From Streptacidiphilus jiangxiensis (GTDB lineage: Bacteria > Actinomycetota > Actinomycetes > Streptomycetales > Streptomycetaceae), in NCBI RefSeq assembly GCF_900109465.1, contig NZ_FOAZ01000003.1:248001-312000 (forward strand): DNA of 64,000 nucleotides. Direction: 5' to 3'. Both the position numbers and the translations under genes were made by a program. Numbering within the stretch: position 1 is the stretch's first letter; each line of letters begins with the position of its first letter. Shown in pieces: positions 1 through 64,000 of the stretch. Below the pieces are notes generated by a model. That model saw only the letters and a list, made by a program, of their open reading frames with translations. It had not been told where the DNA came from and ran no database searches.

Positions 1-261
1 CGCGAGCTCGTCGCCCGCTGCGGACTCGGGGACCTGCGCAGCCACGCCCGCACCTGGACGATGCTGCGCGGCACGACGATGCCCTGCGTGCGCCTCGAAC
101 TCGGCTACCTCACCCACGCCGGGGACACGGCCCGGCTCCGCTCCGCGGAGGTGCGCGCCCAGATGGTCGAGGCGATCGCGGTGGCCGTCCAACGGGTCTA
201 CCTCCCCCCGGAGGACGACGCCCCGACGGGCGTGCTGCACCTGCCACTGACGCACGCGTAG
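1..261 (+). CDS. N-acetylmuramoyl-L-alanine amidase, C-terminal part (5' end outside window)
   Basis: The open frame runs in from the left edge and ends at TAG 259-261, giving the last 86 residues. The segment reading PCVRLELGYLTH followed by GDTARL matches the end of zinc-dependent Amidase_3 enzymes, where the Glu of the xRxExGYLTN-like motif is catalytic. Such enzymes cut the bond between MurNAc and the stem peptide during cell-wall remodelling. The zinc ligands and any signal peptide or binding domain lie upstream of the window. An amidase next to the par locus is common in Streptomyces. It is convergent with the acetyltransferase gene, with a parS-containing palindrome between them. The family call rests on this C-terminal motif only. 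Confidence 0.75.
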   Translation, partial: RELVARCGLGDLRSHARTWTMLRGTTMPCVRLELGYLTHAGDTARLRSAEVRAQMVEAIAVAVQRVYLPPEDDAPTGVLHLPLTHA

Positions 262-272
262 GGACACCGGGA

Positions 273-320
273 TTCCATGATCATTAACTGTTCCACGTGA
301 AGCAGTTAATGATCATGGAA
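273..320. promoter_or_regulatory. parS: parS-like site inside a perfect 18-bp-arm palindrome (also a two-way terminator candidate)
   Basis: Arms 273-290 and 303-320 are exact reverse complements and enclose the 12-base centre 291-302. The centre of the whole dyad reads GTTCCACGTGAAGC, 12 of 14 matches to the known Streptomyces parS GTTTCACGTGAAAC. It lies between two convergent genes, so the hairpin could end both transcripts while the same DNA binds ParB. A sister palindrome lies at 3452-3493. That this is a ParB site is inferred from the match and its place beside parAB. Confidence 0.8.
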
Positions 321-342
321 GGGTCTCGCAACGGGGTGGGCC

Positions 343-960
343 TCACAGCGGCCGCAGCGAGGGCTCCTTCTGCACGGCGCCCAGCAGCCGTTCGAGGGCG
401 ACCTCCATCTCGCCCTTCCACGACAGCGCCGAGCGCACCTCCAGCCGCAGCCGCGGATAGCGGTGGTGCGGTCGGACGGTCTTGAAACCGACCGAGAGCA
501 GATGGTCGGCCGGCAGCACGCAGTGCGCGTCCTCGGCCTTCGCGTCGCCGAACGCCTCGATCGCCTTGAAGCCCCGCCGCACCAGATCCTTCGCCACCGC
601 CTGGACCAAGGTCCGACCGATCCCCTGCCCCTGATAACCCGGCAGCACCCGAGAGGTCATCAACTGCACCGCGTCCGAGGAGATCGGGCTCGTCGGGAAC
701 GCCAGCGCGCGCGGCACGTAGGCGGGCGGCGCGTACAGCACGAACCCCACCGGGACGTCGTCGACATAGGCGATACGCCCGCAGGAGCCCCACTCCAGGA
801 GCACGGCGGAGATCCAGGACTCCTTCTCCAGCTCCGGCCGCCCCTCCTTGATGGCGGCCTCCCCGCTGACCGGGTCCAGCTCCCAGAAGACGCAGGCCCG
901 GCACGGCAGCGGAAGATCCGCGAGCGAGTCCAGCGTCAGCGGTACCAACCTGCGTCCCAT
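343..960 (-). CDS. GNAT family N-acetyltransferase
   Basis: A 205-residue protein with the acetyl-CoA pyrophosphate-binding loop QGQGIG at about residues 110-115, inside the usual LPGYQGQGIGRTL context, which defines GNAT motif A. An N-terminal CxxC (Cys20, Cys23) followed by VFWEL is typical of the actinobacterial branch found beside parB. The acceptor is unknown. The gene follows parB on the same strand, but a strong hairpin at 974-1003 separates them, so it is probably transcribed on its own. ATG at 960 is the first good start. Confidence 0.85.
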   Translation of the reverse strand: MGRRLVPLTLDSLADLPLPCRACVFWELDPVSGEAAIKEGRPELEKESWISAVLLEWGSCGRIAYVDDVPVGFVLYAPPAYVPRALAFPTSPISSDAVQLMTSRVLPGYQGQGIGRTLVQAVAKDLVRRGFKAIEAFGDAKAEDAHCVLPADHLLSVGFKTVRPHHRYPRLRLEVRSALSWKGEMEVALERLLGAVQKEPSLRPL

Positions 961-973
961 GCTTCCAACGATA

Positions 974-1003
974 AAGCCCCCGCGTTCGCGAACGCGGGGG
1001 CTT
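974..1003 (-). terminator. Terminator downstream of parB
   Basis: A perfect palindrome with 15-bp arms (974-988, 989-1003) rich in CCCCC/GGGGG. On the minus strand the stem is followed by CTTTAT, fitting the end of the parAB transcript. Confidence 0.8.
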
Positions 1004-1025
1004 CGACGTGTGGCCGGTGCGGGGC

Positions 1026-2117
1026 CTACTCCTCGATCGGCTCGGACTCGACGTCCTCACCGAGAATCCCCTGACGCAACCGCTCACCCTCGCCCGGCGC
1101 GAACGAACCGAGAATGCGGTCGAGGTCGTCGACGGAGGCGAACTCCACGACGATCTTGCCGCGGTCCTTCCCCATCTCGACCTTGACCCGGGTGTCGAAC
1201 CGGTCCGAGAGCCGGTTGGCCAGACTCGCGAACGCCGGGGAGACCCGACGACCCGCACGCGGAGCCGGTGCCTTGCGGGGCTTCCCGTTCTCCTTGGCGA
1301 GCAGAGTGGCGATCTCCTCCAGATTGCGGACCGAGAGACCCTCCGGGGAGATCCGGGCCGCCAGCGCCTCGCGCTGCTCGTCGTCGTCCACGGCGAGCAG
1401 GACCCGGGCGTGGCCCGCGGAGAACTCTCCGGCCGCCAGGCGCCGCTGCATGAACGGGGAGAGCTTGAGCAGCCGCACCGTGTTGCTCACGTGGGCGCGC
1501 GAGCGGCCGATCCGGTCCGCCAGCTCACCCTGGGAGCAGGAGAAGTCGTACATCAGCTGCTCGTACGCGGCCGCCTCTTCGAGCGGGTTCAGCTGGGCGC
1601 GGTGCAGGTTCTCCAGCAGCGCGTCGAGCAGCATCTTGTCGTCGTCGGTGGCGCGGACGATCGCCGGGATGGCGTCGAGCCCCGCCTCCTTGCTCGCCCG
1701 CAGTCGCCGCTCGCCCATGATGAGCTCGTAGCGCTCCGGACCGAGCTGGCGGACCACGATCGGCTGGAGCAGGCCGACCTCCTTGATGGAGGTGACCAGT
1801 TCGGCGAGCGCTTCGTCGTCGAAGACCTTGCGCGGCTGGTTGGGGTTCGGCGTGATCGTGTGGACCGGCAGCTCGGCGAAGTACGCGCCCTCCACCGGCT
1901 TGAGGTCCAGACCGGCCGCCGGCTCGGTCTCCACCGTACGCACCGGGATGGACGCGGCGCCGCCGACGCCGCTCAGCCCGGCCACCTTGACGGCCGCGAT
2001 GCCGCGCTCGGGGTTGACGACCGTGGGCGCGGCGGGGCCGGGGGAACCGACCGGTGAGGCAGCGGCCGGGATCAGTGCTCCGAGACCACGACCAAGACCT
2101 CTACGACGCTCGCTCAC
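1026..2117 (-). CDS. parB: Chromosome partitioning protein ParB
   Basis: A 363-residue ParB. It starts SERRRGLGRGLGALIP, the N-terminal box that in this family contacts ParA. The ParB/Srx CTPase core has GERRLRA at about 135-141 and ENLHR at 169-173 (the CTP-binding patches). A helix-turn-helix follows at about 195-217 for parS recognition, then a C-terminal dimerisation domain. The start is GTG at 2117, preceded by GGAGGGG; this GTG overlaps the parA stop as GTGA, so translation is coupled. A longer frame runs upstream into parA but is only read-through. ParB loads on parS and slides, forming the segregation complex used during sporulation septation. Confidence 0.96.
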   Translation of the reverse strand: MSERRRGLGRGLGALIPAAASPVGSPGPAAPTVVNPERGIAAVKVAGLSGVGGAASIPVRTVETEPAAGLDLKPVEGAYFAELPVHTITPNPNQPRKVFDDEALAELVTSIKEVGLLQPIVVRQLGPERYELIMGERRLRASKEAGLDAIPAIVRATDDDKMLLDALLENLHRAQLNPLEEAAAYEQLMYDFSCSQGELADRIGRSRAHVSNTVRLLKLSPFMQRRLAAGEFSAGHARVLLAVDDDEQREALAARISPEGLSVRNLEEIATLLAKENGKPRKAPAPRAGRRVSPAFASLANRLSDRFDTRVKVEMGKDRGKIVVEFASVDDLDRILGSFAPGEGERLRQGILGEDVESEPIEE

Positions 2118-3202
2118 CGGTTCCCCTCCATCGTGCTGTGCTGGTCGATCATGCGCGGCTGCTGAGCATAGACGCCCGTCGCGGCACCGGTGGCATAGCC
2201 GGCCTCGGCGGCCACGGCCTCCGCCTCCGCGTTGCGCAGGGCGATCTCCCGGGCAGCCTCCAGGTAGGAGAGCGCACCGCTGGAACCCGGGTCGTAGGTG
2301 AGCACCGTCTGCCCGTAGCTGGGCGCCTCGGAGACCCGGACCGACCGCGGGATGCTGGTGCGCAGCACCTCCGAGGTGAAGTGGTTCCGCACCTCCTCGG
2401 CGACCTGGGAGGCCAGCCGGGTGCGCGCATCGTACATCGTGAGCAGGATCGTGGAGACGTGCAGATCCGGGTTGAGGTGCGCGCGGACGAGGTCCACGTT
2501 GCGCAGCAGCTGCCCAAGGCCCTCCAGCGCGTAGTACTCGCACTGGATCGGGATCAGCACCTCGCGCCCGGCGACCATCGCGTTGACCGTCAGCAGGCCG
2601 AGCGAGGGCGGGCAGTCGATCAGAATGTAGTCGAGTGGCTGCTCGTACGCGGCGATGGCGCGCTGCAGCCGGCTCTCGCGGGCGACGAGCGAGACGAGCT
2701 CGATCTCGGCACCGGCCAGGTCGATAGTGGCGGGGCAGCAGAACAGGCCCTCCACGTCGATCACCGGCTGCACGACGTCGGCCAGCGGCTTGCCCTCGAC
2801 GAGGACGTCGTAGATGGAGGGCACCTCGGCGTGGTGGTCGATGCCGAGGGCGGTGGAGGCGTTGCCCTGCGGGTCGAGGTCGATCACCAGCACGCGGGCG
2901 CCGTGCAGCGCGAGCGAGGCGGCCAGGTTGACCGTTGTGGTGGTCTTGCCGACGCCGCCCTTCTGGTTGGCGACGACCATGACCCGGGTCTGCGCGGGGC
3001 GCGGCAGAGGATCTCCGACGCGCGCCATCGCGGTGACGGCGGCCTGCGCGGCGCGCGCGATCGGAGTGTCGTCGGCGAGCGGCGGGGTGTCGGAGTCCTG
3101 CATGTCCGCCAGTGTTTCATGCACCCCGGTGGGTTGGACAACGGGCGCGGGCAGCCGGGGCCCGGGCAGCGGCTCTACGACGACGGGATGGTCGAAAGAC
3201 AT
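2114..3202 (-). CDS. parA: Chromosome partitioning ATPase ParA (Soj family)
   Basis: A 362-residue ParA with the deviant Walker A KGGVGKTT at residues 81-88, then VLVIDLDPQGNAST and the Walker B-like YILIDCPPSLG. These define the MinD/ParA ATPases that bind DNA non-specifically and move ParB-parS complexes. The chosen ATG (3202) has AGGGGGG about 8 bases upstream. An in-frame GTG at 3400 would add 66 Arg-rich residues but has no ribosome-binding site; ATG at Met34 is another candidate. The N-terminal 70 residues before the ATPase fold are variable in Streptomyces. It forms an operon with parB (4-base overlap). Confidence 0.93.
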   Translation of the reverse strand: MSFDHPVVVEPLPGPRLPAPVVQPTGVHETLADMQDSDTPPLADDTPIARAAQAAVTAMARVGDPLPRPAQTRVMVVANQKGGVGKTTTTVNLAASLALHGARVLVIDLDPQGNASTALGIDHHAEVPSIYDVLVEGKPLADVVQPVIDVEGLFCCPATIDLAGAEIELVSLVARESRLQRAIAAYEQPLDYILIDCPPSLGLLTVNAMVAGREVLIPIQCEYYALEGLGQLLRNVDLVRAHLNPDLHVSTILLTMYDARTRLASQVAEEVRNHFTSEVLRTSIPRSVRVSEAPSYGQTVLTYDPGSSGALSYLEAAREIALRNAEAEAVAAEAGYATGAATGVYAQQPRMIDQHSTMEGNR

Positions 3203-3451
3203 GCGTGCGCCCCCCTGGGTCTCCGGGCTGTCGCCAGCATTTTCGCGCAGCTCACGGGAGACGGGGGGAAGTTGGGGACGATCGAGACCCCTGGGCGCCC
3301 CATCTTCACTCGGATGACGGGCGGGACGAGTGCGCTGGGCGGCCTCACGGCTACGGCTGAGGATGCCGGAGAGCAAGGAGCGACGTTTCACGAGCACCAC
3401 GATGCCCGTTTTTGTGCCTTATCTGACGGTTCGACACTCCGGCACATAAAA

Positions 3452-3493
3452 CAAGATCACTAACTGCTCCACGTGAAGCAGTTAGTGATCTTG
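3452..3493. promoter_or_regulatory. parS: Second parS-like palindrome, upstream of parA
   Basis: Arms 3452-3468 and 3477-3493 are exact reverse complements. The core 3465-3480 reads TGCTCCACGTGAAGCA, 11 of 14 to consensus parS. Across the inner 36 bases it differs from the site at 273-320 at only three positions; two of these are the two sides of one base pair (T-A becomes C-G), so the dyad is conserved as a dyad. It lies between rsmG and parA on the minus strand and may end the rsmG transcript as well as bind ParB. Confidence 0.8.
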
Positions 3494-3512
3494 AAAGCGT
3501 GAGGGTCGACCC

Positions 3513-4253
3513 TTACCGGTTGCGGCGGTTCCGCGACGCACGGACCGCCTTGGCGCGACGCGCCGCCGCCTTCACCCCGCCCGGGCTCTCGCCCGCCTTC
3601 ACCCGCACCACATGCGTCGGCGTCGAGACGACCTCAGCCCCGACCACCTCCACCGACCACGCCTCCGCGCCCAGCTTCTGCAGCGCGGCCCGGTGCTCGG
3701 CCACCTCCTGCTCCGCCGAGTCGCCCTTCAGGGCCAGCATCTGCCCGTACGGGCGCAGCAGCGGCAGGCCCCAGCCGGCCAGCCGGTCCAGCGGCGCCAC
3801 CGCCCGCGCCGTCACCACGTCGACCTGCACCTTGCCGACCATCTCCTCCGCCCGGCCGCGGATCACCGTCACGTTCTCCAGGCGCAGCTCCCGCACGACC
3901 TCCTCCAGGAAGTTCGTCCGTCGCAGCAACGGCTCCAGCAGCGTGATCTGCACGTCGGGACGGGCCAGCGCCACCGGGATGCCCGGCAGCCCCGCACCCG
4001 AACCCACGTCGCACAGCGACAGCGGAGACGGCCTCTCCGGCAGCGCCTCACCCAGCACCGCGCAGTTGAGGATGTGCCGCTCCCACAGCCGCGGCACCTC
4101 GCGCGGACCGATCAGGCCGCGCTTCACACCGGCGTCCGCGAGCATCTCCGCGTAGCGCACGGCCAGCGGCAGCCGGTCACCGAAGAGATCAGCGGCGACA
4201 GCCGGGGTCTCCCCGAGCTCCGTCGAAAACTCCTCCGGCTGGTCCTCGACCAC
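3513..4253 (-). CDS. rsmG: 16S rRNA (guanine-N7) methyltransferase RsmG
   Basis: A 246-residue GidB/RsmG enzyme. The SAM-binding motif [13 protein letters not shown] sits at about 81-93, preceded by the family signature [15 protein letters not shown] at about 47-60. The family methylates N7 of G527 in 16S rRNA; loss gives low-level streptomycin resistance and altered antibiotic production in streptomycetes. GTG at 4253 is chosen because GGGAG lies about 8 bases upstream; the open frame extends further but those codons read Gln/Asn/Ser-rich leader sequence. The Arg-rich C-terminus (SRNRRNR) is usual in actinobacteria. Between jag and parA, as in other Streptomyces. Confidence 0.94.
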
Positions 4254-4281
4254 GCCGCACCACTCCCTCTGCTCGCAGCTG

Positions 4282-4307
4282 CTGTTGCTGTTGCTGTTGA
4301 ACTGTTG
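4282..4307. repeat. CTGTTG short tandem repeat in the jag-rsmG gap
   Basis: Three perfect CTGTTG units (4282-4299) and a fourth after two bases (4302-4307). In this GC-rich genome such a run is unusual. It lies in the rsmG leader, just upstream of its ribosome-binding site. No function is evident; it may vary in copy number between strains. Confidence 0.6.
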
Positions 4308-4395
4308 GCTCTCAAAAACCGGCAACGGCCCCGCCCACGGCACGCGACGACGCGCTCCGCGGACGGGGCCGGACGAACCTCGAATCCGAACCCGC

Positions 4396-4917
4396 TCAGG
4401 CGGGCAGGACGACCACCCGACGCTGGGGCTCCTCGCCCTCCGACTCGCTGCGCAGCCCCGCCGCCGCCACGGCGTCGTGGACCACCTTGCGCTCGAACGG
4501 CGTCATCGCCCGCAGCCGCACCGGCTCGCCGGACTCCTTCACGTCCTTCGCCGCCTGCGCGCCCAGCTCCGCCAGCTCCGCCCGCTTGCCGGCACGGAAG
4601 CCGGCAATGTCCAGCATCAACCGGCTGCGCTCCCCGGTCTCCCGGTGCACCGCCAGACGGGTCAGCTCCTGCAGGGCCTCCAGCACCTCGCCGTCCTGGC
4701 CCACCAGGCGCTGCAGCGTACGCGTCGCACCCGGAGCCTCACCGACGATCGACACCGAGGCGCGGTCGCCCTCGACGTCCATGTCGATGTCGCCGTCCAG
4801 GTCGGCGATGTCGAGCAGCGCCTCCAGGTAGTCCGCCGCGATCTCGCCCTCCTGCTCCAGGTTGGCCAGCAGCTCGCTCTTGGACGTGCCCTCGGGGGCC
4901 ACGGTGCCGTCCGTCAC
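4396..4917 (-). CDS. jag: Jag/KhpB-type RNA-binding protein (KH and R3H domains)
   Basis: A 173-residue protein with a KH-like segment containing [12 protein letters not shown] at about 72-83 and a C-terminal R3H domain with [13 protein letters not shown] at about 136-148. The Arg and the spaced His of R3H bind single-stranded nucleic acid. Jag/KhpB proteins lie beside yidC across Gram-positive bacteria and act as RNA chaperones linked to cell-wall growth. GTG at 4917 has AAGGAG 9 bases upstream. Only 49 bases separate it from yidC, so the two are probably co-transcribed. Confidence 0.93.
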
Positions 4918-4966
4918 AGGATCGACTCCTTCGGTGAATCAGATGGAGGAGAGGGAAGGGAGAGAC

Positions 4967-6031
4967 TCAGGACTTCTTCTTCGGCGACTGACCGCCGCCC
5001 TGGTTGCGGTTGCCACCGCCACCGGTCGTGGCCCGGCCGCGCGACGGAGCGGTCTTCGTACCGCCGCCCTGCTGGCCGCCGCCACCCGAGGTGCGCTGCG
5101 ACTTGGTCTGGCGCTTCGGCTGCTGGCGCACCGGCGCCGGCTCCGGCACCGCGTCCTCGACCGGCTTGTCCGAGCTCTTGACCAGCGAGGCCAGGCCCTT
5201 GATCTCGGTGCCGTCGGCGTTGAGCTTGCCGGCCGCCTTCAGGCGCGCCTGGCGCTCCTTCCAGGCGATGGAGCCCGGGGTCGGGTTGTTCCGGATGATC
5301 ACCAGCTGCTGACCGAGGGTCCAGATGTTCGTGGTGAACATGTAGATCAGGACACCGATCGGCATGGCCGGGCCGGTGAAGACGTAGATCAGCGGCAGGA
5401 AGTACATCATCATGCGCTGCTGCTGCATGTACGGCGTCTTGACCGTGAGGTCGACGTTCTTCGTCATGATCTGCCGCGTGGTCATGAACTGCGTGACACA
5501 CATCAGCGCGATGAAGATGGCGGCGACGATCCGGACGCTCGTGATGTCCGTCGAGTAGAACGTGCCCGAGATCGGCGCCCCGAAGATGTGGGCGTTCTTG
5601 GCGCTGTTGACCTGCGCCTGGGTGAAGATGCCGACCTTGTGGCCCTCGGAGATCAGCCGGAGCACACCGTAGAGGGCGCCACCGATCGGGATCTGGATGA
5701 GCATCGGCAGGCAGCTCGCGGCAGGGTTGGTGCCGGCCTCCCGATAGAGCTTCATCATCTCTTCGGACTGGCGCTGCCGGTCGTTCTTGTGCTTCTCCTG
5801 GATGACCTTCATCTTCGGCTGAAGCGCCTGCATCGTCCGCATGGACTTGATCTGCTTGGTGAAGATCGGGATCATCGCCGCACGGACGACGAGCACCAGC
5901 AGGACGATGGAAAGCCCCCACGCCCAGCCGCTGTCCGGGTTGAACACCTTGCTGAACATGCCGTGGAAGCAGACGAGGACCGCTGAGACCACGTAATACA
6001 GCGGACTCAGGATCGTGTCGTAGAACTGCAC
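4967..6031 (-). CDS. yidC: Membrane protein insertase YidC
   Basis: A 354-residue Oxa1/YidC protein. The N-terminal hydrophobic helix (about 10-28) is followed by the cytoplasmic loop with MQALQPKMKVIQEKHKNDRQ and the segment GTNPAASCLPMLIQIP, the family core containing transmembrane helix 2; further helices follow around residues 110-240. The C-terminus is a basic Gly/Gln/Lys-rich tail from about 290, which in the family contacts ribosomes. There is no lipobox, unlike Bacillus SpoIIIJ. It works with YidD, encoded three bases upstream, and SecYEG or alone to insert membrane proteins. Confidence 0.96.
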   Translation of the reverse strand: MQFYDTILSPLYYVVSAVLVCFHGMFSKVFNPDSGWAWGLSIVLLVLVVRAAMIPIFTKQIKSMRTMQALQPKMKVIQEKHKNDRQRQSEEMMKLYREAGTNPAASCLPMLIQIPIGGALYGVLRLISEGHKVGIFTQAQVNSAKNAHIFGAPISGTFYSTDITSVRIVAAIFIALMCVTQFMTTRQIMTKNVDLTVKTPYMQQQRMMMYFLPLIYVFTGPAMPIGVLIYMFTTNIWTLGQQLVIIRNNPTPGSIAWKERQARLKAAGKLNADGTEIKGLASLVKSSDKPVEDAVPEPAPVRQQPKRQTKSQRTSGGGGQQGGGTKTAPSRGRATTGGGGNRNQGGGQSPKKKS

Positions 6032-6034
6032 CGG

Positions 6035-6361
6035 TCAGACTCCTTGGGCAGTGGTCGGGGGGGCCGGCTTGCGAAACCGCCGGTACCAGACCGGGTGCTT
6101 TCGTTCCGGGACGTAGTCGAAGCCGCCGGGGCTCCACGGGTTGCACCGCAGAATCCGCCAGGCGGTGAGGACGGTGCCCTTGATCGCACCGTGGACCTTG
6201 ATGGCCTCGAAGCCGTAGCGCGAGCAGGACGGGTGGTAGCGACACACCGGTCCCAGCATGGGGCTGATGGTCCACTGGTAGAGCTTGATCAGCCCCAGCA
6301 GCAGGTACTTGCCGGCGAAGAGGCCGACCAAGCCGACCACCACCCACAGCAGGTACGTCAC
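6035..6361 (-). CDS. yidD: Membrane protein insertion efficiency factor YidD
   Basis: A 108-residue YidD. One N-terminal membrane-associated helix (about 4-27) is followed by the family block [15 protein letters not shown] with Cys40 and Cys46, then RILRCNPW (Cys73) and GGFDYVP. YidD helps YidC-dependent insertion. The start is GTG 6361, overlapping the rnpA stop as GTGA, so translation is coupled. Confidence 0.96.
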
Positions 6362-6756
6362 TGCCCTGCTCCCGTCGGCGATGAGGCGCTCAGTTTGCGC
6401 AGCGCGGAGTCCAGATCGCGTGCCAGGTCCGTGTACTGCGCCTCGGCGGCCGAGGGCAGCGCACGTACCACTATCAGGCTACCTGCGGGCAGGCTGCCGA
6501 TCCGCTCGGCCACCAGATGGCGGAGCCGCCGCTTGACGCGGTTACGGACCACCGCCACACCGACGGCCTTACTGACAACAAAACCCGCACGCGCCGGGAG
6601 AAAGTTCCCCCCGGCGCCATGCGGGTTTGCAGGCTCCGCGGTCGTGCCACCCGTGTACAGGTGCACGACCAGCAGCGGACGGCCGACTCTCCGGCCCCGC
6701 CGCACCGCGGTCGCGAAGTCCTCGCGCCGCCTCAGCCGAGATTCGGAGGGCAGCAC
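6358..6756 (-). CDS. rnpA: Ribonuclease P protein component
   Basis: A 132-residue RnpA carrying the RNR motif RNRVKRRLR at about 71-79, which contacts the catalytic RNA and pre-tRNA leader. The N-terminus [20 protein letters not shown] is the usual substrate-binding beginning. There is an insertion (about 36-54, Gly/Pro/Asn-rich) before the FVVSK strand, as in other actinobacteria. GTG start. It is the second gene after rpmH in the conserved rpmH-rnpA-yidD-yidC-jag-rsmG order. Confidence 0.96.
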
Positions 6757-6785
6757 GACCTACAACCTCTACTTCAGGCGGTAGG

Positions 6786-6923
6786 TCAGGCGGACAGGCT
6801 CGAGCGGCCCTTGCCGCGACGGGCGGCGAGGATCGCACGGCCGGCACGCGTACGCATGCGCAGGCGGAAGCCGTGCGTCTTCGCGCGACGGCGGTTGTTC
6901 GGCTGGAAGGTGCGCTTGCTCAC
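6786..6923 (-). CDS. rpmH: 50S ribosomal protein L34
   Basis: A 45-residue L34 starting [19 protein letters not shown] and ending [10 protein letters not shown], essentially the universal sequence. GTG start at 6923 with GGAG 8 bases upstream. It is the first gene of the leftward operon that runs through rnpA and yidD towards jag and rsmG; a candidate promoter lies at 7099-7128. Confidence 0.97.
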
Positions 6924-7098
6924 GGGAAAACTCCAGGTCAATCGAAGGGGTCGCCGACCCGTCCTTGGCCGTCACCGTGCGTCCGCGCGATCCCCATAAC
7001 CCGTTCGATACGGTGATCCACGACGCCCAGAGCTGCGCGCCTCATTTGCGGAGACTCCGCGGGCATGCGGCAGCGGCCATCGACAACTCGACCTCGTT

Positions 7099-7128
7099 AC
7101 GGTACGCGGAACGGCACCGACGGGTCAA
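7099..7128 (-). promoter_or_regulatory. Candidate rpmH promoter (SigA/HrdB type)
   Basis: On the minus strand TTGACC (7128-7123), 18-base spacer, TACCGT (7104-7099). The rpmH leader would be about 170 bases, typical for rpmH in actinobacteria. The same TACCGT -10 with an 18-base spacer appears in the divergent dnaA promoter candidate. Confidence 0.5.
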
Positions 7129-7204
7129 ACCAGACCCGGAGCGGCGCCGATCGGGTCTGCGCCCGGGCCCGCCAGGACGGCCCCGTGACACGTTTCCCAC
7201 ACCC

Positions 7205-7213
7205 TGTGGACAA
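7205..7213. promoter_or_regulatory. DnaA box in the dnaA promoter region
   Basis: TGTGGACAA is a perfect inverse match to the Streptomyces DnaA box TTGTCCACA. Just upstream is the weaker TTTCCCACA. The box lies immediately before the candidate -35 of dnaA, the position expected for autoregulation, which is known for Streptomyces dnaA. Confidence 0.8.
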
Positions 7214-7217
7214 CAAC

Positions 7218-7247
7218 TTGAACGAGGGTGCGTCCCCCGCCTACCGT
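7218..7247 (+). promoter_or_regulatory. Candidate dnaA promoter
   Basis: TTGAAC (7218-7223), 18-base spacer, TACCGT (7242-7247), about 50 bases before the GTG start. The rest of the 372-base rpmH-dnaA gap shows no gene. Confidence 0.45.
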
Positions 7248-7295
7248 TGACAGACTTTTCCATGGAACTCCTGCCCCCAGTGAAGGCGTGCACCA

Positions 7296-9071
7296 GTGGC
7301 TGACCCAACAAACGATCTCGCCGCCGCATGGGCGCGAGTCGTCGAGCGACTGGCGAACGACCCGGCGGTCGAGTCCATGGACAAGAAGTGGGTGCAGCGC
7401 ACCCACCCCATGGGCATGATGGCCCACACCGCCCTGCTCGCCGCCCCCAACGAGTACGCCAAGGGCGTCCTCGAGGGCCGGCTCGTGCAGCAGATCACCG
7501 AGATGCTCGGCCAGGAGTTCCAGCGCCAGGTCCTGATCGCCGTCGTCGTCGACGCCAGCGCCGGGACCCTCGCCCCGCCGGCCCCCCAGCCCGCACCGGC
7601 GCCGCAACCGCAGAGCTACCAGCCGCAGGCACCGCAGCCCCCGCAGGCACCGGCCCAGCACGGCTACGGCTACGCCCAGCCCTTCGCTGAGCCCTACCCC
7701 GGCGCCCCCGGCGGCCAGCCCGGCTACCCGGCCGAGCAGCCCGCCTACCGCGACGAGTGGGCCGTGCCACAGCTCCCCGTGCAACTGCCGCCGCCGGCGC
7801 AGCCGGAGAACGGCCCCCAGCAGCACCAGTCGCATCTGCAGCACCAGCCGCCCCAGGGGCCGCACGGCCCGCTGCCGGCCCTGCCCGACGCCCCCGGCTC
7901 CGAGATCGCCCCGCGGCCCGAGCACCCCACCGAGACCTCGACCCAGCTGCCCGCCGTCCCCGGCACGCCCCCGCTGCCGCGCCCCGGTACCGGGTCCAGC
8001 GGCAGCAGCCCGCTGCCCGTCGGCGGCGGCAAGGACGAACCGGCCGCACGGCTGAACCCCAAGTACCTCTTCGACACCTTCGTCATCGGCTCCAGCAACC
8101 GCTTCGCCCACGCGGCCGCGGTCGCCGTGGCCGAGAGCCCGGCCAAGGCCTACAACCCGCTCTTCATCTACGGCGAGTCCGGCCTCGGCAAGACGCACCT
8201 GCTGCACGCCATCGGCCACTACGCCCGCAGCCTCTACCCGGGCACCCGGGTGCGGTACGTGAGCTCCGAGGAGTTCACCAACGAGTTCATCAACTCGATC
8301 CGCGACGACAAGGGCGACGGCTTCCGGCAGCGCTACCGGGACATGGACATCCTGCTGGTCGACGACATCCAGTTCCTGCAGAACAAGGAGTCGACGCAGG
8401 AGGAGTTCTTCCACACCTTCAACACGCTGCACAACGCCAACAAGCAGATCGTGATCTCCTCCGACCGGCCGCCCAAGCAGCTGGTCACGCTGGAGGACCG
8501 GCTGCGCAACCGGTTCGAGTGGGGCCTGACCACCGACGTCCAGCCGCCCGAGCTGGAGACCCGCATCGCGATCCTGCGCAAGAAGGCCATCCAGGAGCAG
8601 CTGAACGCGCCGGCCGAGGTGCTGGAGTTCATCGCCTCCAAGATCTCGCGCAACATCCGCGAGCTGGAGGGCGCGCTGATCCGCGTCACCGCCTTCGCCA
8701 GCCTCAATCGGGCACCGGTGGACCTGCAGCTGGCCGAGATCGTCCTCAAGGACCTGGTCCCGGGTGGCGAGGAGGACGGGCCGGAGATCACCGTCGGCGT
8801 CATCATGCAGCAGACCGCCGCCTACTTCGGCCTCAGCGTGGACGACCTGTGCGGCTCCTCGCGCAGCCGGGTCCTGGTGACGGCGCGCCAGATCGCCATG
8901 TACCTGTGCCGGGAGCTGACGGACCTGTCGCTGCCGAAGATCGGTGCCGCGTTCGGCGGCCGCGACCACACCACCGTCATGCACGCGGACCGCAAGATCC
9001 GCACGATGATGGCGGAGCGCCGGGCCATCTACAACCAGGTGACCGAGCTGACCAACCGCATCAAGAGCTGA
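7296..9071 (+). CDS. dnaA: Chromosomal replication initiator DnaA
   Basis: A 591-residue DnaA. Domain I spans about 1-88. A very long Pro/Gln/Ala-rich linker (domain II, about 90-245) is characteristic of Streptomyces and explains the length above the 450-500 usual elsewhere. Domain III has Walker A GESGLGKT at 293-300 and Walker B LLVDDIQF at about 353-360. Domain IV ends with the DnaA-box-binding signature [10 protein letters not shown] at 554-563. GTG start at 7296, with weak GAAGG upstream. It binds boxes in the adjacent oriC, opens the duplex and loads the helicase; the upstream box at 7205 suggests self-control. Confidence 0.98.
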
Positions 9072-9092
9072 CACCGACCTCGGTCGTGTGTG

Positions 9093-9123
9093 CGGAGGGG
9101 CGCCCCGATGGGGCGCCCCTCCG
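9093..9123 (+). terminator. dnaA terminator
   Basis: A 14-bp GC-rich stem (9093-9106 with 9110-9123) around a GAT loop, 21 bases after the dnaA stop. It also marks the left edge of oriC. Confidence 0.75.
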
Positions 9124-9886
9124 GCGTTTGCCCACAGATGTGGGCGGAGCGGCTGTCCACATGCTGGGGAGAACCGAGTTATCCAGAACCCGTCCACAGG
9201 GCCGCCCGGTCTGGAAGGATCGTCCCAGCTCAGCCCCCTGTGGAACTGTGGGAAGCGACTCTCCACAACCTGTGGACAACTTGGGGGCCGTCAACCGGCC
9301 GCCAGAGTTATCCACGCGCTGTCCCCAGGGAAGGGCCGGTTATCCCCAGACCGAGGCCGTTTCTCCACAAGAATGTCCACAGAACGGCAACACGGAAGGC
9401 CTATTCACCGCCCCGAGCGAATTGGGTCACGTGATGTTGCCACAGGGGCTGTGGGAAACCGGGGGAAAACCTGGGGACAGAGTGGTGGACAACCTGGGGA
9501 CAACCCAAGGGGCCTGTGCACAAGGGGTGCTGCGTCCACAGGGCGTGTAGTTTTCCCACAGCCGCCGTCCCCAGGCCGTGTGGATAAAAAATGGGCCCCG
9601 ACCAGCGAAAAAGGGGGTTATCCACGGTTTCCACAAGGCCTACTACTACTACCCACTAGATATAGCTCGGTCTTGATCCAAAAGCAGGGTGGGCTCAGAT
9701 CTGTGGAGAACGTGACCGGGACACTCGTTCGAGGCCTCTTCGGGGCCTTCTGCCTCGGGTGTCCGTGGTATGCGTCAGACTGTCTCTGGCAACCAGGAGC
9801 GTGCCCCGTCCCGTGGGCCCCCATGCGTGCCTCAGATGAACACCTAGCTGAACAAGAAGCGACATCCCCCCAGGAGGCGGTTACCG
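9124..9886. other. oriC: Chromosomal origin of replication, oriC (dnaA-dnaN gap)
   Basis: A 763-base non-coding stretch crowded with DnaA boxes in both orientations. Perfect boxes: TGTGGACAA 9271-9279 and TGTGGATAA 9579-9587. One-mismatch boxes include 9153, 9179 (TTATCCAGA), 9308 (TTATCCACG), 9340 (TTATCCCCA), 9361 (TTCTCCACA), 9373 (ATGTCCACA), 9484, 9495, 9515 and 9618 (TTATCCACG); weaker ones at 9190, 9259, 9532 and 9627. This number and the dnaA-dnaN position match known Streptomyces oriC. The most AT-rich parts are 9579-9592 and 9640-9680. A TCACGTGA core at 9427-9434 resembles the centre of parS but its flanks do not match. Confidence 0.96.
9618..9680 (+). other. Probable unwinding element: two DnaA boxes, GC block, four DnaA-trios
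   Basis: Order on the plus strand: TTATCCACG (9618-9626), GTTTCCACA (9627-9635), AGGC, then CTACTACTACTA (9640-9651), then the comparatively AT-rich ACTAGATATAG. The complement of CTA read 3' to 5' is GAT, the DnaA-trio unit defined in Bacillus subtilis oriC, where two boxes, a short GC block and trios direct DnaA onto one strand to start melting. This places the melting site at the dnaN side. Confidence 0.7.
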
Positions 9887-11029
9887 GTGAAGTTCCGGGT
9901 CGAGCGTGACGTCCTCGCGGAGGCGGTGGCCTGGGCCGCGCGCAGCCTCCCGGCCAGGCCCCCGGTGCCCGTTCTCGCCGGGCTCCTGCTGACGGCCGAG
10001 AGCGACGGCGCAGAGGGCCGTCTGAGCCTGTCCGGCTTCGACTACGAGGTCTCCGCGCGTGTGGCCACCGAGGCGGACGTGGAGGAGGCCGGCACGGTCC
10101 TGGTCTCCGGCCGTCTGCTCGCCGACATCTCGCGTGCCCTGCCCAACCGGCCGGTGGAGATCTCCACCGACGGCGTCCGCGTGCTCGTCGTCTGCGGCAG
10201 CTCGCGATTCACACTCCCCACCCTGCCTGTGGACGAGTACCCGGCCCTGCCGCAGATGCCGACCGCCTCCGGCGTGGTCCCGGGTGACGCCTTCGCCGCC
10301 GCCGTGGCCCAGGTGGCCGTCGCGGCCGGCCGTGACGACACGCTCCCGGTGCTGACGGGTGTGCGCGTGGAGATCGAGGACGACCGGGTCACCCTGGCCG
10401 CCACCGACCGCTACCGCTTCGCCGTGCGCGAGCTGCTGTGGAAGCCGGAGCAGCCCGGCCTGAGCGCCGTCGCGCTGGTGCCGGCGAAGACCCTGCTCGA
10501 CACGGCGAAGTCGCTCAGCGCGGGCGACAACGTCTCCATCGCCCTCGCGGGCAGCGGCAAGGGCGAGGGTCTGATCGGTTTCGAGGGCGCGGGCCGCCGG
10601 ACCACCACGCGGCTCCTGGAGGGCGAGTTCCCGAAGTTCCGGGCCCTCTTCCCGACGGAGTTCTCCGCGATCGGCACAGTGCCCACCCAGGCCTTCGTCG
10701 ACGCCGTCAAGCGCGTCTCCCTGGTGGCTGAGCGGAACACCCCGGTGCGGCTCAGCTTCGAGCAGGGCGTGCTGACGCTGGAGGCCGGCTCCGGCGACGA
10801 CGCACAGGCTGTGGAGCGGATCGACGCGGACCTCGAGGGCGACGACATCTCGATCGCGTTCAACCCGGCCTACCTGCTGGACGGCCTCTCGGCCATCGAC
10901 AGCCCGGTCGCGCAGCTCAGCTTCACCACGGCGACGAAGCCGGCGCTGCTGAGCGGCAAGGCCTCGCAGGAGTCCGAGGCGGACGAGGCGTACAAGTACC
11001 TGATCATGCCCGTGCGCCTTTCGGGCTGA
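9887..11029 (+). CDS. dnaN: DNA polymerase III beta sliding clamp
   Basis: A 380-residue beta clamp with the N-terminal KFRVERDVLAEAVAWAARSLPARPPVPVLAG typical of actinobacterial DnaN and the C-terminal YLIMPVRL that closes the third clamp domain. Three similar domains of about 125 residues form a ring dimer around DNA that tethers polymerase and binds many repair proteins. GTG start with a strong AGGAGG 10 bases upstream. It follows oriC and ends at a hairpin (11047-11091), so it may be transcribed apart from gnd. Confidence 0.97.
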   Translation: MKFRVERDVLAEAVAWAARSLPARPPVPVLAGLLLTAESDGAEGRLSLSGFDYEVSARVATEADVEEAGTVLVSGRLLADISRALPNRPVEISTDGVRVLVVCGSSRFTLPTLPVDEYPALPQMPTASGVVPGDAFAAAVAQVAVAAGRDDTLPVLTGVRVEIEDDRVTLAATDRYRFAVRELLWKPEQPGLSAVALVPAKTLLDTAKSLSAGDNVSIALAGSGKGEGLIGFEGAGRRTTTRLLEGEFPKFRALFPTEFSAIGTVPTQAFVDAVKRVSLVAERNTPVRLSFEQGVLTLEAGSGDDAQAVERIDADLEGDDISIAFNPAYLLDGLSAIDSPVAQLSFTTATKPALLSGKASQESEADEAYKYLIMPVRLSG

Positions 11030-11046
11030 CGCCCGGTTGCACTCCC

Positions 11047-11091
11047 CAGGGGCGCGAGGCCGTGCTCATCGAGCACAGCCTCGCGCCCCTG
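11047..11091 (+). terminator. dnaN terminator, related to the dispersed GGGGCGCGAGG repeat
   Basis: CAGGGGCGCGAGGC (11047-11060) pairs with 11078-11091; an inner GTGCTC/GAGCAC extends the stem. The outer arm shares AGGGGCGCGAGGC with the ends of the long intergenic repeats at 33.6, 54.5 and 61.4 kb. Confidence 0.8.
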
Positions 11092-11169
11092 AGGTCTGAC
11101 CAGGGATAGGCTCGTGCATGGGTGCGGCAACGGGGCCGCGGACAGTCGATACGGAACGAAGGACTGATC

Positions 11170-12045
11170 ATGCAGCTCGGACTCATCGGTCTCGGCAAGA
11201 TGGGCGGCAACATGCGCGAGCGCATCCGCCGCGCGGGCCACACCGTGGTCGGCTACGACCGCGACCCCGCCCTGTCCGACGTCGCGAGCCTCAAGGAGCT
11301 GGTGGGCTCCCTCGCCGCCCCGCGCGTGGTGTGGGTGATGGTTCCGGCCGGCGGCCCGACGCAGTCGACCGTGGACGAGCTGGCCGAGCTGCTGGAGCCG
11401 GGTGACGTCGTCGTCGACGGCGGCAACTCGCGCTGGACCGACGACGAGAAGCACGCCGCGGAGCTCGCCACCAAGGGCATCGGCTTCGTCGACTGCGGTG
11501 TCTCCGGCGGTGTCTGGGGCCTGCAGAACGGCTACGCGCTGATGTACGGCGGCTCGGACGCCGACATCGCCAAGGTGCAGCCGATCTTCGAGGCGCTCAA
11601 GCCCGAGGGTGACTTCGGTTCCGTGCACGCCGGCAAGGTCGGTGCGGGCCACTTCGCGAAGATGGTCCACAACGGCATCGAGTACGCCATGATGCAGGCC
11701 TACGCCGAGGGCTGGGAGCTGCTGGAGGCCGTGGACAGCGTCGAGAACGTCCGCGAGATCTTCCGCTCCTGGAAGGAGGGCACGGTCATCCGCTCCTGGC
11801 TGCTGGACCTGGCCGTGGACGCCCTCGACAAGGACGAGCACCTGGGCAGGCTCAAGGGCTTCGCTGCGGACTCCGGCGAGGGCCGGTGGACGGTGGAGGC
11901 CGCGATCGACAACGCGGTGCCGCTCCCGGCGATCACCGCCTCGCTGTTCGCCCGCTTCGCCTCGCGGCAGGACGACTCGCCGCAGATGAAGATGATCGCG
12001 GCGCTGCGCAACGAGTTCGGCGGCCACGCGGTCGAGTCCAAGTAA
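11170..12045 (+). CDS. gnd: 6-phosphogluconate dehydrogenase, short NAD-type
   Basis: A 291-residue short-form decarboxylating 6-phosphogluconate dehydrogenase. The N-terminal Rossmann motif GLGKMGGNM lies at residues 7-15; the substrate-binding CGVSGGVWG and the catalytic-Lys region [20 protein letters not shown] follow. It oxidises 6-phosphogluconate to ribulose 5-phosphate in the pentose phosphate pathway. ATG at 11170 is preceded by GAAGGA; an in-frame upstream start at 11122 is less likely. Its place between dnaN and recF is a known Streptomyces feature. Confidence 0.95.
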
Positions 12046-12072
12046 GGCCAACTCCCGGGGTTTTCCCCGGAG

Positions 12073-12081
12073 TTATCCACA
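12073..12081 (+). promoter_or_regulatory. DnaA box in the gnd-recF gap
   Basis: A perfect TTATCCACA, 17 bases before the recF start and outside oriC. DnaA could bind here and influence recF expression or be titrated. Function is inferred from the match only. Confidence 0.6.
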
Positions 12082-12097
12082 ACCTGCGAAGGAAGCT

Positions 12098-13228
12098 GTG
12101 CACGTCGCGCATCTGTCGCTGGCCGACTTCCGCTGTTACGCCCGGGCCGAGGTTCCTCTCGACCCGGGCGTCACCGCGTTCACCGGTCCGAACGGCCAGG
12201 GCAAGACCAACCTGGTCGAGGCCGTCGGCTATCTGGCGACCCTGGGCAGTCACCGGGTCGCCGGGGACGCGCCGCTGGTGCGGCTGGGGGCCGAGCGCGC
12301 GGTCGTGCGCGGCATGGTGGTGCGCGACGAGCGGCAGACGCTGATCGAGCTGGAGCTGAACCCGGGCAGGGCGAACCGGGCGCGGATCAACCGCAGCGAC
12401 AACGTGCGGCCGCGCGACGTGCTGGGGCTGCTGCGGACGGTGCTGTTCGCGCCGGAGGACCTGGCGCTGGTGAAGGGCGATCCGGGTGAGCGGCGGCGGT
12501 TCCTGGACGAACTGCTGACGTTGCGCGCGCCGCGGCTGGCGGGGGTGCGGCAGGACTACGAGCGGGTGCTGAAGCAGCGCAACGCGCTGCTGAAGTCGGC
12601 GGCCCAGGCGCGGCGCGGTGCGGGCCGGGGGATGGACCTGTCCACGCTGGACGTGTGGGACGACCATCTGGCCCGGGCGGGCGCGGAGCTGCTGGCGTAC
12701 CGACTGGACCTGGTGGCGGCGTTGCAGCCGCTGGTCGCCGGCGCGTACGAGGAGTTGGCGCCCGGTGGTGGCGGGACGGTGCTGGAGTACCGCTCCTCGA
12801 TGGGTGAGGGGGTGCCGCTGTCGGGTGGCCGGGAGGCGCTGTACGCGGCGCTGACGGCCGCGCTCGGGGCGGCGCGCAAGCAGGAGCTGGAGCGGGGGCT
12901 GACGCTGGTCGGGCCGCACCGCGACGAGCTGGGCCTGCGGCTCGGTGAGCTGCCGGCGAAGGGGTACGCCTCGCACGGCGAGTGCTGGTCGTATGCGCTG
13001 GCGTTGCGGCTGGCCTCGTACGATCTGCTCCGCTCGGACGGCGGCGAGCCGGTGCTGATTCTCGACGACGTGTTCGCGGAGCTGGACGCGCGCCGTCGGG
13101 AGCGGCTGGCGGAGCGGGTGGCGACGGGTGAGCAGGTGCTGGTGACGGCGGCGGTCCCGGAGGACGTCCCGGACACGTTGAAGGGGACGCGCTACTCGGT
13201 GCTGGACGGCGAAGTGACCCGCGTCTGA
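12098..13228 (+). CDS. recF: DNA replication and repair protein RecF
   Basis: A 376-residue RecF of the SMC-like ATPase fold. Walker A GPNGQGKT lies at 30-37; the ABC-type signature region and Walker [13 protein letters not shown] are near the C-terminus. It loads RecA at gaps through RecFOR. GTG start (12098) with GAAGGA upstream. It overlaps no neighbour and precedes the DUF721 gene. Confidence 0.97.
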
Positions 13229-13297
13229 CGCTCACGGTGCGGCGGTCGATCCCGGGAGTGTCGATGGGGGCCGGGTGGGCCCGCGTACCCTGGAGGC

Positions 13298-13306
13298 TTG
13301 TCCACA
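13298..13306 (+). promoter_or_regulatory. DnaA box upstream of the DUF721 gene
   Basis: A perfect TTGTCCACA, 24 bases before the ATG at 13330. It is a second isolated consensus box in the operon-like block after oriC. Confidence 0.55.
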
Positions 13307-13329
13307 GCCTGTGAGTAGTGAGGCGCCAC

Positions 13330-16114
<2,785 letters not shown>

Positions 16115-16163
16115 GTCACTCCGGCAGCCGAAGCGTTCCGCAGCGAAAGGAAACTGACCACCC

Positions 16164-18776
<2,613 letters not shown>

Positions 18777-18798
18777 CCGTCACTGCTTCCACTCCTGC

Positions 18799-18831
18799 CA
18801 CGGGCTCCGGTGCGTTTCGCCGGGGCCCGTG
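18799..18831 (+). terminator. gyrA terminator
   Basis: Stem of 12 pairs, one of them G-U (18799-18810 with 18820-18831), around a 9-base loop, shortly after the gyrA stop. Confidence 0.65.
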
Positions 18832-18929
18832 CCAGGATGCTGGCAGTCGGTGCTTGCGTCTTGAACGATATGGCGTGACGACACACCGGGGCCGGGTACG
18901 GCCCTGGCGGGGAATGCGGGAGGACCAGG

Positions 18930-19757
18930 GTGAGTAACCCCACGGGAGCGGCGGGAGCCGCAGGGCGGGCGCAGAACGCCCCCGGCGCGGCGGCCGGCGG
19001 TGCCGGCAGCGGGCGGGACGCGGGCTCGACGTCGGTGATGCCCGCTGTGGGTGCCGCCGCGGCCGCCTCCGACGGGGCCCCGCAGGCCCCGCGCCGCCGG
19101 CAGGGCGGCCCGAACGGCGAGCAGGCCCAGGCCCGCGCCGCCGCGGAGGCCAAGTCCGGCACCCAGACGAGCGCCCAGCCGGCGGCGGCCCCGGCCGCCG
19201 CTCCGGCCGGGGCCGCCGCCACGGACGGCTACTCGACGCCGACGACGTACTCCAAGGGCCAGCCGACGCCGCCGCGCGGCACCCCCGTGCCCGCAGCGGC
19301 CCCCAGCCGTCCCCAGGGCGGCCAGGGCGGACAGGGCGAGCCCGCACGTCGCCCCGGCCCGGCGGCCGCCCCGCCGTCCGGCCGTACCCGCCGCGCCCGT
19401 CTGCGCGTGGTCCGTACGGACCCGTGGACGGTCATGAAGGTCAGCTTCCTGCTGTCCATCGCGCTCGGCGTGGTCACCATCGTCGGTGTCTCGCTGCTGT
19501 GGATGGTGCTGGACGCGGCCGGCGTCTTCAGCTCCGTCGGCGGCACCCTCAAGCAGGCCACCACCGGCACGGACACCACCTCGGGCTTCGACCTCCAGTC
19601 GTACCTGTCCTTCGGCAACGTCTTCCTCTTCACGCTGCTGATCTCGGTGATCGACGTGGTGCTGCTGACGGCGCTGTGCACGCTGGGTTCGTTCATCTAC
19701 AACACGGTCGCGGGCATGACCGGTGGCGTCGAGGTGACCCTCGCCGAGGAGGACTGA
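18930..19757 (+). CDS. DUF3566 membrane protein
   Basis: A 275-residue protein. About 165 N-terminal residues are Ala/Pro/Gly/Gln-rich and probably disordered. Then comes the DUF3566 domain beginning RARLRVVRTDPWTVMKVSF, with transmembrane helices at about 168-192 and 230-260 and the closing GGVEVTLAEED. DUF3566 proteins follow gyrA across actinobacteria; their role is unknown. The GTG at 18930 has GGGAGGA upstream. This is a conserved-neighbourhood call, not a function. Confidence 0.9.
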   Translation: MSNPTGAAGAAGRAQNAPGAAAGGAGSGRDAGSTSVMPAVGAAAAASDGAPQAPRRRQGGPNGEQAQARAAAEAKSGTQTSAQPAAAPAAAPAGAAATDGYSTPTTYSKGQPTPPRGTPVPAAAPSRPQGGQGGQGEPARRPGPAAAPPSGRTRRARLRVVRTDPWTVMKVSFLLSIALGVVTIVGVSLLWMVLDAAGVFSSVGGTLKQATTGTDTTSGFDLQSYLSFGNVFLFTLLISVIDVVLLTALCTLGSFIYNTVAGMTGGVEVTLAEED

Positions 19758-19796
19758 GCTGACCTGCGGCGCGGCCGCAGGGAAGCGATTTGGGCA

Positions 19797-19825
19797 TTGA
19801 GCTGCAGGTGCGCTAATCTTCTAAC
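19797..19825 (+). promoter_or_regulatory. Candidate tRNA-Ile promoter
   Basis: TTGAGC (19797-19802), 17-base spacer, TCTAAC (19820-19825), 12 bases before the tRNA. Confidence 0.45.
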
Positions 19826-19837
19826 GCAACGCAGCGC

Positions 19838-19914
19838 GGGCCTATAGCTCAGACGGTTAGAGCGCTTCCCTGATAAGGAAGAGGCCACAGGTTCAAGTCC
19901 TGTTAGGCCCACCA
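19838..19914 (+). tRNA. tRNA-Ile (GAT anticodon)
   Basis: A 77-base cloverleaf with acceptor GGGCCTA/TAGGCCC, anticodon loop CTGATAA giving GAT, T-loop GTTCAAGTC and an encoded CCA end. Confidence 0.97.
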
Positions 19915-19921
19915 GCGTCAA

Positions 19922-19953
19922 GAACCCCGGCCGGGATGTCCCGGCCGGGGTTC
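19922..19953 (+). terminator. tRNA-Ile terminator
   Basis: A near-perfect GAACCCCGGCCGGG hairpin with a very short loop, eight bases after the tRNA. Confidence 0.8.
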
Positions 19954-20045
19954 GCTCGTTGTACCGCACAGATACCAGTCTGGGCGTCCGCTGATGGGGT
20001 GTAGCATCGCGGCAAGGACGTCATCGAGGAAGTCGAGGTCTCGCG

Positions 20046-20177
20046 GTGAAGAAGCTTCTGCTGGTTGTTCTGGTCGCCCTCGGCGGGTACTTCGTCTACC
20101 GCCAGGTGCAGGCGGACCGCGCCGAGCAGGACCTGTGGACCGAGGCCACCGACCCGATCCCGGCGGGCTCCCGCTGA
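20046..20177 (+). CDS. DLW-39 family small protein
   Basis: A 43-codon frame starting GTG at 20046: one N-terminal hydrophobic stretch (KKLLLVVLVALGGYFVY) then a charged tail containing QDLWTEATDPIP. The Asp-Leu-Trp triplet near position 29-31 and the size match the DLW-39 family of tiny actinobacterial membrane proteins that lie between tRNA-Ile and tRNA-Ala near gyrA. Function unknown. GTCGAGG lies just upstream as a modest ribosome-binding site. Confidence 0.85.
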   Translation: MKKLLLVVLVALGGYFVYRQVQADRAEQDLWTEATDPIPAGSR

Positions 20178-20235
20178 GTCGCAGGCTGGTCTTCTCTGCC
20201 GCGCCGAGCAGGTACGCTTGTGCGCGGCAGTTCGC

Positions 20236-20308
20236 GGGGCCTTAGCTCAGTTGGTAGAGCGCCGTCTTTGCATGGCGGATGTCAGGGGTTCGACTCCCCT
20301 AGGCTCCA
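20236..20308 (+). tRNA. tRNA-Ala (TGC anticodon)
   Basis: A 73-base cloverleaf with acceptor GGGGCCT/AGGCTCC, D-arm GCTCAGTTGGTAGAGC, anticodon loop TTTGCAT giving TGC and T-arm GGGGTTCGACTCCCC. CCA is not encoded. Confidence 0.97.
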
Positions 20309-20318
20309 CAGTCACGTA

Positions 20319-20357
20319 CGAAGGGGCCCCGATCCTCACCGGATCGGGGCCCCTTCG
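20319..20357. terminator. Two-way terminator between tRNA-Ala and the DUF5324 gene
   Basis: A perfect 17-bp stem (20319-20335, 20341-20357) with loop TCACC between convergent units. Confidence 0.88.
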
Positions 20358-20360
20358 GCG

Positions 20361-21119
20361 TCACTTCTTCTTCTTGTCCGCTTCCTTGGCCTCCTCGGCC
20401 TCCTTCGCCTCCACCTCCGGGTCGAGGGGCAGGGAGCCGTTGACCGCGCCGCTGGCGCTGGAGCCGCCGGCGTTGGGCGCGGTGTCGCGCAGCGGGATGG
20501 ACGTGGTCGGCGGTTCGACCAGCCAGTCCGGGTTGGACTGCTTGCGGTACCACTTCCACGCGGCCAGGCCGCCGGTGGCGAGCACGCCCAGGGCCAGCAG
20601 AGTGAATCCGCGGCGGGCCCAGCGACCCCTGCGGGAGGCCTCACGCGCGTGGGCCGCCGTCAGCGCCTCGACCTCGGCCAGCGAGACCTGGCCGCGCAGG
20701 GCCGGCAGGGCGGCCAGGGAGCGGTCGTGGACCTCCTGGGCGGCCAGCTCGGCGGCGGGCAGCACCCGCTCCTGGGCGATGGCGCGGGCCTGGTCCGCGG
20801 CGACCACGGCGGCCTCACGGGCCTGCCGGGCGGCGACCCTGGCCTGGAGCGCGGCCTGGCGGGCCGCCTTGGCCATCGCCTCGTCCACCGCCGGTGGCAG
20901 GGTGCCGCGGCCCTTCTCCCACAGTGGCACGACCTGGCTCTGTACGGCGGTCTGGGCTGCCGCCCGGGCCTGTTCCACGGCCGAGCCGACGGCGGGGGCG
21001 ACCTTCTGCCAGGCCTCCCCGCCGTACTGGGCCGCAGTGTCCCTGGCGCTCACCGCGTATGGCGTGAGCTGCTCGCGGGTGCGACTGGCTGCCTCGCGGG
21101 CTGTGTCGATCCGGCTCAC
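20361..21119 (-). CDS. DUF5324 membrane-anchored protein
   Basis: A 252-residue protein, very rich in Ala, Gln and Arg with long predicted helices (about 1-165) resembling apolipoprotein-like amphipathic coils. One transmembrane helix follows at about 173-190 (FTLLALGVLATGGLAAW), then a Pro/Ser segment and an extremely Lys-rich end. This matches DUF5324, a streptomycete-specific family of unknown function. GTG at 21119 has a strong GGAGGAGG upstream. Confidence 0.8.
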   Translation of the reverse strand: MSRIDTAREAASRTREQLTPYAVSARDTAAQYGGEAWQKVAPAVGSAVEQARAAAQTAVQSQVVPLWEKGRGTLPPAVDEAMAKAARQAALQARVAARQAREAAVVAADQARAIAQERVLPAAELAAQEVHDRSLAALPALRGQVSLAEVEALTAAHAREASRRGRWARRGFTLLALGVLATGGLAAWKWYRKQSNPDWLVEPPTTSIPLRDTAPNAGGSSASGAVNGSLPLDPEVEAKEAEEAKEADKKKK

Positions 21120-21317
21120 CGGAACCTCCTCCTCGGGCGTCCTCTTCGTCACGTATCACCCAATGAAAGATCATGCCGCCAGATTCGTCCCCCGGCACGC
21201 TGAAAAGTGGCGGTTCTTCCTCCTATGCATCCTGCTCCTTTGTGAGCTGTTGCACAGGGCGTGCGAGGATTCAGGCAGGATTCAGGCAAGGAATCGTTCG
21301 CAGGAAGGCGCCGCGTC

Positions 21318-21842
21318 GTGGCCCAGCAGCTGTTCGCCACCCTCCACACCAACCACGGGGACATCGAGCTCAAGCTCCTCCCGTTCCACGCCCCGAAGAC
21401 GGTGACGAACTTCGTGGAGCTGGCGCAGGGTGAGCGCGAGTGGACGCACCCGGGAACGGGTGCCGTCACCAAGGACCGGCTCTACGACGGCACCGAGTTC
21501 CACCGCGTCATCGGCGGCTTCATGATCCAGGGCGGTGACCCGCTCGGCACCGGCGTGGGCGGCCCCGGCTACCAGTTCAAGGACGAGATCCACCCGGAGC
21601 TGGTCTTCGACCGTCCCTACCTGCTGGCCATGGCCAACGCCGGGCCGGGCACCAACGGGTCGCAGTTCTTCATCACCGTCGACGCGACGCCGTGGCTCAA
21701 CCGCAAGCACACCATCTTCGGCGAGGTCGCCGACGAGGCGTCGCGCAAGGTCGTCGACGCGATCGCGGCCGTGCCGACCGGCCCGGGGGAGCGTCCCACC
21801 TCGCCGGTCGTGCTGGAGTCGGTGGAGATCACCCGTCGTTGA
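21318..21842 (+). CDS. Peptidyl-prolyl cis-trans isomerase, cyclophilin type
   Basis: A 174-residue cyclophilin with FHRVIGGFMIQGGDP, MANAGPGTNGSQFFIT and the WLNRKHTIFGEV segment (Trp and Leu of the cyclosporin pocket). No signal peptide from the chosen start, so cytoplasmic. GTG at 21318 has AGGAAGG 9 bases upstream; an upstream ATG in frame (21261) is less likely. It catalyses prolyl isomerisation in protein folding. Its place before a rhomboid gene is conserved in Streptomyces. Confidence 0.95.
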   Translation: MAQQLFATLHTNHGDIELKLLPFHAPKTVTNFVELAQGEREWTHPGTGAVTKDRLYDGTEFHRVIGGFMIQGGDPLGTGVGGPGYQFKDEIHPELVFDRPYLLAMANAGPGTNGSQFFITVDATPWLNRKHTIFGEVADEASRKVVDAIAAVPTGPGERPTSPVVLESVEITRR

Positions 21843-21871
21843 CGGGACACCTGTCAGGGGAGCGGGTCGCC

Positions 21872-22705
21872 ATGTCGGACTGCTACCGCCACCCGGGGCG
21901 GGACACGGGGGTGCACTGCGCCCGTTGCGAGCGCCCGGTCTGCCCGGACTGCCGGATCGAGGCCGCCGTGGGCTTCCAGTGCGTGGAGTGCGTGCACGAG
22001 GGGCGGGGTGCCGCGCCCGCGCGGCCGGCGCGCACCGACTACGGCGGTCCGGTGCGTGCGGACGGCGCGCTGGTCACCCGTGCGCTGATCGGTGCCAACC
22101 TGGCCGTGTGGCTGTTGGTGTGGATCGGCGGTGACGACGCCTTCTACCGGCTGGCCATGCAGGGCCACGCGGTCGCCCCAGGCGGCCAGTGGTACCGGCT
22201 GCTCAGCTCGGTGTTCCTGCACGAGCCGAGCTCCTTCGGCATCCTCCACATCGCGCTGAACATGTGGTCGCTGTGGATCCTGGGCCCGTACGTGGAGGCG
22301 GCCGTCGGGCGGCTGCGCTACCTGGTGCTGTACCTGCTGGCGGGCATCGGCGGCTCGGTGCTGGTGATGCTGTCCCGGCCCACCCTGATCGTCGCCGGGG
22401 CCTCCGGGGCGATCTTCGGGCTGCTGGGCGCGGTGGTGGTGATCCACCGGCACCGCGGCTTCGAGCTGGGGCCCATCATGGCCGTGCTGGTGGTGAACCT
22501 GGTGGCCACCTTCTCACTCGGCTTCATCGCCTGGCAGGCGCACATCGGGGGGCTGGTGGTCGGCGCGCTGCTGGCAGCCGGTTTCGTGTACGCGCCGGCC
22601 GCCCCGGCACACCGCCGCGACCTGGTGCAGGCCGCAGCGGTGGTGCTGGTGGCGGCACTGGTCGCGGGGGTGGGCCTGTACGCGGCCGCCCACGTCACCG
22701 GCTGA
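21872..22705 (+). CDS. Rhomboid family intramembrane serine protease with N-terminal zinc-binding box
   Basis: A 277-residue protein. Residues 4-42 hold a B-box-like zinc motif (CYRHPGRDTGVHCARCERPVC and two more Cys pairs). Six transmembrane helices follow from about 67. The catalytic dyad is Ser178 in GASGAIFG and His224 in WQAHIGG; HIALN (126-130) supplies the oxyanion residues. Rhomboids cleave transmembrane helices; the substrate is unknown. ATG at 21872 is preceded by AGGGGAG. A terminator follows. Confidence 0.94.
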   Translation: MSDCYRHPGRDTGVHCARCERPVCPDCRIEAAVGFQCVECVHEGRGAAPARPARTDYGGPVRADGALVTRALIGANLAVWLLVWIGGDDAFYRLAMQGHAVAPGGQWYRLLSSVFLHEPSSFGILHIALNMWSLWILGPYVEAAVGRLRYLVLYLLAGIGGSVLVMLSRPTLIVAGASGAIFGLLGAVVVIHRHRGFELGPIMAVLVVNLVATFSLGFIAWQAHIGGLVVGALLAAGFVYAPAAPAHRRDLVQAAAVVLVAALVAGVGLYAAAHVTG

Positions 22706-22748
22706 GTGGTACCGGCCGAGAAGCGCCGGCTGAGTTGTCCATGCCGGG

Positions 22749-22928
22749 TTATCCACAGTGTGCACAGAGCGGCTCGCACAACCGTGCGAGCCGCTCTGGT
22801 GTGACCTGCGCTACGCGCGTTCACCTGCGGATGTGATGACTTTCACCGTTCCGGGTGGCTGCTGTCCCGATCGAGTTATCCACAGATAGTCGGGGTTTTT
22901 CCCCACTGTGGATAAGTCGTGTGGACAA
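22749..22928. promoter_or_regulatory. Cluster of four consensus DnaA boxes outside oriC
   Basis: TTATCCACA at 22749-22757 and 22876-22884, TGTGGATAA at 22907-22915 and TGTGGACAA at 22920-22928, all 9 of 9 matches. The second and third face each other around GGGGTTTTTCCCC, so they can also form a hairpin at the end of crgA. The rhomboid-crgA gap thus has more perfect boxes than oriC itself, 13 kb away. DnaA binding is inferred from sequence. Confidence 0.75.
22765..22798 (+). terminator. Rhomboid gene terminator
   Basis: A 15-bp perfect stem (22765-22779 with 22784-22798) and a 4-base loop. Confidence 0.85.
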
Positions 22929-22939
22929 GCGTCAGAGCG

Positions 22940-23194
22940 TCACTTCCACTGGGTGGAGACGCCGAACCCGCCCGCGATGAAAGCGAAGCCGATCAGGATG
23001 TTCCAGTTGCCGATGGCACTGATCGGCCACTGCGCGTTCGTCACGTAGTAGACGACGATCCAGACCAGACCGATCAGGAACAGCCCCAACATGAGCGGGG
23101 CGACGAAGCCGCGGCCCGACTTGAGCTTGACCGCAGTGGCGGTCGTGGTCGGCGGGGTGTAATCCGACTTCTTGCGGATGCGTGACTTCGGCAC
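22940..23194 (-). CDS. crgA: Cell division protein CrgA
   Basis: An 84-residue protein starting [15 protein letters not shown], with two transmembrane helices (about 32-50 and 62-80) and the ending GFGVSTQWK. Size and sequence match CrgA, which in Streptomyces affects FtsZ ring formation during sporulation septation. GTG at 23194 has GGGAG upstream; the much longer open frame upstream is spurious. It is divergent from the DUF881 gene, as in other streptomycetes. Confidence 0.96.
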
Positions 23195-23311
23195 TGGTAG
23201 GGCTCCCGGGGACGTGGGCCGATCAGCAGGGGCGCGTGGACATGGGTGCGGCAGGGTACGCCAGCGTCCGTTAGCGTAGTGGCTGCGGGAGTCGGAAGGA
23301 GATAAGGGTAC

Positions 23312-24106
23312 GTGGCAGATTCGGAAGAAGTTCCGCCCGCTTCGGACATTCCACCGAACGAGGGAACTTCTCGGCTGCGTCCCACGGGGCGATTTGTCGG
23401 GCGTGCCCTGACCTGCCTGATCTTCGCGCTGGCCGGATTTCTCTTCTACACCAGTGCCCACACCGCCAACGGAACGAACCTGCGCAACGACAACACCCTG
23501 CTGCGCCTGTCCGACCTCATACAGCAGCGCAGCCAGGAGAACGCCACCTCGGACGCCCAGGTCGGCGCGCTGCGCGCACAGATCGACCAGCTCGCCCAGA
23601 GCCACCCCGGCAACCCCGCCGACCAGGCGCGGCTCGCCGCGCTCGAGCAGGCCGCCGGCCTCGATCCGCTGACCGGCCCCGGCCTGACCGTCACCCTCAA
23701 CGACGCGCCGCCGAACGCCACCGCCCGCATCCCCGGTGTGCCCCAGCCGCAGCCGGACGACCTGGTCATCCACCAGCAGGACCTGCAGGCCGTCGTCAAC
23801 GCCCTGTGGCGCGGCGGGGCCCGCGGCATCCAGGTGCAGGACCAGCGGCTGATCTCCACCAGCGCGGTGCGCTGCGTCGGCAACCAGCTGATCCTCCAGG
23901 GGCGCGTCTACTCCCCGCCCTACGTGATCAAGGCCGTCGGCACGCCCAAGGCGTTGGAGACGGCCCTCAACGGCGACATCTACATCCAGACCTACCTCCA
24001 GTACGTCACCGCCTACGGGCTGGGCTGGAAAGTGCAGTCGTCACGAGCGATGACTCTTCCGGGCTACTCGGGCACAGTGGACCTCCAATACGCCAAGCAG
24101 GGGTGA
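23312..24106 (+). CDS. DUF881 family protein
   Basis: A 264-residue protein with one N-terminal transmembrane helix (about 30-48), a coiled-coil stretch (about 60-115) and the DUF881 core: [33 protein letters not shown] and [15 protein letters not shown]881 proteins are membrane-anchored with an outside domain, often near division genes; function unknown. GTG start with AAGGAG upstream. The class E sortase gene begins 13 bases later, probably one transcript. Confidence 0.9.
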
Positions 24107-24119
24107 TCCGGGGAGGGCA

Positions 24120-24836
24120 GTGGTGGGGCGGCTGGTGGCGCGGACGCTGGTCGAGCTGTGCATCACCGTCGGCGCGCTGATCGTGCTGCTCACCTGCTAC
24201 CTGCTGTTCTGGACGAACATCGCCGCCGACCAGGCGATGGCGGGGGAGATGGACCGCCTCCAGCAGCAGTGGAGCCAGGACCAGCCGCAGGTCGCGGCGA
24301 CCCCGGGCGTGAGCGCGACGCCTTCGGCGGCCGCCTCCCCCACCCCGGTGACACCGACCGCGTACCCGCCCGGCCAGGCCTTCGCGGTGCTGTACATCCC
24401 CCGCTTCGGCCGCGACTGGAGGAAGCCGATCGTCGAGGGCACCGGCGTGCCCGACCTGCAGAAGGGCATCGGCCACTACACCGGCACCGCCGAGCCCGGA
24501 CAGGCGGGCAACTTCGCCCTGGCCGGCCACCGCCGCACGTGGGGCAACCCCTTCAACGACTTCCCGCTGCTGCGGCCGGGGGACCGGATCTACGTCGACG
24601 ACGGCCACTTCTGGTACGTCTACCAGCTCGACCGCACCCCGCTGCGGACCCTGCCGACGGACGTCGGCGTGCTCGACCCGGTGCCGCCGGAGTCCGGCTA
24701 CACCCGGCCGGGCTCCTACCTGACCCTGACCACCTGCGATCCGGCCTGGGGGCACAGCCACCGGCTGATCGAGTGGGGCCACCTGGTGTCCACTACACCC
24801 GTCTCCGAGGGCACGCCACGAGGTCTGTCCAGTTAG
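24120..24836 (+). CDS. Class E sortase
   Basis: A 238-residue sortase with an N-terminal transmembrane anchor (about 11-32), a Pro/Thr/Ala linker (about 55-85) and a catalytic barrel. Likely catalytic residues: His137 in ALAGHRRT, Cys206 in TLTTCDP and Arg215 in SHRLIEWG. Class E sortases of high-GC Gram-positives join LAXTG-type proteins such as chaplins to peptidoglycan. Start GTG 24120 or the next codon GTG 24123; GGGGAGGG is very close to the first, slightly favouring the second. No substrate with a sorting signal was noticed in this window. Confidence 0.92.
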   Translation: MVGRLVARTLVELCITVGALIVLLTCYLLFWTNIAADQAMAGEMDRLQQQWSQDQPQVAATPGVSATPSAAASPTPVTPTAYPPGQAFAVLYIPRFGRDWRKPIVEGTGVPDLQKGIGHYTGTAEPGQAGNFALAGHRRTWGNPFNDFPLLRPGDRIYVDDGHFWYVYQLDRTPLRTLPTDVGVLDPVPPESGYTRPGSYLTLTTCDPAWGHSHRLIEWGHLVSTTPVSEGTPRGLSS

Positions 24837-24891
24837 CCCTGGCTCACAGGGGTGCCGGATACCCTGGTGCCCGACAGGAGGAGGCACGCCG

Positions 24892-25161
24892 ATGTACGGC
24901 TTTCTGTGGCGCAAACTGCCCGGCAGCGCGCCGCTGCGCGCCCTGCAGTGCCTGCTGCTCTTCCTGGCCGCCGTCTTCGTGCTGTTCCAGTTCGTCTTCC
25001 CGAGGCTGGAGCCGCTGCTCCCCTTCGGCGACGTGACGGTCAACGGCACGGGTTCGGGTTCCACCGCCCCGCCGTCGCCCGGCCCGTCCGCCTCGACGCT
25101 CAACGGCGCCCACCGCCTGCCGGTCGTCGAGCTCTCCCAGAACCACGGAGTCGCAGCCTGA
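24892..25161 (+). CDS. Small membrane protein, conserved in the sortase-pabA neighbourhood
   Basis: An 89-residue protein: N-terminal WRKLPG, one hydrophobic helix (about 17-37), then a Pro/Ser/Gly-rich tail likely outside the membrane. ATG with a strong AGGAGGAGG upstream shows real translation. Its stop overlaps the pabA start as TGATG. I do not recognise a functional domain. Confidence 0.8.
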   Translation: MYGFLWRKLPGSAPLRALQCLLLFLAAVFVLFQFVFPRLEPLLPFGDVTVNGTGSGSTAPPSPGPSASTLNGAHRLPVVELSQNHGVAA

Positions 25162-25814
25162 TGTCCGCCCGACCCGCTCGCATCCTGGTCGTCGACAACT
25201 ACGACAGCTTCGTCTTCAACCTGGTCCAGTACCTGTACCAGCTGGGCGCGGAGTGCGAGGTGCGGCGCAACGACGAGGTGGACCTCGCCTCGGTCACCCG
25301 TGAGGCCTACGACGGGGTGCTGCTCTCCCCCGGCCCCGGGGCGCCCGAGGAGGCCGGTGTCTGCATCGAGATGGTGCACCACTGCGCCGGGATCGGGCTG
25401 CCGGTCTTCGGCGTCTGTCTGGGCCTGCAGTCCATCGCGGTGGCCTACGGCGCGGTCGTGGGCCGGGCGCCGGAGCTGCTGCACGGCAAGACCTCGCCGG
25501 TCAGCCACGAGGACGGCGGCGTCTTCGCCGGCCTCCACTCGCCGCTGACGGCCACCCGCTACCACTCGCTCGCCGTCGACCGCGACACCGTGCCGGACGA
25601 GCTGCACGTGACCGCGTGGACGGACACCGGCGTCATCATGGGCCTGCGGCACCGGGAGCACGCCGTGGAGGGCGTCCAGTTCCACCCCGAGTCGGTACTG
25701 ACCGAGGGCGGCCACCGGATGCTCGCCAACTGGCTGACCGCCTGCGGCGACCCGGAGGCCGTGGCCCGGTCGGCCGGTCTGGCCCCGGTGATCGGTCGAG
25801 TGGCCGTCGCGTGA
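25161..25814 (+). CDS. pabA: Glutamine amidotransferase component, PabA/TrpG type
   Basis: A 217-residue class I glutamine amidotransferase. The nucleophile is Cys86 in FGVCLGLQ and the His175-Glu177 pair is in GVQFHPES; DNYDSFVFNLVQYL opens the protein. It supplies ammonia from glutamine to aminodeoxychorismate or anthranilate synthase. The partner synthase is not in this window; in Streptomyces this gene between sortases is annotated as pabA-like. The choice between PabA and TrpG cannot be made from sequence alone. Overlaps both neighbours by 1 and 4 bases. Confidence 0.88.
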   Translation: MSARPARILVVDNYDSFVFNLVQYLYQLGAECEVRRNDEVDLASVTREAYDGVLLSPGPGAPEEAGVCIEMVHHCAGIGLPVFGVCLGLQSIAVAYGAVVGRAPELLHGKTSPVSHEDGGVFAGLHSPLTATRYHSLAVDRDTVPDELHVTAWTDTGVIMGLRHREHAVEGVQFHPESVLTEGGHRMLANWLTACGDPEAVARSAGLAPVIGRVAVA

Positions 25815-26782
25815 CGGCGCTGCGCCACGAGCCGGGAGGGCCGTGGGAGCCCGAGCCGGAGCCTTCCGCGGGGTCGTTCCCCGGTGGACAGCCGGACCAG
25901 CAGACGATGCAGCTGCGGGCCGTGCGTTCCACTCCCCCGTCGTCCTCCGACTCCCCCGCCCCGGGCGGCCGCGCGGCGCGCCGCCGCGCCGCGGCGGGCG
26001 CGGGCGGCGCGGGCTCCGCGGGTGCTCCGAGCTCGTCCGGTGGTGGCGGCGGTGGCGGCCGCGCGGCGCGGCGGCGTGCGGCGAAGGCGCGCAAGGAGGG
26101 CCCCGGGATCCTCGCGGTGCGGGCCTTCGGGGAGCTGCTGATCACGCTGGGCGTGGTGATGATCCTGTTCGTCGCCTACCAGCTGTGGTGGACCAACGTC
26201 CGCGCGGACGAGTACGCCTCGGGCCAGGTCTCGACGCTGGAGCACCAGTGGGGTGGTGACGGCTCGTCGAAGAACCACCCGCCGTATCCGACCTCGGTGG
26301 CGCCGGGGTCGAAGTTCGCCATCATCTACATCCCGAAGCTGGACGTGAAGACGCCGATCGCGGAGGGCACGGACAAGGAGTCCATCCTCGACAACGGCCT
26401 CGTCGGCCACTACACCGGCGCCCAGGAGACGGCCTTCCCGTGGGCCTCCTCGGGCAACTTCGCCCTCGCCGGGCACCGCAACACCCATGGCGAGCCGTTC
26501 CGCTACATCCCCCGCCTGGTCCCGGGCGACAAGATCGTCGTGGAGACGGCGTACGACTGGTACACCTACGTGGTCACCAGCTCCCTGCCGCAGACCTCCC
26601 CGAACAACGTCTCCGTCATCGCGCCGGTCCCCCCGCAGAGCGGATTCACCGGACCGGGCCGCTACATCACCCTGACGACGTGCACCCCCGAGTTCACCTC
26701 CACGTACCGCATGGCCGTGTGGGGCAAGCTCGTCGAGGACCTCCCCAAGAGCGCCGGCCACATGCCCGCCGCGCTGTCGTAA
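25811..26782 (+). CDS. Class E sortase, second copy with long basic N-terminus
   Basis: A 323-residue sortase. The first 98 residues are Pro/Gly/Ser/Arg-rich and carry a duplicated GGRAARRRAA (about 52-61 and 82-91). A transmembrane helix follows at about 107-126, then the sortase domain with His222 (ALAGHRNT), Cys291 (TLTTCTP) and Arg300. GTG at 25811 overlaps the pabA stop (GTGA), so translation is coupled. The two sortases share the catalytic core but not the cytosolic extension, suggesting duplication with division of labour, as for SrtE1 and SrtE2 of S. coelicolor. Confidence 0.92.
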   Translation: MTALRHEPGGPWEPEPEPSAGSFPGGQPDQQTMQLRAVRSTPPSSSDSPAPGGRAARRRAAAGAGGAGSAGAPSSSGGGGGGGRAARRRAAKARKEGPGILAVRAFGELLITLGVVMILFVAYQLWWTNVRADEYASGQVSTLEHQWGGDGSSKNHPPYPTSVAPGSKFAIIYIPKLDVKTPIAEGTDKESILDNGLVGHYTGAQETAFPWASSGNFALAGHRNTHGEPFRYIPRLVPGDKIVVETAYDWYTYVVTSSLPQTSPNNVSVIAPVPPQSGFTGPGRYITLTTCTPEFTSTYRMAVWGKLVEDLPKSAGHMPAALS

Positions 26783-26993
26783 CCACGGCGCCACGCCGCT
26801 CGTTGAGCCGAACGGATGAGATTCCGGGGCGACGTGGTGCGACGTGATACGACCGGGACCGGTGTGCAGCGGGCAGCGCAGACGAGTCGACGGCCACGTA
26901 CAGGGGAGCCCCCAGGAATCCATCGGTCTGTGACGTGCCCCGGCACCTCTTTCCATCTCTCGACATCCCGATGAGTGGAAGGACCACACAGCG

Positions 26994-27668
26994 ATGAGTA
27001 CCAACGATCAGGCTGTCCTGCTGGAGTCCCGTACCGCGCGTGCCGGTGTGAGCGGGCGCGTCGAGGCGCTCGACAAGGTCAGGGCGCTCCAGATGCTGCC
27101 CGACGGCGTCCACGTCACCACGGCCCTCGTGGCGGAGTACTTCGAGGTCGACGCCGAGGCGATCAAGAAGCTCACCCAGCGGCACCGCGAGGAGCTGGAA
27201 TCGAACGGAATGACCGTGCTTCGGGGAGAAGCCCTGGTCGGCTTCGATAGGGACATCATGTCCCTTTCGAACAAGAGTTATCCACAGGGCCTTCGCGCGC
27301 ACCTCACCCTGTTCAACCGGCGGGCGGTGCTGAACATCGCCATGCTGCTGCGCGACAGCGACGTCGCCCGGCGGGTGCGGGTCCACCTGCTCGACGCCGA
27401 GCACTCCGCGCGGGCCGAGCCAGGGGTGCTGGACCGGTACGTCACCGAGCTCGCCGCCACCACGGCCGCGCGGGTGGCGTGCGAGATCGTCGACTCCCGC
27501 CTCGACGCCCGGCTCAAGCCCCACACCGAGGTGATCGGCGCGTTGAGCGTCAAGGTCACCAACCTCGAGTGCGGCGTCGGCGAGATCAGGGACACCCTGG
27601 CCGGGATGCGACAGGAGCTCGCCGAGCTCCGGGTCCAGCGTGGGCTCAGGTGGCGGTGGTGTCCTTAG
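26994..27668 (+). CDS. Unknown protein resembling phage antirepressor-type regulators
   Basis: A 224-residue protein. The N-terminal part (about 30-75) reads like a helix-turn-helix, VTTALVAEYFEVDAEAIKKLTQRHREEL. A middle block follows (LTLFNRRAVLNIAMLLRDSDVARRVRVHLLDAE) of the kind seen in antirepressor and Rha-like proteins. The C-terminus (about 160-215) looks like a coiled coil. No family can be named with certainty. ATG with GGAAGG upstream. It and the convergent methyltransferase sit between genes that adjoin in other streptomycetes (sortase and pknB), so they are probably an insertion. A perfect DnaA box (27278-27286) lies in its coding sequence. Confidence 0.55.
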   Translation: MSTNDQAVLLESRTARAGVSGRVEALDKVRALQMLPDGVHVTTALVAEYFEVDAEAIKKLTQRHREELESNGMTVLRGEALVGFDRDIMSLSNKSYPQGLRAHLTLFNRRAVLNIAMLLRDSDVARRVRVHLLDAEHSARAEPGVLDRYVTELAATTAARVACEIVDSRLDARLKPHTEVIGALSVKVTNLECGVGEIRDTLAGMRQELAELRVQRGLRWRWCP

Positions 27669-28336
27669 GTCAGGCGCCACACCGTGGTGAGCTTGGTCTC
27701 CGCGTCCTCCAACTCCCGTTGCACCGGGACGGCGTAGCTCTCGAGCGCGTTGAACTCGGTGCGCGGGAGGTAGGCGCGGCCGGGGTCGCCGACGAAGGCG
27801 GTGGCTCCGGCCGACCGCGCGCGGTGGAGGAAGGCGAGGACGCGGGTGGCCATGGTGCGCTCGTAGAAGGCGTCGCCGACGAGGACGACGTCCGCGGCGG
27901 GCGTCGGGTCGGTGTCGAGGACGTCGCCGAGGGCGGGGCCGAGGGTGACCCCGTTCGCGGCGGCGTTCAGCGCGAGGGCGTCCAGTGCGAGCGGGTCGAT
28001 CTCGCTGACGGTCACGCTCGCCGCACCGGCCCGGAGCGCGGCGATCGCGACCAGACCCGACCCGGAGGCGAGGTCCAGCACGCGCCGGCCGGCGACGGTC
28101 TCGGGGTGGTCCAGGACGTAGCGGGCGAGAGCCAGGCCGCCGGCCCAGGCCTGGGCCCAGAACGGGGGTGGTGCGTCCGTGCGGCCGGACACGGTCTCCG
28201 TCTGCGCCCACAGGTCGAAGACCTGGTCGGCGAGGTGGAGCTGCACTTCCGTCAGGAAGTCGGGGCTGGCGGGCGCGAGCCGGGTGTGCGTCCGGACGAA
28301 CTGCGCGGCGTCGGAAATCGGGGTGACGGGGATCAC
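27665..28336 (-). CDS. SAM-dependent methyltransferase, protein-lysine/small-molecule type
   Basis: A 223-residue Rossmann methyltransferase with motif I VLDLASGSGLVAIAA (about 86-100), EIDPLALDAL and DVVLVGDAFY. The preceding PPFWAQAWAGGLALARYV is typical of METTL20/nicotinamide N-methyltransferase-like enzymes that act on lysines or small amines; the substrate is unknown. GTG at 28336 is chosen because the longer start (28399) would lie inside the hairpin at 28378-28417; neither has a good ribosome-binding site. Its stop overlaps the convergent gene by four bases. Confidence 0.75.
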   Translation of the reverse strand: MIPVTPISDAAQFVRTHTRLAPASPDFLTEVQLHLADQVFDLWAQTETVSGRTDAPPPFWAQAWAGGLALARYVLDHPETVAGRRVLDLASGSGLVAIAALRAGAASVTVSEIDPLALDALALNAAANGVTLGPALGDVLDTDPTPAADVVLVGDAFYERTMATRVLAFLHRARSAGATAFVGDPGRAYLPRTEFNALESYAVPVQRELEDAETKLTTVWRLT

Positions 28337-28377
28337 CGCGCCAGTCTGCTGGGCAGGTGGACGACGAGGCAAGACAC

Positions 28378-28417
28378 GAGGGGCGCGGGACCGCATCACG
28401 CCGGTCCCGCGCCCCTC
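28378..28417 (-). terminator. pknB terminator
   Basis: A 16-bp perfect stem (28378-28393, 28402-28417) with GAGGGGCGCGGGACCG arms, just beyond the pknB stop at 28437. Confidence 0.85.
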
Positions 28418-28436
28418 ACGTCACGTCAGCGAACCG

Positions 28437-30419
28437 TCAGCCGCCGTTGCCGCCGTTGCCCTGGCCAGGAGGCGTGTTGCCGCCCGGGTTGGTGCCGCCG
28501 ATGATGCCCGGGGTGCCGGTGGTGGCGCCCGTCTGGCCCTGGTCGGTCGCCGCGGCCTGCGGGTTCGCGGTGATGGTGATCGTGCTGCCGGCCGGCACCT
28601 GCGTGCTGCCGTCCTGCGCCACGGGCTGGCCCTGGTAGGTCTCGGTCAGCACGTTGCCCGCGGGCTGCGTCGGGTCGTTGGCCTGGGCGAAGCCGCGCAC
28701 GCAGTTCAGGTGCAGGGCCTCGATCTGCTGGCAGGCCGCCTGGTAGTCCGTACCCACCAGGTACGGGACCTGGACGAGCGCCTGACCGGAGGAGACCGTC
28801 ACGTCGACCGTCGTGCCCTTGGGCTGGTTGCCCTGCGGCGTCCAGCTGATGATCTGGCCCTTCGGCACGGTCGCCGACGCGGCGTCCGTGGTCTGGCCGA
28901 TCTGGAAGCCCTTGGCCTGGAGCGCCGACGTCGCCTGGTCGACGGTCATGCCCGCAAGGCTCGGCACGCCGTCCGTCAGCGGGCCGGTGCTCAGCTGGAC
29001 GGTGATGGTGCCGCCGTCCTGGACCGTGCTGCCCGCCACCGGGTCCTGCTTGCAGACCTTGCCCTTGTCGGCGGTGTTCGCGTCGCACGGGATGGACTGG
29101 CCCTTGACCAGGTGAACCTTCCCGTTGAACTGGTTGTTGATGAGCGTCTGCGCGTCCGCGAAGGACTGCCCGGTCAGCGACGGCGCCTGCATCGTGGTGT
29201 TGGACTGGCCGTTGAACATCGACTTGGTCACGAAGAACGCGCCGAGCAGCACCAGCACCGCCGCGACGATCAGCACGATCACCGAGGTGTTGCGGTTGCG
29301 GCCGCCACCACCCTGCGCCGCCCTGCGGCGGTCGCCGCGGCCGCCGCTGTAGCCGTTGTCGTACTCGTCGTCGTAGCCGGAGCCCGGGTCGTAGCCGTCG
29401 CCGCCCGCGTCGTAGCCCTGGCCGGAGCCGGGCAGGATGCTGGTCTGGCCGCCGGGGGCGCCGTGGCCGCCGGGGACGGGGGGCATGGCCATGGTGCGGC
29501 CGTACTGGTCGGCCTGCGGCTGCTGGCCGTAGCCGTTCATGCCGAAGGCCATCGTCGGGGCCGACGCCGCGGCGACGGGCAGGCCGTCGAGGGCGCGCTC
29601 GATGTCGGCCCGCATCTCGTCCGCCGACTGGTAGCGGTACTCGCGGTCCTTGGCCAGCGCCTTCATCACGATGGCGTCGTACTCGGGCCGCAGCTCCGGG
29701 TCGTGGAACGAGGGCGGGTTGGCCTCCTCGCGGACGTGCTGGTAGGCCACGGCCACGGGGGAGTCGCCGACGAACGGCGGGCGCACGGTGAGCAGCTCGT
29801 AGAGCAGGCAACCGGTGGAGTACAGGTCGGAGCGGGCGTCGACCTGCTCGCCCTTGGCCTGCTCCGGCGAGAGGTACTGGGCGGTGCCGATGACCGCGGC
29901 GGTCTGCGTCATGGTCATCCCGGCGTCGCCCATGGCGCGGGCGATGCCGAAGTCCATGACCTTGACCTGGCCCGTGCGCGTCAGCATGACGTTGGCGGGC
30001 TTGATGTCGCGGTGCACGATGCCGTTGCGGTGCGAGTACTCCAGCGCCTGGAGGATGCCGATGCACATCTCCATGGCGCGCTCGGGCAGCAGCCGGCGGC
30101 CGGAGTGCAGCAGCTCGCGCAGGGTGGAGCCGTCGACGTACTCCATCACGATGTACGGGATGGAGATGCCGTCGATGTAGTCCTCGCCCGTGTCGTAGAC
30201 CGCCACGATCGAGGGGTGGTTCAGCGACGCCGCGGACTGTGCCTCGCGGCGGAACCGGGCCTGGAAAGACGGGTCGCGGGCCATGTCGGCCCGCAGCGTC
30301 TTGACGGCGACGGCGCGTCCGAGCCGGATGTCGTGACCGATGTAGACCTCGGCCATGCCGCCGCGTCCGAGAACGCCGCCCAGCTCGTACCGGCCGCCTA
30401 GGCGACGCGGTTCTTCCAT
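28437..30419 (-). CDS. pknB: Ser/Thr protein kinase with PASTA domains, PknB type
   Basis: A 660-residue receptor kinase. Kinase domain about 11-275: GRGGMAEV (18-25), Lys40, HRD (136-138) and DFG (156-158). A Gly/Tyr/Asp-rich juxtamembrane linker precedes a transmembrane helix at about 379-398. Three PASTA repeats follow outside (about 411-625) and a Gly/Asn-rich tail. PASTA domains bind muropeptides or lipid II, so the kinase reads cell-wall state. ATG at 30419 has GGAGAGGG upstream. It is the last gene of the fhaA-fhaB-pstP-rodA-pbpA-pknB set; PstP is its expected phosphatase. Confidence 0.95.
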   Translation of the reverse strand: MEEPRRLGGRYELGGVLGRGGMAEVYIGHDIRLGRAVAVKTLRADMARDPSFQARFRREAQSAASLNHPSIVAVYDTGEDYIDGISIPYIVMEYVDGSTLRELLHSGRRLLPERAMEMCIGILQALEYSHRNGIVHRDIKPANVMLTRTGQVKVMDFGIARAMGDAGMTMTQTAAVIGTAQYLSPEQAKGEQVDARSDLYSTGCLLYELLTVRPPFVGDSPVAVAYQHVREEANPPSFHDPELRPEYDAIVMKALAKDREYRYQSADEMRADIERALDGLPVAAASAPTMAFGMNGYGQQPQADQYGRTMAMPPVPGGHGAPGGQTSILPGSGQGYDAGGDGYDPGSGYDDEYDNGYSGGRGDRRRAAQGGGGRNRNTSVIVLIVAAVLVLLGAFFVTKSMFNGQSNTTMQAPSLTGQSFADAQTLINNQFNGKVHLVKGQSIPCDANTADKGKVCKQDPVAGSTVQDGGTITVQLSTGPLTDGVPSLAGMTVDQATSALQAKGFQIGQTTDAASATVPKGQIISWTPQGNQPKGTTVDVTVSSGQALVQVPYLVGTDYQAACQQIEALHLNCVRGFAQANDPTQPAGNVLTETYQGQPVAQDGSTQVPAGSTITITANPQAAATDQGQTGATTGTPGIIGGTNPGGNTPPGQGNGGNGG

Positions 30420-30496
30420 GGTTCGAGCCCTCTCCACTCTCCGGTCTGCCCAACCGACCCGCATGGGTTGTGGCGCGGGCGGACAGACCGCTGCTG

Positions 30497-30524
30497 CGGA
30501 TACGCTACCGGGCGCGCAAGTCAA
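30497..30524 (-). promoter_or_regulatory. Candidate pknB promoter
   Basis: On the minus strand TTGACT (30524-30519), 16-base spacer, TATCCG (30502-30497), about 80 bases before the pknB ATG. With the hairpin behind pbpA this suggests pknB can be transcribed alone. Confidence 0.4.
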
Positions 30525-30598
30525 AGCGGATTCGCCGGACGACCTGATACAGGAATGGAATACGTCTGCGCTGGACGAACGCGCCGAACGTGGCTTCC

Positions 30599-30634
30599 GT
30601 CACCCACCGTCCGGAGCAGTCCGCCGTGGGTGAC
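30599..30634 (-). terminator. Hairpin after pbpA
   Basis: GTCACCCAC (30599-30607) pairs with GTGGGTGAC (30626-30634), ten bases beyond the pbpA stop. Confidence 0.55.
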
Positions 30635-30643
30635 GCAGCTCAC

Positions 30644-32110
30644 TCACCCGCCGATGTAGGCCTGCATCATCGCCTTGGCGATCGGGGCGGCCAGGTGCAT
30701 GCCGGAGATGTCGCCGCGGGCGGTGTCGCTGTCCTCGACCACGACCGCCACGGCGATCTGCTTGCCGTTCGGCGCCTTGGCCCAGGAGACGAACCAGGCG
30801 TACGGGTTGTTGGAGTTGTTCACACCGTTCTGCGCGGTGCCGGTCTTGCCGCCGACCGTGACGCCGGGGATCTTCGCGGTGATGCCGGTGCCGTTCTGGA
30901 CGACGTTGATCATCATCGTCTGGATCTGCGCCGCGACCTCGGGCGTGGTGGCCTGGGAGAGCTGCTTGGGCGACCACTGCGAGATCACCGAGTTGTTCGC
31001 GGAGCGCTCCTGGGAGACCAGGTAGGGCTGCATCAGCGAACCGTTGTTGGCGATCGCCGCGGCGACCATGGCCATCTGCAGCGGGGTGGCCCGGGTGTCG
31101 TACTGGCCGATGGAGGACTGGGCGGTCTGCGCCTGGCCCATGCCCTTGTCGAAGTTGCTGCCGGTGACGCCGACCGGGACGGTCAGCGAGGAGTTGTTGA
31201 AGCCGAACTTCTGCGCCTCGTCCAGCATCCGCGCACCGCCGATCTCGGCGCCGAGCTTGCCGAAGACGGTGTTGCAGGACAGTGCCAGCGCCGTGTTCAG
31301 CGAGGCGTTCTTGCAGCCGGTGTCGCCCGCCTCGTTGGGCAGCGGCACGTTGTTGGTCCCCGGCAGGATGTAGACGTCCGGGGTGTCCGTCGGCGCGTTG
31401 ATGTCGGTGATGTTGCCGTTCTCCAGCGCGGCCGCGGCCGTGACCAGCTTGAACGTCGAGCCCGGCGGGTAGGTCTGGCGCAGCGCCCGGTTCAGCATCG
31501 GCTGGTTGGTCTTGTCGCCGACCAGGGCGTTCCACGCCTTGTTGGCGTCGCCGTTCGCGCCCGCGATGGTGCTCGGGTCGTAGGACGGGAAGCTGACCAG
31601 GCCGAGGATGGCGCCGGTCGACGGGTCCAGCGCGACGGCTGCGCCCTTCTTGCCCTGCAGCCCGTCCCAGCCGGCCTGCTGCACCTTCGGGTCGATCGTG
31701 GTGACCACGTCGCCGCCCTGCTTCTGCTTGCCGGTCAGCGTGTCCAGCGCGTTGCGGAAGAAGAGCCGGGGGTCGTTCCCGGACAGGATCGGGTCCTCGA
31801 CGTTCTCCAGCAGGTTGGAGCCGAAGACCTGCGAGCTGTAGCCGGTGATCGGCGCGTACATCGGGCCGTTCACGTAGGCCCGGCGGTACTTGTACAGGTT
31901 GCCGTTGACCAGCAGGTCCTTGGTGACCGCCTTGCCGCCGACGATGATGTCGCCGCGCGGGTAGCTGTAGGCCTCGATCAGGGTGCGCTCGTTGTGGGCG
32001 TTGGCGTTCAGTGCGCTCGCGTCCACGCCCTGCACCCAGTTGGCGCGGATCATCAGGGCCAATACCAGGAGCAGGCAGAACACGGAGACCCTGCGGATCG
32101 GCTTGTTCAT
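30644..32110 (-). CDS. pbpA: Penicillin-binding protein, class B transpeptidase (PbpA)
   Basis: A 488-residue PBP with an N-terminal membrane anchor (about 8-25), a short dimerisation domain and a transpeptidase domain: active-site Ser218 and Lys221 in GSTFK, SCN at 278-280 and KTG at 422-424. It cross-links peptidoglycan and is the expected partner of the RodA/FtsW-type glycosyltransferase encoded 75 bases upstream. ATG at 32110. Same order as mycobacterial pstP-rodA-pbpA-pknA-pknB, except that streptomycetes, like this strain, have one kinase gene here. Confidence 0.95.
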   Translation of the reverse strand: MNKPIRRVSVFCLLLVLALMIRANWVQGVDASALNANAHNERTLIEAYSYPRGDIIVGGKAVTKDLLVNGNLYKYRRAYVNGPMYAPITGYSSQVFGSNLLENVEDPILSGNDPRLFFRNALDTLTGKQKQGGDVVTTIDPKVQQAGWDGLQGKKGAAVALDPSTGAILGLVSFPSYDPSTIAGANGDANKAWNALVGDKTNQPMLNRALRQTYPPGSTFKLVTAAAALENGNITDINAPTDTPDVYILPGTNNVPLPNEAGDTGCKNASLNTALALSCNTVFGKLGAEIGGARMLDEAQKFGFNNSSLTVPVGVTGSNFDKGMGQAQTAQSSIGQYDTRATPLQMAMVAAAIANNGSLMQPYLVSQERSANNSVISQWSPKQLSQATTPEVAAQIQTMMINVVQNGTGITAKIPGVTVGGKTGTAQNGVNNSNNPYAWFVSWAKAPNGKQIAVAVVVEDSDTARGDISGMHLAAPIAKAMMQAYIGG

Positions 32111-32184
32111 GGGGCGCTCACTCCGGCGGCTTCGGCATGCTGACGTTCGGCACCCTACATCGGAGGCCTATGTCTCCATGACGG

Positions 32185-33564
32185 CTACCGCACGGTTTCC
32201 GGTTGCAGCAGCTGCCCGGGGGCGGGCCGCCGGGCCAGATCGCTGATCTTGAGCAGCACCGCGACCAGTGCCCAGTTGGTGATCACCGAGGAGCCGCCCT
32301 GGGCGATGAACGGCAGCGTCATCCCGGTCAGCGGGATGGCCCCGGTGACGCCTCCGGCGACGATGAAGACCTGCAGCGCGAACGCGGCGGAGAGCCCGAC
32401 CGCGAGGAGCTTGCCGAAGGGGTCGCGGGCGGCCAGCGCGGTGCGCAGGCCGCGTTCGGCCAGCAGCCCGTAGAGCAGCAGCACCGCCGTCACTCCGGCG
32501 ACGCCGGTCTCCTCGCCGATGGTGCCGAGGATGAAGTCGCTCTTGGCGGCGAAGCCGATCAGCCAGGAGTGCCCCTGCCCGAGCCCCGTGCCGAGCGCGC
32601 CGCCCGCGCCCAGCGCGAACAGCGCCTGCCCGATCTGGCCGACGCCCGTCCCCGCGCCGGTGGTCAGCGGGTGCAGCCACTCATGGATGCGCCCGCGCAC
32701 GTGCCCCTCGGTGCGCGCCACGGCCCAGAATCCGAGCCCCGCCATCAGCACGCCGAAGAGCACCCAGCTGGTGCGCTCGGTGGCCACGTAGAGCATCACC
32801 ACGAAGATGCCGAAGAACAGCACGGAGGTGCCGAGGTCGGTCTCGAAGACGAGGATCAGCAGGCTCAGCGCCCACACGACCAGGATCGGGCCGAGGTCGC
32901 GGCCGCGCGGCAGGTACAGGCCGAGGAAGCGGCGGCTGGCCAGGGCGAGTGCGTCCCGCTTGACCATCAGGAAGCCGGAGAAGAAGACCGGCAGCAGGAT
33001 CTTCACGAACTCGCCGGGCTGGATCGAGAAGCCGCCGAGGTGGATCCAGATCCGGGCGCCGAAGTCGCTCGCGCGGTCGGGGAAGAACGCGGGCACGGCG
33101 AGCAGGACCAGGGCGGCGAAGCCGGACAGGTAGGTGTAGCGCTGGAGCAGCCGGTGGTCCTTGAGCAGGGCCATCACCGCGACGAACAGGGCGATGCCGA
33201 GGCCGGACCAGAGCAGCTGGTTCTCGGCGGCGGGGTAGTTGGGGTGCAGCTGGCGGGCTTTGTCGAGGCGCCAGATGAAGACCAGTCCGAGGCCGTTGAG
33301 CAGGGCCGCGATGGGCAGCATCAGCGGGTCGGCGTTGGGCGCGAAGCGCCGGACCGCGAGGTGCGCGAGCAGCGCGAAGGCACCGAGTCCGACCCCGTAC
33401 CCGAGCATTCCGGCCGGCAGCCGGCCGTCCAGGGCCAGCCCGGTCTCGGCGTAGGCGAGGACGGGCACCAGTACGGCGAAGACCAGCAGCGAGAGCTCCG
33501 TGTTCCGCCGGTTCGGCGCACCTTGGGGCACCACCGTGACGACAGGACTCTCCGTGGCCGTCAT
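32185..33564 (-). CDS. RodA/FtsW family peptidoglycan glycosyltransferase
   Basis: A 459-residue SEDS protein with about 12 transmembrane helices. Signature segments: FSIQPGEFVKILLPVFFSGFL, FETDLGTSVLFFG, and near the end GMTLPFIAQGGSSVITNWALVA. The Asp of the FETDLGT loop is a catalytically important SEDS residue. It polymerises lipid II for cell growth or sporulation together with PbpA. ATG at 33564 with GAAGGGC upstream; a slightly longer frame starts at 33588. A dispersed repeat (33589-33757) separates it from pstP. Confidence 0.94.
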   Translation of the reverse strand: MTATESPVVTVVPQGAPNRRNTELSLLVFAVLVPVLAYAETGLALDGRLPAGMLGYGVGLGAFALLAHLAVRRFAPNADPLMLPIAALLNGLGLVFIWRLDKARQLHPNYPAAENQLLWSGLGIALFVAVMALLKDHRLLQRYTYLSGFAALVLLAVPAFFPDRASDFGARIWIHLGGFSIQPGEFVKILLPVFFSGFLMVKRDALALASRRFLGLYLPRGRDLGPILVVWALSLLILVFETDLGTSVLFFGIFVVMLYVATERTSWVLFGVLMAGLGFWAVARTEGHVRGRIHEWLHPLTTGAGTGVGQIGQALFALGAGGALGTGLGQGHSWLIGFAAKSDFILGTIGEETGVAGVTAVLLLYGLLAERGLRTALAARDPFGKLLAVGLSAAFALQVFIVAGGVTGAIPLTGMTLPFIAQGGSSVITNWALVAVLLKISDLARRPAPGQLLQPETVR

Positions 33565-33588
33565 CTCAGCCCTTCGCTCCCGCAGCAA

Positions 33589-33757
33589 GTTGCACCACCC
33601 AGGCGGCGTAGCCGCCAGGGGCGCGGGGCTCTGCGCGAGAGACCACCGACGTGTGGATGGCCCTGCGCGTTCGGGGCTCTACCTGCGTGGATGGCTTGTC
33701 GCGCCCACGCGGCGGAGCCGCACATCAGCAGAGCCTCGCGCCCCTGGATAGTGCAAC
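33589..33757. repeat. Dispersed intergenic palindromic repeat, copy A
   Basis: 169 bases bounded by inverted GTTGCAC (33589-33595) and GTGCAAC (33751-33757). It contains GGCGGC-GTA-GCCGCC (602-616 of the 33 kb block) and AGGGGCGCGGGGCTCTGCGCGAG. Bases 33692-33740 are identical, inverted, to 61378-61426 (49 of 49). No coding potential. It nearly fills the pstP-rodA gap and may end or attenuate transcription there. Confidence 0.85.
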
Positions 33758-33781
33758 CAACGGGCGGAAGCTAAACCTCCG

Positions 33782-35293
33782 CTACGACGCCACGCACTGC
33801 TGGGCCAGCGTCTCGTCCGCCGCGCTGAGGGTCGGCGTCGGGGACGGGGACGGGGTGGCCTTGGGGCTCTCGCTGGTGGTGGGGTGCGTGCCGGCCTTGG
33901 GGCTGCCCGACGGCTTCGGTGTCGGCGTCGGCGTGGGGGCCGGGGTGTTCTTCTGCGAGCGGACCTGGACGCAGATGCTCGCGTCGTGCTTGAGCTGGGT
34001 CACCTTGCTCTGGGCGTCGCTGAGGCTGGCCGCGGAGATGGGACCGTTCTGGATGTTCTTCTGGTCCATCCCCGGGAGGTCCTTGAGCGCCACGTCCGTG
34101 TGGTCCTCGTAGACCGAGGAGAGCTTGAGCCCGGCCAGGTTCTGCGAGATGCCCTTGTAGATGGCGACGTGGTCGCCGTTGGCACCGACGTAGTACTGCG
34201 TCTGCGTCCACTGGTAGCCGAAGTAGGCGCCACCGGCGAGCAGCACGACGAGCGCGACGCCGAGTGTGGCCGGCATCACCCAGCCGCGGCGCTTCTTCTC
34301 CTTGGCGCGGCGCCGGCTTCGGCGGCCCTCCGGCTCGTAGTCGTCGTCGAAGCCGTTCTCGTACTCGTCGTACTCCTGGTAGCCCTGGCCGGCGCCTGCG
34401 GAGTCGTCCGCGGCGCCGTAGGCCTCGGGGCTGCGGCCGAGGGACGCGGCGCGGGAGGCGGGGGTGCTGGCCACGGAGTGGTGGCCGAGCGCGGTGCCGT
34501 CGGCGACCGCGCCGACCACGACCGGGGCGTCGGCGAACTGCGCGGCCATCGGGTCCAGCTGCCCTGCGTCACCGACGTCCAGGACGTCCGCGACGACGCA
34601 GGTGATGTTGTCGGGCCCACCGCCGCGCAGGGCCAGCTCGATCAGCTCGGAGATGGTCTGCTCGGGCGAGTAGTAGCTGCCGAGCGTCTCCTCCAGGGTC
34701 TGGTGCGAGACCACCCCGGACAGGCCGTCGGAACAGAGCAGGTAGCGGTCGCCGGCGCGGACCTCGCGGATCGACAGGTCCGACTCGACCTCACCGGTGC
34801 CCATCAGCGCGCGCATGATCAGCGAGCGCTGCGGGTGGGTGGAGGCCTCCTCCTCGGTGATCCGGCCCTCGTCGACGAGGCGCTGCACCCAGGTGTGGTC
34901 GGTGGTGATCTGCGTCAGGACGCCGTCGCGCAGCAGGTAGGCGCGGGAGTCACCGATGTGGATCAGGCCGGCGGTCTGGCCGGTCCACAGGATCGCGGTG
35001 AGGGTGGTCCCCATGCCCTCGAGGCTCGGGTCGCCCTCGACCAGGACCCGCAGGCGCTCGTTGGCGCGCTCGGCGGCCCCCTGCAGGGCGGCCATCGGGT
35101 CGGTTCCGGGGGCGGTCTCGTCGAGCTCGACGATCGTGGACAGCACCTCCGATGAGGCGACCTCGCCCGCTGCCTGCCCGCCCATGCCGTCCGCGACGGC
35201 GAGCAGCCGGGGACCGGCGTAGCCGGAGTCCTCGTTGCCCTCGCGGATCATGCCCTTGTGCGAACCGGCGGCGAATCGCAGCACCAGGCTCAT
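33782..35293 (-). CDS. pstP: PP2C-type Ser/Thr protein phosphatase PstP
   Basis: A 503-residue membrane phosphatase. The PP2C domain (about 5-240) has the metal-binding Asp22 in REGNEDSGYAG, Asp35 in VADGMGG, GDSRAYLLRDG, LLCSDGLSG and GPDNITCVVADV. A linker is followed by one transmembrane helix at about 338-358, then an outside domain and a Pro/Thr/Ser tail. It reverses phosphorylation by PASTA kinases such as PknB and acts on FHA-bound partners. ATG at 35293 is preceded by GGAAGGGGG. Confidence 0.95.
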   Translation of the reverse strand: MSLVLRFAAGSHKGMIREGNEDSGYAGPRLLAVADGMGGQAAGEVASSEVLSTIVELDETAPGTDPMAALQGAAERANERLRVLVEGDPSLEGMGTTLTAILWTGQTAGLIHIGDSRAYLLRDGVLTQITTDHTWVQRLVDEGRITEEEASTHPQRSLIMRALMGTGEVESDLSIREVRAGDRYLLCSDGLSGVVSHQTLEETLGSYYSPEQTISELIELALRGGGPDNITCVVADVLDVGDAGQLDPMAAQFADAPVVVGAVADGTALGHHSVASTPASRAASLGRSPEAYGAADDSAGAGQGYQEYDEYENGFDDDYEPEGRRSRRRAKEKKRRGWVMPATLGVALVVLLAGGAYFGYQWTQTQYYVGANGDHVAIYKGISQNLAGLKLSSVYEDHTDVALKDLPGMDQKNIQNGPISAASLSDAQSKVTQLKHDASICVQVRSQKNTPAPTPTPTPKPSGSPKAGTHPTTSESPKATPSPSPTPTLSAADETLAQQCVAS

Positions 35294-35461
35294 GTGCCGT
35301 CCGCCCCCTTCCCTCGGTCCCCTGCGCGATGCCCCGGTGCAGCGTGCGTTGCTGCATCGTACGGCCCCGGCTGCCCGCACGGTCGAACCAGGGCTCGTTC
35401 ACCGCGGGGCAGGGTGCCGTGTCCGCCCCTGCCGTGGTGTGCGCGCTGGTTCATCGTCCGG

Positions 35462-36007
35462 TCACTTCCGCAGCTCGATGACGGTGCGGCCGATCCGGAT
35501 CGCCGACCCCGGCTGGAGCGGGGTGGGGCTGGTGAGCCGCATGTTGTCGAGGAAGGTGCCGTTGGTCGAGCCGGTGTCCTCCACCACCCAGGAGCCCGCG
35601 GCCTGGTCCGGGTAGATCCGGGCGTGCCGGGAGGAGGCGTAGTCGTCGTCGAGCACGATCGTGGAGTCGTGGGCCCGGCCCAGGGTGATGGTCTGGCCCT
35701 GGAGCGCGACGGTGGTGCCCGCCAGCGAGCCCTGGGTGATCACCAGGTGGGTCGGTGCGCCGCGGCGCTGACGTTGCTGCGTCGGCGCCGCGGCCTGCTG
35801 GCGCTGCTGCGGCGCGGACTGCGCGGACGGTGCGGGCTGGCGTGCGGTGTTCGGGTTGCCGCCGCCGCGCCGGGCCGGTGCGGCGGCGCGCTGCGTCACC
35901 TTGGTGCCGAACAGGTCGGAGCGGATCACCTGGACCGCGACGATCACGAACAGCCACAGCACGGCCAGGAATCCGAGCCGCATGACCGTGAGGGTCAGTT
36001 CTGACAT
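35462..36007 (-). CDS. fhaB: FHA domain membrane protein FhaB/FipA type
   Basis: A 181-residue protein with an N-terminal transmembrane helix (about 9-29), a Gln/Ala/Arg linker and a C-terminal FHA domain (about 85-178) with ITLGRAHDSTIVL, SSRHARIY and DTGSTNGTFLDN, the phosphothreonine-binding motifs. It links kinase signalling to the division/elongation machinery. ATG at 36007, ten bases after the fhaA stop. Confidence 0.94.
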   Translation of the reverse strand: MSELTLTVMRLGFLAVLWLFVIVAVQVIRSDLFGTKVTQRAAAPARRGGGNPNTARQPAPSAQSAPQQRQQAAAPTQQRQRRGAPTHLVITQGSLAGTTVALQGQTITLGRAHDSTIVLDDDYASSRHARIYPDQAAGSWVVEDTGSTNGTFLDNMRLTSPTPLQPGSAIRIGRTVIELRK

Positions 36008-36017
36008 GTGCCCCGCG

Positions 36018-36980
36018 TCACCCTTCGGCTTGCCGGTAGACGATGGTGGTGCTGCCCACGACGATTCGTGAACCGTCGCGGAGCGTAGCGCGGGTGGTGT
36101 GCTGACCGTCGACGACGATGCCGTTGGTGGACCCCAGGTCGAGCACCATGCTCGGGTTGCCGACGCGGATCTCGGCGTGCCGGCGGGAGACGCCCGGGTC
36201 GTCCACGCGGACGTCGGCCTCGGTGCTGCGGCCCAGGACCAGGACCGGGCGGTCCAGTTGGTGGCGCTGGCCGTTCAGCTCCAGCCAGCGGCGCACCCCG
36301 GCCCCGGCGGCCCCGCCCGCGCCGGGCGGCGCGGGGGTGCCGGGAAAGGCGTGCACGTCGGCCTCGGCGGGACGTCCGCCCGGGCCGCCGCTGAACGCGG
36401 TGGGCCCGTCGATGTGCGGGAACGGCGCCGCGGCGGGCGGTGCCGCGGGCGGCATGGACGGCGGCGGGGGCACCGGCGCCGGGCCCGGCTGAGCCTGGCC
36501 CGGTTGCGGCTGCCACGCCTGCGCCTGCCGACCGCCGTAGGGGGCGGCGGGCTGCTGGCCCTGCTGGCCGTACTGCTGCGCCTGGGCCTGCGCCTGGGCG
36601 ACCTCGGGGCTGGCCTGGATCCGGCTGCGCACCCGGTAAAGGCCGGTGTCGAGATCGTCGGCACGCTCGAGCTGGACGGCCAGCGGGCCCATGAAGGAGT
36701 ACCGCTGGGCCTGCGCGTACTCGCGCACCATGCCGGCCAGCTCGTTGCCGAGCTGCCCGGAGTACGGGCTGAGCCGCTCGTGGTCGTGCGGGCTGAGCTC
36801 GACGATGAAGTCGTTGGGGACGACGGTGCGGTCGCGGTTCCAGATGCTGGCGTTGTTGTCGCACTCGCGCTGCAGCGCGCCGGCGATCTCGACCGGCTGC
36901 ACCTCGGACTTGAACACCTTGGCGAAGGCGCCGTTGACGAAGCCCTCCAGCCGCTGCTCGAACTTCTTCAGGGCTCCCAC
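36018..36980 (-). CDS. fhaA: FHA domain protein FhaA with DUF3662
   Basis: A 320-residue cytoplasmic protein. DUF3662 covers about 1-120 (FEQRLEGFVNGAFAKVFKSEVQPVEIAGAL), then a Pro/Gln/Ala-rich linker (about 125-235) and an FHA domain (about 237-318) with VLGRSTEADVRV, SRRHAEI and LGSTNGIVV. FhaA proteins bind phosphorylated partners such as MviN in mycobacteria. GTG at 36980 with GGAAGGGGG upstream. First gene of the leftward cluster. Confidence 0.94.
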   Translation of the reverse strand: MGALKKFEQRLEGFVNGAFAKVFKSEVQPVEIAGALQRECDNNASIWNRDRTVVPNDFIVELSPHDHERLSPYSGQLGNELAGMVREYAQAQRYSFMGPLAVQLERADDLDTGLYRVRSRIQASPEVAQAQAQAQQYGQQGQQPAAPYGGRQAQAWQPQPGQAQPGPAPVPPPPSMPPAAPPAAAPFPHIDGPTAFSGGPGGRPAEADVHAFPGTPAPPGAGGAAGAGVRRWLELNGQRHQLDRPVLVLGRSTEADVRVDDPGVSRRHAEIRVGNPSMVLDLGSTNGIVVDGQHTTRATLRDGSRIVVGSTTIVYRQAEG

Positions 36981-37319
36981 GGGGCACCCCCTTCCGTCGG
37001 GTGTCGTCGTCCCACCCGGCGCCGGGGCGCGGGCGGCTGCTGCTTGTCTGCCTTACAGATCGTATCTACGCCCGGGGCCGACGTGTGGTTCCTCGGCTGC
37101 CCCGTTCGGACGCCGGACCGACAGCAGGATGCCAGTGGACTGCTACCCGGCCCAGAGCGGGGACACCCCCCTCTCACTCGTTCGGCCGGGCCCGCCGTCG
37201 TGGCCTCGCGCCCCGGCCCCGGAGCGATGTGATTCCACCCCCTGCGACGTGCTACTGTTCTTCTCGTCGGAAGGCAACACCGCAGAAAACGCGGAGCGGA
37301 CGGGCCGGAAACAACCGGT
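36981..37319. other. Gap between fhaA and the tRNA-Leu promoter
   Basis: 339 bases without a convincing gene. It must contain the leftward fhaA promoter; TACGAT near 37068 on the minus strand is the only -10-like hexamer seen and has no good -35. Open frames crossing it lack ribosome-binding sites. Confidence 0.5.
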
Positions 37320-37349
37320 TTGAAAGCCCCGAGGGATCTTCGGTAGAGT
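37320..37349 (+). promoter_or_regulatory. tRNA-Leu promoter
   Basis: TTGAAA (37320-37325), 18-base spacer, TAGAGT (37344-37349), 18 bases before the tRNA: a good HrdB-type match. Confidence 0.65.
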
Positions 37350-37367
37350 CGAAGACATCACCCAGAT

Positions 37368-37451
37368 GCGCGGGTGGCGGAATAGGCAGACGCGCTGGAT
37401 TCAGGTTCCAGTGCCCGAAAGGGCGTGGGGGTTCAACTCCCCCCTCGCGCA
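37368..37451 (+). tRNA. tRNA-Leu (CAG anticodon)
   Basis: An 84-base class II tRNA: acceptor GCGCGGG/CTCGCGC, anticodon stem CTGGA/TCCAG with loop TTCAGGT giving CAG, a variable arm TGCCCGAAAGGGCG and T-arm GGGGGTTCAACTCCCCC. CCA not encoded. Confidence 0.96.
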
Positions 37452-37460
37452 CAACACAGA

Positions 37461-37504
37461 GGCGCCTCTCATGTGACGGAAGTCACGTGGGAGGCGCCTT
37501 TTTG
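37461..37504 (+). terminator. tRNA-Leu terminator
   Basis: A 17-pair stem (37461-37477 with 37482-37498; two T/G wobbles), loop GGAA, followed by TTTTT: a textbook intrinsic terminator. Confidence 0.93.
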
Positions 37505-37685
37505 CTGTCCCGGGGCGGCGGCACTCCCAGGGAGTCGTGACCTGGGTAACGGTCCGGGGACGAATGACGGGCCGCCGGACCGAGCCCACCTGCCGCAGTG
37601 GTAAGAATTTCTGACTTTCAGCTTGCGCGGGGCCTGTGACCAGGCCGGGCCCCGTGGTCATCACGTCACGAGGGGGACGCCCGGC

Positions 37686-40600
37686 ATGCCCGGACAGCTC
37701 GGGCCTCGACGCGCGCATCGCCGCAGGAACAAGGCGAAGCGCCGCGCAGTCGGAGGCTCCATAATCGCCGCCGCCGTCATCGGCGGTCTCTTCAGTGTCA
37801 TCGCTCCGGCCTCGCAGGCGGACGAGTACACCAACGGTTTCAACAACATGCGGACGAACTGGGACGGCAACGAGAGCGCGCTCTCGCCGGCCGCCGTCGA
37901 GTCGTCCACGTTCGGCAAGCTCTTCAGCACCGCGCTCGACGGTCAGATCTACGCGCAGCCGCTCGTGGTCAACCACGAAGTGATCGCGGTCACCGAGAGC
38001 AACAGCGTGTACGCGCTGAACCCCGACACCGGCGCGATCATCTGGAAGAAGAACTACGGCGCCCCCTGGCCGGCGTCCGCGATCGGCTGCGGCGACCTGG
38101 CCCCGAACGTCGGTGCCACCGGTACCCCCGTCTACGACCCGACCAGCAACGCGCTGTACTTCACCACCAAGGTCGACGGCGGCACCAACCACCAGAGCCC
38201 CAGCTACCTGATGCACGCGGTCGACCCCACGTCGGGCGCGGAGAAGGTGGGCTGGCCGGTCACCATCCAGGGCACTCCGTCCAACGAGCCCAACGCGCCG
38301 TTCAACGCCTTCTACCAGATGCAGCGGCCCGGTCTGCTGCTGCTCGACGGCGTGGTCTACGCCGGCTTCGGCGGTCACTGCGACAAGCAGCCCTACCGGG
38401 GCTACGTGGTGGGCGTCAGCACCACTGGCCACAGCATCACCTCCATGTGGGCCTCGGAGACCGGTGCCAGCACCAGCGGTGCCGGCATCTGGCAGTCCGG
38501 AGGCGGGCTCACCTCCGACGGTTCGGGCCGCATCTTCGTCAGCACCGGCAACGGCATCAGCCCCGTCGCCGGGCCCGGCACCACCCCGCAGGGCACCCTG
38601 GCGGAGTCCGTGGTCCGGCTCCAGGTGGGCGCCGGTGGCGCCCTGTCCACGGCGGACTTCTTCAGCCCGTCCAACGCGGCCACGCTCGACCTGACGGACA
38701 AGGACATCTCCTCCGGCGCGTCCATGGCGCTGCCCGACGGCTACGGCAACGCCAACCACCCGCACCTGCTCGTCCAGCAGGGCAAGGACGGCCGTGTCTT
38801 CCTGCTGGACCGCGACAACCTCGGCGGCCAGGCCCAGGGCCCGAACGGGACCGACGCCGTGGTGGGGGTCTCCGGCCCGTTCCAGGGGCTGTGGGGCCAC
38901 CCGGCGTTCTGGGGCGGTGACGGCGGTTACGTCTACCTGATCGGCAACAACGGCCCGCTGCGCGCCCTGCACCTGAACACCGGCGGCACCAACCCGACGC
39001 TCACGGCCACCGGGCAGACCCAGGACGTCTTCGGCTACACCTCCGGCTCGCCGATGGTCACCTCGGACGGCACCAACGACGGCTCCGCCATCGTGTGGAT
39101 GGTCTCCGCCGACAACGCGGCAGGCGCCAACGGCACCCTGCGTGCCTACAGCGCCACCCCGGACGGCAGCGGGATGCTCCAGCTGTTGTGGTCCGCCCCG
39201 GTCGGCACCGCCGCGAAGTTCGCCACCCCGACCGCCGACAACGGCAAGGTCTACGTCGGCACGCGGGACGGTGTCCTGTACGGCTTCGGCAGTCCGGCGG
39301 CCACGGCGCTGAACGCCAACCCGCTCGACTTCGGCCAGGTCCAGACCGGCACCGCCGCCTCCCAGCCGATGACGCTGACGGCGTCCAAGGCCGTGACGGT
39401 CACCGGCGTCACGGCGACCGCACCGTTCTCGGTGCCCCAGCTCACCGCGCCCAAGGCGCTGGCCTCCGGTGGCACCCTGCCGCTGCAGATCGGATTCGCC
39501 CCCACGACCACCGGCGGCAGCAACGGCACCCTGACGGCGACGCTGTCGGACAACTCCAAGCTGGTCTTCTCCCTGCACGGCGTCGGCACCAACCCCGGCT
39601 TCGGGGCGCTGCCGACCGACACGGCCTTCGGAGTGGTGCCCACCGGCACCACCGAGACCGAGAACATCCAGTTCACCAACACCGGCACCACGGACGAGAC
39701 GATCAGCGCGGTGACCGCGCCGACCGGATCGTTCACCGCCACCGGGCTGCCCAACGTCGGCGACGTCGTCAAGGCCGGGGCGTCCTTCGTGGCCACCGTG
39801 ACGTACACGCCCACGGCGGCCTCCGCCGCGGCGGGCACGCCGGACACCTCGACCATCAACGTGACCGCCGCCAGCGGGCACTCCCTCACCGTCACCATGA
39901 CCGGCACCTCCGTCGTCGGTCACGGCCACCTGACCTTCTCGCCCCCGACGCTCGACTTCGGGACCGTGCCGGTCGGCAGCTCCAGGACGCAGACCTTCAC
40001 GATCACCAACGACGGCAACATCCCCGTCACCGTGACCAAGGCCAAGGCGCCCAACGGCGACTACACCAGCGCCGTGCAGCTGTCCGAGGGCCTGGTCATC
40101 GGCCCCGGCCAGACGGCCAAGCAGGCGGTCACCTACGCGCCGACCACCGCCGGCACGGGGACGGCCTCGTACGAGGTCACCGGTGACGGCGTCAACAGCG
40201 ACGGCTCCCCGCAGAGCGCCATGCTGGAGAACCTGACCGGTGTCGCCACCGGGTCCGCCGACTCCACCGGCGCGACCAGCGCCACCTGGCAGGCCAACGG
40301 TGCCGCCGTCCTGCCCGGCGACGGCAGCATCCAGCTGAACCCGGCGGCGGCGTACCAGAAGGGCAGCGCCGTCTTCAAGCAGGCGGTGCGCACGGAGGGC
40401 CTGCGAGCCACCTTCACCGTCAAGATGGGCCCCGGCACCGGCGGTGACGGTGTCGCCTTCTCGCTGCTGGACGCCTCCAGGGCGCACACCAACGCGCTCG
40501 GCACGACCGGTGGCGCACTCGGCATCGCCGGACAGTCCGGTGTCGTGGTCGGCCTCGACGCGGCGAGCTACACCCCGGTTCCCGGCTACGCGAACTTCGT

Positions 40601-42011
40601 GGGCGTGGCCAACAGCACCTACGGGTCGACCGCGCTCAACTACCTGAGCACGGCACGGCTCGCCACCGCCCTGCGCCAGGGCACCCACCAGGTCGACGTG
40701 CAGGTGACCGGCGGTCATGTGCTGGTCTGGGTGGACGGCGTGCAGCAGCTGAACGTCGCGGCCACCCTGCCCGACTACGCCTACGTCGCCTTCTCCGGCG
40801 GCACCGGCTCGATGTACGACGCGCACACGATCCAGTCCTTCGTGCTGAGCGGCGGCGCCGCGCCGACGACGCTGGGCTACACCCCGCTCCCCACGCAGAC
40901 CCGGGTGCTGGCCACCTGGGCCGGCGTCGGCCGCCCCGGTACGACGCCCGTTCCGGCGGGCGGCTCGGTCAGCGTCCCGATCGCGGGCAAGTTCGGCGTT
41001 CCCGCCGACGCGACCGCAGTGGTGATGCAGGTCGGCGCGCTCTCGCAGGCGTCGGCGACCGGATCGATCCAGGCCTGGCCGCACGGGGCGGCCCGGCCCA
41101 ACTCCGGTGCGGTGTTCTGGAACGCTCCGCAGATCATCCAGAAGACCGCGGTGGTCCGCCTCGGTCAGGGCGGTGCGGTGGACTTCTACAACGCCAGCGC
41201 CGGCAACACCGGGATCTACGCCGACGTGCTCGGCTACTACAAGGCCGGGACCGGCCTGTTGATGACGCCGACCACCACGCAGGTCGTGGCGTTCGACACC
41301 GCCAAGGGCATCGGCCAGCCGACCAAGGCCCCGATGCCCGCGGGTGGCATCGTCAAGGTCCCGGTGGCCGGGACGGTCGTGCCGGCGGGCACCACCTCGG
41401 TGCTGCTGAACATCAGCGCCATGCGTTCCTCGGTGGGCGGCTCGGTCAGCGCCTGGCCCGACGGGGGCACCCCGCCGGCCGCCTCGGTGCTGTACTGGAG
41501 CCCGAACAGCGACATGATGTCCAACCTGGTCCAGGTCGCGGTCGGCAGCGACGGCAAGATCGACTTCAAGAACTGGGCGAACGCGCCGATGGTCGTCAAC
41601 GCCGTCGTCGAGGGCTACACCGTCGCGGGCGGCGGCCAGCACTACGTGCCGATCCAGCTGTTCCCGGCGCTGAACACCGCCTACGCGGTGGGGATTCCGA
41701 CCACGACCGCGATCAAGCCGGGCGGAGTCGTCCCGCTGACGATCGCGGGCAACGGCGGGGTGCCGGCCGACGCCAAGGGCGTACTGCTCCAGGTCGGCGG
41801 CTTCGGCGGCACCGGCTCCGGCTGGCTCGGCGTCTACCCGGGCAACGGTGCCAGGGCGACCACCGGTTCGCTGTTCTGGAACGTCGCCGGACACACCGTG
41901 ACGAACATGGTCATGGTGCCGCTGGACCCCTCGGGCGTGGTCAACCTGCAGGTCAACGGCAGTGCCCCGGAACAGATCCAGGCCACGGTCGTGGGCTACT
42001 ACACCGGCTGA
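37686..42011 (+). CDS. Very large secreted multidomain protein (beta-propeller, ASPM/SPD-2-Hydin-like, lectin-like, three C-terminal repeats)
   Basis: A 1441-residue exported protein. The signal peptide is Arg-rich (RRAHRRRNKAKRR) with a hydrophobic core and probable cleavage after Ala45 (ASQA|DEY). Residues 46-540: PQQ-like beta-propeller (VYALNPDTGAIIWKK, YLMHAVDPTSG). About 545-860: three immunoglobulin-like ASPM/SPD-2/Hydin repeats (NPLDFGQVQTGT, TAFGVVPTGTTET, TLDFGTVPVGSSRTQ). About 865-1055: L-type lectin-like domain (GTGGDGVAFSLLD, VVVGLDAASY). About 1060-1441: three related repeats of about 125 residues, each ending in a GYY or GYT motif. ATG at 37686 has GAGGGGGA upstream. No sorting signal at the end, so probably released or sugar-bound. 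Role unknown. Confidence 0.85.
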   Translation: MPGQLGPRRAHRRRNKAKRRAVGGSIIAAAVIGGLFSVIAPASQADEYTNGFNNMRTNWDGNESALSPAAVESSTFGKLFSTALDGQIYAQPLVVNHEVIAVTESNSVYALNPDTGAIIWKKNYGAPWPASAIGCGDLAPNVGATGTPVYDPTSNALYFTTKVDGGTNHQSPSYLMHAVDPTSGAEKVGWPVTIQGTPSNEPNAPFNAFYQMQRPGLLLLDGVVYAGFGGHCDKQPYRGYVVGVSTTGHSITSMWASETGASTSGAGIWQSGGGLTSDGSGRIFVSTGNGISPVAGPGTTPQGTLAESVVRLQVGAGGALSTADFFSPSNAATLDLTDKDISSGASMALPDGYGNANHPHLLVQQGKDGRVFLLDRDNLGGQAQGPNGTDAVVGVSGPFQGLWGHPAFWGGDGGYVYLIGNNGPLRALHLNTGGTNPTLTATGQTQDVFGYTSGSPMVTSDGTNDGSAIVWMVSADNAAGANGTLRAYSATPDGSGMLQLLWSAPVGTAAKFATPTADNGKVYVGTRDGVLYGFGSPAATALNANPLDFGQVQTGTAASQPMTLTASKAVTVTGVTATAPFSVPQLTAPKALASGGTLPLQIGFAPTTTGGSNGTLTATLSDNSKLVFSLHGVGTNPGFGALPTDTAFGVVPTGTTETENIQFTNTGTTDETISAVTAPTGSFTATGLPNVGDVVKAGASFVATVTYTPTAASAAAGTPDTSTINVTAASGHSLTVTMTGTSVVGHGHLTFSPPTLDFGTVPVGSSRTQTFTITNDGNIPVTVTKAKAPNGDYTSAVQLSEGLVIGPGQTAKQAVTYAPTTAGTGTASYEVTGDGVNSDGSPQSAMLENLTGVATGSADSTGATSATWQANGAAVLPGDGSIQLNPAAAYQKGSAVFKQAVRTEGLRATFTVKMGPGTGGDGVAFSLLDASRAHTNALGTTGGALGIAGQSGVVVGLDAASYTPVPGYANFVGVANSTYGSTALNYLSTARLATALRQGTHQVDVQVTGGHVLVWVDGVQQLNVAATLPDYAYVAFSGGTGSMYDAHTIQSFVLSGGAAPTTLGYTPLPTQTRVLATWAGVGRPGTTPVPAGGSVSVPIAGKFGVPADATAVVMQVGALSQASATGSIQAWPHGAARPNSGAVFWNAPQIIQKTAVVRLGQGGAVDFYNASAGNTGIYADVLGYYKAGTGLLMTPTTTQVVAFDTAKGIGQPTKAPMPAGGIVKVPVAGTVVPAGTTSVLLNISAMRSSVGGSVSAWPDGGTPPAASVLYWSPNSDMMSNLVQVAVGSDGKIDFKNWANAPMVVNAVVEGYTVAGGGQHYVPIQLFPALNTAYAVGIPTTTAIKPGGVVPLTIAGNGGVPADAKGVLLQVGGFGGTGSGWLGVYPGNGARATTGSLFWNVAGHTVTNMVMVPLDPSGVVNLQVNGSAPEQIQATVVGYYTG

Positions 42012-42030
42012 CGAGCTGTTCGTCCCGTCG

Positions 42031-42069
42031 CGCCGCCGTGTCCTCCCCTCGGGGAACGACACGGCGGCG
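42031..42069 (+). terminator. Terminator after the large secreted protein gene
   Basis: CGCCGCCGTGTC (42031-42042) pairs perfectly with 42058-42069. Confidence 0.8.
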
Positions 42070-42217
42070 TCGTCGTGTCGGGGCACCCCAGGGCCCTGTG
42101 GCGCGGATCACGCACATGCTTCGTGTGCATTACGGATATGTCCCTGGCGGGGTTTTGCGGCCGGGGCATAGAGTCCGCCGCCTGAAGCTTTCACCGGGGG
42201 ATCTCTGGGGGATTTCC

Positions 42218-44164
42218 GTGTCTCACTCCTCGCGCCGCACGCTTGCGGCGCTCACCTCCGCCGCCGCCGTCGCAGCCGGTCTGGTCGGCACCTTCGGCGC
42301 CGGTGCGGCTCAGGCGGCCACCGCCGGGCCCGCCGACGGCGCCCTCGCCTTCCGTTCGCCCGACGGGCGGGTGCACGTGATCAACGCCGACGGCACCGGG
42401 GACCACGTCATGCAGGCCCTGTCCACCTCGTCGTGGCAGGCCCTGAGCTGGTCCTCCGACGGCAGCCGACTGGCGGAGAGCGGCGACGGCGCCGTCACCT
42501 CCGTCAAGCCGGACGGCAGCAGCCTGATCACCGTCAAGTCCGGTGGCAACGCCGTGTCCCTGAACGGCGTCTACGGCGAGAACGGCAGCGCGCTGGTCTC
42601 CGAGGCGAGCGGCGAGCTGTTCGTCCAGACCTCCGACGGCTGGAACTGGGCCACCCGCGTCATGAACACCAAGCAGGAGCCGGCCGGCGTCTGCGACAGT
42701 GCACCGGCCCTGAGCTACCGCGGCCTGTACGCGTTCGTCCGTACCGCCTGCGGCCGGTCGGTCACCGGCGGCGTCTACACCTTCGACGCGCGCAGCGGTG
42801 CCGTCCGGCTGGTGGCGGCCGGCGCCGACCAGCCCGCCTTCTCGGCCGACGGGAGCACACTGCTCTACCGCAGCCAGGTCGGCGCGCAGACGCAGATCGT
42901 CGCCACCTCCCTGGCCGGTGGCTCCAAGCAGCTGACGAACGACCCGAACGGGGCGTCCCAGCCGAGCCTGTCGCCGGACGGGAAGACCCTGGCCTACGTC
43001 TCCGTCGACCCGTCCTCGGACCTCGGTCAGGTCAAGCTGCTGAACCTCGCTGCGGGCACCACCACGGTGCTGGCCCCCGGCGCGCAGCCGGTGTGGCAGC
43101 CGCTGCGCGGCAACCGCCTCGACCACGTCTACGGCACCGGTGCCGTCAGCACCGACGCCGCGGCGTCCCGCTGGCAGTTCAACACCATCGGCAAGTCCGT
43201 GCCCGGTCTGGTCACCGCGTTCAACGCGGTGCTGGTGAACCGGAACGACAGCACGGACGCCGCGCTGGGCATCGCGCTGGCGGCCGAGAAGCAGGCACCG
43301 CTGCTGATGACCTCGGGCACCCGGCTCGACCCGTCCGTCGTCACCGAACTGCACCGCTCGCTGCGGCGCGGCTGGACGGTCTACCTGGAGGGCGGCACCA
43401 ACGTGCTGTCCAACTCGGTGGCGGCGCAGGTGCAGCGGCTCGGCTACCGGGTGGTGCGGGTCGCCGGCAACGGTCTGACCGCCCAGTCCGTCGCCTCCGC
43501 ACGGGCGCTGACCACCCGTCCCAACTGGGTGGTCGTCGCCGACGCGCAGGACTACCGCCTGTCCGCCACGGCGGCCTCGGTGGCGGCCAGCGGCGGTTAC
43601 AAGGGCAGCTCCGTCGTCCTGCTCAACACCGCGACGAGGCTGCCGTCCACGCTCACCTCGTACTTCAACGGTCTCAACCCGAACACCACCCGCGTGCTGG
43701 TGGTCGGCAGCCGGAGCGTCTACGCGATGGAGCACACCCCGCTGCGTCAGCAGTGGCACTTCTGGGCGTTCGGCGGCACCGACCCCGAGGCCCTCTCGAC
43801 CCAGCTGGCCACCTTCTGGTACGGCGCGCCGTACCTGGCGACCCTGGCCAACACGTCCGACTGGCGCTCCGGGATGGCGGGCGCGGCCGTGAACGCCGGC
43901 TACGGTCCGCTGCTGTGGACCTCCGCCACGGGACTCGACGCGGTCGACCGGTCCTACCTCTCCAAGGAGAGCGCGGCCATCGGCGAGGTGCAGATCTTCG
44001 GCACGGGCTGGCCGAACACCACGGTCAACGCGGTGCGCTCGGCCATTGCCGCCGATCCGTCCTGGACCTCGGTGGACCTGGACGTCAACGGCGTTCCCGC
44101 GCCGCTGACCGCGGGCCTGGCGCACCTGGTGCTCGGCTACACCGCCGGCACGAAGCGCGCCTGA
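42218..44164 (+). CDS. Secreted protein with TolB/PD40-like propeller and CWB2-like cell-wall-binding region
   Basis: A 648-residue exported protein. The signal peptide has twin Arg (SSRRTLAAL) and an Ala-rich core, with likely cleavage after AQA (residues 31-33). About 40-315 has repeats of the PD40/WD40-like kind (AFRSPDGRVHVINADGTG, QPSLSPDGKTLAYVS). About 320-648 resembles tandem cell-wall-binding repeat 2: YGTGAVSTDAAAS, DSTDAALGIALAAEKQAPLLMTSG, VYLEGGTNVLSNSVAAQVQRLG and repeated variants. CWB2 modules bind wall polymers in other Gram-positives. GTG at 42218 has GGGGGAT upstream. Its neighbour is another exported propeller protein, suggesting related surface roles, but each has its own terminator. 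Confidence 0.8.
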   Translation: MSHSSRRTLAALTSAAAVAAGLVGTFGAGAAQAATAGPADGALAFRSPDGRVHVINADGTGDHVMQALSTSSWQALSWSSDGSRLAESGDGAVTSVKPDGSSLITVKSGGNAVSLNGVYGENGSALVSEASGELFVQTSDGWNWATRVMNTKQEPAGVCDSAPALSYRGLYAFVRTACGRSVTGGVYTFDARSGAVRLVAAGADQPAFSADGSTLLYRSQVGAQTQIVATSLAGGSKQLTNDPNGASQPSLSPDGKTLAYVSVDPSSDLGQVKLLNLAAGTTTVLAPGAQPVWQPLRGNRLDHVYGTGAVSTDAAASRWQFNTIGKSVPGLVTAFNAVLVNRNDSTDAALGIALAAEKQAPLLMTSGTRLDPSVVTELHRSLRRGWTVYLEGGTNVLSNSVAAQVQRLGYRVVRVAGNGLTAQSVASARALTTRPNWVVVADAQDYRLSATAASVAASGGYKGSSVVLLNTATRLPSTLTSYFNGLNPNTTRVLVVGSRSVYAMEHTPLRQQWHFWAFGGTDPEALSTQLATFWYGAPYLATLANTSDWRSGMAGAAVNAGYGPLLWTSATGLDAVDRSYLSKESAAIGEVQIFGTGWPNTTVNAVRSAIAADPSWTSVDLDVNGVPAPLTAGLAHLVLGYTAGTKRA

Positions 44165-44179
44165 CGTCCCACCCCCTCA

Positions 44180-44216
44180 CGGAACCCCCGGCCCGCTCTG
44201 CGGACCGGGGGTTCCG
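44180..44216. terminator. Two-way terminator between the CWB2-like gene and ppk2
   Basis: A 12-bp stem CGGAACCCCCGG (44180-44191) with 44205-44216 between convergent genes. Confidence 0.8.
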
Positions 44217-44235
44217 TCGTCCGTGGCCGAGCTGG

Positions 44236-45051
44236 TCATTCCCGGTTCCGCGTCAGCGTCGCCGCGTGGTCGGGGACGTAGTGCTGTTCGTCGCGGGGCG
44301 GGCGGATGTAGCCGGCGGGGCCGGGGCGCTTGGGGAAGGAGATCTTGCGGGCGGGCTGCTCCACGTACGGGACGGCGGTGAGGAGGTGGGCGATCATGTT
44401 GAGCCGCGCGCGCTTCTTGTCCTCGCTCTCGACGACGTTCCAGCGGGCCTCCGGGATGTCGGTGTGGACGAACATCTCGTCCTTGGCCCGGGAGTAGTCC
44501 TCCCAGCGGGTGATGGACTCCAGGTCCATCGGGGAGAGCTTCCAGCGGCGCATCGGGTCGTCGCGGCGGGCGCGGAAGCGACGTTCCTGCTCACGGTCGC
44601 TGACGGAGAACCAGTACTTCAGCAGGATGATCCCGTCCTCCACGAGCATCCGCTCGAAGATGGGGCACTGGTGCAGGAACCGGTGGTACTCGTCCTGGGT
44701 GCAGAAGCCCATGACCCGCTCGACACCGGCCCGGTTGTACCAGCTGCGGTCGAACAGCACGATCTCACCGGGGGCGGGCAGGTGGGTGATGTAGCGCTGG
44801 AAGTACCACTGCCCGCGCTCACGTTCCGTGGGTGCGGGCAGGGCGGCGATCCGCGCGATGCGCGGGTTCAGGTACTCGGTGACGCGCTTGATGGCCCCGC
44901 CCTTTCCGGCGGCGTCACGGCCCTCGAAGATCACGACCACGCGCGCGCCGGTGGCCCGCACCCACTCCTGCAGGGTGACCAGCTCCGACTGGAGACGGAA
45001 GAGTTCGTTCTCGTAGACCTTCTTGGGCACCTTGGGCAACGTGTCAGCCAT
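44236..45051 (-). CDS. ppk2: Polyphosphate kinase 2 (PPK2)
   Basis: A 271-residue PPK2. Walker A GRDAAGKGG at 44-52 and the lid/Walker B region EIVLFDRSWYNRAGVERVMGF starting near 96, with Asp101-Arg102; KYWFSVSDREQERRF and MDLESITRWEDYSRAKDEM complete the one-domain family. The enzyme transfers phosphate between polyphosphate and nucleotides (class I members mostly use polyphosphate to phosphorylate GDP or ADP). The exact nucleotide preference cannot be read here. ATG at 45051; a strong hairpin lies upstream. Confidence 0.94.
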   Translation of the reverse strand: MADTLPKVPKKVYENELFRLQSELVTLQEWVRATGARVVVIFEGRDAAGKGGAIKRVTEYLNPRIARIAALPAPTERERGQWYFQRYITHLPAPGEIVLFDRSWYNRAGVERVMGFCTQDEYHRFLHQCPIFERMLVEDGIILLKYWFSVSDREQERRFRARRDDPMRRWKLSPMDLESITRWEDYSRAKDEMFVHTDIPEARWNVVESEDKKRARLNMIAHLLTAVPYVEQPARKISFPKRPGPAGYIRPPRDEQHYVPDHAATLTRNRE

Positions 45052-45064
45052 TGCAGGAGAGTAA

Positions 45065-45094
45065 CCACCTCAGGGGCGGGTGCCCCTGAGGTGG
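45065..45094 (-). terminator. Terminator after the MMPL gene
   Basis: A perfect 13-bp stem (45065-45077, 45082-45094) with loop GGGT and arms containing CAGGGGC. Confidence 0.85.
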
Positions 45095-45101
45095 CGTCGG
45101 T

Positions 45102-47234
45102 TCAGCGCGTCGCCAGTGGCTCCGGCTCCCGCGCGTCGAGCCGGGCACGGCCGCGTGAGAGCGCGGACGGCCACCAGAGGCGGTGGTCGAGGTCCATCGC
45201 CAGTGCGGTGACCAGGATCGAGCGGACGATGAAGGTGTCCAGCAGGACGCCGAGGCAGACCGCGAAGCCGATCTCCGCGAAGCCGACGATCTGCAGCGTC
45301 CCCAGCACACCGAAGGTGCTGGCGAGGATCAGCCCGGCGGAGGTGATGACGCCGCCGGTGGCCGCCAGACCCGTCAGCGCGCCGGTGCGGGTGCCGTGTT
45401 TGACGGACTCCTCGCGGACCCGGGTCATCAGGAAGATGTTGTAGTCGATCCCGAGGGCCACCAGGAAGACGAAGACGAACAGCGGGAATGCGTTGTCCTC
45501 GCCCTGGAAGTGGAAGAGGTGCGCGAAGGCGAAGGACGAGACGCCCAGGGCCGCCGCGAAGGACAGCACCACCGTCACGATCAGCACGATCGGGGCCACG
45601 ACCGCCCGCAGCAGCAGGCCGAGGATCAGCAGGACGACCGCGAGGACGACCGGGATGATCAGCTTGTTGTCGTGGTCCGCGGCGTCGGCGATGTCCATCC
45701 GCATCGCCGTGTCGCCGCCGACGTAGGCGTGCGCACCGGGGACCGCGTGGACGGCGGCGCGCGCCGCGGTCACGGTGGTCTCGGCGGCGTGACTGTCCGG
45801 AGCGTCCGTCAGCGTCGCCGAGACGTAGGCGAGTCCGCGGTGGTCGACGGGCGGGGAGACGTCGGTCAGGCCGTGGCCGTCGAGGCGGCTGAGCGCGGCC
45901 GTGACCTGGTCGCCGGCGGAGGCGTCGGCGATGACCCGCAGCGGTGAGCCGGTGCCCGCGGGGAAGTGGGCGTCGATGACCGTCTGGGCGGCGACCGAGT
46001 CGGGGGTGTTGGTGAAGGTGCCGGCGGAGGAGAGGCCCGTCGCCTTCAGACTGACCATGCCGAGGGCGAGCGCGCCCAGCGCCAGCGCCGTGCCGATCCA
46101 GACGATCCGCGGGCGGCGGGCGATCGAGCCGCCGACCCTGGCCCACACACCCGTCTCGGTCGGCTCGGCCGTGCCGAAGGCCGGGCGGACCGGCCAGAAG
46201 ACCCACCGGCCGCAGATGACCAGCAGCGCGGGCAGCAGGGTGATCATCGCGAGCAGGGCCACGCCGATGCCGATGGCGCAGACGGGGCCGAGGCCGCTGG
46301 TGGAGTTCATCTCGGCGAACATCAGGCAGAGCATCGAGACCGCCACCGTCGCCGCGGAGGCCAGGATCGCCGGGCCGGCCCGGTGCAGGGCCTCGGCCAT
46401 CGCCTCGTGCCGGTCCTCGTGGCGGCGCAGCTCCTCGCGGTAGCGGGCGACGAGCAGCAGTGCGTAGTCCGTGCCCGCGCCGATGACCAGGACCGTCAGG
46501 ATGCCCTGGCTCTGCCCGTTGACGGTCAGTCCGGCGTGCGCGGCCAGCAGGTAGATCACCGCCTGGGCGGCGGCCAGGGCCAGGCCGGAGGAGATCATCG
46601 GAAGCAGCCAGAGGGTCGGGCTGCGGTAGGTGAGCAGCAGCAGCACGATGACGACGGCCAGGGTGGAGTAGAGCAGCGTCCCGTCGATGCCGGAGAAGGC
46701 CTTGGCCTGGTCGGCGCCGAAGCCGCCGGGGCCGCCGACGTGGACGGTCAGGCCGGTGTCGCCGCTGGTCGCGATCTTCCGCATCGAGTCGACGGCGGGG
46801 CCGAGGTTGTTCCAGCCGCCCTGGGAGCTGTCCTTCTTGTCCTTGGCCAGGTCGATCAGGACGGTGGTCTGCAACGCCTTGCCGTCGGCGGACCGGGCCG
46901 GTGGCTGAACCCGGCCGATGACGTGGTCGATCCTGGCGAAGGCCTGTGCGTCCGCGTCGGCCTTGGCGGTGTCGGCGGGGGTGATGCCGCCGTCCCGGGT
47001 GTAGACCACGACCGCCGGGGCGGCCTGGGCCGGTGTGAACGCGCCCTGCAGGTTCAGGACCTTGGTGGATTCCGCGCTGGACGGCAGGTAGCTGGAGCTG
47101 TCGTTGTTCTCCGCGTTGGTGAGCTTGCCGGCGAGCGGTCCGAGGGCCAGCAGGGCCACGATCCACACGACGAGCACGACCCACTTGCTTCTGCGGCCGG
47201 CAGGGAGGGCGGCGAGCCGCCGGGCCTGGTTCAA
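45102..47234 (-). CDS. MMPL family transporter
   Basis: A 710-residue RND-superfamily exporter of the MmpL type: an N-terminal helix (KWVVLVVWIVALLALGPLAG), a large outside loop, five helices, then the same pattern again. The proton-relay segments GAGTDYALLLVARYREEL and the second-half GIDYNIFLMTRVREES contain the paired Asp-Tyr residues of the family. MMPL proteins export lipids or drugs. The TTG at 47234 has GGGGGA 9 bases upstream; the longer frame starts on TTG at 47312, which looks like a -35 element instead. It follows a MarR gene on the same strand. Start uncertain. Confidence 0.85.
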   Translation of the reverse strand: MNQARRLAALPAGRRSKWVVLVVWIVALLALGPLAGKLTNAENNDSSSYLPSSAESTKVLNLQGAFTPAQAAPAVVVYTRDGGITPADTAKADADAQAFARIDHVIGRVQPPARSADGKALQTTVLIDLAKDKKDSSQGGWNNLGPAVDSMRKIATSGDTGLTVHVGGPGGFGADQAKAFSGIDGTLLYSTLAVVIVLLLLTYRSPTLWLLPMISSGLALAAAQAVIYLLAAHAGLTVNGQSQGILTVLVIGAGTDYALLLVARYREELRRHEDRHEAMAEALHRAGPAILASAATVAVSMLCLMFAEMNSTSGLGPVCAIGIGVALLAMITLLPALLVICGRWVFWPVRPAFGTAEPTETGVWARVGGSIARRPRIVWIGTALALGALALGMVSLKATGLSSAGTFTNTPDSVAAQTVIDAHFPAGTGSPLRVIADASAGDQVTAALSRLDGHGLTDVSPPVDHRGLAYVSATLTDAPDSHAAETTVTAARAAVHAVPGAHAYVGGDTAMRMDIADAADHDNKLIIPVVLAVVLLILGLLLRAVVAPIVLIVTVVLSFAAALGVSSFAFAHLFHFQGEDNAFPLFVFVFLVALGIDYNIFLMTRVREESVKHGTRTGALTGLAATGGVITSAGLILASTFGVLGTLQIVGFAEIGFAVCLGVLLDTFIVRSILVTALAMDLDHRLWWPSALSRGRARLDAREPEPLATR

Positions 47235-47256
47235 ATGAATGCATCCCCCAACTGAA

Positions 47257-47312
47257 CGCGATACATCGCGACTGTTGCGTCCACGATGGGCGTGCCGGTC
47301 GGGGGCTGTCAA
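47257..47312 (-). promoter_or_regulatory. Candidate promoter and operator of the MMPL gene
   Basis: TTGACA on the minus strand (47312-47307) with CATCGT 18 bases on; then the palindrome CGCGATACATCGCG (47257-47270) flanked by CAAC and GTTG. Likely a regulator site between marR and the transporter. Confidence 0.45.
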
Positions 47313-47357
47313 GGAATCCAGGTCGGAGTGCGGTCCGTCGGCGGCCTCGGCGTCGGG

Positions 47358-47810
47358 TCAGCGCGGCTCGGCGTTGTAGCGCTCCAGCAGGTCGGCGAAG
47401 ACCGCGACGTCCTCGTCGGACCAGTGGGCCAGGCGGCTCAGGAACGCCTGGCGGCGCTGCTCGCCGGCCTTGCGCAGCAGCTCGGCGCCGACCTCGGAGG
47501 GGTGGATGATCTGGCCGCGCTGGTCCTCGGGGTCGGGGCTGCGCTCGACCAGGCCGAGCTTCTCCAACGTCGCCACCTGGCGGCTGACCGTGGACTTGTC
47601 CAGCAGGAAGTGGCTGGCCAGGTCCGTGCCACGGCAGCCGCCGACGTCCCGCAGGTGGTCCAGGATCGCGTAGCTGACCAGGGTCAGGCCGGGGTGGATC
47701 TGGGAGGCGATGGCACGGGCGCGGCGCGAGAAGGCGGTCAGCTCGCGCTGGATGGAGTCGATGCTGTCCATGCGCGAACCCACGGCAGGGGACGCAGAAG
47801 AAGAGGCCAT
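47358..47810 (-). CDS. MarR family transcriptional regulator
   Basis: A 150-residue MarR protein. The winged helix-turn-helix spans about 50-110 (GCRGTDLASHFLLDKSTVSRQVATLEKLGLVER, with the wing SPDPEDQRGQIIHPSE). It probably senses a ligand and represses the downstream MMPL transporter and itself. ATG at 47810 has no ribosome-binding site; TATAGT only six bases before it suggests a leaderless transcript. Confidence 0.9.
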   Translation of the reverse strand: MASSSASPAVGSRMDSIDSIQRELTAFSRRARAIASQIHPGLTLVSYAILDHLRDVGGCRGTDLASHFLLDKSTVSRQVATLEKLGLVERSPDPEDQRGQIIHPSEVGAELLRKAGEQRRQAFLSRLAHWSDEDVAVFADLLERYNAEPR

Positions 47811-47827
47811 GGTTGCACTATACAACC
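47811..47827 (-). promoter_or_regulatory. MarR operator overlapping the marR -10 and start
   Basis: GGTTGCACTATACAACC is a 17-base palindrome with one mismatched pair. On the minus strand it contains TATAGT, spaced so that transcription would begin at or next to the ATG. Binding here would block the promoter directly. Confidence 0.65.
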
Positions 47828-47853
47828 AACTCTTTCCTGGCGCGAGCCCGGAC

Positions 47854-50829
47854 CTAGGGCCGCTGCGGCACCGGTAGCGGCAGCTCGAACCAGACCACCT
47901 TGCCGACCGCCTTGCGGCTGGTGCCCCAGCGCGAGGCCAGCTGGCTGACCAGGCCGAGCCCGCGGCCCTCCTCGTCCAGCGGCTCGGAGGGCTCCAGCGA
48001 GGGCAGGTTGTGGTCGTCGTCGCTGACCTCGACCAACAGCTTGCCGACCCGCATCAGCTGCAGTTCGACGCTGCCCTTGGCGACCCGCAGCGCGTTCGTC
48101 ACCAGCTCGCTGACCAGCAGCTCCGTCAGTTCCGTCAGTTCGGCGAGGCCCCAACGGGTCAATTGGTCATGCACAAGACTACGGGCCCGGCGCACCTCGC
48201 TCGCGTCCAGTGCCAACGACCAGGAGATGACGTCCTGCGGCGGGATGCCGTCGAACCGGGCGATCAGCAGCGCCAGGTCGTCGTTGCGGTCCTCCGTGTG
48301 CAGGCGCTCCAGCACGGTGTCGCAGACCTCGTCGGGACTGCGCCGCGGGTCGACGATGTCCCCGCACAGGGCGGCCAGGCCGTCCCCTATGTCGCCGCCG
48401 CGCATCTCCACCAGGCCGTCGGTGCACAGCACCAGCATCGAGCCGTCGGTGACCTTGATCTCCTTGGAGGCGAACGGCACCCCGCCGACGCCGATCGGCG
48501 CGCCGGAGGGGATCTCCAACAGCTCGCCGCGCCCGTCCGGATGGACCAGCACCGGCGGCACGTGGCCGGCGGAGGCGAGGGTGCAGGTGCGGGCGATCGG
48601 GTCGTAGACCGCGTACAGGCAGGTGGCCAGATGGTCGTCGCCCAGACGCTGCGACAGGTTGTCCAGGTGGCGCAGGATCTGACCGGGCGGCAGGTCGAGT
48701 GCGGCCAGCGTCTGCATCGCGGTGCGGAACCGGCCCATCGCGACGGCGGAGTGCAGGCCGTGGCCCATCACGTCGCCGACGACCAGCGCGACCCGGCTGC
48801 CGGGCAGCTGCACCGCGTCGAACCAGTCGCCGCCGACCTCCGCGCGTCGGTCGCCCGGCAGGTAGCGGTGGGCGATCTGCACGCCGGGGATCCGCGGCGG
48901 GCGGGTCGGCAGCATCGAGCGCTGCAGGGTGAGCGCGGTGCGCGCCTCCATCCGGTGCAGCCGGGCGTTGTCGATCGACAGGGCGGCGCGGGCGGCGAGC
49001 TCGCGCAGGTAGGAGGCGTCGGCCTCGTCGAAGGCGGGCCGGTGCGCGTCGCGCAGCAGTGTCAGCACGCCGAGTACGGTGCCGCGCGCGGCCAGCGGCA
49101 GCGTCAGCATCGAGCGGCCCTCGAAGAGGGAGGTCAGGCCCGGCCCGCCGCGCCCGGACGCGCAGGCCTCGGCCGTGGCCGGGTCGAGCCGCGGGACCAG
49201 GACCGGCTTGCCGTTCTGCAGCGCGTACCCGGACGGAGTCTCGCCGGCCAGGGCGACCAGCGAGCCCTCGGTGACCAGGTGCTTCCACGCCAGCGTGGTG
49301 GGCCCGAAGGAGCAGGCCACCCGGCGCAGCTGGGTCGCGTCGTCGGGCCGCTCGCGCGGCGACTCGGAGTCGGTGATGAGGCGGTCGCGCAGCTCGACGC
49401 AGGCGAAGTCGGCGATGCCGGGGATGACGACGTCGCAGACCTCGTGGACGGTGCGGTCCAGGTCGAGGGTGGTGCCGATGCGCGCACCCACGTCACTGAG
49501 CAGCAGCAGCTGCGGGTTGACCGGCTCGCCGTCCGGCTCCTCCCCCGCCGCCGCGCCGCCCGGGCCGACCAGCCCGCCGAGGCTGACGCTGGCCCGTGAG
49601 GGCGGGCCGCTGAACGGGCCGTCGTCCAGGGCGGCGCGCCGCGAAGACGACTCGGCGGCCAACTCCTCCAGGGTCTCCTCCGGTGCCTCCTCCTCGGCGG
49701 CGCGCGAGCGGGCCTGCGGGGGGACGGCGGCCCGGCCGCCGTGCTCGGGCTGCTCCGTCACCAAGCGGCCCCGGGGCCGCTTGGGCGCGGGGCGCCCGGG
49801 CTGCGCGGCCTGTGGTTCGGCCGCCGTGGCAGCTGCGGCCGCTGTGGGCGTCTCGCCTGCACCGGCCGGTGCGGCGGACCGCCCGTTCGTCGCGGCGCCG
49901 CGGCCCGGCTCGGCGCCCCGTGCGCTGCTCCCGGCGGGCGCGCCGGCGCCGCGGCGGGTGCCTGCGGCGCGGCCCGGCTCAGTGCCCGGTGTGGTGCCCG
50001 GCGTCGTGGCCGCACTCCTGGCGCCGGTCGTGCCGTCGGCTGCCGCCCCGGTCGTGGCCGGTGAGACGGCAGTGGTGGCGCGGGAGCCCGCGCTGCGGGA
50101 CGCGGACGGCCGGGTGGCAGCCGCCGGTTCGCTGTCGGGCACCGGTAGGACCGGCAGGACCAGCCCGTTCAGGCGCACGGCGGGGGCGCCCGCGGTGACG
50201 AGCTGCGTCAGCACCGCGCGTCGGCGGTCCGCGGCGATCCGGGGGAGGACCTGGGCGAGCCGACGGGCCGCGCGTTCGCGCTCGGTGCGTGTCGCGCACG
50301 GGGCGAGGACCGGCTCCGCGTGCGGGCTCCCGTTCGCGGCGGGGCCGACGGGTGCCTCGGCGGTGAACGGCAGCAGCGCCTCGCCGATCGCGATGCGCAG
50401 GCCGGAGCCCGTCAGCCCGCGGGCGTCGGCGGCCAGCACGAGCATGCCGCGACCGCTCGGCTCGACGGTGCGCCAGGCCCAGCAGCAGATCTCGACCCGG
50501 CGTCCGTCCCGGTCGGTCACGGTCAGCTCGCCCGCCCAGCCGGGGGCGAAGTCGACCAGGTCGTCGAGGTGGTCCAGCGCGTCACCCGTGGGCTTGCCGA
50601 CCAGTGGCAGCAGCCCGGTGGTGGTGCGGTCCAGCACGTCGTTGCGGCGGTGGCCGAAGAGCTCCTCGGCGCCGAGGTTCCAGTGGGTGAGCCGCCCGTC
50701 GGAGTCGACCACCAGCGCGGCGAGCCTCGCCAGGGCGACCACCCCGGGCAGCGCGACGGCGGTCTGTGTCGCACTCGGTGCGGTGCGATGTGCGGCGGCC
50801 TCGGACGCTGCGAAGGTCTCTTCCGTCAT
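47854..50829 (-). CDS. PAS-GAF-PP2C(SpoIIE)-ATPase sigma-factor control protein
   Basis: A 991-residue regulator. PAS domain about 25-130 (LVVDSDGRLTHWNLGAEELFG); Ala/Pro/Thr-rich linker about 210-420; GAF about 460-620; SpoIIE-type PP2C about 640-850 (GGDWFDAVQLPGSRVALVVGDVMGHG, LVLCTDGLVE); RsbW-like HATPase about 865-991 (LVSELVTNALRVAKGSVEL, GRGLGLVSQLASRWG). Such proteins dephosphorylate anti-anti-sigma factors and may also act as anti-sigma kinases; the order recalls OsaC of S. coelicolor, which acts on SigB. ATG at 50829 with GAGGG 6 bases upstream. No sigma or anti-sigma gene is adjacent. Confidence 0.9.
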   Translation of the reverse strand: MTEETFAASEAAAHRTAPSATQTAVALPGVVALARLAALVVDSDGRLTHWNLGAEELFGHRRNDVLDRTTTGLLPLVGKPTGDALDHLDDLVDFAPGWAGELTVTDRDGRRVEICCWAWRTVEPSGRGMLVLAADARGLTGSGLRIAIGEALLPFTAEAPVGPAANGSPHAEPVLAPCATRTERERAARRLAQVLPRIAADRRRAVLTQLVTAGAPAVRLNGLVLPVLPVPDSEPAAATRPSASRSAGSRATTAVSPATTGAAADGTTGARSAATTPGTTPGTEPGRAAGTRRGAGAPAGSSARGAEPGRGAATNGRSAAPAGAGETPTAAAAATAAEPQAAQPGRPAPKRPRGRLVTEQPEHGGRAAVPPQARSRAAEEEAPEETLEELAAESSSRRAALDDGPFSGPPSRASVSLGGLVGPGGAAAGEEPDGEPVNPQLLLLSDVGARIGTTLDLDRTVHEVCDVVIPGIADFACVELRDRLITDSESPRERPDDATQLRRVACSFGPTTLAWKHLVTEGSLVALAGETPSGYALQNGKPVLVPRLDPATAEACASGRGGPGLTSLFEGRSMLTLPLAARGTVLGVLTLLRDAHRPAFDEADASYLRELAARAALSIDNARLHRMEARTALTLQRSMLPTRPPRIPGVQIAHRYLPGDRRAEVGGDWFDAVQLPGSRVALVVGDVMGHGLHSAVAMGRFRTAMQTLAALDLPPGQILRHLDNLSQRLGDDHLATCLYAVYDPIARTCTLASAGHVPPVLVHPDGRGELLEIPSGAPIGVGGVPFASKEIKVTDGSMLVLCTDGLVEMRGGDIGDGLAALCGDIVDPRRSPDEVCDTVLERLHTEDRNDDLALLIARFDGIPPQDVISWSLALDASEVRRARSLVHDQLTRWGLAELTELTELLVSELVTNALRVAKGSVELQLMRVGKLLVEVSDDDHNLPSLEPSEPLDEEGRGLGLVSQLASRWGTSRKAVGKVVWFELPLPVPQRP

Positions 50830-51043
50830 CTCACCCTCTCTCAGCGACTCCTCGGCTCCATATATTCGGGTACCCCAGGCAAGCACGGATCCTGCGGGCC
50901 TAACCCGATATTGAAGAACATTTGCCGTGTCCCGTAGCGCGTACACCTGCGCACGCCCTAGTGTGCGCCCTTTGTGCCCGGACCGGGGACAGTAGGGTGA
51001 CGGGACGGACACGCGCGCCGAAGAACGAGTAGTGAGGTTCCAG

Positions 51044-51853
51044 ATGACTACCGACCGTGTCGGAGAGCCCCTGCCGCCGGCCCGGTGGACGGACCCGGAG
51101 GAGGCCGAGCTGGAGGCCAGGCTCGTGGAGGCCGAGGCCGAGTGGGTCGACGCCGAGGTCGGCGTCGAGACGCTCCGGGTCGAGCTGGACAACTTCGCTC
51201 TCGTGCACCACCAGCGGCTGGGTCCGATGTACGTGCGCCTCGACGAGCTCGACGCCCTGATCGCCGAGGCGCGGGCGGCCCGCACCGGCAGCGCCGAGGA
51301 CCTGCGCCGCGCCTACGAGGCGCGCAGCGTCCTGGACCCGATGCCCGACCTCGCCTCCTTCTTCGGCGAGGCGGAGGCCTCCGGTGAGGTGCCGACGATC
51401 TCCATCGAGGCGCCCGAGCGGATCCGCCCCGACCGGGAGGCCCAGCGCCTCTACCGCGACCTCGCCCGGCGCGCCCACCCCGACCTGGCCCAGGACCCGG
51501 AGGAGGTCGGCCGCCGCAGCGAGTTCATCGCGCGCGTCAACGAGGCCTACGCCCGCGGCGACGTGCTCGCCCTGGAGCAGCTGGCCCAGGAGTGGGCCGA
51601 CGGCGACGGTGCCTCCGCGCACCCGCAGGCGGGCACCCCCGAGCGCGTCGCCTGGCTGCGCCAGCGCCTGGACTGGCTGGAGAGCCGGATGCGGCGCCTG
51701 GAGTCGGCCCGCGCCGAGCTGGCCGACAGTCCCATGGGGCAGCTGCTGATGCTGCACCCCGACGACCCCGACGCCCTGCTGGAGGTGCTGGCCGAGCAGC
51801 TGCTCGCCAGCGTGGCCGAGCGGCAGGCCGAGCTTGAGACACTGTTGTCGTAG
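51044..51853 (+). CDS. J-domain-like protein with coiled coil
   Basis: A 269-residue cytoplasmic protein. The N-terminal half is acidic and probably coiled-coil (about 18-95). The centre has a J-domain-like helix pair with the invariant HPD at 145-147 (LYRDLARRAHPDLAQDPEEVGRRSEFIARVNEAYARGD). A second helical region follows (about 195-260). HPD motifs stimulate DnaK ATPase; no client-binding zinc domain is present, so this is not DnaJ itself. ATG at 51044 has GAGG upstream. The rhodanese gene is 26 bases downstream, probably one transcript. Confidence 0.85.
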   Translation: MTTDRVGEPLPPARWTDPEEAELEARLVEAEAEWVDAEVGVETLRVELDNFALVHHQRLGPMYVRLDELDALIAEARAARTGSAEDLRRAYEARSVLDPMPDLASFFGEAEASGEVPTISIEAPERIRPDREAQRLYRDLARRAHPDLAQDPEEVGRRSEFIARVNEAYARGDVLALEQLAQEWADGDGASAHPQAGTPERVAWLRQRLDWLESRMRRLESARAELADSPMGQLLMLHPDDPDALLEVLAEQLLASVAERQAELETLLS

Positions 51854-51879
51854 CCTGCCTTTGCCGTGAGGAGAGCCTC

Positions 51880-52209
51880 GTGTTCCAGCCGTCCGTTCCC
51901 ACCGTCGACATCTCCGCGCTCCCGGCGGACGCCGTCCTGCTGGACGTCCGCGAGCAGGACGAGTGGGACGCGGGCCACGCGGAGAGCGCGGTGCACGTCC
52001 CGATGAGCCAGTTCGTCGCCCGCATCGGCGAGCTGCCGGACGCCGAGCCGCTCTACGTCGTGTGCCGGGTCGGCGGCCGCTCCGCGCAGGTCGTCCAGTA
52101 CCTCGTGGCCCAGGGACGCTCCGCGGTCAACGTCGACGGCGGCATGCTCGCCTGGGAGGCCAGCGGCCGGGCGCTGGTCAGCGACAACGGCGAGGCGTTC
52201 GTCGCGTAG
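51880..52209 (+). CDS. Rhodanese-like domain protein
   Basis: A 109-residue single rhodanese domain: LLDVREQDEWDAGHAESAVHVPM and the active loop VCRVGGRSAQ with Cys62. It may carry sulfane sulfur; the donor and acceptor are unknown. GTG with GAGGAG upstream. Confidence 0.93.
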   Translation: MFQPSVPTVDISALPADAVLLDVREQDEWDAGHAESAVHVPMSQFVARIGELPDAEPLYVVCRVGGRSAQVVQYLVAQGRSAVNVDGGMLAWEASGRALVSDNGEAFVA

Positions 52210-52215
52210 CGCCAT

Positions 52216-52241
52216 CAGGGGCGCAGTTCCTTGCGCCCCTG
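52216..52241 (+). terminator. Terminator after the rhodanese gene
   Basis: CAGGGGCGCA (52216-52225) pairs with TGCGCCCCTG; the loop GTTCCT. It resembles a short form of the GGGGCGCGAGG...GCGCAGTTCC repeat. Confidence 0.75.
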
Positions 52242-52280
52242 GGCTTGTGCAACCTCCCTCCGGCGGTATGAACTCGTGAG

Positions 52281-52295
52281 CTGACGATCCGTCAG
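52281..52295. promoter_or_regulatory. TetR-type operator upstream of the acyl-CoA synthetase gene
   Basis: CTGACGATCCGTCAG: perfect 6-bp arms around ATC, 20 bases before the start codon. Palindromes of this form are used by TetR regulators of lipid genes. The regulator is not known. Confidence 0.6.
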
Positions 52296-52314
52296 AACTT
52301 ATGGGGGTGCCGCC

Positions 52315-54012
52315 GTGAACGCGCTCGTGGAGGCCGTGCTCGCGCAGCACGGGAGGGAACGGCCCGCGCTGGTCGGGGAGGGCTTCGCCCACTCCGGCCG
52401 GGAGACCCTGCGGGCCGTCTGCGCCCGTGCGGCGTACCTCGGTGACCGGTTGGCCGGCGCCGCGTACCCGCATGTCGGGCTGCTGCTGGAGAACACGCCC
52501 GCGTACGTGTGGTGGCTGGAGGCCGCCGCGCTCGCCGGGGCCACCGTCGTCGGGGTCAACCCCACCCGCCGCGGCGCGGACCTGCTGCGGGACCTGACCC
52601 ACACCGACTGCGCCCTGCTGGTGACCGAGGCCCGGCTGCTGCCGCTCCTCGCGGACCTGCCCCTGGCGATCCCCGTGCTCGTCGTCGACTCCCCCGAGGC
52701 CGCCGAGGCGCTCACGCCCTACGCGGACGCCGGCCCGCCGACGACCGTGCCCGCACCGCGGACGCGCCTGTTGCTGACCTTCACCTCCGGCTCGACCGGG
52801 GCGCCGAAGGCGGTCGTCTGCAGTCAGGGGCGGCTCGCGCGCGCCGGCGACAAGCTGCGGGAGCAGTACGGGCTCACCGACGCCGACACCGGCTACGCCT
52901 GCATGCCCCTCTTCCACGGCAACGCGCTGATGGGCCTGTGGGCCCCGCTGCTGCTGGCCGGCGGCACCATCGCGCTGCGGCGGCGCTTCTCCGCCACGGG
53001 CTTCCTCGCTGACGTACGCGCTTACCGGGCGGGCTACTTCACCTACGTCGGACGCGCCGTCTCCTACGTGCTGGCCACCCCGCCCCGCCCGGACGACGCG
53101 GAGAACCCGCTGCGGCTCGGCTTCGGCACGGAGGCGGGGGCCGTCGACGCGGCCCGCTTCGAGCAGCGCTTCGGCTGCCGCCTCGTCGAGGGCTACGGCT
53201 CCTCCGAGGGCGGCTGCAACCTCCGCCAGGACCCGGCCGCACCGCCCGGCGCCGTCGGACGCGAGGGCTCGGGCCCGTACGACGATCTGGCCGTCGTCGA
53301 CCCGGAGACCGGTGAGGAGCGGCCACGTTCCCGGTTCGACGCGGCCGGGCGGCTCGTCAACGGCGAGGAGGCGATCGGGGAGTTGGTCAACCGGACCGCG
53401 CGGGCCGGGTTCGAGGGCTACTGGCGCAACGAGCGGGCGGGCGCGGCCCGTCTGCGCGACGGTTGGTACTGGACCGGGGACCTCTTCCACCGTGACGCCG
53501 ACGGCTGGTTCCGCTTCGCCGGCCGCAGTGCGGACTGGCTCCGCGTGGACAGCGAGAACCTGGCCGTGGCCGACATCGAGAACATCCTCGCGCGCTGGGA
53601 CTCCGCCGCTGCCGTCGCCGTCTACGCGGTGCCCGATCCGGTCGCGGGCGACCAGGTCATGGCCGCGGTCGAACTGCGATCCACCGGTGACCCGTTGGCT
53701 CTTGCCGCCGAGTTCGCGGGCTTCCTCGGCGAGCAACGGGATCTGGGGACCAAGATGCCGCCGCGCTTCCTGCGGGTGGTGGCCCGGATGCCGGTCACGG
53801 CCACCCACAAGACCGCGAAGACGGGCCTGCGGGAGGAACGTTGGGATGCCGTCGGCGACGACCTCCTGCTCTGGCGGCCGTACGGGCGGGCCGCGGGAGC
53901 CGAGTTGGAGTACCGGCCGTTCACCGGGGCGGACCGGGAGAAGCTCGCGGCGCTCTTCGCCGAGCACGGGCGGTCCGAGCTGATCGTTCGAAACCGGATG
54001 CCGCGGCCGTGA
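52315..54012 (+). CDS. Acyl-CoA synthetase (AMP-forming, fatty-acid transport protein type)
   Basis: A 565-residue ANL-superfamily enzyme. P-loop FTSGSTGAPKAVV (about 150-162); YGSSEGGCN, which takes the place of the usual YG(S/T)TE; WTGDLFHRDADGWFRFAGRSADWLRVDSENLAVADIE, with the hinge Asp; and the C-terminal Lys region VTATHKTAKTGLREE. It activates a carboxylic acid, probably a long-chain fatty acid, to acyl-CoA. GTG at 52315. A palindromic operator lies just upstream and the GNAT gene follows within about 20 bases. Confidence 0.9.
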   Translation: MNALVEAVLAQHGRERPALVGEGFAHSGRETLRAVCARAAYLGDRLAGAAYPHVGLLLENTPAYVWWLEAAALAGATVVGVNPTRRGADLLRDLTHTDCALLVTEARLLPLLADLPLAIPVLVVDSPEAAEALTPYADAGPPTTVPAPRTRLLLTFTSGSTGAPKAVVCSQGRLARAGDKLREQYGLTDADTGYACMPLFHGNALMGLWAPLLLAGGTIALRRRFSATGFLADVRAYRAGYFTYVGRAVSYVLATPPRPDDAENPLRLGFGTEAGAVDAARFEQRFGCRLVEGYGSSEGGCNLRQDPAAPPGAVGREGSGPYDDLAVVDPETGEERPRSRFDAAGRLVNGEEAIGELVNRTARAGFEGYWRNERAGAARLRDGWYWTGDLFHRDADGWFRFAGRSADWLRVDSENLAVADIENILARWDSAAAVAVYAVPDPVAGDQVMAAVELRSTGDPLALAAEFAGFLGEQRDLGTKMPPRFLRVVARMPVTATHKTAKTGLREERWDAVGDDLLLWRPYGRAAGAELEYRPFTGADREKLAALFAEHGRSELIVRNRMPRP

Positions 54013-54033
54013 GTGTCGGCAAAGATGGCGTTC

Positions 54034-54531
54034 ATGACTGACGGAACCGCGGAACTGCTGCACACCGAGCGGATCGAGCTGCGTCCGATCACCCCGACGG
54101 TCGCGGCGGCGCTGCGCGCGGGCGGCGACGGCGGCCTCACCTGGCTCGACGGCGGCCCGTTCGAAGGCACCCTCGACGCCTGCGGCGGCCTGCTGAAGGC
54201 CCACGAGGCGGGCCTGTACGAGGAGGCGTGGGGCGCGTTCGCGATCGTCGTGACGGCGGAGGGCGTCGCCGTCGGCGGCGTCGGCTTCCACGGTGCGCCG
54301 CGCGGCGGCAGCTGCGAGATCGGCTACGACCTCGTCCCCGGCGCGCGGGGCCGCGGCCTCGCCACGGAGGCCGCCCGGCTGGTCACCGCGTACGCGCTGA
54401 CGCACCCCGGGGTGGAGTACGTCGTGGCGCACACGGAGCCGGAGAACGTCGCCTCCCAGGCGGTCCTGAGCCGCGCCGGGTTCGCCCGCGACGGCGAGAC
54501 CGAGGGCCTGTTCCGTTTCATACGGCGGTGA
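54034..54531 (+). CDS. GNAT family N-acetyltransferase (RimJ-like)
   Basis: A 165-residue RimJ/RimL-type acetyltransferase: LHTERIELRPITP at the start, YDLVPGARGRGLATEAARLVTAYAL (acetyl-CoA loop GARGRGLA) and the typical ending HTEPENVASQAVLSRAGFARDGETEGLFRFIRR. Substrate unknown. Three in-frame starts (54013, 54025, 54034) have weak ribosome-binding sites; ATG 54034 best fits family length. It is probably in an operon with the synthetase. Confidence 0.85.
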   Translation: MTDGTAELLHTERIELRPITPTVAAALRAGGDGGLTWLDGGPFEGTLDACGGLLKAHEAGLYEEAWGAFAIVVTAEGVAVGGVGFHGAPRGGSCEIGYDLVPGARGRGLATEAARLVTAYALTHPGVEYVVAHTEPENVASQAVLSRAGFARDGETEGLFRFIRR

Positions 54532-54532
54532 C

Positions 54533-54667
54533 GTTGCACCGTCCAGGCGGCGCAGCCGCCAAGGGCGCGAGGAACTGCGCGCCAAGCCACCGACGAGCGG
54601 ATGGTCCTCGACGCGCAGGGCCGTCCGCACAGGGTGGTTTCTCGCGCAGTTCCTCGCGCCCCTGAGG
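54533..54667. repeat. Dispersed intergenic palindromic repeat, copy B
   Basis: Starts GTTGCACC one base after the GNAT stop and runs to the E2 stop, filling the whole convergent gap. Contains GGCGGC-GCA-GCCGCC, GGGCGCGAGGAACTGCGCG at one end and TCGCGCAGTTCCTCGCGCCCC at the other, so the ends pair. It shares CCATCCGCTCGTC (inverted) with copy C. It probably ends transcription in both directions. Confidence 0.82.
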
Positions 54668-55933
54668 TCACATGTGGCGAAGCAGTGCGACCGGTGACTC
54701 CACGGCGTCGGCCACGAACCGGAGGAAGCCGCCCGCCGTCGCGCCGTCGCAGACGCGGTGGTCGAAGGTGAAGGAGAGCTGGACGACGCTGCGGACCGCC
54801 AGGTCGTCCCCCACCACCCACGGCTTGCGCGCGATCCGGCCCACGCCGAGCATCGCGGCCTCGGGGTGGTTGATGATCGGCGTGGAGCCGTCCACGCCGA
54901 AGACGCCGTAGTTGTTCAACGTGAACGTGCTGCCAGTCAGTTCGGCCGGGGTCAACGTCCCCGCCCGCGCCGACTCCGTGAGTCGGCCGATCTCCGCCGC
55001 CAGGCCCTCCGTCGACAGCTGGTCGGCGTCGCGGACCACCGGGACGACCAGGCCGCGCTCGCTCTGCGCGGCGAAGCCGAGATGGATCGCGCGGTGTCGG
55101 CGCACGCCGGTCGGCACGCCGTCCGGGCCCAGCTCCACGCTGGAGTTGAGCGCGGGGAACCGTCGGAGCGCGGCGACGGAGATGCGGGCGAACAGCGGCA
55201 GCACGCCGACGCCGACGGCGGCCTTCGCCTCCAGCAGCGCGGTGGCGTCCGCGTCGACCCAGCACGTCGCGTCGGGGATCTCGCTGCGGCTGCGGGCGAA
55301 CCGCTCCGCGGCGATCCGCGCGCCGCCCCGCAGCGGGACGAACTCGCCCTCCGCGGAGGGGGCCGCGGGCACGGTGTGCGCCTGGGCGGCGCGTTCCACG
55401 TCCGCGCGCATGATCAGGCCGTCCCGGCCGGTGCCGACGACGGTGGCCAGGTCCACCCCGCTGTCCCGGGCGAACCGTCGCACCAGCGGGGAGATGACGG
55501 CGGCGATCGCGACCGGTTCCGTCACGACGACCGGAGCCGAGGGCGCCGGAGCCGTCGTCGGCGCGGGGGAGCCGGGGTGGGCGACCCGGCGACGACGCGG
55601 GCCGGTGCTGTGGCTGGTGCCGTAGCCGACCAGGACGTTGCCGGAGCCCTCGTCCTTCGAGGGCGTCCCGCCGGACGCCTCGCTCACCGCGACGGTGACC
55701 AGGGCCGCGCCGACCGGCACCACGGTGCCCTCGGGGCCGGCCAGCGTGGTGACCACGCCCGCGTAGGGGCAGGGGACTTCGACGACCGCCTTGGCGGTCT
55801 CGACCTCGGCGACGGGCTGGTCGATCGCGATCACGTCGCCGACGGCGACGAGCCAGCGGACGATCTCGGCGGAGGTGAGGCCCTCACCGAGGTCGGGGAG
55901 GGCGAAGGCGCGCACGGAGGCCATGGCGGTCAC
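54668..55933 (-). CDS. Branched-chain 2-oxoacid dehydrogenase E2 (dihydrolipoamide acyltransferase)
   Basis: A 421-residue E2. Lipoyl domain about 7-85 with the lipoylated Lys48 in VETAKAVVEV; a linker; peripheral subunit-binding domain about 155-190 (SPLVRRFARDSGVDLATVVGTGRDG); acyltransferase core about 205-421 with NNYGVFGVDGSTPIINHPEAA and the catalytic His in DHRVCDG. It forms the complex core that makes acyl-CoA from leucine, valine and isoleucine keto acids; in Streptomyces these start branched fatty acids and polyketides. GTG 55933 overlaps the E1beta stop (GTGA); ATG 55924 is an alternative. Confidence 0.94.
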   Translation of the reverse strand: MTAMASVRAFALPDLGEGLTSAEIVRWLVAVGDVIAIDQPVAEVETAKAVVEVPCPYAGVVTTLAGPEGTVVPVGAALVTVAVSEASGGTPSKDEGSGNVLVGYGTSHSTGPRRRRVAHPGSPAPTTAPAPSAPVVVTEPVAIAAVISPLVRRFARDSGVDLATVVGTGRDGLIMRADVERAAQAHTVPAAPSAEGEFVPLRGGARIAAERFARSRSEIPDATCWVDADATALLEAKAAVGVGVLPLFARISVAALRRFPALNSSVELGPDGVPTGVRRHRAIHLGFAAQSERGLVVPVVRDADQLSTEGLAAEIGRLTESARAGTLTPAELTGSTFTLNNYGVFGVDGSTPIINHPEAAMLGVGRIARKPWVVGDDLAVRSVVQLSFTFDHRVCDGATAGGFLRFVADAVESPVALLRHM

Positions 55934-56928
55934 TGTTCCCACTGGAGTCGGGCCACCGCGTCGAGGATGCGGTCGACACCGGGCAGGTGGTGACGTTCCA
56001 GCATCGGCGGCGGGTAGGGGATGTCGAAGCCGGTCACCCGCAGCACGGGTGCCGCGAGGTGGTGGAAGCAGCGCTCCATCACGCGCGCCGCGATCTCCGC
56101 GCCGACGCCGCCGAAGCCGGTGGCCTCGTGGACGACCACGGCACGCCCGGTGGCGCGGACGGCCGCGCAGACGGTCTCGTCGTCGAAGGGGGTCAGCGAG
56201 CGCAGGTCGACGACCGCGAGGTCCCAGCCCTCGGCCCTGGCGGCCTCGGCCGCCTCCAGGCAGACGGGCAGCGACGGACCGTAGGTCAGCAGCGTCGCGG
56301 AGGTGCCCTGGCGGCGCACCACGGCGCGGCCGATCGGCTCGACGGGGCCGGGGGTGACGTCGTCCTTGGACCAGTACAGGCGCTTGGGCTCCAGGAAGAC
56401 GACCGGGTCGTCGGAGGCGATCGCCGCCCGCAGCAGGCCGTAGCCGTCGGCGACGGTGGCCGGGGTGACCACGTGCAGGCCCGGCGTGTGGGCGTAGTAG
56501 GCCTCGCTGGAGTCGCTGTGGTGCTCGACGCCGCCGATGCCGCCGCCGTAGGGGATGCGGATGGTGATCGGCAGCGGCAGGCGGCCGGCGGTGCGGTTGC
56601 GCATCTTGGCGACGTGGGAGAGCAGCTGCTCGAACGCCGGGTAGGCGAACGCGTCGAACTGCAGCTCCACGACCGGACGCAGGCCGTACATGGCCATGCC
56701 GACGGCGCTGCCGAGGATGCCGGCCTCGGCGAGGGGGGTGTCCAGGCAGCGGTCGGCGCCGAACTCGGCGGCCAGGCCGTCGGTGATCCGGAAGACGCCG
56801 CCGAGGGTGCCCACGTCCTCGCCCATGACCAGGACGTTCGGGTCCTCGCGCATCGCGTCGCGCAGGGCGCCGTTCAGCGCCTGCGCCATGGTTGTCGACC
56901 CCGCGGGGGTGGCTGTGGCGGTGCTCAT
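55930..56928 (-). CDS. Branched-chain 2-oxoacid dehydrogenase E1 beta
   Basis: A 332-residue E1beta: LVMGEDVGTLGGVFRITDGL, CLDTPLAEAGILGSAVGMA, GVEHHSDSSEAYYAHTPGL and VVDLRSLTPFDDETV are family signatures. With E1alpha it decarboxylates the 2-oxoacid using thiamine diphosphate. Its ATG overlaps the E1alpha stop as ATGA. Confidence 0.95.
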   Translation of the reverse strand: MSTATATPAGSTTMAQALNGALRDAMREDPNVLVMGEDVGTLGGVFRITDGLAAEFGADRCLDTPLAEAGILGSAVGMAMYGLRPVVELQFDAFAYPAFEQLLSHVAKMRNRTAGRLPLPITIRIPYGGGIGGVEHHSDSSEAYYAHTPGLHVVTPATVADGYGLLRAAIASDDPVVFLEPKRLYWSKDDVTPGPVEPIGRAVVRRQGTSATLLTYGPSLPVCLEAAEAARAEGWDLAVVDLRSLTPFDDETVCAAVRATGRAVVVHEATGFGGVGAEIAARVMERCFHHLAAPVLRVTGFDIPYPPPMLERHHLPGVDRILDAVARLQWEQ

Positions 56929-58061
56929 CGTGCGTCGGCCTCCGCCGCGAGTTCGGCGGCCAGCAGGGCGGCCTGCTCCCGCAGTTGGGGTGTGGGCTCG
57001 GCGTAGACGTGCGTGAAGAGCGACATCGGGTCGAGCTCGGGCTCGGCGTGGAACTCGGCGCGCATCTCGGCGGCGAGCTCCTCGGCGGCCTCGGCGGCCG
57101 CGGCCACGCCGGCGTCGTCGATCAGGTCGTGGGCGCGCAGGTGGCGCTCCAGGACGGCGAGCGGGTCGCGCTCCTGCCAGGCCTCGACCTCGTCGGGGGT
57201 GCGGTAGCGGGTCGCGTCGTCGGCGTTGGTGTGGGCCTCCAGGCGGTAGGTGACCGCCTCGACGAGCACCGGGCCGCGTCCGGAGCGGGCGTGCTCGACC
57301 GCCTCGGCCAGCACGGTGTACACCGCGGCGGCGTCGTTGCCGTCGACCAGGCGGCCGCTGATGCCGTAGCCGACGGCCTTGTGCGCCAGCGTCGGGGCGG
57401 CGGACTGCTTGGAGAGCGGCACCGAGATCGCGTAGCCGTTGTTCTGCACCAGGAAGACCACGGGGGCGTTCAGCACCCCGGCGAAGTTCAGCGCCTCGTG
57501 GAAGTCGCCCTCGCTGGTGCCGCCGTCGCCGACCGTGGTCAGCGCGACCACGTCGTCGCCGCGCAGCCGGGCCGCGTGGGCGAGGCCGACCGCGTGGGGG
57601 GCCTGGGTGGCGAGCGGGGTGGACAGCGGGGCGGTGCGGTGGGCCTTGGGGTCCCAGCCGTGGTGGGCGTTGCCGCGCAGCAGGGTCAGCGCCTCGACCG
57701 GGCGGACGCCACGGGCGACGACGGCGAGGGTGTCGCGGTAGCTGGGGAAGAGCCAGTCGTCCTCGCGCAGCACCGCGGCGGCGGCGACCTGGCAGGCCTC
57801 CTGCCCGGTGGAGGCCGGGTAGACGGCGAGGCGGCCCTGCTTGGTCAGCGTGGTCGCCTGCTGGTTGTAGCGGCGACCGACCACCAGACGGCGGTACAGG
57901 TCGAGCAGCAGCTCCGGGTCCAGCTTGTCCGCGGCCGGCGTGCCCAGCAGCCGGAACGGCTCGGGGTCCGGCAGCAGCGGCGCGGGATCACGTCGCGGGC
58001 CGTGCGCGTCCGGCGGCCAGACGGAGGCCGAGGGGCCCGCGGGTTGGTCGAGAAGGGTCAT
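56925..58061 (-). CDS. Branched-chain 2-oxoacid dehydrogenase E1 alpha
   Basis: A 378-residue E1alpha with the thiamine-diphosphate motif GDGGTSEGDFHEALNFAGVLNAPVVFLVQNN, an N-terminal YPASTGQEACQVAAAA block and the phosphorylation-loop-like RLEAHTNADDATRYR. First gene of the E1alpha-E1beta-E2 operon, which lacks an E3 gene and so must share the lipoamide dehydrogenase made elsewhere. ATG at 58061 has GGAGG 8 bases upstream. Divergent from an Lrp gene. Confidence 0.95.
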   Translation of the reverse strand: MTLLDQPAGPSASVWPPDAHGPRRDPAPLLPDPEPFRLLGTPAADKLDPELLLDLYRRLVVGRRYNQQATTLTKQGRLAVYPASTGQEACQVAAAAVLREDDWLFPSYRDTLAVVARGVRPVEALTLLRGNAHHGWDPKAHRTAPLSTPLATQAPHAVGLAHAARLRGDDVVALTTVGDGGTSEGDFHEALNFAGVLNAPVVFLVQNNGYAISVPLSKQSAAPTLAHKAVGYGISGRLVDGNDAAAVYTVLAEAVEHARSGRGPVLVEAVTYRLEAHTNADDATRYRTPDEVEAWQERDPLAVLERHLRAHDLIDDAGVAAAAEAAEELAAEMRAEFHAEPELDPMSLFTHVYAEPTPQLREQAALLAAELAAEADAR

Positions 58062-58139
58062 CTCGGCACCTCCGGAGGGTGGGGTGAGGGTGGGGAGATG
58101 CAAGGGCATGGTGGTGCGGTGGGAGCGGTGGCTCTCCCT

Positions 58140-58166
58140 ACCGATTGTTCGGTCGATTGATCGAAC
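58140..58166. promoter_or_regulatory. Two overlapping palindromes in the bkd-lrp divergent region
   Basis: ACCGATTGTTCGGT (58140-58153; ACCGA/TCGGT arms) overlaps a looser 20-base dyad from GTTCG to CGAAC (58147-58166, 16 of 20). The first matches ACCGATCATTCGGT upstream of paaN (61516-61529) at 12 of 14 bases. One may bind Lrp, the other a TetR protein. Confidence 0.6.
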
Positions 58167-58254
58167 TGACTACTCTTGCGGCGCAGTGGTGGACAGACGG
58201 CCCAGACAGCGCTTCGCTGGAAGCAGGTCGTCCATGGGGAGGGCGGAGGAAGCC

Positions 58255-58737
58255 ATGACCGCTGAACAGATGGCCGGGGCGGAACAGCGCGTGCTGGACC
58301 GGGTGGACCGGGCGATCCTGCGTCTGCTCCAGCAGGACGGGCGCGCCTCGATCCGCTCGGTCGCGGAGCGGGTGCACGTCTCGCGCGCCAACGCCTACGC
58401 GCGGATCGCGCGGATGGTGGACGACGGGGTGATCCGCGGCTTCACCGCGCGCGTCGACCACGAGCGCGCCGGGCACGGCGCCTCGGCGTACGTGACCTTG
58501 AAGGTGGTGCAGAACTCCTGGCGGCAGGTGCGCACGGCGCTGCTGGAGCTGCCGGGGGTGGAGCACATCGCCCTGGTCGGCGGGGAGTACGACGTGCTGA
58601 TGCTGGTGCACACGGTCGACAACCGGGCGCTGCGCGACCTGGTGCTGAACAAGATCCAGTCGATCCCGGGCGTGCTGGGCACGCAGACGCTGCTGGTCTT
58701 CGAGGAGACGGACCGGATTCCCGTCCTGCCCGACTGA
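58255..58737 (+). CDS. Lrp/AsnC family transcriptional regulator (BkdR-like)
   Basis: A 160-residue Lrp/AsnC protein: helix-turn-helix about 20-60 (LRLLQQDGRASIRSVAERVHVSRANAYARIARMVDDGVI) and a C-terminal RAM ligand-binding domain (YVTLKVVQNSWRQVRTALLELPGVEHIALVGGEYDVLMLV). Its place divergent from the bkd operon matches BkdR, which controls branched-chain catabolism in response to amino acids. ATG at 58255 with GGAGGA 5 bases upstream; an ATG seven codons earlier also exists. Confidence 0.9.
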   Translation: MTAEQMAGAEQRVLDRVDRAILRLLQQDGRASIRSVAERVHVSRANAYARIARMVDDGVIRGFTARVDHERAGHGASAYVTLKVVQNSWRQVRTALLELPGVEHIALVGGEYDVLMLVHTVDNRALRDLVLNKIQSIPGVLGTQTLLVFEETDRIPVLPD

Positions 58738-58798
58738 CGCGGGGGCGGATCGATCGGCCTGCCGGTCCGAGGCAGCCTGCCCGACGGAACCCCGGAGG

Positions 58799-59413
58799 TC
58801 AGCCCGCGGCGCGCAGGCCGTGGAAGGCGAGCTCGCTGACCGCGTCGACGACGCGGGCCGCGGACCTGTCCCCGTCCGAGCCGTCGCCGTCGGGGCGGTA
58901 CCACTCCACCAGCGAGTTGATCATGCCGAAGAGCAGGCGCGTCGCCAGCCGCGGCTCGACGTCCGCGCGCAGCGAGCCCTCGGTGACGGCCTCGGCCACC
59001 AGCGCGGCGACCCGGTGGTCGAACTCGCGCCGACACTGCAGCGCCCACTGCTCGGCGGCGGTGTTGCCGCGCACCCGCAGCAGCAGCGTCACGTAGGGCA
59101 GTTCGGCGAGCAGGACCTCCGTCGTGCGGTGCACGACGTGCTGCAGCCGGGCGAGTGCGGTGCCGGTCGTCGCGCCGGGTTCGTCGAGGATGCCGAACAG
59201 GCCGTCCAGCGCCCGGCCGACGGCCAGGCGCAGCAGCTCTTCCTTGCCCTTGACGTGGTGGTAGATCGAGGACTTGGAGATCCCGGCGGCGCGGGACAGG
59301 TCCTCCATCGAGGTGCCGTCGTAGCCGCGCTCGTTGAAGACCTGCACGGTCACGGCGAGCAGCGTGTCAACGGTGTAGCTGTCGCGGCGCGGGGTGCGGG
59401 AGGTCTCGACCAT
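58799..59413 (-). CDS. TetR family transcriptional regulator
   Basis: A 204-residue TetR: N-terminal helix-turn-helix about 15-60 (VQVFNERGYDGTSMEDLSRAAGISKSSIYHHVKGKEEL), then an all-helical ligand domain. The sequence resembles regulators of aromatic or fatty acyl-CoA catabolism such as PaaR, fitting the nearby paaN gene. ATG at 59413 has no ribosome-binding site and may be leaderless; GTG at 59452 is another option. Divergent from an MFS exporter gene. Confidence 0.85.
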   Translation of the reverse strand: MVETSRTPRRDSYTVDTLLAVTVQVFNERGYDGTSMEDLSRAAGISKSSIYHHVKGKEELLRLAVGRALDGLFGILDEPGATTGTALARLQHVVHRTTEVLLAELPYVTLLLRVRGNTAAEQWALQCRREFDHRVAALVAEAVTEGSLRADVEPRLATRLLFGMINSLVEWYRPDGDGSDGDRSAARVVDAVSELAFHGLRAAG

Positions 59414-59472
59414 GTGGACGAGTATCACATCACGCCGTACCGGCCCGCTCACGAGAGGAGATAGTTGTAGTG

Positions 59473-59487
59473 CTATAACTGTTATAG
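59473..59487. promoter_or_regulatory. Operator in the TetR-MFS divergent region
   Basis: CTATAACTGTTATAG, a perfect 7-bp-arm palindrome with a one-base centre, AT-rich in a GC-rich genome. It lies just before TACAAT (59491-59496), a good -10 for the MFS operon. Likely bound by TetR (58799) or the MarR protein (60958). Confidence 0.7.
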
Positions 59488-59518
59488 GGATACAATGAGA
59501 TTGTGGAAGGAGGCAGGC

Positions 59519-60961
59519 ATGCCCGAGCTCTCCTCACGACGACGCATGCTCGTCCTGGCCATCTGCTGTATGAGCCTGTTCATCGTCGGGCTCGACAACA
59601 CGATCGTGAACGTGGCGCTGCCCTCCATCGCCCGCGATCTCGGCGGGGACGTCTCCAGCCTCCAGTGGGTCGTCGACGCCTACGTCGTGGTGCTCGCCTC
59701 GCTGCTGATCCTCGGCGGCTCGATGGGCGACCGCTTCGGGCGCCGCCGGGTCTTCCAGACCGGCCTGGCGCTGTTCACTCTCGGCTCCCTGGCCTGCAGC
59801 CTCGCCCCCGGCCTCGGCTGGCTGATCGGCGCACGCATGCTGCAGGCCGTCGGCGGCTCGATGCTCAACCCCGTCGCGATGGGGATCATCACCAACACCT
59901 TCACCGACCCCAAGGAGCGCGCCCGCGCGATCGGCGTCTGGGGCGGCACCGTCGGGTTCAGCATGGCGCTCGGGCCGGTGGTCGGCGGCGTGCTGGTCGG
60001 TGCGGTGGGCTGGTCGTCGATCTTCTGGATCAACATCCCCGTCGGCCTGGCCGCCATGGTCCTGGCCGGCCGCTTCGTGCCCGAGTCCCGGGCGCCGCGT
60101 CCGCGCCGGATCGACCCGCTCGGCCAGCTGGCCGTGATCACCCTGCTCGGCTCGCTGACCTACGGCATCATCGAGGCCCCGAAGGCCGGCTGGGGATCCG
60201 CCCAGTCGCTGCTCTGTTTCGGCCTCGCAGCGGCCGCGCTCGTCGCCCTGCTCGTGGTCGAGTCCCGACGTGACGAGCCCCTGATCGAGCTGCGCTTCTT
60301 CCGCAGCGCGCCGTTCAGCGGCGCGACGCTGATAGCGATCAGCGGGTTCGCCGGGCTCGGCGGGTTCCTGTTCCTGAACACCCTCTACCTCCAGGACGTC
60401 CGGGACTTCAGCGCGCTCCAGGCCGGCCTGGCCACTCTGCCGATGGCGCTGGCCACCGTCGTCTGCTCACCGCTGAGCGGACGCCTGGTCGGCGCGCGCG
60501 GCCCCCGGCTCTCCCTGGTCCTGGCCGGGACGGGGATGACGGCGGGCTCCCTGCTCATGGTCGGCCTGCGGCCGGACACCCCGCTGTGGCAGCTGCTGCT
60601 GTCCTACCTGCTCTTCGGCTTCGGCTTCGGCATGCTGAACGCCCCCGTCACCAACACCGCGGTCTCCGGCATGCCCCGCGCCCAGGCGGGCGTCGCGGCG
60701 GCCGTCGCCTCCACCAGCCGGCAGACGGGCCAGGCCCTCGGCGTGGCGGTGATCGGCTCCGTGGTCACCTCGGCGGTGGTCGGCGGCCTGCACAGCGGGC
60801 TGGCCGAGGCGAGCCACATCGGTTGGTGGATCATGGTGGGCTGTGCGTCGATGGTGGTGCTGCTCGGCATCGTGACCACGGGCACGTGGGCGAGGCGGAC
60901 GGCCGAGCGGGTCTTCGCGACCGTCCCCGGGGAGAAGCGACAGAGTGTGAGCGCGGGATGA
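59519..60961 (+). CDS. MFS drug exporter, DHA2 (14-TMS) family
   Basis: A 480-residue exporter with about 14 transmembrane helices: MSLFIVGLDNTIVNVALPSI (motif D1), GSMGDRFGRRRVF (motif A) and GPVVGGVLVGAVGWSSIFWINIPVG (motif C). DHA2 proteins export drugs or small metabolites by proton exchange. ATG at 59519 has GGAGG 6 bases upstream. The downstream MarR gene overlaps its stop (ATGA). Confidence 0.94.
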   Translation: MPELSSRRRMLVLAICCMSLFIVGLDNTIVNVALPSIARDLGGDVSSLQWVVDAYVVVLASLLILGGSMGDRFGRRRVFQTGLALFTLGSLACSLAPGLGWLIGARMLQAVGGSMLNPVAMGIITNTFTDPKERARAIGVWGGTVGFSMALGPVVGGVLVGAVGWSSIFWINIPVGLAAMVLAGRFVPESRAPRPRRIDPLGQLAVITLLGSLTYGIIEAPKAGWGSAQSLLCFGLAAAALVALLVVESRRDEPLIELRFFRSAPFSGATLIAISGFAGLGGFLFLNTLYLQDVRDFSALQAGLATLPMALATVVCSPLSGRLVGARGPRLSLVLAGTGMTAGSLLMVGLRPDTPLWQLLLSYLLFGFGFGMLNAPVTNTAVSGMPRAQAGVAAAVASTSRQTGQALGVAVIGSVVTSAVVGGLHSGLAEASHIGWWIMVGCASMVVLLGIVTTGTWARRTAERVFATVPGEKRQSVSAG

Positions 60962-61374
60962 GCGAGCAGGACGCGGCAGGTCGGATCTACGCGGTGATGC
61001 GCCGCCTGGTCCTGGAGGCGGACGACCGCAAGCAGCACGTGGTGGACGCGCTCGGCATGAGCTACATCCGCAGCCGCGCGCTCCGCGCGCTGGCGGTGGA
61101 GCCGATCCGGATGACGGAGCTGGCCACCCGGCTGGTGACGGACAAGCCGTACACCACGCTGGTGGTCGACGACCTCGAGGCCCGTGGCCTCGTGGTCCGC
61201 GAGCAGGACCCGGACGACCGCCGCTGCAAGATCGTCAAGATCACCCCGGCGGGCCGCGAGGCCGCGGACACGGCGACCCGGATCATCACGGCCCCGCCCA
61301 CCGAGCTGGTCGCCCTTCCGCCGGAAGACCTCGAAGCGCTCGATCGCATCCTGGGGAAGTTGCAACACCCTTAG
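60958..61374 (+). CDS. MarR family transcriptional regulator
   Basis: A 138-residue MarR protein with a winged helix about 35-100 (MSYIRSRALRALAVEPIRMTELATRLVTDKPYTTLVVDDLEARGLVVREQDPDDRRCKIVKIT). It overlaps the exporter gene by four bases, so it likely controls its own operon through the palindrome at 59473. Its last codons (LQHP) and stop lie in the start of repeat copy C. Confidence 0.9.
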   Translation: MSEQDAAGRIYAVMRRLVLEADDRKQHVVDALGMSYIRSRALRALAVEPIRMTELATRLVTDKPYTTLVVDDLEARGLVVREQDPDDRRCKIVKITPAGREAADTATRIITAPPTELVALPPEDLEALDRILGKLQHP

Positions 61375-61503
61375 GGCCGCGAGGCTCTGCTGATGTGCGG
61401 CTCCGCCGCGTGGGCGCGACAAGCCACCCATGCAGGTAGAGCACCGAACGAGCAGGGCCATCCGCTCGTCAGTGCTTTCTCGCGCAGTTCCCCGCGCCCC
61501 TGT
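61359..61503. repeat. Dispersed intergenic palindromic repeat, copy C
   Basis: Starts with GTTGCAAC in the marR 3' end and contains 61378-61426, identical over 49 bases to the inverse of 33692-33740, plus CGCAGTTCCCCGCGCCCCTG at its end. Orientation is opposite to copy A. No coding potential. Confidence 0.88.
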
Positions 61504-61515
61504 CGGTACCTCCCG

Positions 61516-61529
61516 ACCGATCATTCGGT
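61516..61529 (+). promoter_or_regulatory. TetR-type operator upstream of paaN
   Basis: ACCGATCATTCGGT (ACCGA/TCGGT arms) about 52 bases before the paaN ATG, next to TTACCGTAGG, which may contain the -10. It matches the site at 58140-58153 at 12 of 14 bases. Confidence 0.65.
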
Positions 61530-61580
61530 TACCGTAGGTCGTGGCAGAGTCGCCCCGGAGCTCCTGAGGAGTGCGTTGTC

Positions 61581-63263
61581 ATGACCGCAGCCACGGTCCA
61601 CCCGCTCATCGACCGTCACCAGCAGACCCTCGACCGCGCGGTCACCGCGCTCGGGGAACGGGACTACTGGTCCCCCTATCCCGAGTTCCCCAAGGCCTAC
61701 GGGGAAGACGCGATGGCGGTCGGCGCGGCCGCGTTCGAGGCACTGAAGGGCACCACCCGCCTTGCCGCGGACGAGCTCGTCGGCCCGGCGGTGGACGCCG
61801 GTGGCGAGGTGTCGCCCTTCGGCGGTGACCTCGACATCGCGTACGGCTACCGCTCCGCGGACGCGCTGATGGCCGCGGCCGTCGCCGCGCAGCCGGCGTG
61901 GGCGAAGGCGAGCCCGCTGCTGCGTGCCGCCGTCTGTCTGGAGATCCTGGCGCGGATCAACGCCCGCTCCGTCGAGTTCGGCTTCGCCGTCCAGCACACC
62001 ACCGGCCAGGCCTTCGGTATGGCCTTCCAGGCCGGTGGCCCGCACGCGCAGGACCGCGGCCTGGAGGCCGTGGCCGCCGCCTTCGTCGAGCAGACGAAGA
62101 TCCCCGCCAAGGCCAACTGGACCAAGCCCCAGGGCAAGCGGGACCCGTTGCAGATGGAGAAGGAGTTCCTGGTCCGTCCGCGCGGCGTCGGCCTGGTCAT
62201 CGGGTGCAACACCTTCCCGACCTGGAACGGCTTCCCGGGCTTCTTCGCCTCCCTGGCGACCGGCAACACCGTTGTCGTGAAGCCGCACCCCCGCGCGATC
62301 CTGCCGCTCGCGCTCACCGTCGAGATCGCCCGTGACGTCCTCACCGAGGCCGGGTTCGACGCGGACGTCGTCCAGCTCGCGCCGGAGCAGCCCGGTGAGG
62401 GCCTCGCCAAGACGCTGGCGACGCGGCCCGAGGTCGCGATCATCGACTACACCGGCTCGACCGCCTTCGGTGACTGGCTGGAGGAGAACGCCCGCCAGGC
62501 GCTCGTCTACACCGAGAAGGCCGGCGTCAACACCGTCCTGGTCGAGTCGACCGACAACTACGCCGCCGCGCTGGGCAACCTGGCGTTCAGCCTCTCCCTC
62601 TACAGCGGCCAGATGTGCACCACGCCGCAGAACCTGCTGATCCCGCGCGCGGGTATCGCCACCGACCAGGGCAGCAAGTCCTTCGCCGAGGTCGTCGCGG
62701 ACCTGTCGACGGCCGTCGGCCGGCTGCTCTCGGACGACGCGAAGGCGTCCCAGCTGCTGGGCGCCGTGGTGAACCCGGGCGTGCTGCAGCGGATCGAGCG
62801 CGCGGAGAAGGGCGAGCTCGGTGAGCTGGCGCTGGCCCCGCGCGCGGTGGTGAGTCCGGAGTTCCCGGAGGCCGTCATCCGCACGCCCGCGCTGGTGACC
62901 CTGGATGCGGCCAAGGACGAGCTGCCGGGTGAGTGCTTCGGCCCGGTGGCGTTCGCCATCGCCGTGGACTCCGCCGCCCACGGCGTGGAGCTGCTGGCCG
63001 AGACCGTCCGCACCCGTGGTGCGATGTCGGCCGCCGCGTACACGACCTCGCCCGAGGTCGAGGGCGCCGTCGTCGACGCGGCCGTGGACGCCGGCGTCTC
63101 GCTCTCGCTCAACCTGACCGGCCAGGTCTTCGTGAACCAGACCGCGGCCTTCTCCGATCTGCACGGCACGGGCGCGAACCCGGCCGCGAACGCGGCCTAC
63201 ACCGACGCCGCCTTCGTCGCGAGCCGTTTCCGCGTGATGGAGGTCCGCCGCCACAACGGCTGA
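61581..63263 (+). CDS. paaN: PaaN-type aldehyde dehydrogenase (phenylacetate degradation)
   Basis: A 560-residue aldehyde-dehydrogenase superfamily protein. The nucleophile is Cys346 in SGQMCTTPQNLLIP; CNTFPTWNGFPGFFASLATGN and KPHPRAILPLALTVEIA line the cofactor site, and IDYTGSTAFGDWL follows. Length and the N-terminal QQTLDRAVTALGERDYWSPYPEFPKAYGE match PaaN, annotated in phenylacetic acid catabolism, where a semialdehyde dehydrogenase oxidises the ring-opened CoA ester. No other paa gene is nearby, so the substrate is uncertain. ATG at 61581 with GAGGAG 10 bases upstream. Confidence 0.85.
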   Translation: MTAATVHPLIDRHQQTLDRAVTALGERDYWSPYPEFPKAYGEDAMAVGAAAFEALKGTTRLAADELVGPAVDAGGEVSPFGGDLDIAYGYRSADALMAAAVAAQPAWAKASPLLRAAVCLEILARINARSVEFGFAVQHTTGQAFGMAFQAGGPHAQDRGLEAVAAAFVEQTKIPAKANWTKPQGKRDPLQMEKEFLVRPRGVGLVIGCNTFPTWNGFPGFFASLATGNTVVVKPHPRAILPLALTVEIARDVLTEAGFDADVVQLAPEQPGEGLAKTLATRPEVAIIDYTGSTAFGDWLEENARQALVYTEKAGVNTVLVESTDNYAAALGNLAFSLSLYSGQMCTTPQNLLIPRAGIATDQGSKSFAEVVADLSTAVGRLLSDDAKASQLLGAVVNPGVLQRIERAEKGELGELALAPRAVVSPEFPEAVIRTPALVTLDAAKDELPGECFGPVAFAIAVDSAAHGVELLAETVRTRGAMSAAAYTTSPEVEGAVVDAAVDAGVSLSLNLTGQVFVNQTAAFSDLHGTGANPAANAAYTDAAFVASRFRVMEVRRHNG

Positions 63264-63291
63264 GCCGCCTAAATCCCCACGAGATTCGTAC

Positions 63292-63322
63292 GGGGCCGTC
63301 CAGGATTTTCCTGGGCGGCCCC
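63292..63322 (+). terminator. paaN terminator
   Basis: A 13-pair stem (63292-63304 with 63310-63322; one wobble) and loop ATTTT. Confidence 0.82.
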
Positions 63323-63583
63323 GCTGCGTTCCAGTGGCACGGGTGTAGGTGTTCTGTTGCGCCTTTTACAGGCTGTAGGTGGCCGAAGTGGTGCCGAATC
63401 ACTCAGGGTAAGCGGTGGTGCGGATCACGTTGCGACCGCAAGGTTTTGATAACAATTCTGCCCTCAAGTCGGCTTCGGGGCATGGAATCCGCAGCTCAGG
63501 ACCCTTACTGTCGGTCCCCATCGTGATCGTCGGAAAGGACCTCGGACCGCCCTCGCGTCTTTGAGAAAGGCACTCCCCCGAAC
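63323..63583 (+). other. Leader region of the binding-lipoprotein gene
   Basis: 261 bases without a gene. It holds an AT-richer patch around GTTTTGATAACAATTCTG (63443-63460) preceded by the short dyad TTGCGACCGCAA, a plausible promoter/operator area; no -35/-10 pair is clear. Confidence 0.4.
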
Positions 63584-64000
63584 ATGACGCCCCCGAACAT
63601 GACGGACGCCAGCTTTTTTGAGCTCTCGCGCTACACGAATCGCACCAGGCTGACATCGACGGCTCGCCGCATGAGCCGTCGTTCGCTGCTGCGCGGCGCG
63701 ATGGCCGGCGGGATCGCCGTGGCGGGCGCGAGTGCGCTCTCCGCGTGCGGTGTCCAAGGCCATGTTGTGCCGCCCGGGTCCAAGGACACCGGCCAGGCCG
63801 GGCACGACTACTCGGACGTCGAGAAGCAGGTCGTCTTCGCCAACTGGCCGGCCTACATCGACGTCGACCCGAAGAACCAGAGCAAGCGGCCCACGCTGGA
63901 CGCCTTCACCAAGCAGACCGGGATCCAGGTCCAGTACCTGGAGATCATCAACGACAACAACGACTGGTACACCAAGGTCGACCCGTCGCTGGTCAAGGGC
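63584..64000 (+). CDS. Polyamine-type ABC transporter substrate-binding lipoprotein (3' end outside window)
   Basis: 139 codons to the window edge. After a 29-residue leader comes MSRRSLLRGAMAGGIAVAG with twin Arg, then the lipobox LSAC, so export is probably by Tat with lipid attachment. The mature part, KQVVFANWPAYIDVD followed by LDAFTKQTGIQVQYLEIINDN, matches PotD/PotF-type spermidine/putrescine-binding proteins. Start ATG 63584 or 63599; neither has a close ribosome-binding site. The permease and ATPase genes should follow. Confidence 0.85.
   Translation, partial: MTPPNMTDASFFELSRYTNRTRLTSTARRMSRRSLLRGAMAGGIAVAGASALSACGVQGHVVPPGSKDTGQAGHDYSDVEKQVVFANWPAYIDVDPKNQSKRPTLDAFTKQTGIQVQYLEIINDNNDWYTKVDPSLVKG

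Follow-up and report, generated by a model that had tools for sequence, protein, structure and literature searches.

The DnaA-box cluster at positions 22749–22928 of the window (the whole 64,000-nucleotide stretch of Streptacidiphilus jiangxiensis DNA that was analysed) is, as judged from sequence comparison, one copy of an ancient element located beside oriC across the actinobacteria. On the same evidence, its place throughout Actinomycetota is the gap where the ppiA-rhomboid and crgA genes converge. It is probably a dedicated, oriC-proximal DnaA-binding control element which limits or times the initiation of replication, and that it probably controls the amount of active DnaA rather than the neighbouring division gene.

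Composition and surroundings of the cluster

The cluster consisted of four perfect DnaA boxes with the consensus TTRTCCACA and one weak box. The distal box (TTATCCACA, 22749–22757, forward strand), a fourth box of the Streptomycetaceae type, was located 127 bp start-to-start from the TTATCCACA box at 22876–22884 (forward strand), which was the most conserved box in Streptomycetaceae. The latter was arranged head-to-head, at 31 bp, with the TTATCCACA box at 22907–22915 (reverse strand), the middle box of a core module spanning 22897–22928. The outer box of this module, TTGTCCACA at 22920–22928 (reverse strand), was in tandem with the middle box at 13 bp, while the weak third box, TTTTCCCCA at 22897–22905 (forward strand; two mismatches), faced the middle box head-to-head at 10 bp and could be fitted to the module pattern described below. 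At 22766–22797, in the interval separating the distal box from the core, a 14-bp inverted repeat without mismatches (AGAGCGGCTCGCAC / GTGCGAGCCGCTCT) could form a terminator-like stem without a T run, and a conserved stem of this type was present in other Streptacidiphilus as well. No Rfam family matched the stem at the gathering score; only three hits were obtained, all below threshold, and a known RNA in the gap was therefore rejected.

The gene for a rhomboid-family membrane protease (ORF at 21872–22705, forward strand; PF01694, E 9e-29) and crgA, encoding a cell-division/septation protein (22940–23194, reverse strand; PF06781, E 7.5e-29; NCBIfam equivalog NF002595), converged on the cluster, with the boxes at the 3' ends of both genes. 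The location between rhomboid and crgA given in a preliminary description of this DNA was thus confirmed, with the correction that the genes are convergent and the cluster is downstream of both. The dnaA gene was positioned at 7329–9062 of the window (converted coordinates), and the distance between the cluster and oriC was approximately 13 kb.

Pattern searches of the whole genome (9.54 Mb, 93 contigs) revealed 51 perfect boxes, comprising 19 copies of TTATCCACA and 32 of TTGTCCACA. A Poisson estimate gave approximately 8e-9 expected clusters of four boxes within 180 bp in the genome, and the cluster at 22749–22928, whose four previously described perfect boxes were all confirmed, was the densest of this kind to be found. 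The earlier observation that it exceeds oriC in perfect boxes also held, as the dnaA-dnaN interval had only two (9271 and 9579) besides several one-mismatch boxes. With several boxes of the high-affinity type at a density far above chance, outside but near oriC, the cluster would by its sequence belong to the type described in S. coelicolor and B. subtilis.

Other boxes could be seen in the window and genome. A perfect TTGTCCACA at 7205–7213 of the window, approximately 115 bp upstream of the matched dnaA start, is likely an autoregulatory DnaA box, and single perfect boxes occurred outside both oriC and the cluster at 12073, 13298, and 27278. Further DnaA-box clusters of the same genome were found at G000:C57:138498-138742 (L081), 219960-220047 (L082), and 551055-551097 (L083), the first two approximately 117 kb and 35 kb from dnaA on its far side and the third on the side of crgA, approximately 290 kb further away. 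Pairs at approximately 35 kb and 90–120 kb from dnaA recurred in other Streptomycetaceae. In one family (f16), a second tandem pair, TTATCCACAG-N3-TTGTCCACA, was located approximately 110–121 kb from dnaA on the side opposite to crgA (G085:C1:8694498, G095:C1:1299678, and G115:C1:3505635), and was near-identical among these genomes. The searches for box pairs and tandem pairs returned more oriC-proximal clusters, none of them equally conserved beside one gene. The DnaA-box clusters of S. coelicolor were reportedly named H69, H24, and D78 by Smulczyk-Krawczyszyn et al. in 2006, who are said to have shown a deletion phenotype for D78 and not for H69. Clusters of the L081–L083 type may match H24 and D78. 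H69, reportedly named after the cosmid region carrying crgA, may be the ortholog of the rhomboid-crgA cluster.

Conservation of the element and geometry of the module

Conservation in related genomes, which the preliminary description had proposed as a check, was evident in 80/80 Streptomycetaceae loci, in 56/60 Actinomycetes loci (at least one downstream box), and in 14/20 loci of other classes that encode a distant CrgA (some boxes). In the Streptomycetaceae sample of 80 crgA loci, the cluster adjoined crgA in 79 cases and the rhomboid gene in one (L073). Two to five perfect boxes occurred within 500 bp after crgA in 79 loci, and this 0–500 bp bin contained 268 perfect boxes compared to a total of 37 for the remaining 22 bins. 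The order was constant, with one or more boxes pointing away from crgA followed by a facing box 29–33 bp from the inner box, and usually by the distal box a further 127–159 bp out. The sequence GGGGAAAA after the inner box, which corresponds to the weak facing box TTTTCCCCA, was likewise conserved. Downstream of crgA in Streptomyces loci such as L061, L066, and L067, the third and fourth boxes were also separated by a conserved inverted repeat of considerable length (GCCCCCTG...CAGGGGGC), which could be a small RNA or a terminator acting in both directions.

CrgA could be detected in 156 of 158 Actinomycetes genomes, and the flanks of 60 loci from 34 families (by working labels) were inspected. 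When up to one mismatch was allowed, these loci contained 151 boxes within 250 bp after crgA, where dinucleotide shuffles predicted 3.8, and five in the 250 bp upstream of crgA; no perfect box occurred in the 500 bp upstream of crgA in any of the 60. The 20 loci from other classes contained 28 boxes against 1.0 expected, with none upstream. Spacing peaks in the 60 Actinomycetes loci were sharp, at 12–13 bp for tandem pairs and 10–12 bp for facing pairs. The element was lost in a few lineages (L131/L209 and L211), and in the family f3 (L090) the boxes were situated beyond an inserted gene. In most families the rhomboid gene was convergent with crgA. The distance between crgA and dnaA was approximately 14–130 kb in most Actinomycetes genomes and 25–55 kb in the other classes, and the boxes persisted; the conserved position could partly reflect slow change of gene order near oriC.

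The module consisted of two tandem boxes 12 or 13 bp apart and a third box facing the middle one at 10–12 bp; Streptomycetaceae had two further boxes. When expressed as the pattern TCCMCA-N3/4-TTNTCCMCA-N0/3-TGKGGANAA, it was matched 43 times in the 158 genomes, while the reversed pattern used as control gave no match. Among the 43 matches, 36 were located 0–300 bp after crgA, and in genomes uninspected when the pattern was written the proportion was 24 of 28. The other seven were all placed at oriC/dnaA on the basis of coordinates, tblastn, or sequence: dnaA was within the same fetched fragment for G069, G131, G092, and G142, the match in G034 was approximately 1.2 kb from dnaA across the start of the record, and that in G027 was placed solely on its sequence likeness to G092. 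The match in G119 turned out to be crgA-adjacent. The spacing was 13+10 or 12+11 in 35 of the 36 crgA-side matches. Orientation relative to crgA was the same in 19 and opposite in 17, these counts being clustered by family and not independent events.

The mycobacterial site and the adjoining palindrome

The M. tuberculosis gene Rv0011c is crgA. IDAP-seq in M. tuberculosis revealed five strong DnaA regions, namely oriC, rpmH-dnaA, the region upstream of dnaB, Rv3843c-RVnc0040, and Rv0010c-Rv0011c, and ChIP-seq in M. smegmatis revealed the identical five (PMC7738170). DnaA was bound at Rv0010c-Rv0011c both in vitro and in vivo, according to IDAP-seq, EMSA, and ChIP-seq (PMC7738170). Hicks et al. 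(2020) found this site to be recurrently mutated in clinical isolates and reported "no obvious correspondence" in other species (PMC7738170). Variants of the site lengthened cells, as dnaA variants do, with an initiation rate described as unchanged, and the expression of Rv0010c and Rv0011c was unchanged in dnaA mutants; titration or nucleotide exchange was proposed by the authors as a possibility (PMC7738170).

The mycobacterial site resembled the cluster of the window in being a group of DnaA boxes directly beside crgA and near oriC, as was also the case in the f4 loci. It differed in the insertion of a PH-domain gene between the site and the rhomboid gene, an insert which the f4 loci carried, and compared to it the Streptomycetaceae cluster was richer in perfect boxes, included an additional distal box, and lacked the ACACNNGTGT palindrome. 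Neither this palindrome nor the inserted PH-domain gene was found in the window or in Streptomycetaceae, nor was the 65-bp arrangement of the two. The earlier suggestion that the cluster is a DnaA site outside oriC, possibly for titration, is well supported by its conservation together with published evidence that DnaA binds the mycobacterial ortholog (PMC7738170).

Many modules outside Streptomycetaceae adjoined a palindrome close to GAATTACACNNGTGTAATTC. Of the 158 genomes, 49 contained such a palindrome at up to two mismatches, and the control gave no match. The sites among those checked were mostly of two kinds, one beside the DnaA module (L185, L188, L190–L192, L194, L199, and L200) and the other upstream of a WhiB-family gene (PF02467; L180–L184, L186, L197, and L201). 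A protein binding this palindrome would link the DnaA-module and whiB loci. In L091, the palindrome ended exactly 65 bp before the start of the PH-domain gene, and the "palindromic region" in which Rv0010c-Rv0011c is recurrently mutated is described as lying 65 bp upstream of Rv0010c (PMC7738170). The matching distance suggests that the clinical hot spot is probably the GAATTACACNNGTGTAATTC-like palindrome and not two DnaA boxes, and hence possibly the site of another protein.

Function of the element and its alternatives

Because crgA is hardly ever far from oriC, a tie to crgA and a tie to oriC cannot be told apart by distance alone, but rearrangements do distinguish them. In S. mesophilus (L073, 44–6255), where a rearrangement displaced crgA by approximately 5 kb from the rhomboid gene, the whole cluster (889+, 1036+, 1068+, 1079-, and 1091-) was found directly after rhomboid. 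The boxes likewise remained just after rhomboid in the family f21 (L185, L198, and L199), where crgA had moved away, and in the f22 genome G099 they were kept by rhomboid (L188) while crgA was approximately 168 kb away and box-free (L116). As a counter-case, the boxes of f34 (L133) had moved with crgA in a local inversion. The element is thus a feature of the oriC-proximal gap and persists there without crgA beside it. A role as crgA promoter was rejected, as the 3' end of crgA faces the boxes and crgA leaves without them; the convergent 3' ends of both genes exclude such a role by layout, and the position of a promoter-type DnaA site, upstream of the regulated gene, was not seen for the cluster in the window. 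DnaA could instead set crgA or rhomboid expression according to the replication state, by serving as a roadblock or a transcription factor. The cluster adjoins a division gene in nearly all genomes, and E. coli datA shows that interplay between read-through transcription and a site of this kind is possible (PMC10950094), yet this explanation is very improbable given the position at the 3' ends of both genes, the nearly even orientation of the module relative to crgA, the boxes that remained where crgA had moved in three lineages, and the unaltered expression of Rv0010c and Rv0011c in M. tuberculosis dnaA variants (PMC7738170). Moreover, the terminator-like stems precede the boxes in some families and come after in others; the stems followed the first box in 28 loci and preceded the boxes in 13, which weakened read-through from crgA as a general gate. 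The control of crgA expression put forward in the preliminary description was therefore left unsupported.

The reading which best explains the data, and which we consider probable, is a structured, oriC-proximal site that holds initiation back or adjusts it, either as a sink for DnaA or by acting on its nucleotide state. Cooperative assembly of DnaA best accounts for the near-fixed geometry, which was kept across families while the flanks diverged, and this constancy makes a structured complex likelier than a passive sink with boxes in random positions. Restraint of initiation is favored by the oriC-proximal place together with the S. coelicolor precedent. A small cooperative DnaA complex would form on the module; as the element would be replicated soon after oriC, its doubling could withdraw DnaA or change its nucleotide state, and the next initiation would then be limited or timed, as with datA or the B. 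subtilis and S. coelicolor clusters. The longer cells and unchanged initiation rate of the M. tuberculosis variants are unlike the prediction for a pure negative sink (PMC7738170), and the unchanged rate leaves room for other roles.

Passive titration by the number of high-affinity boxes alone, with no special complex, would agree with the four such boxes near oriC and with the further clusters at other oriC-proximal sites of the genome; it leaves unexplained why spacing and orientation are nearly constant in tens of families, and is unlikely, though worth bearing in mind. A DARS-like site, in which the core triplet would assemble ADP-DnaA via the head-to-head pair, speed ADP release, and promote initiation, is rather doubtful. 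The core topology of E. coli DARS, with box I opposite to the tandem boxes II and III, is shared, the tandem spacing is 12/13 bp against 12 bp (PMC5742627), and nucleotide exchange was also raised for the mycobacterial site (PMC7738170). In E. coli DARS1 (TTATCCACT-5-TGTGGATAA-3-TGTGTATTA) and DARS2, which has identical spacing, the facing boxes are however 14 bp apart start-to-start, compared to 10–12 bp in the module; the E. coli loci are far from oriC, DARS2 depends on IHF/Fis, and boxes 3 and 4 of datA are also head-to-head, at 12 bp, so that the topology is not DARS-specific. The module would act in the manner of such sites, but as the spacing differs, it is not assigned to the DARS class or to datA. 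A chance cluster, a transcription-terminator hairpin, or a relic origin without DnaA function would fit the hairpins that can be formed by the 22876/22907 boxes and by the nearby 14-bp stem. The probability of this explanation is practically negligible in view of the approximately 40-fold enrichment of boxes over shuffles across families, the absence of control matches, the lack of hairpin conservation and of a strongly AT-rich stretch in the gap, and the binding of DnaA at the mycobacterial ortholog (PMC7738170). The hairpin noted in the preliminary description can indeed form from the inverted pair at 22876/22907, as from any head-to-head pair of boxes, but is a by-product of that arrangement. 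It was rejected as a functional form, since the facing boxes are 1–3 bp apart in most families, which leaves no room for a loop, and the spacer complementarity is species-specific. A second origin was also set aside, as no AT-rich unwinding stretch stood out, although this is a weak test, the richest 30-mer of the gap being 57% AT compared to 60% for oriC.

Among known systems, datA is similarly intergenic between converging genes (glyVXY and queG), and has two boxes facing head-to-head at 12 bp with another approximately 160 bp away; it differs in requiring IHF and ATP hydrolysis, and the distant box is missing from the class-wide actinobacterial core. The S. coelicolor clusters are likewise located outside oriC in the oriC region and are proposed to limit initiation; in reviews, they and the B. 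subtilis clusters are called datA analogues repressing untimely initiation (PMC5742627, PMC4585315). The oriC-proximal clusters of B. subtilis (Okumura et al. 2012) are also outside oriC, and their combined deletion led to early initiation (as cited in PMC13220808), whereas their loci are different and their gene context is not shared. A more far-reaching reading, possible but on balance unlikely, is that the three-box module is an ancient actinobacterial DnaA switch altering the nucleotide state of DnaA in a DARS- or DDAH-like manner, aided outside Streptomycetaceae by a ACACNNGTGT-binding factor that would also act at the whiB2 promoter and tie replication control to septation.

The control of replication initiation is poorly understood beyond E. 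coli and B. subtilis, and among the actinobacteria are antibiotic producers as well as pathogenic mycobacteria. The present comparison supplies the correspondence by which the M. tuberculosis site can be placed in a phylum-wide element that includes the crgA-linked streptomycete cluster. This element offers defined boxes, spacings, natural rearrangements, and safe laboratory hosts for testing.
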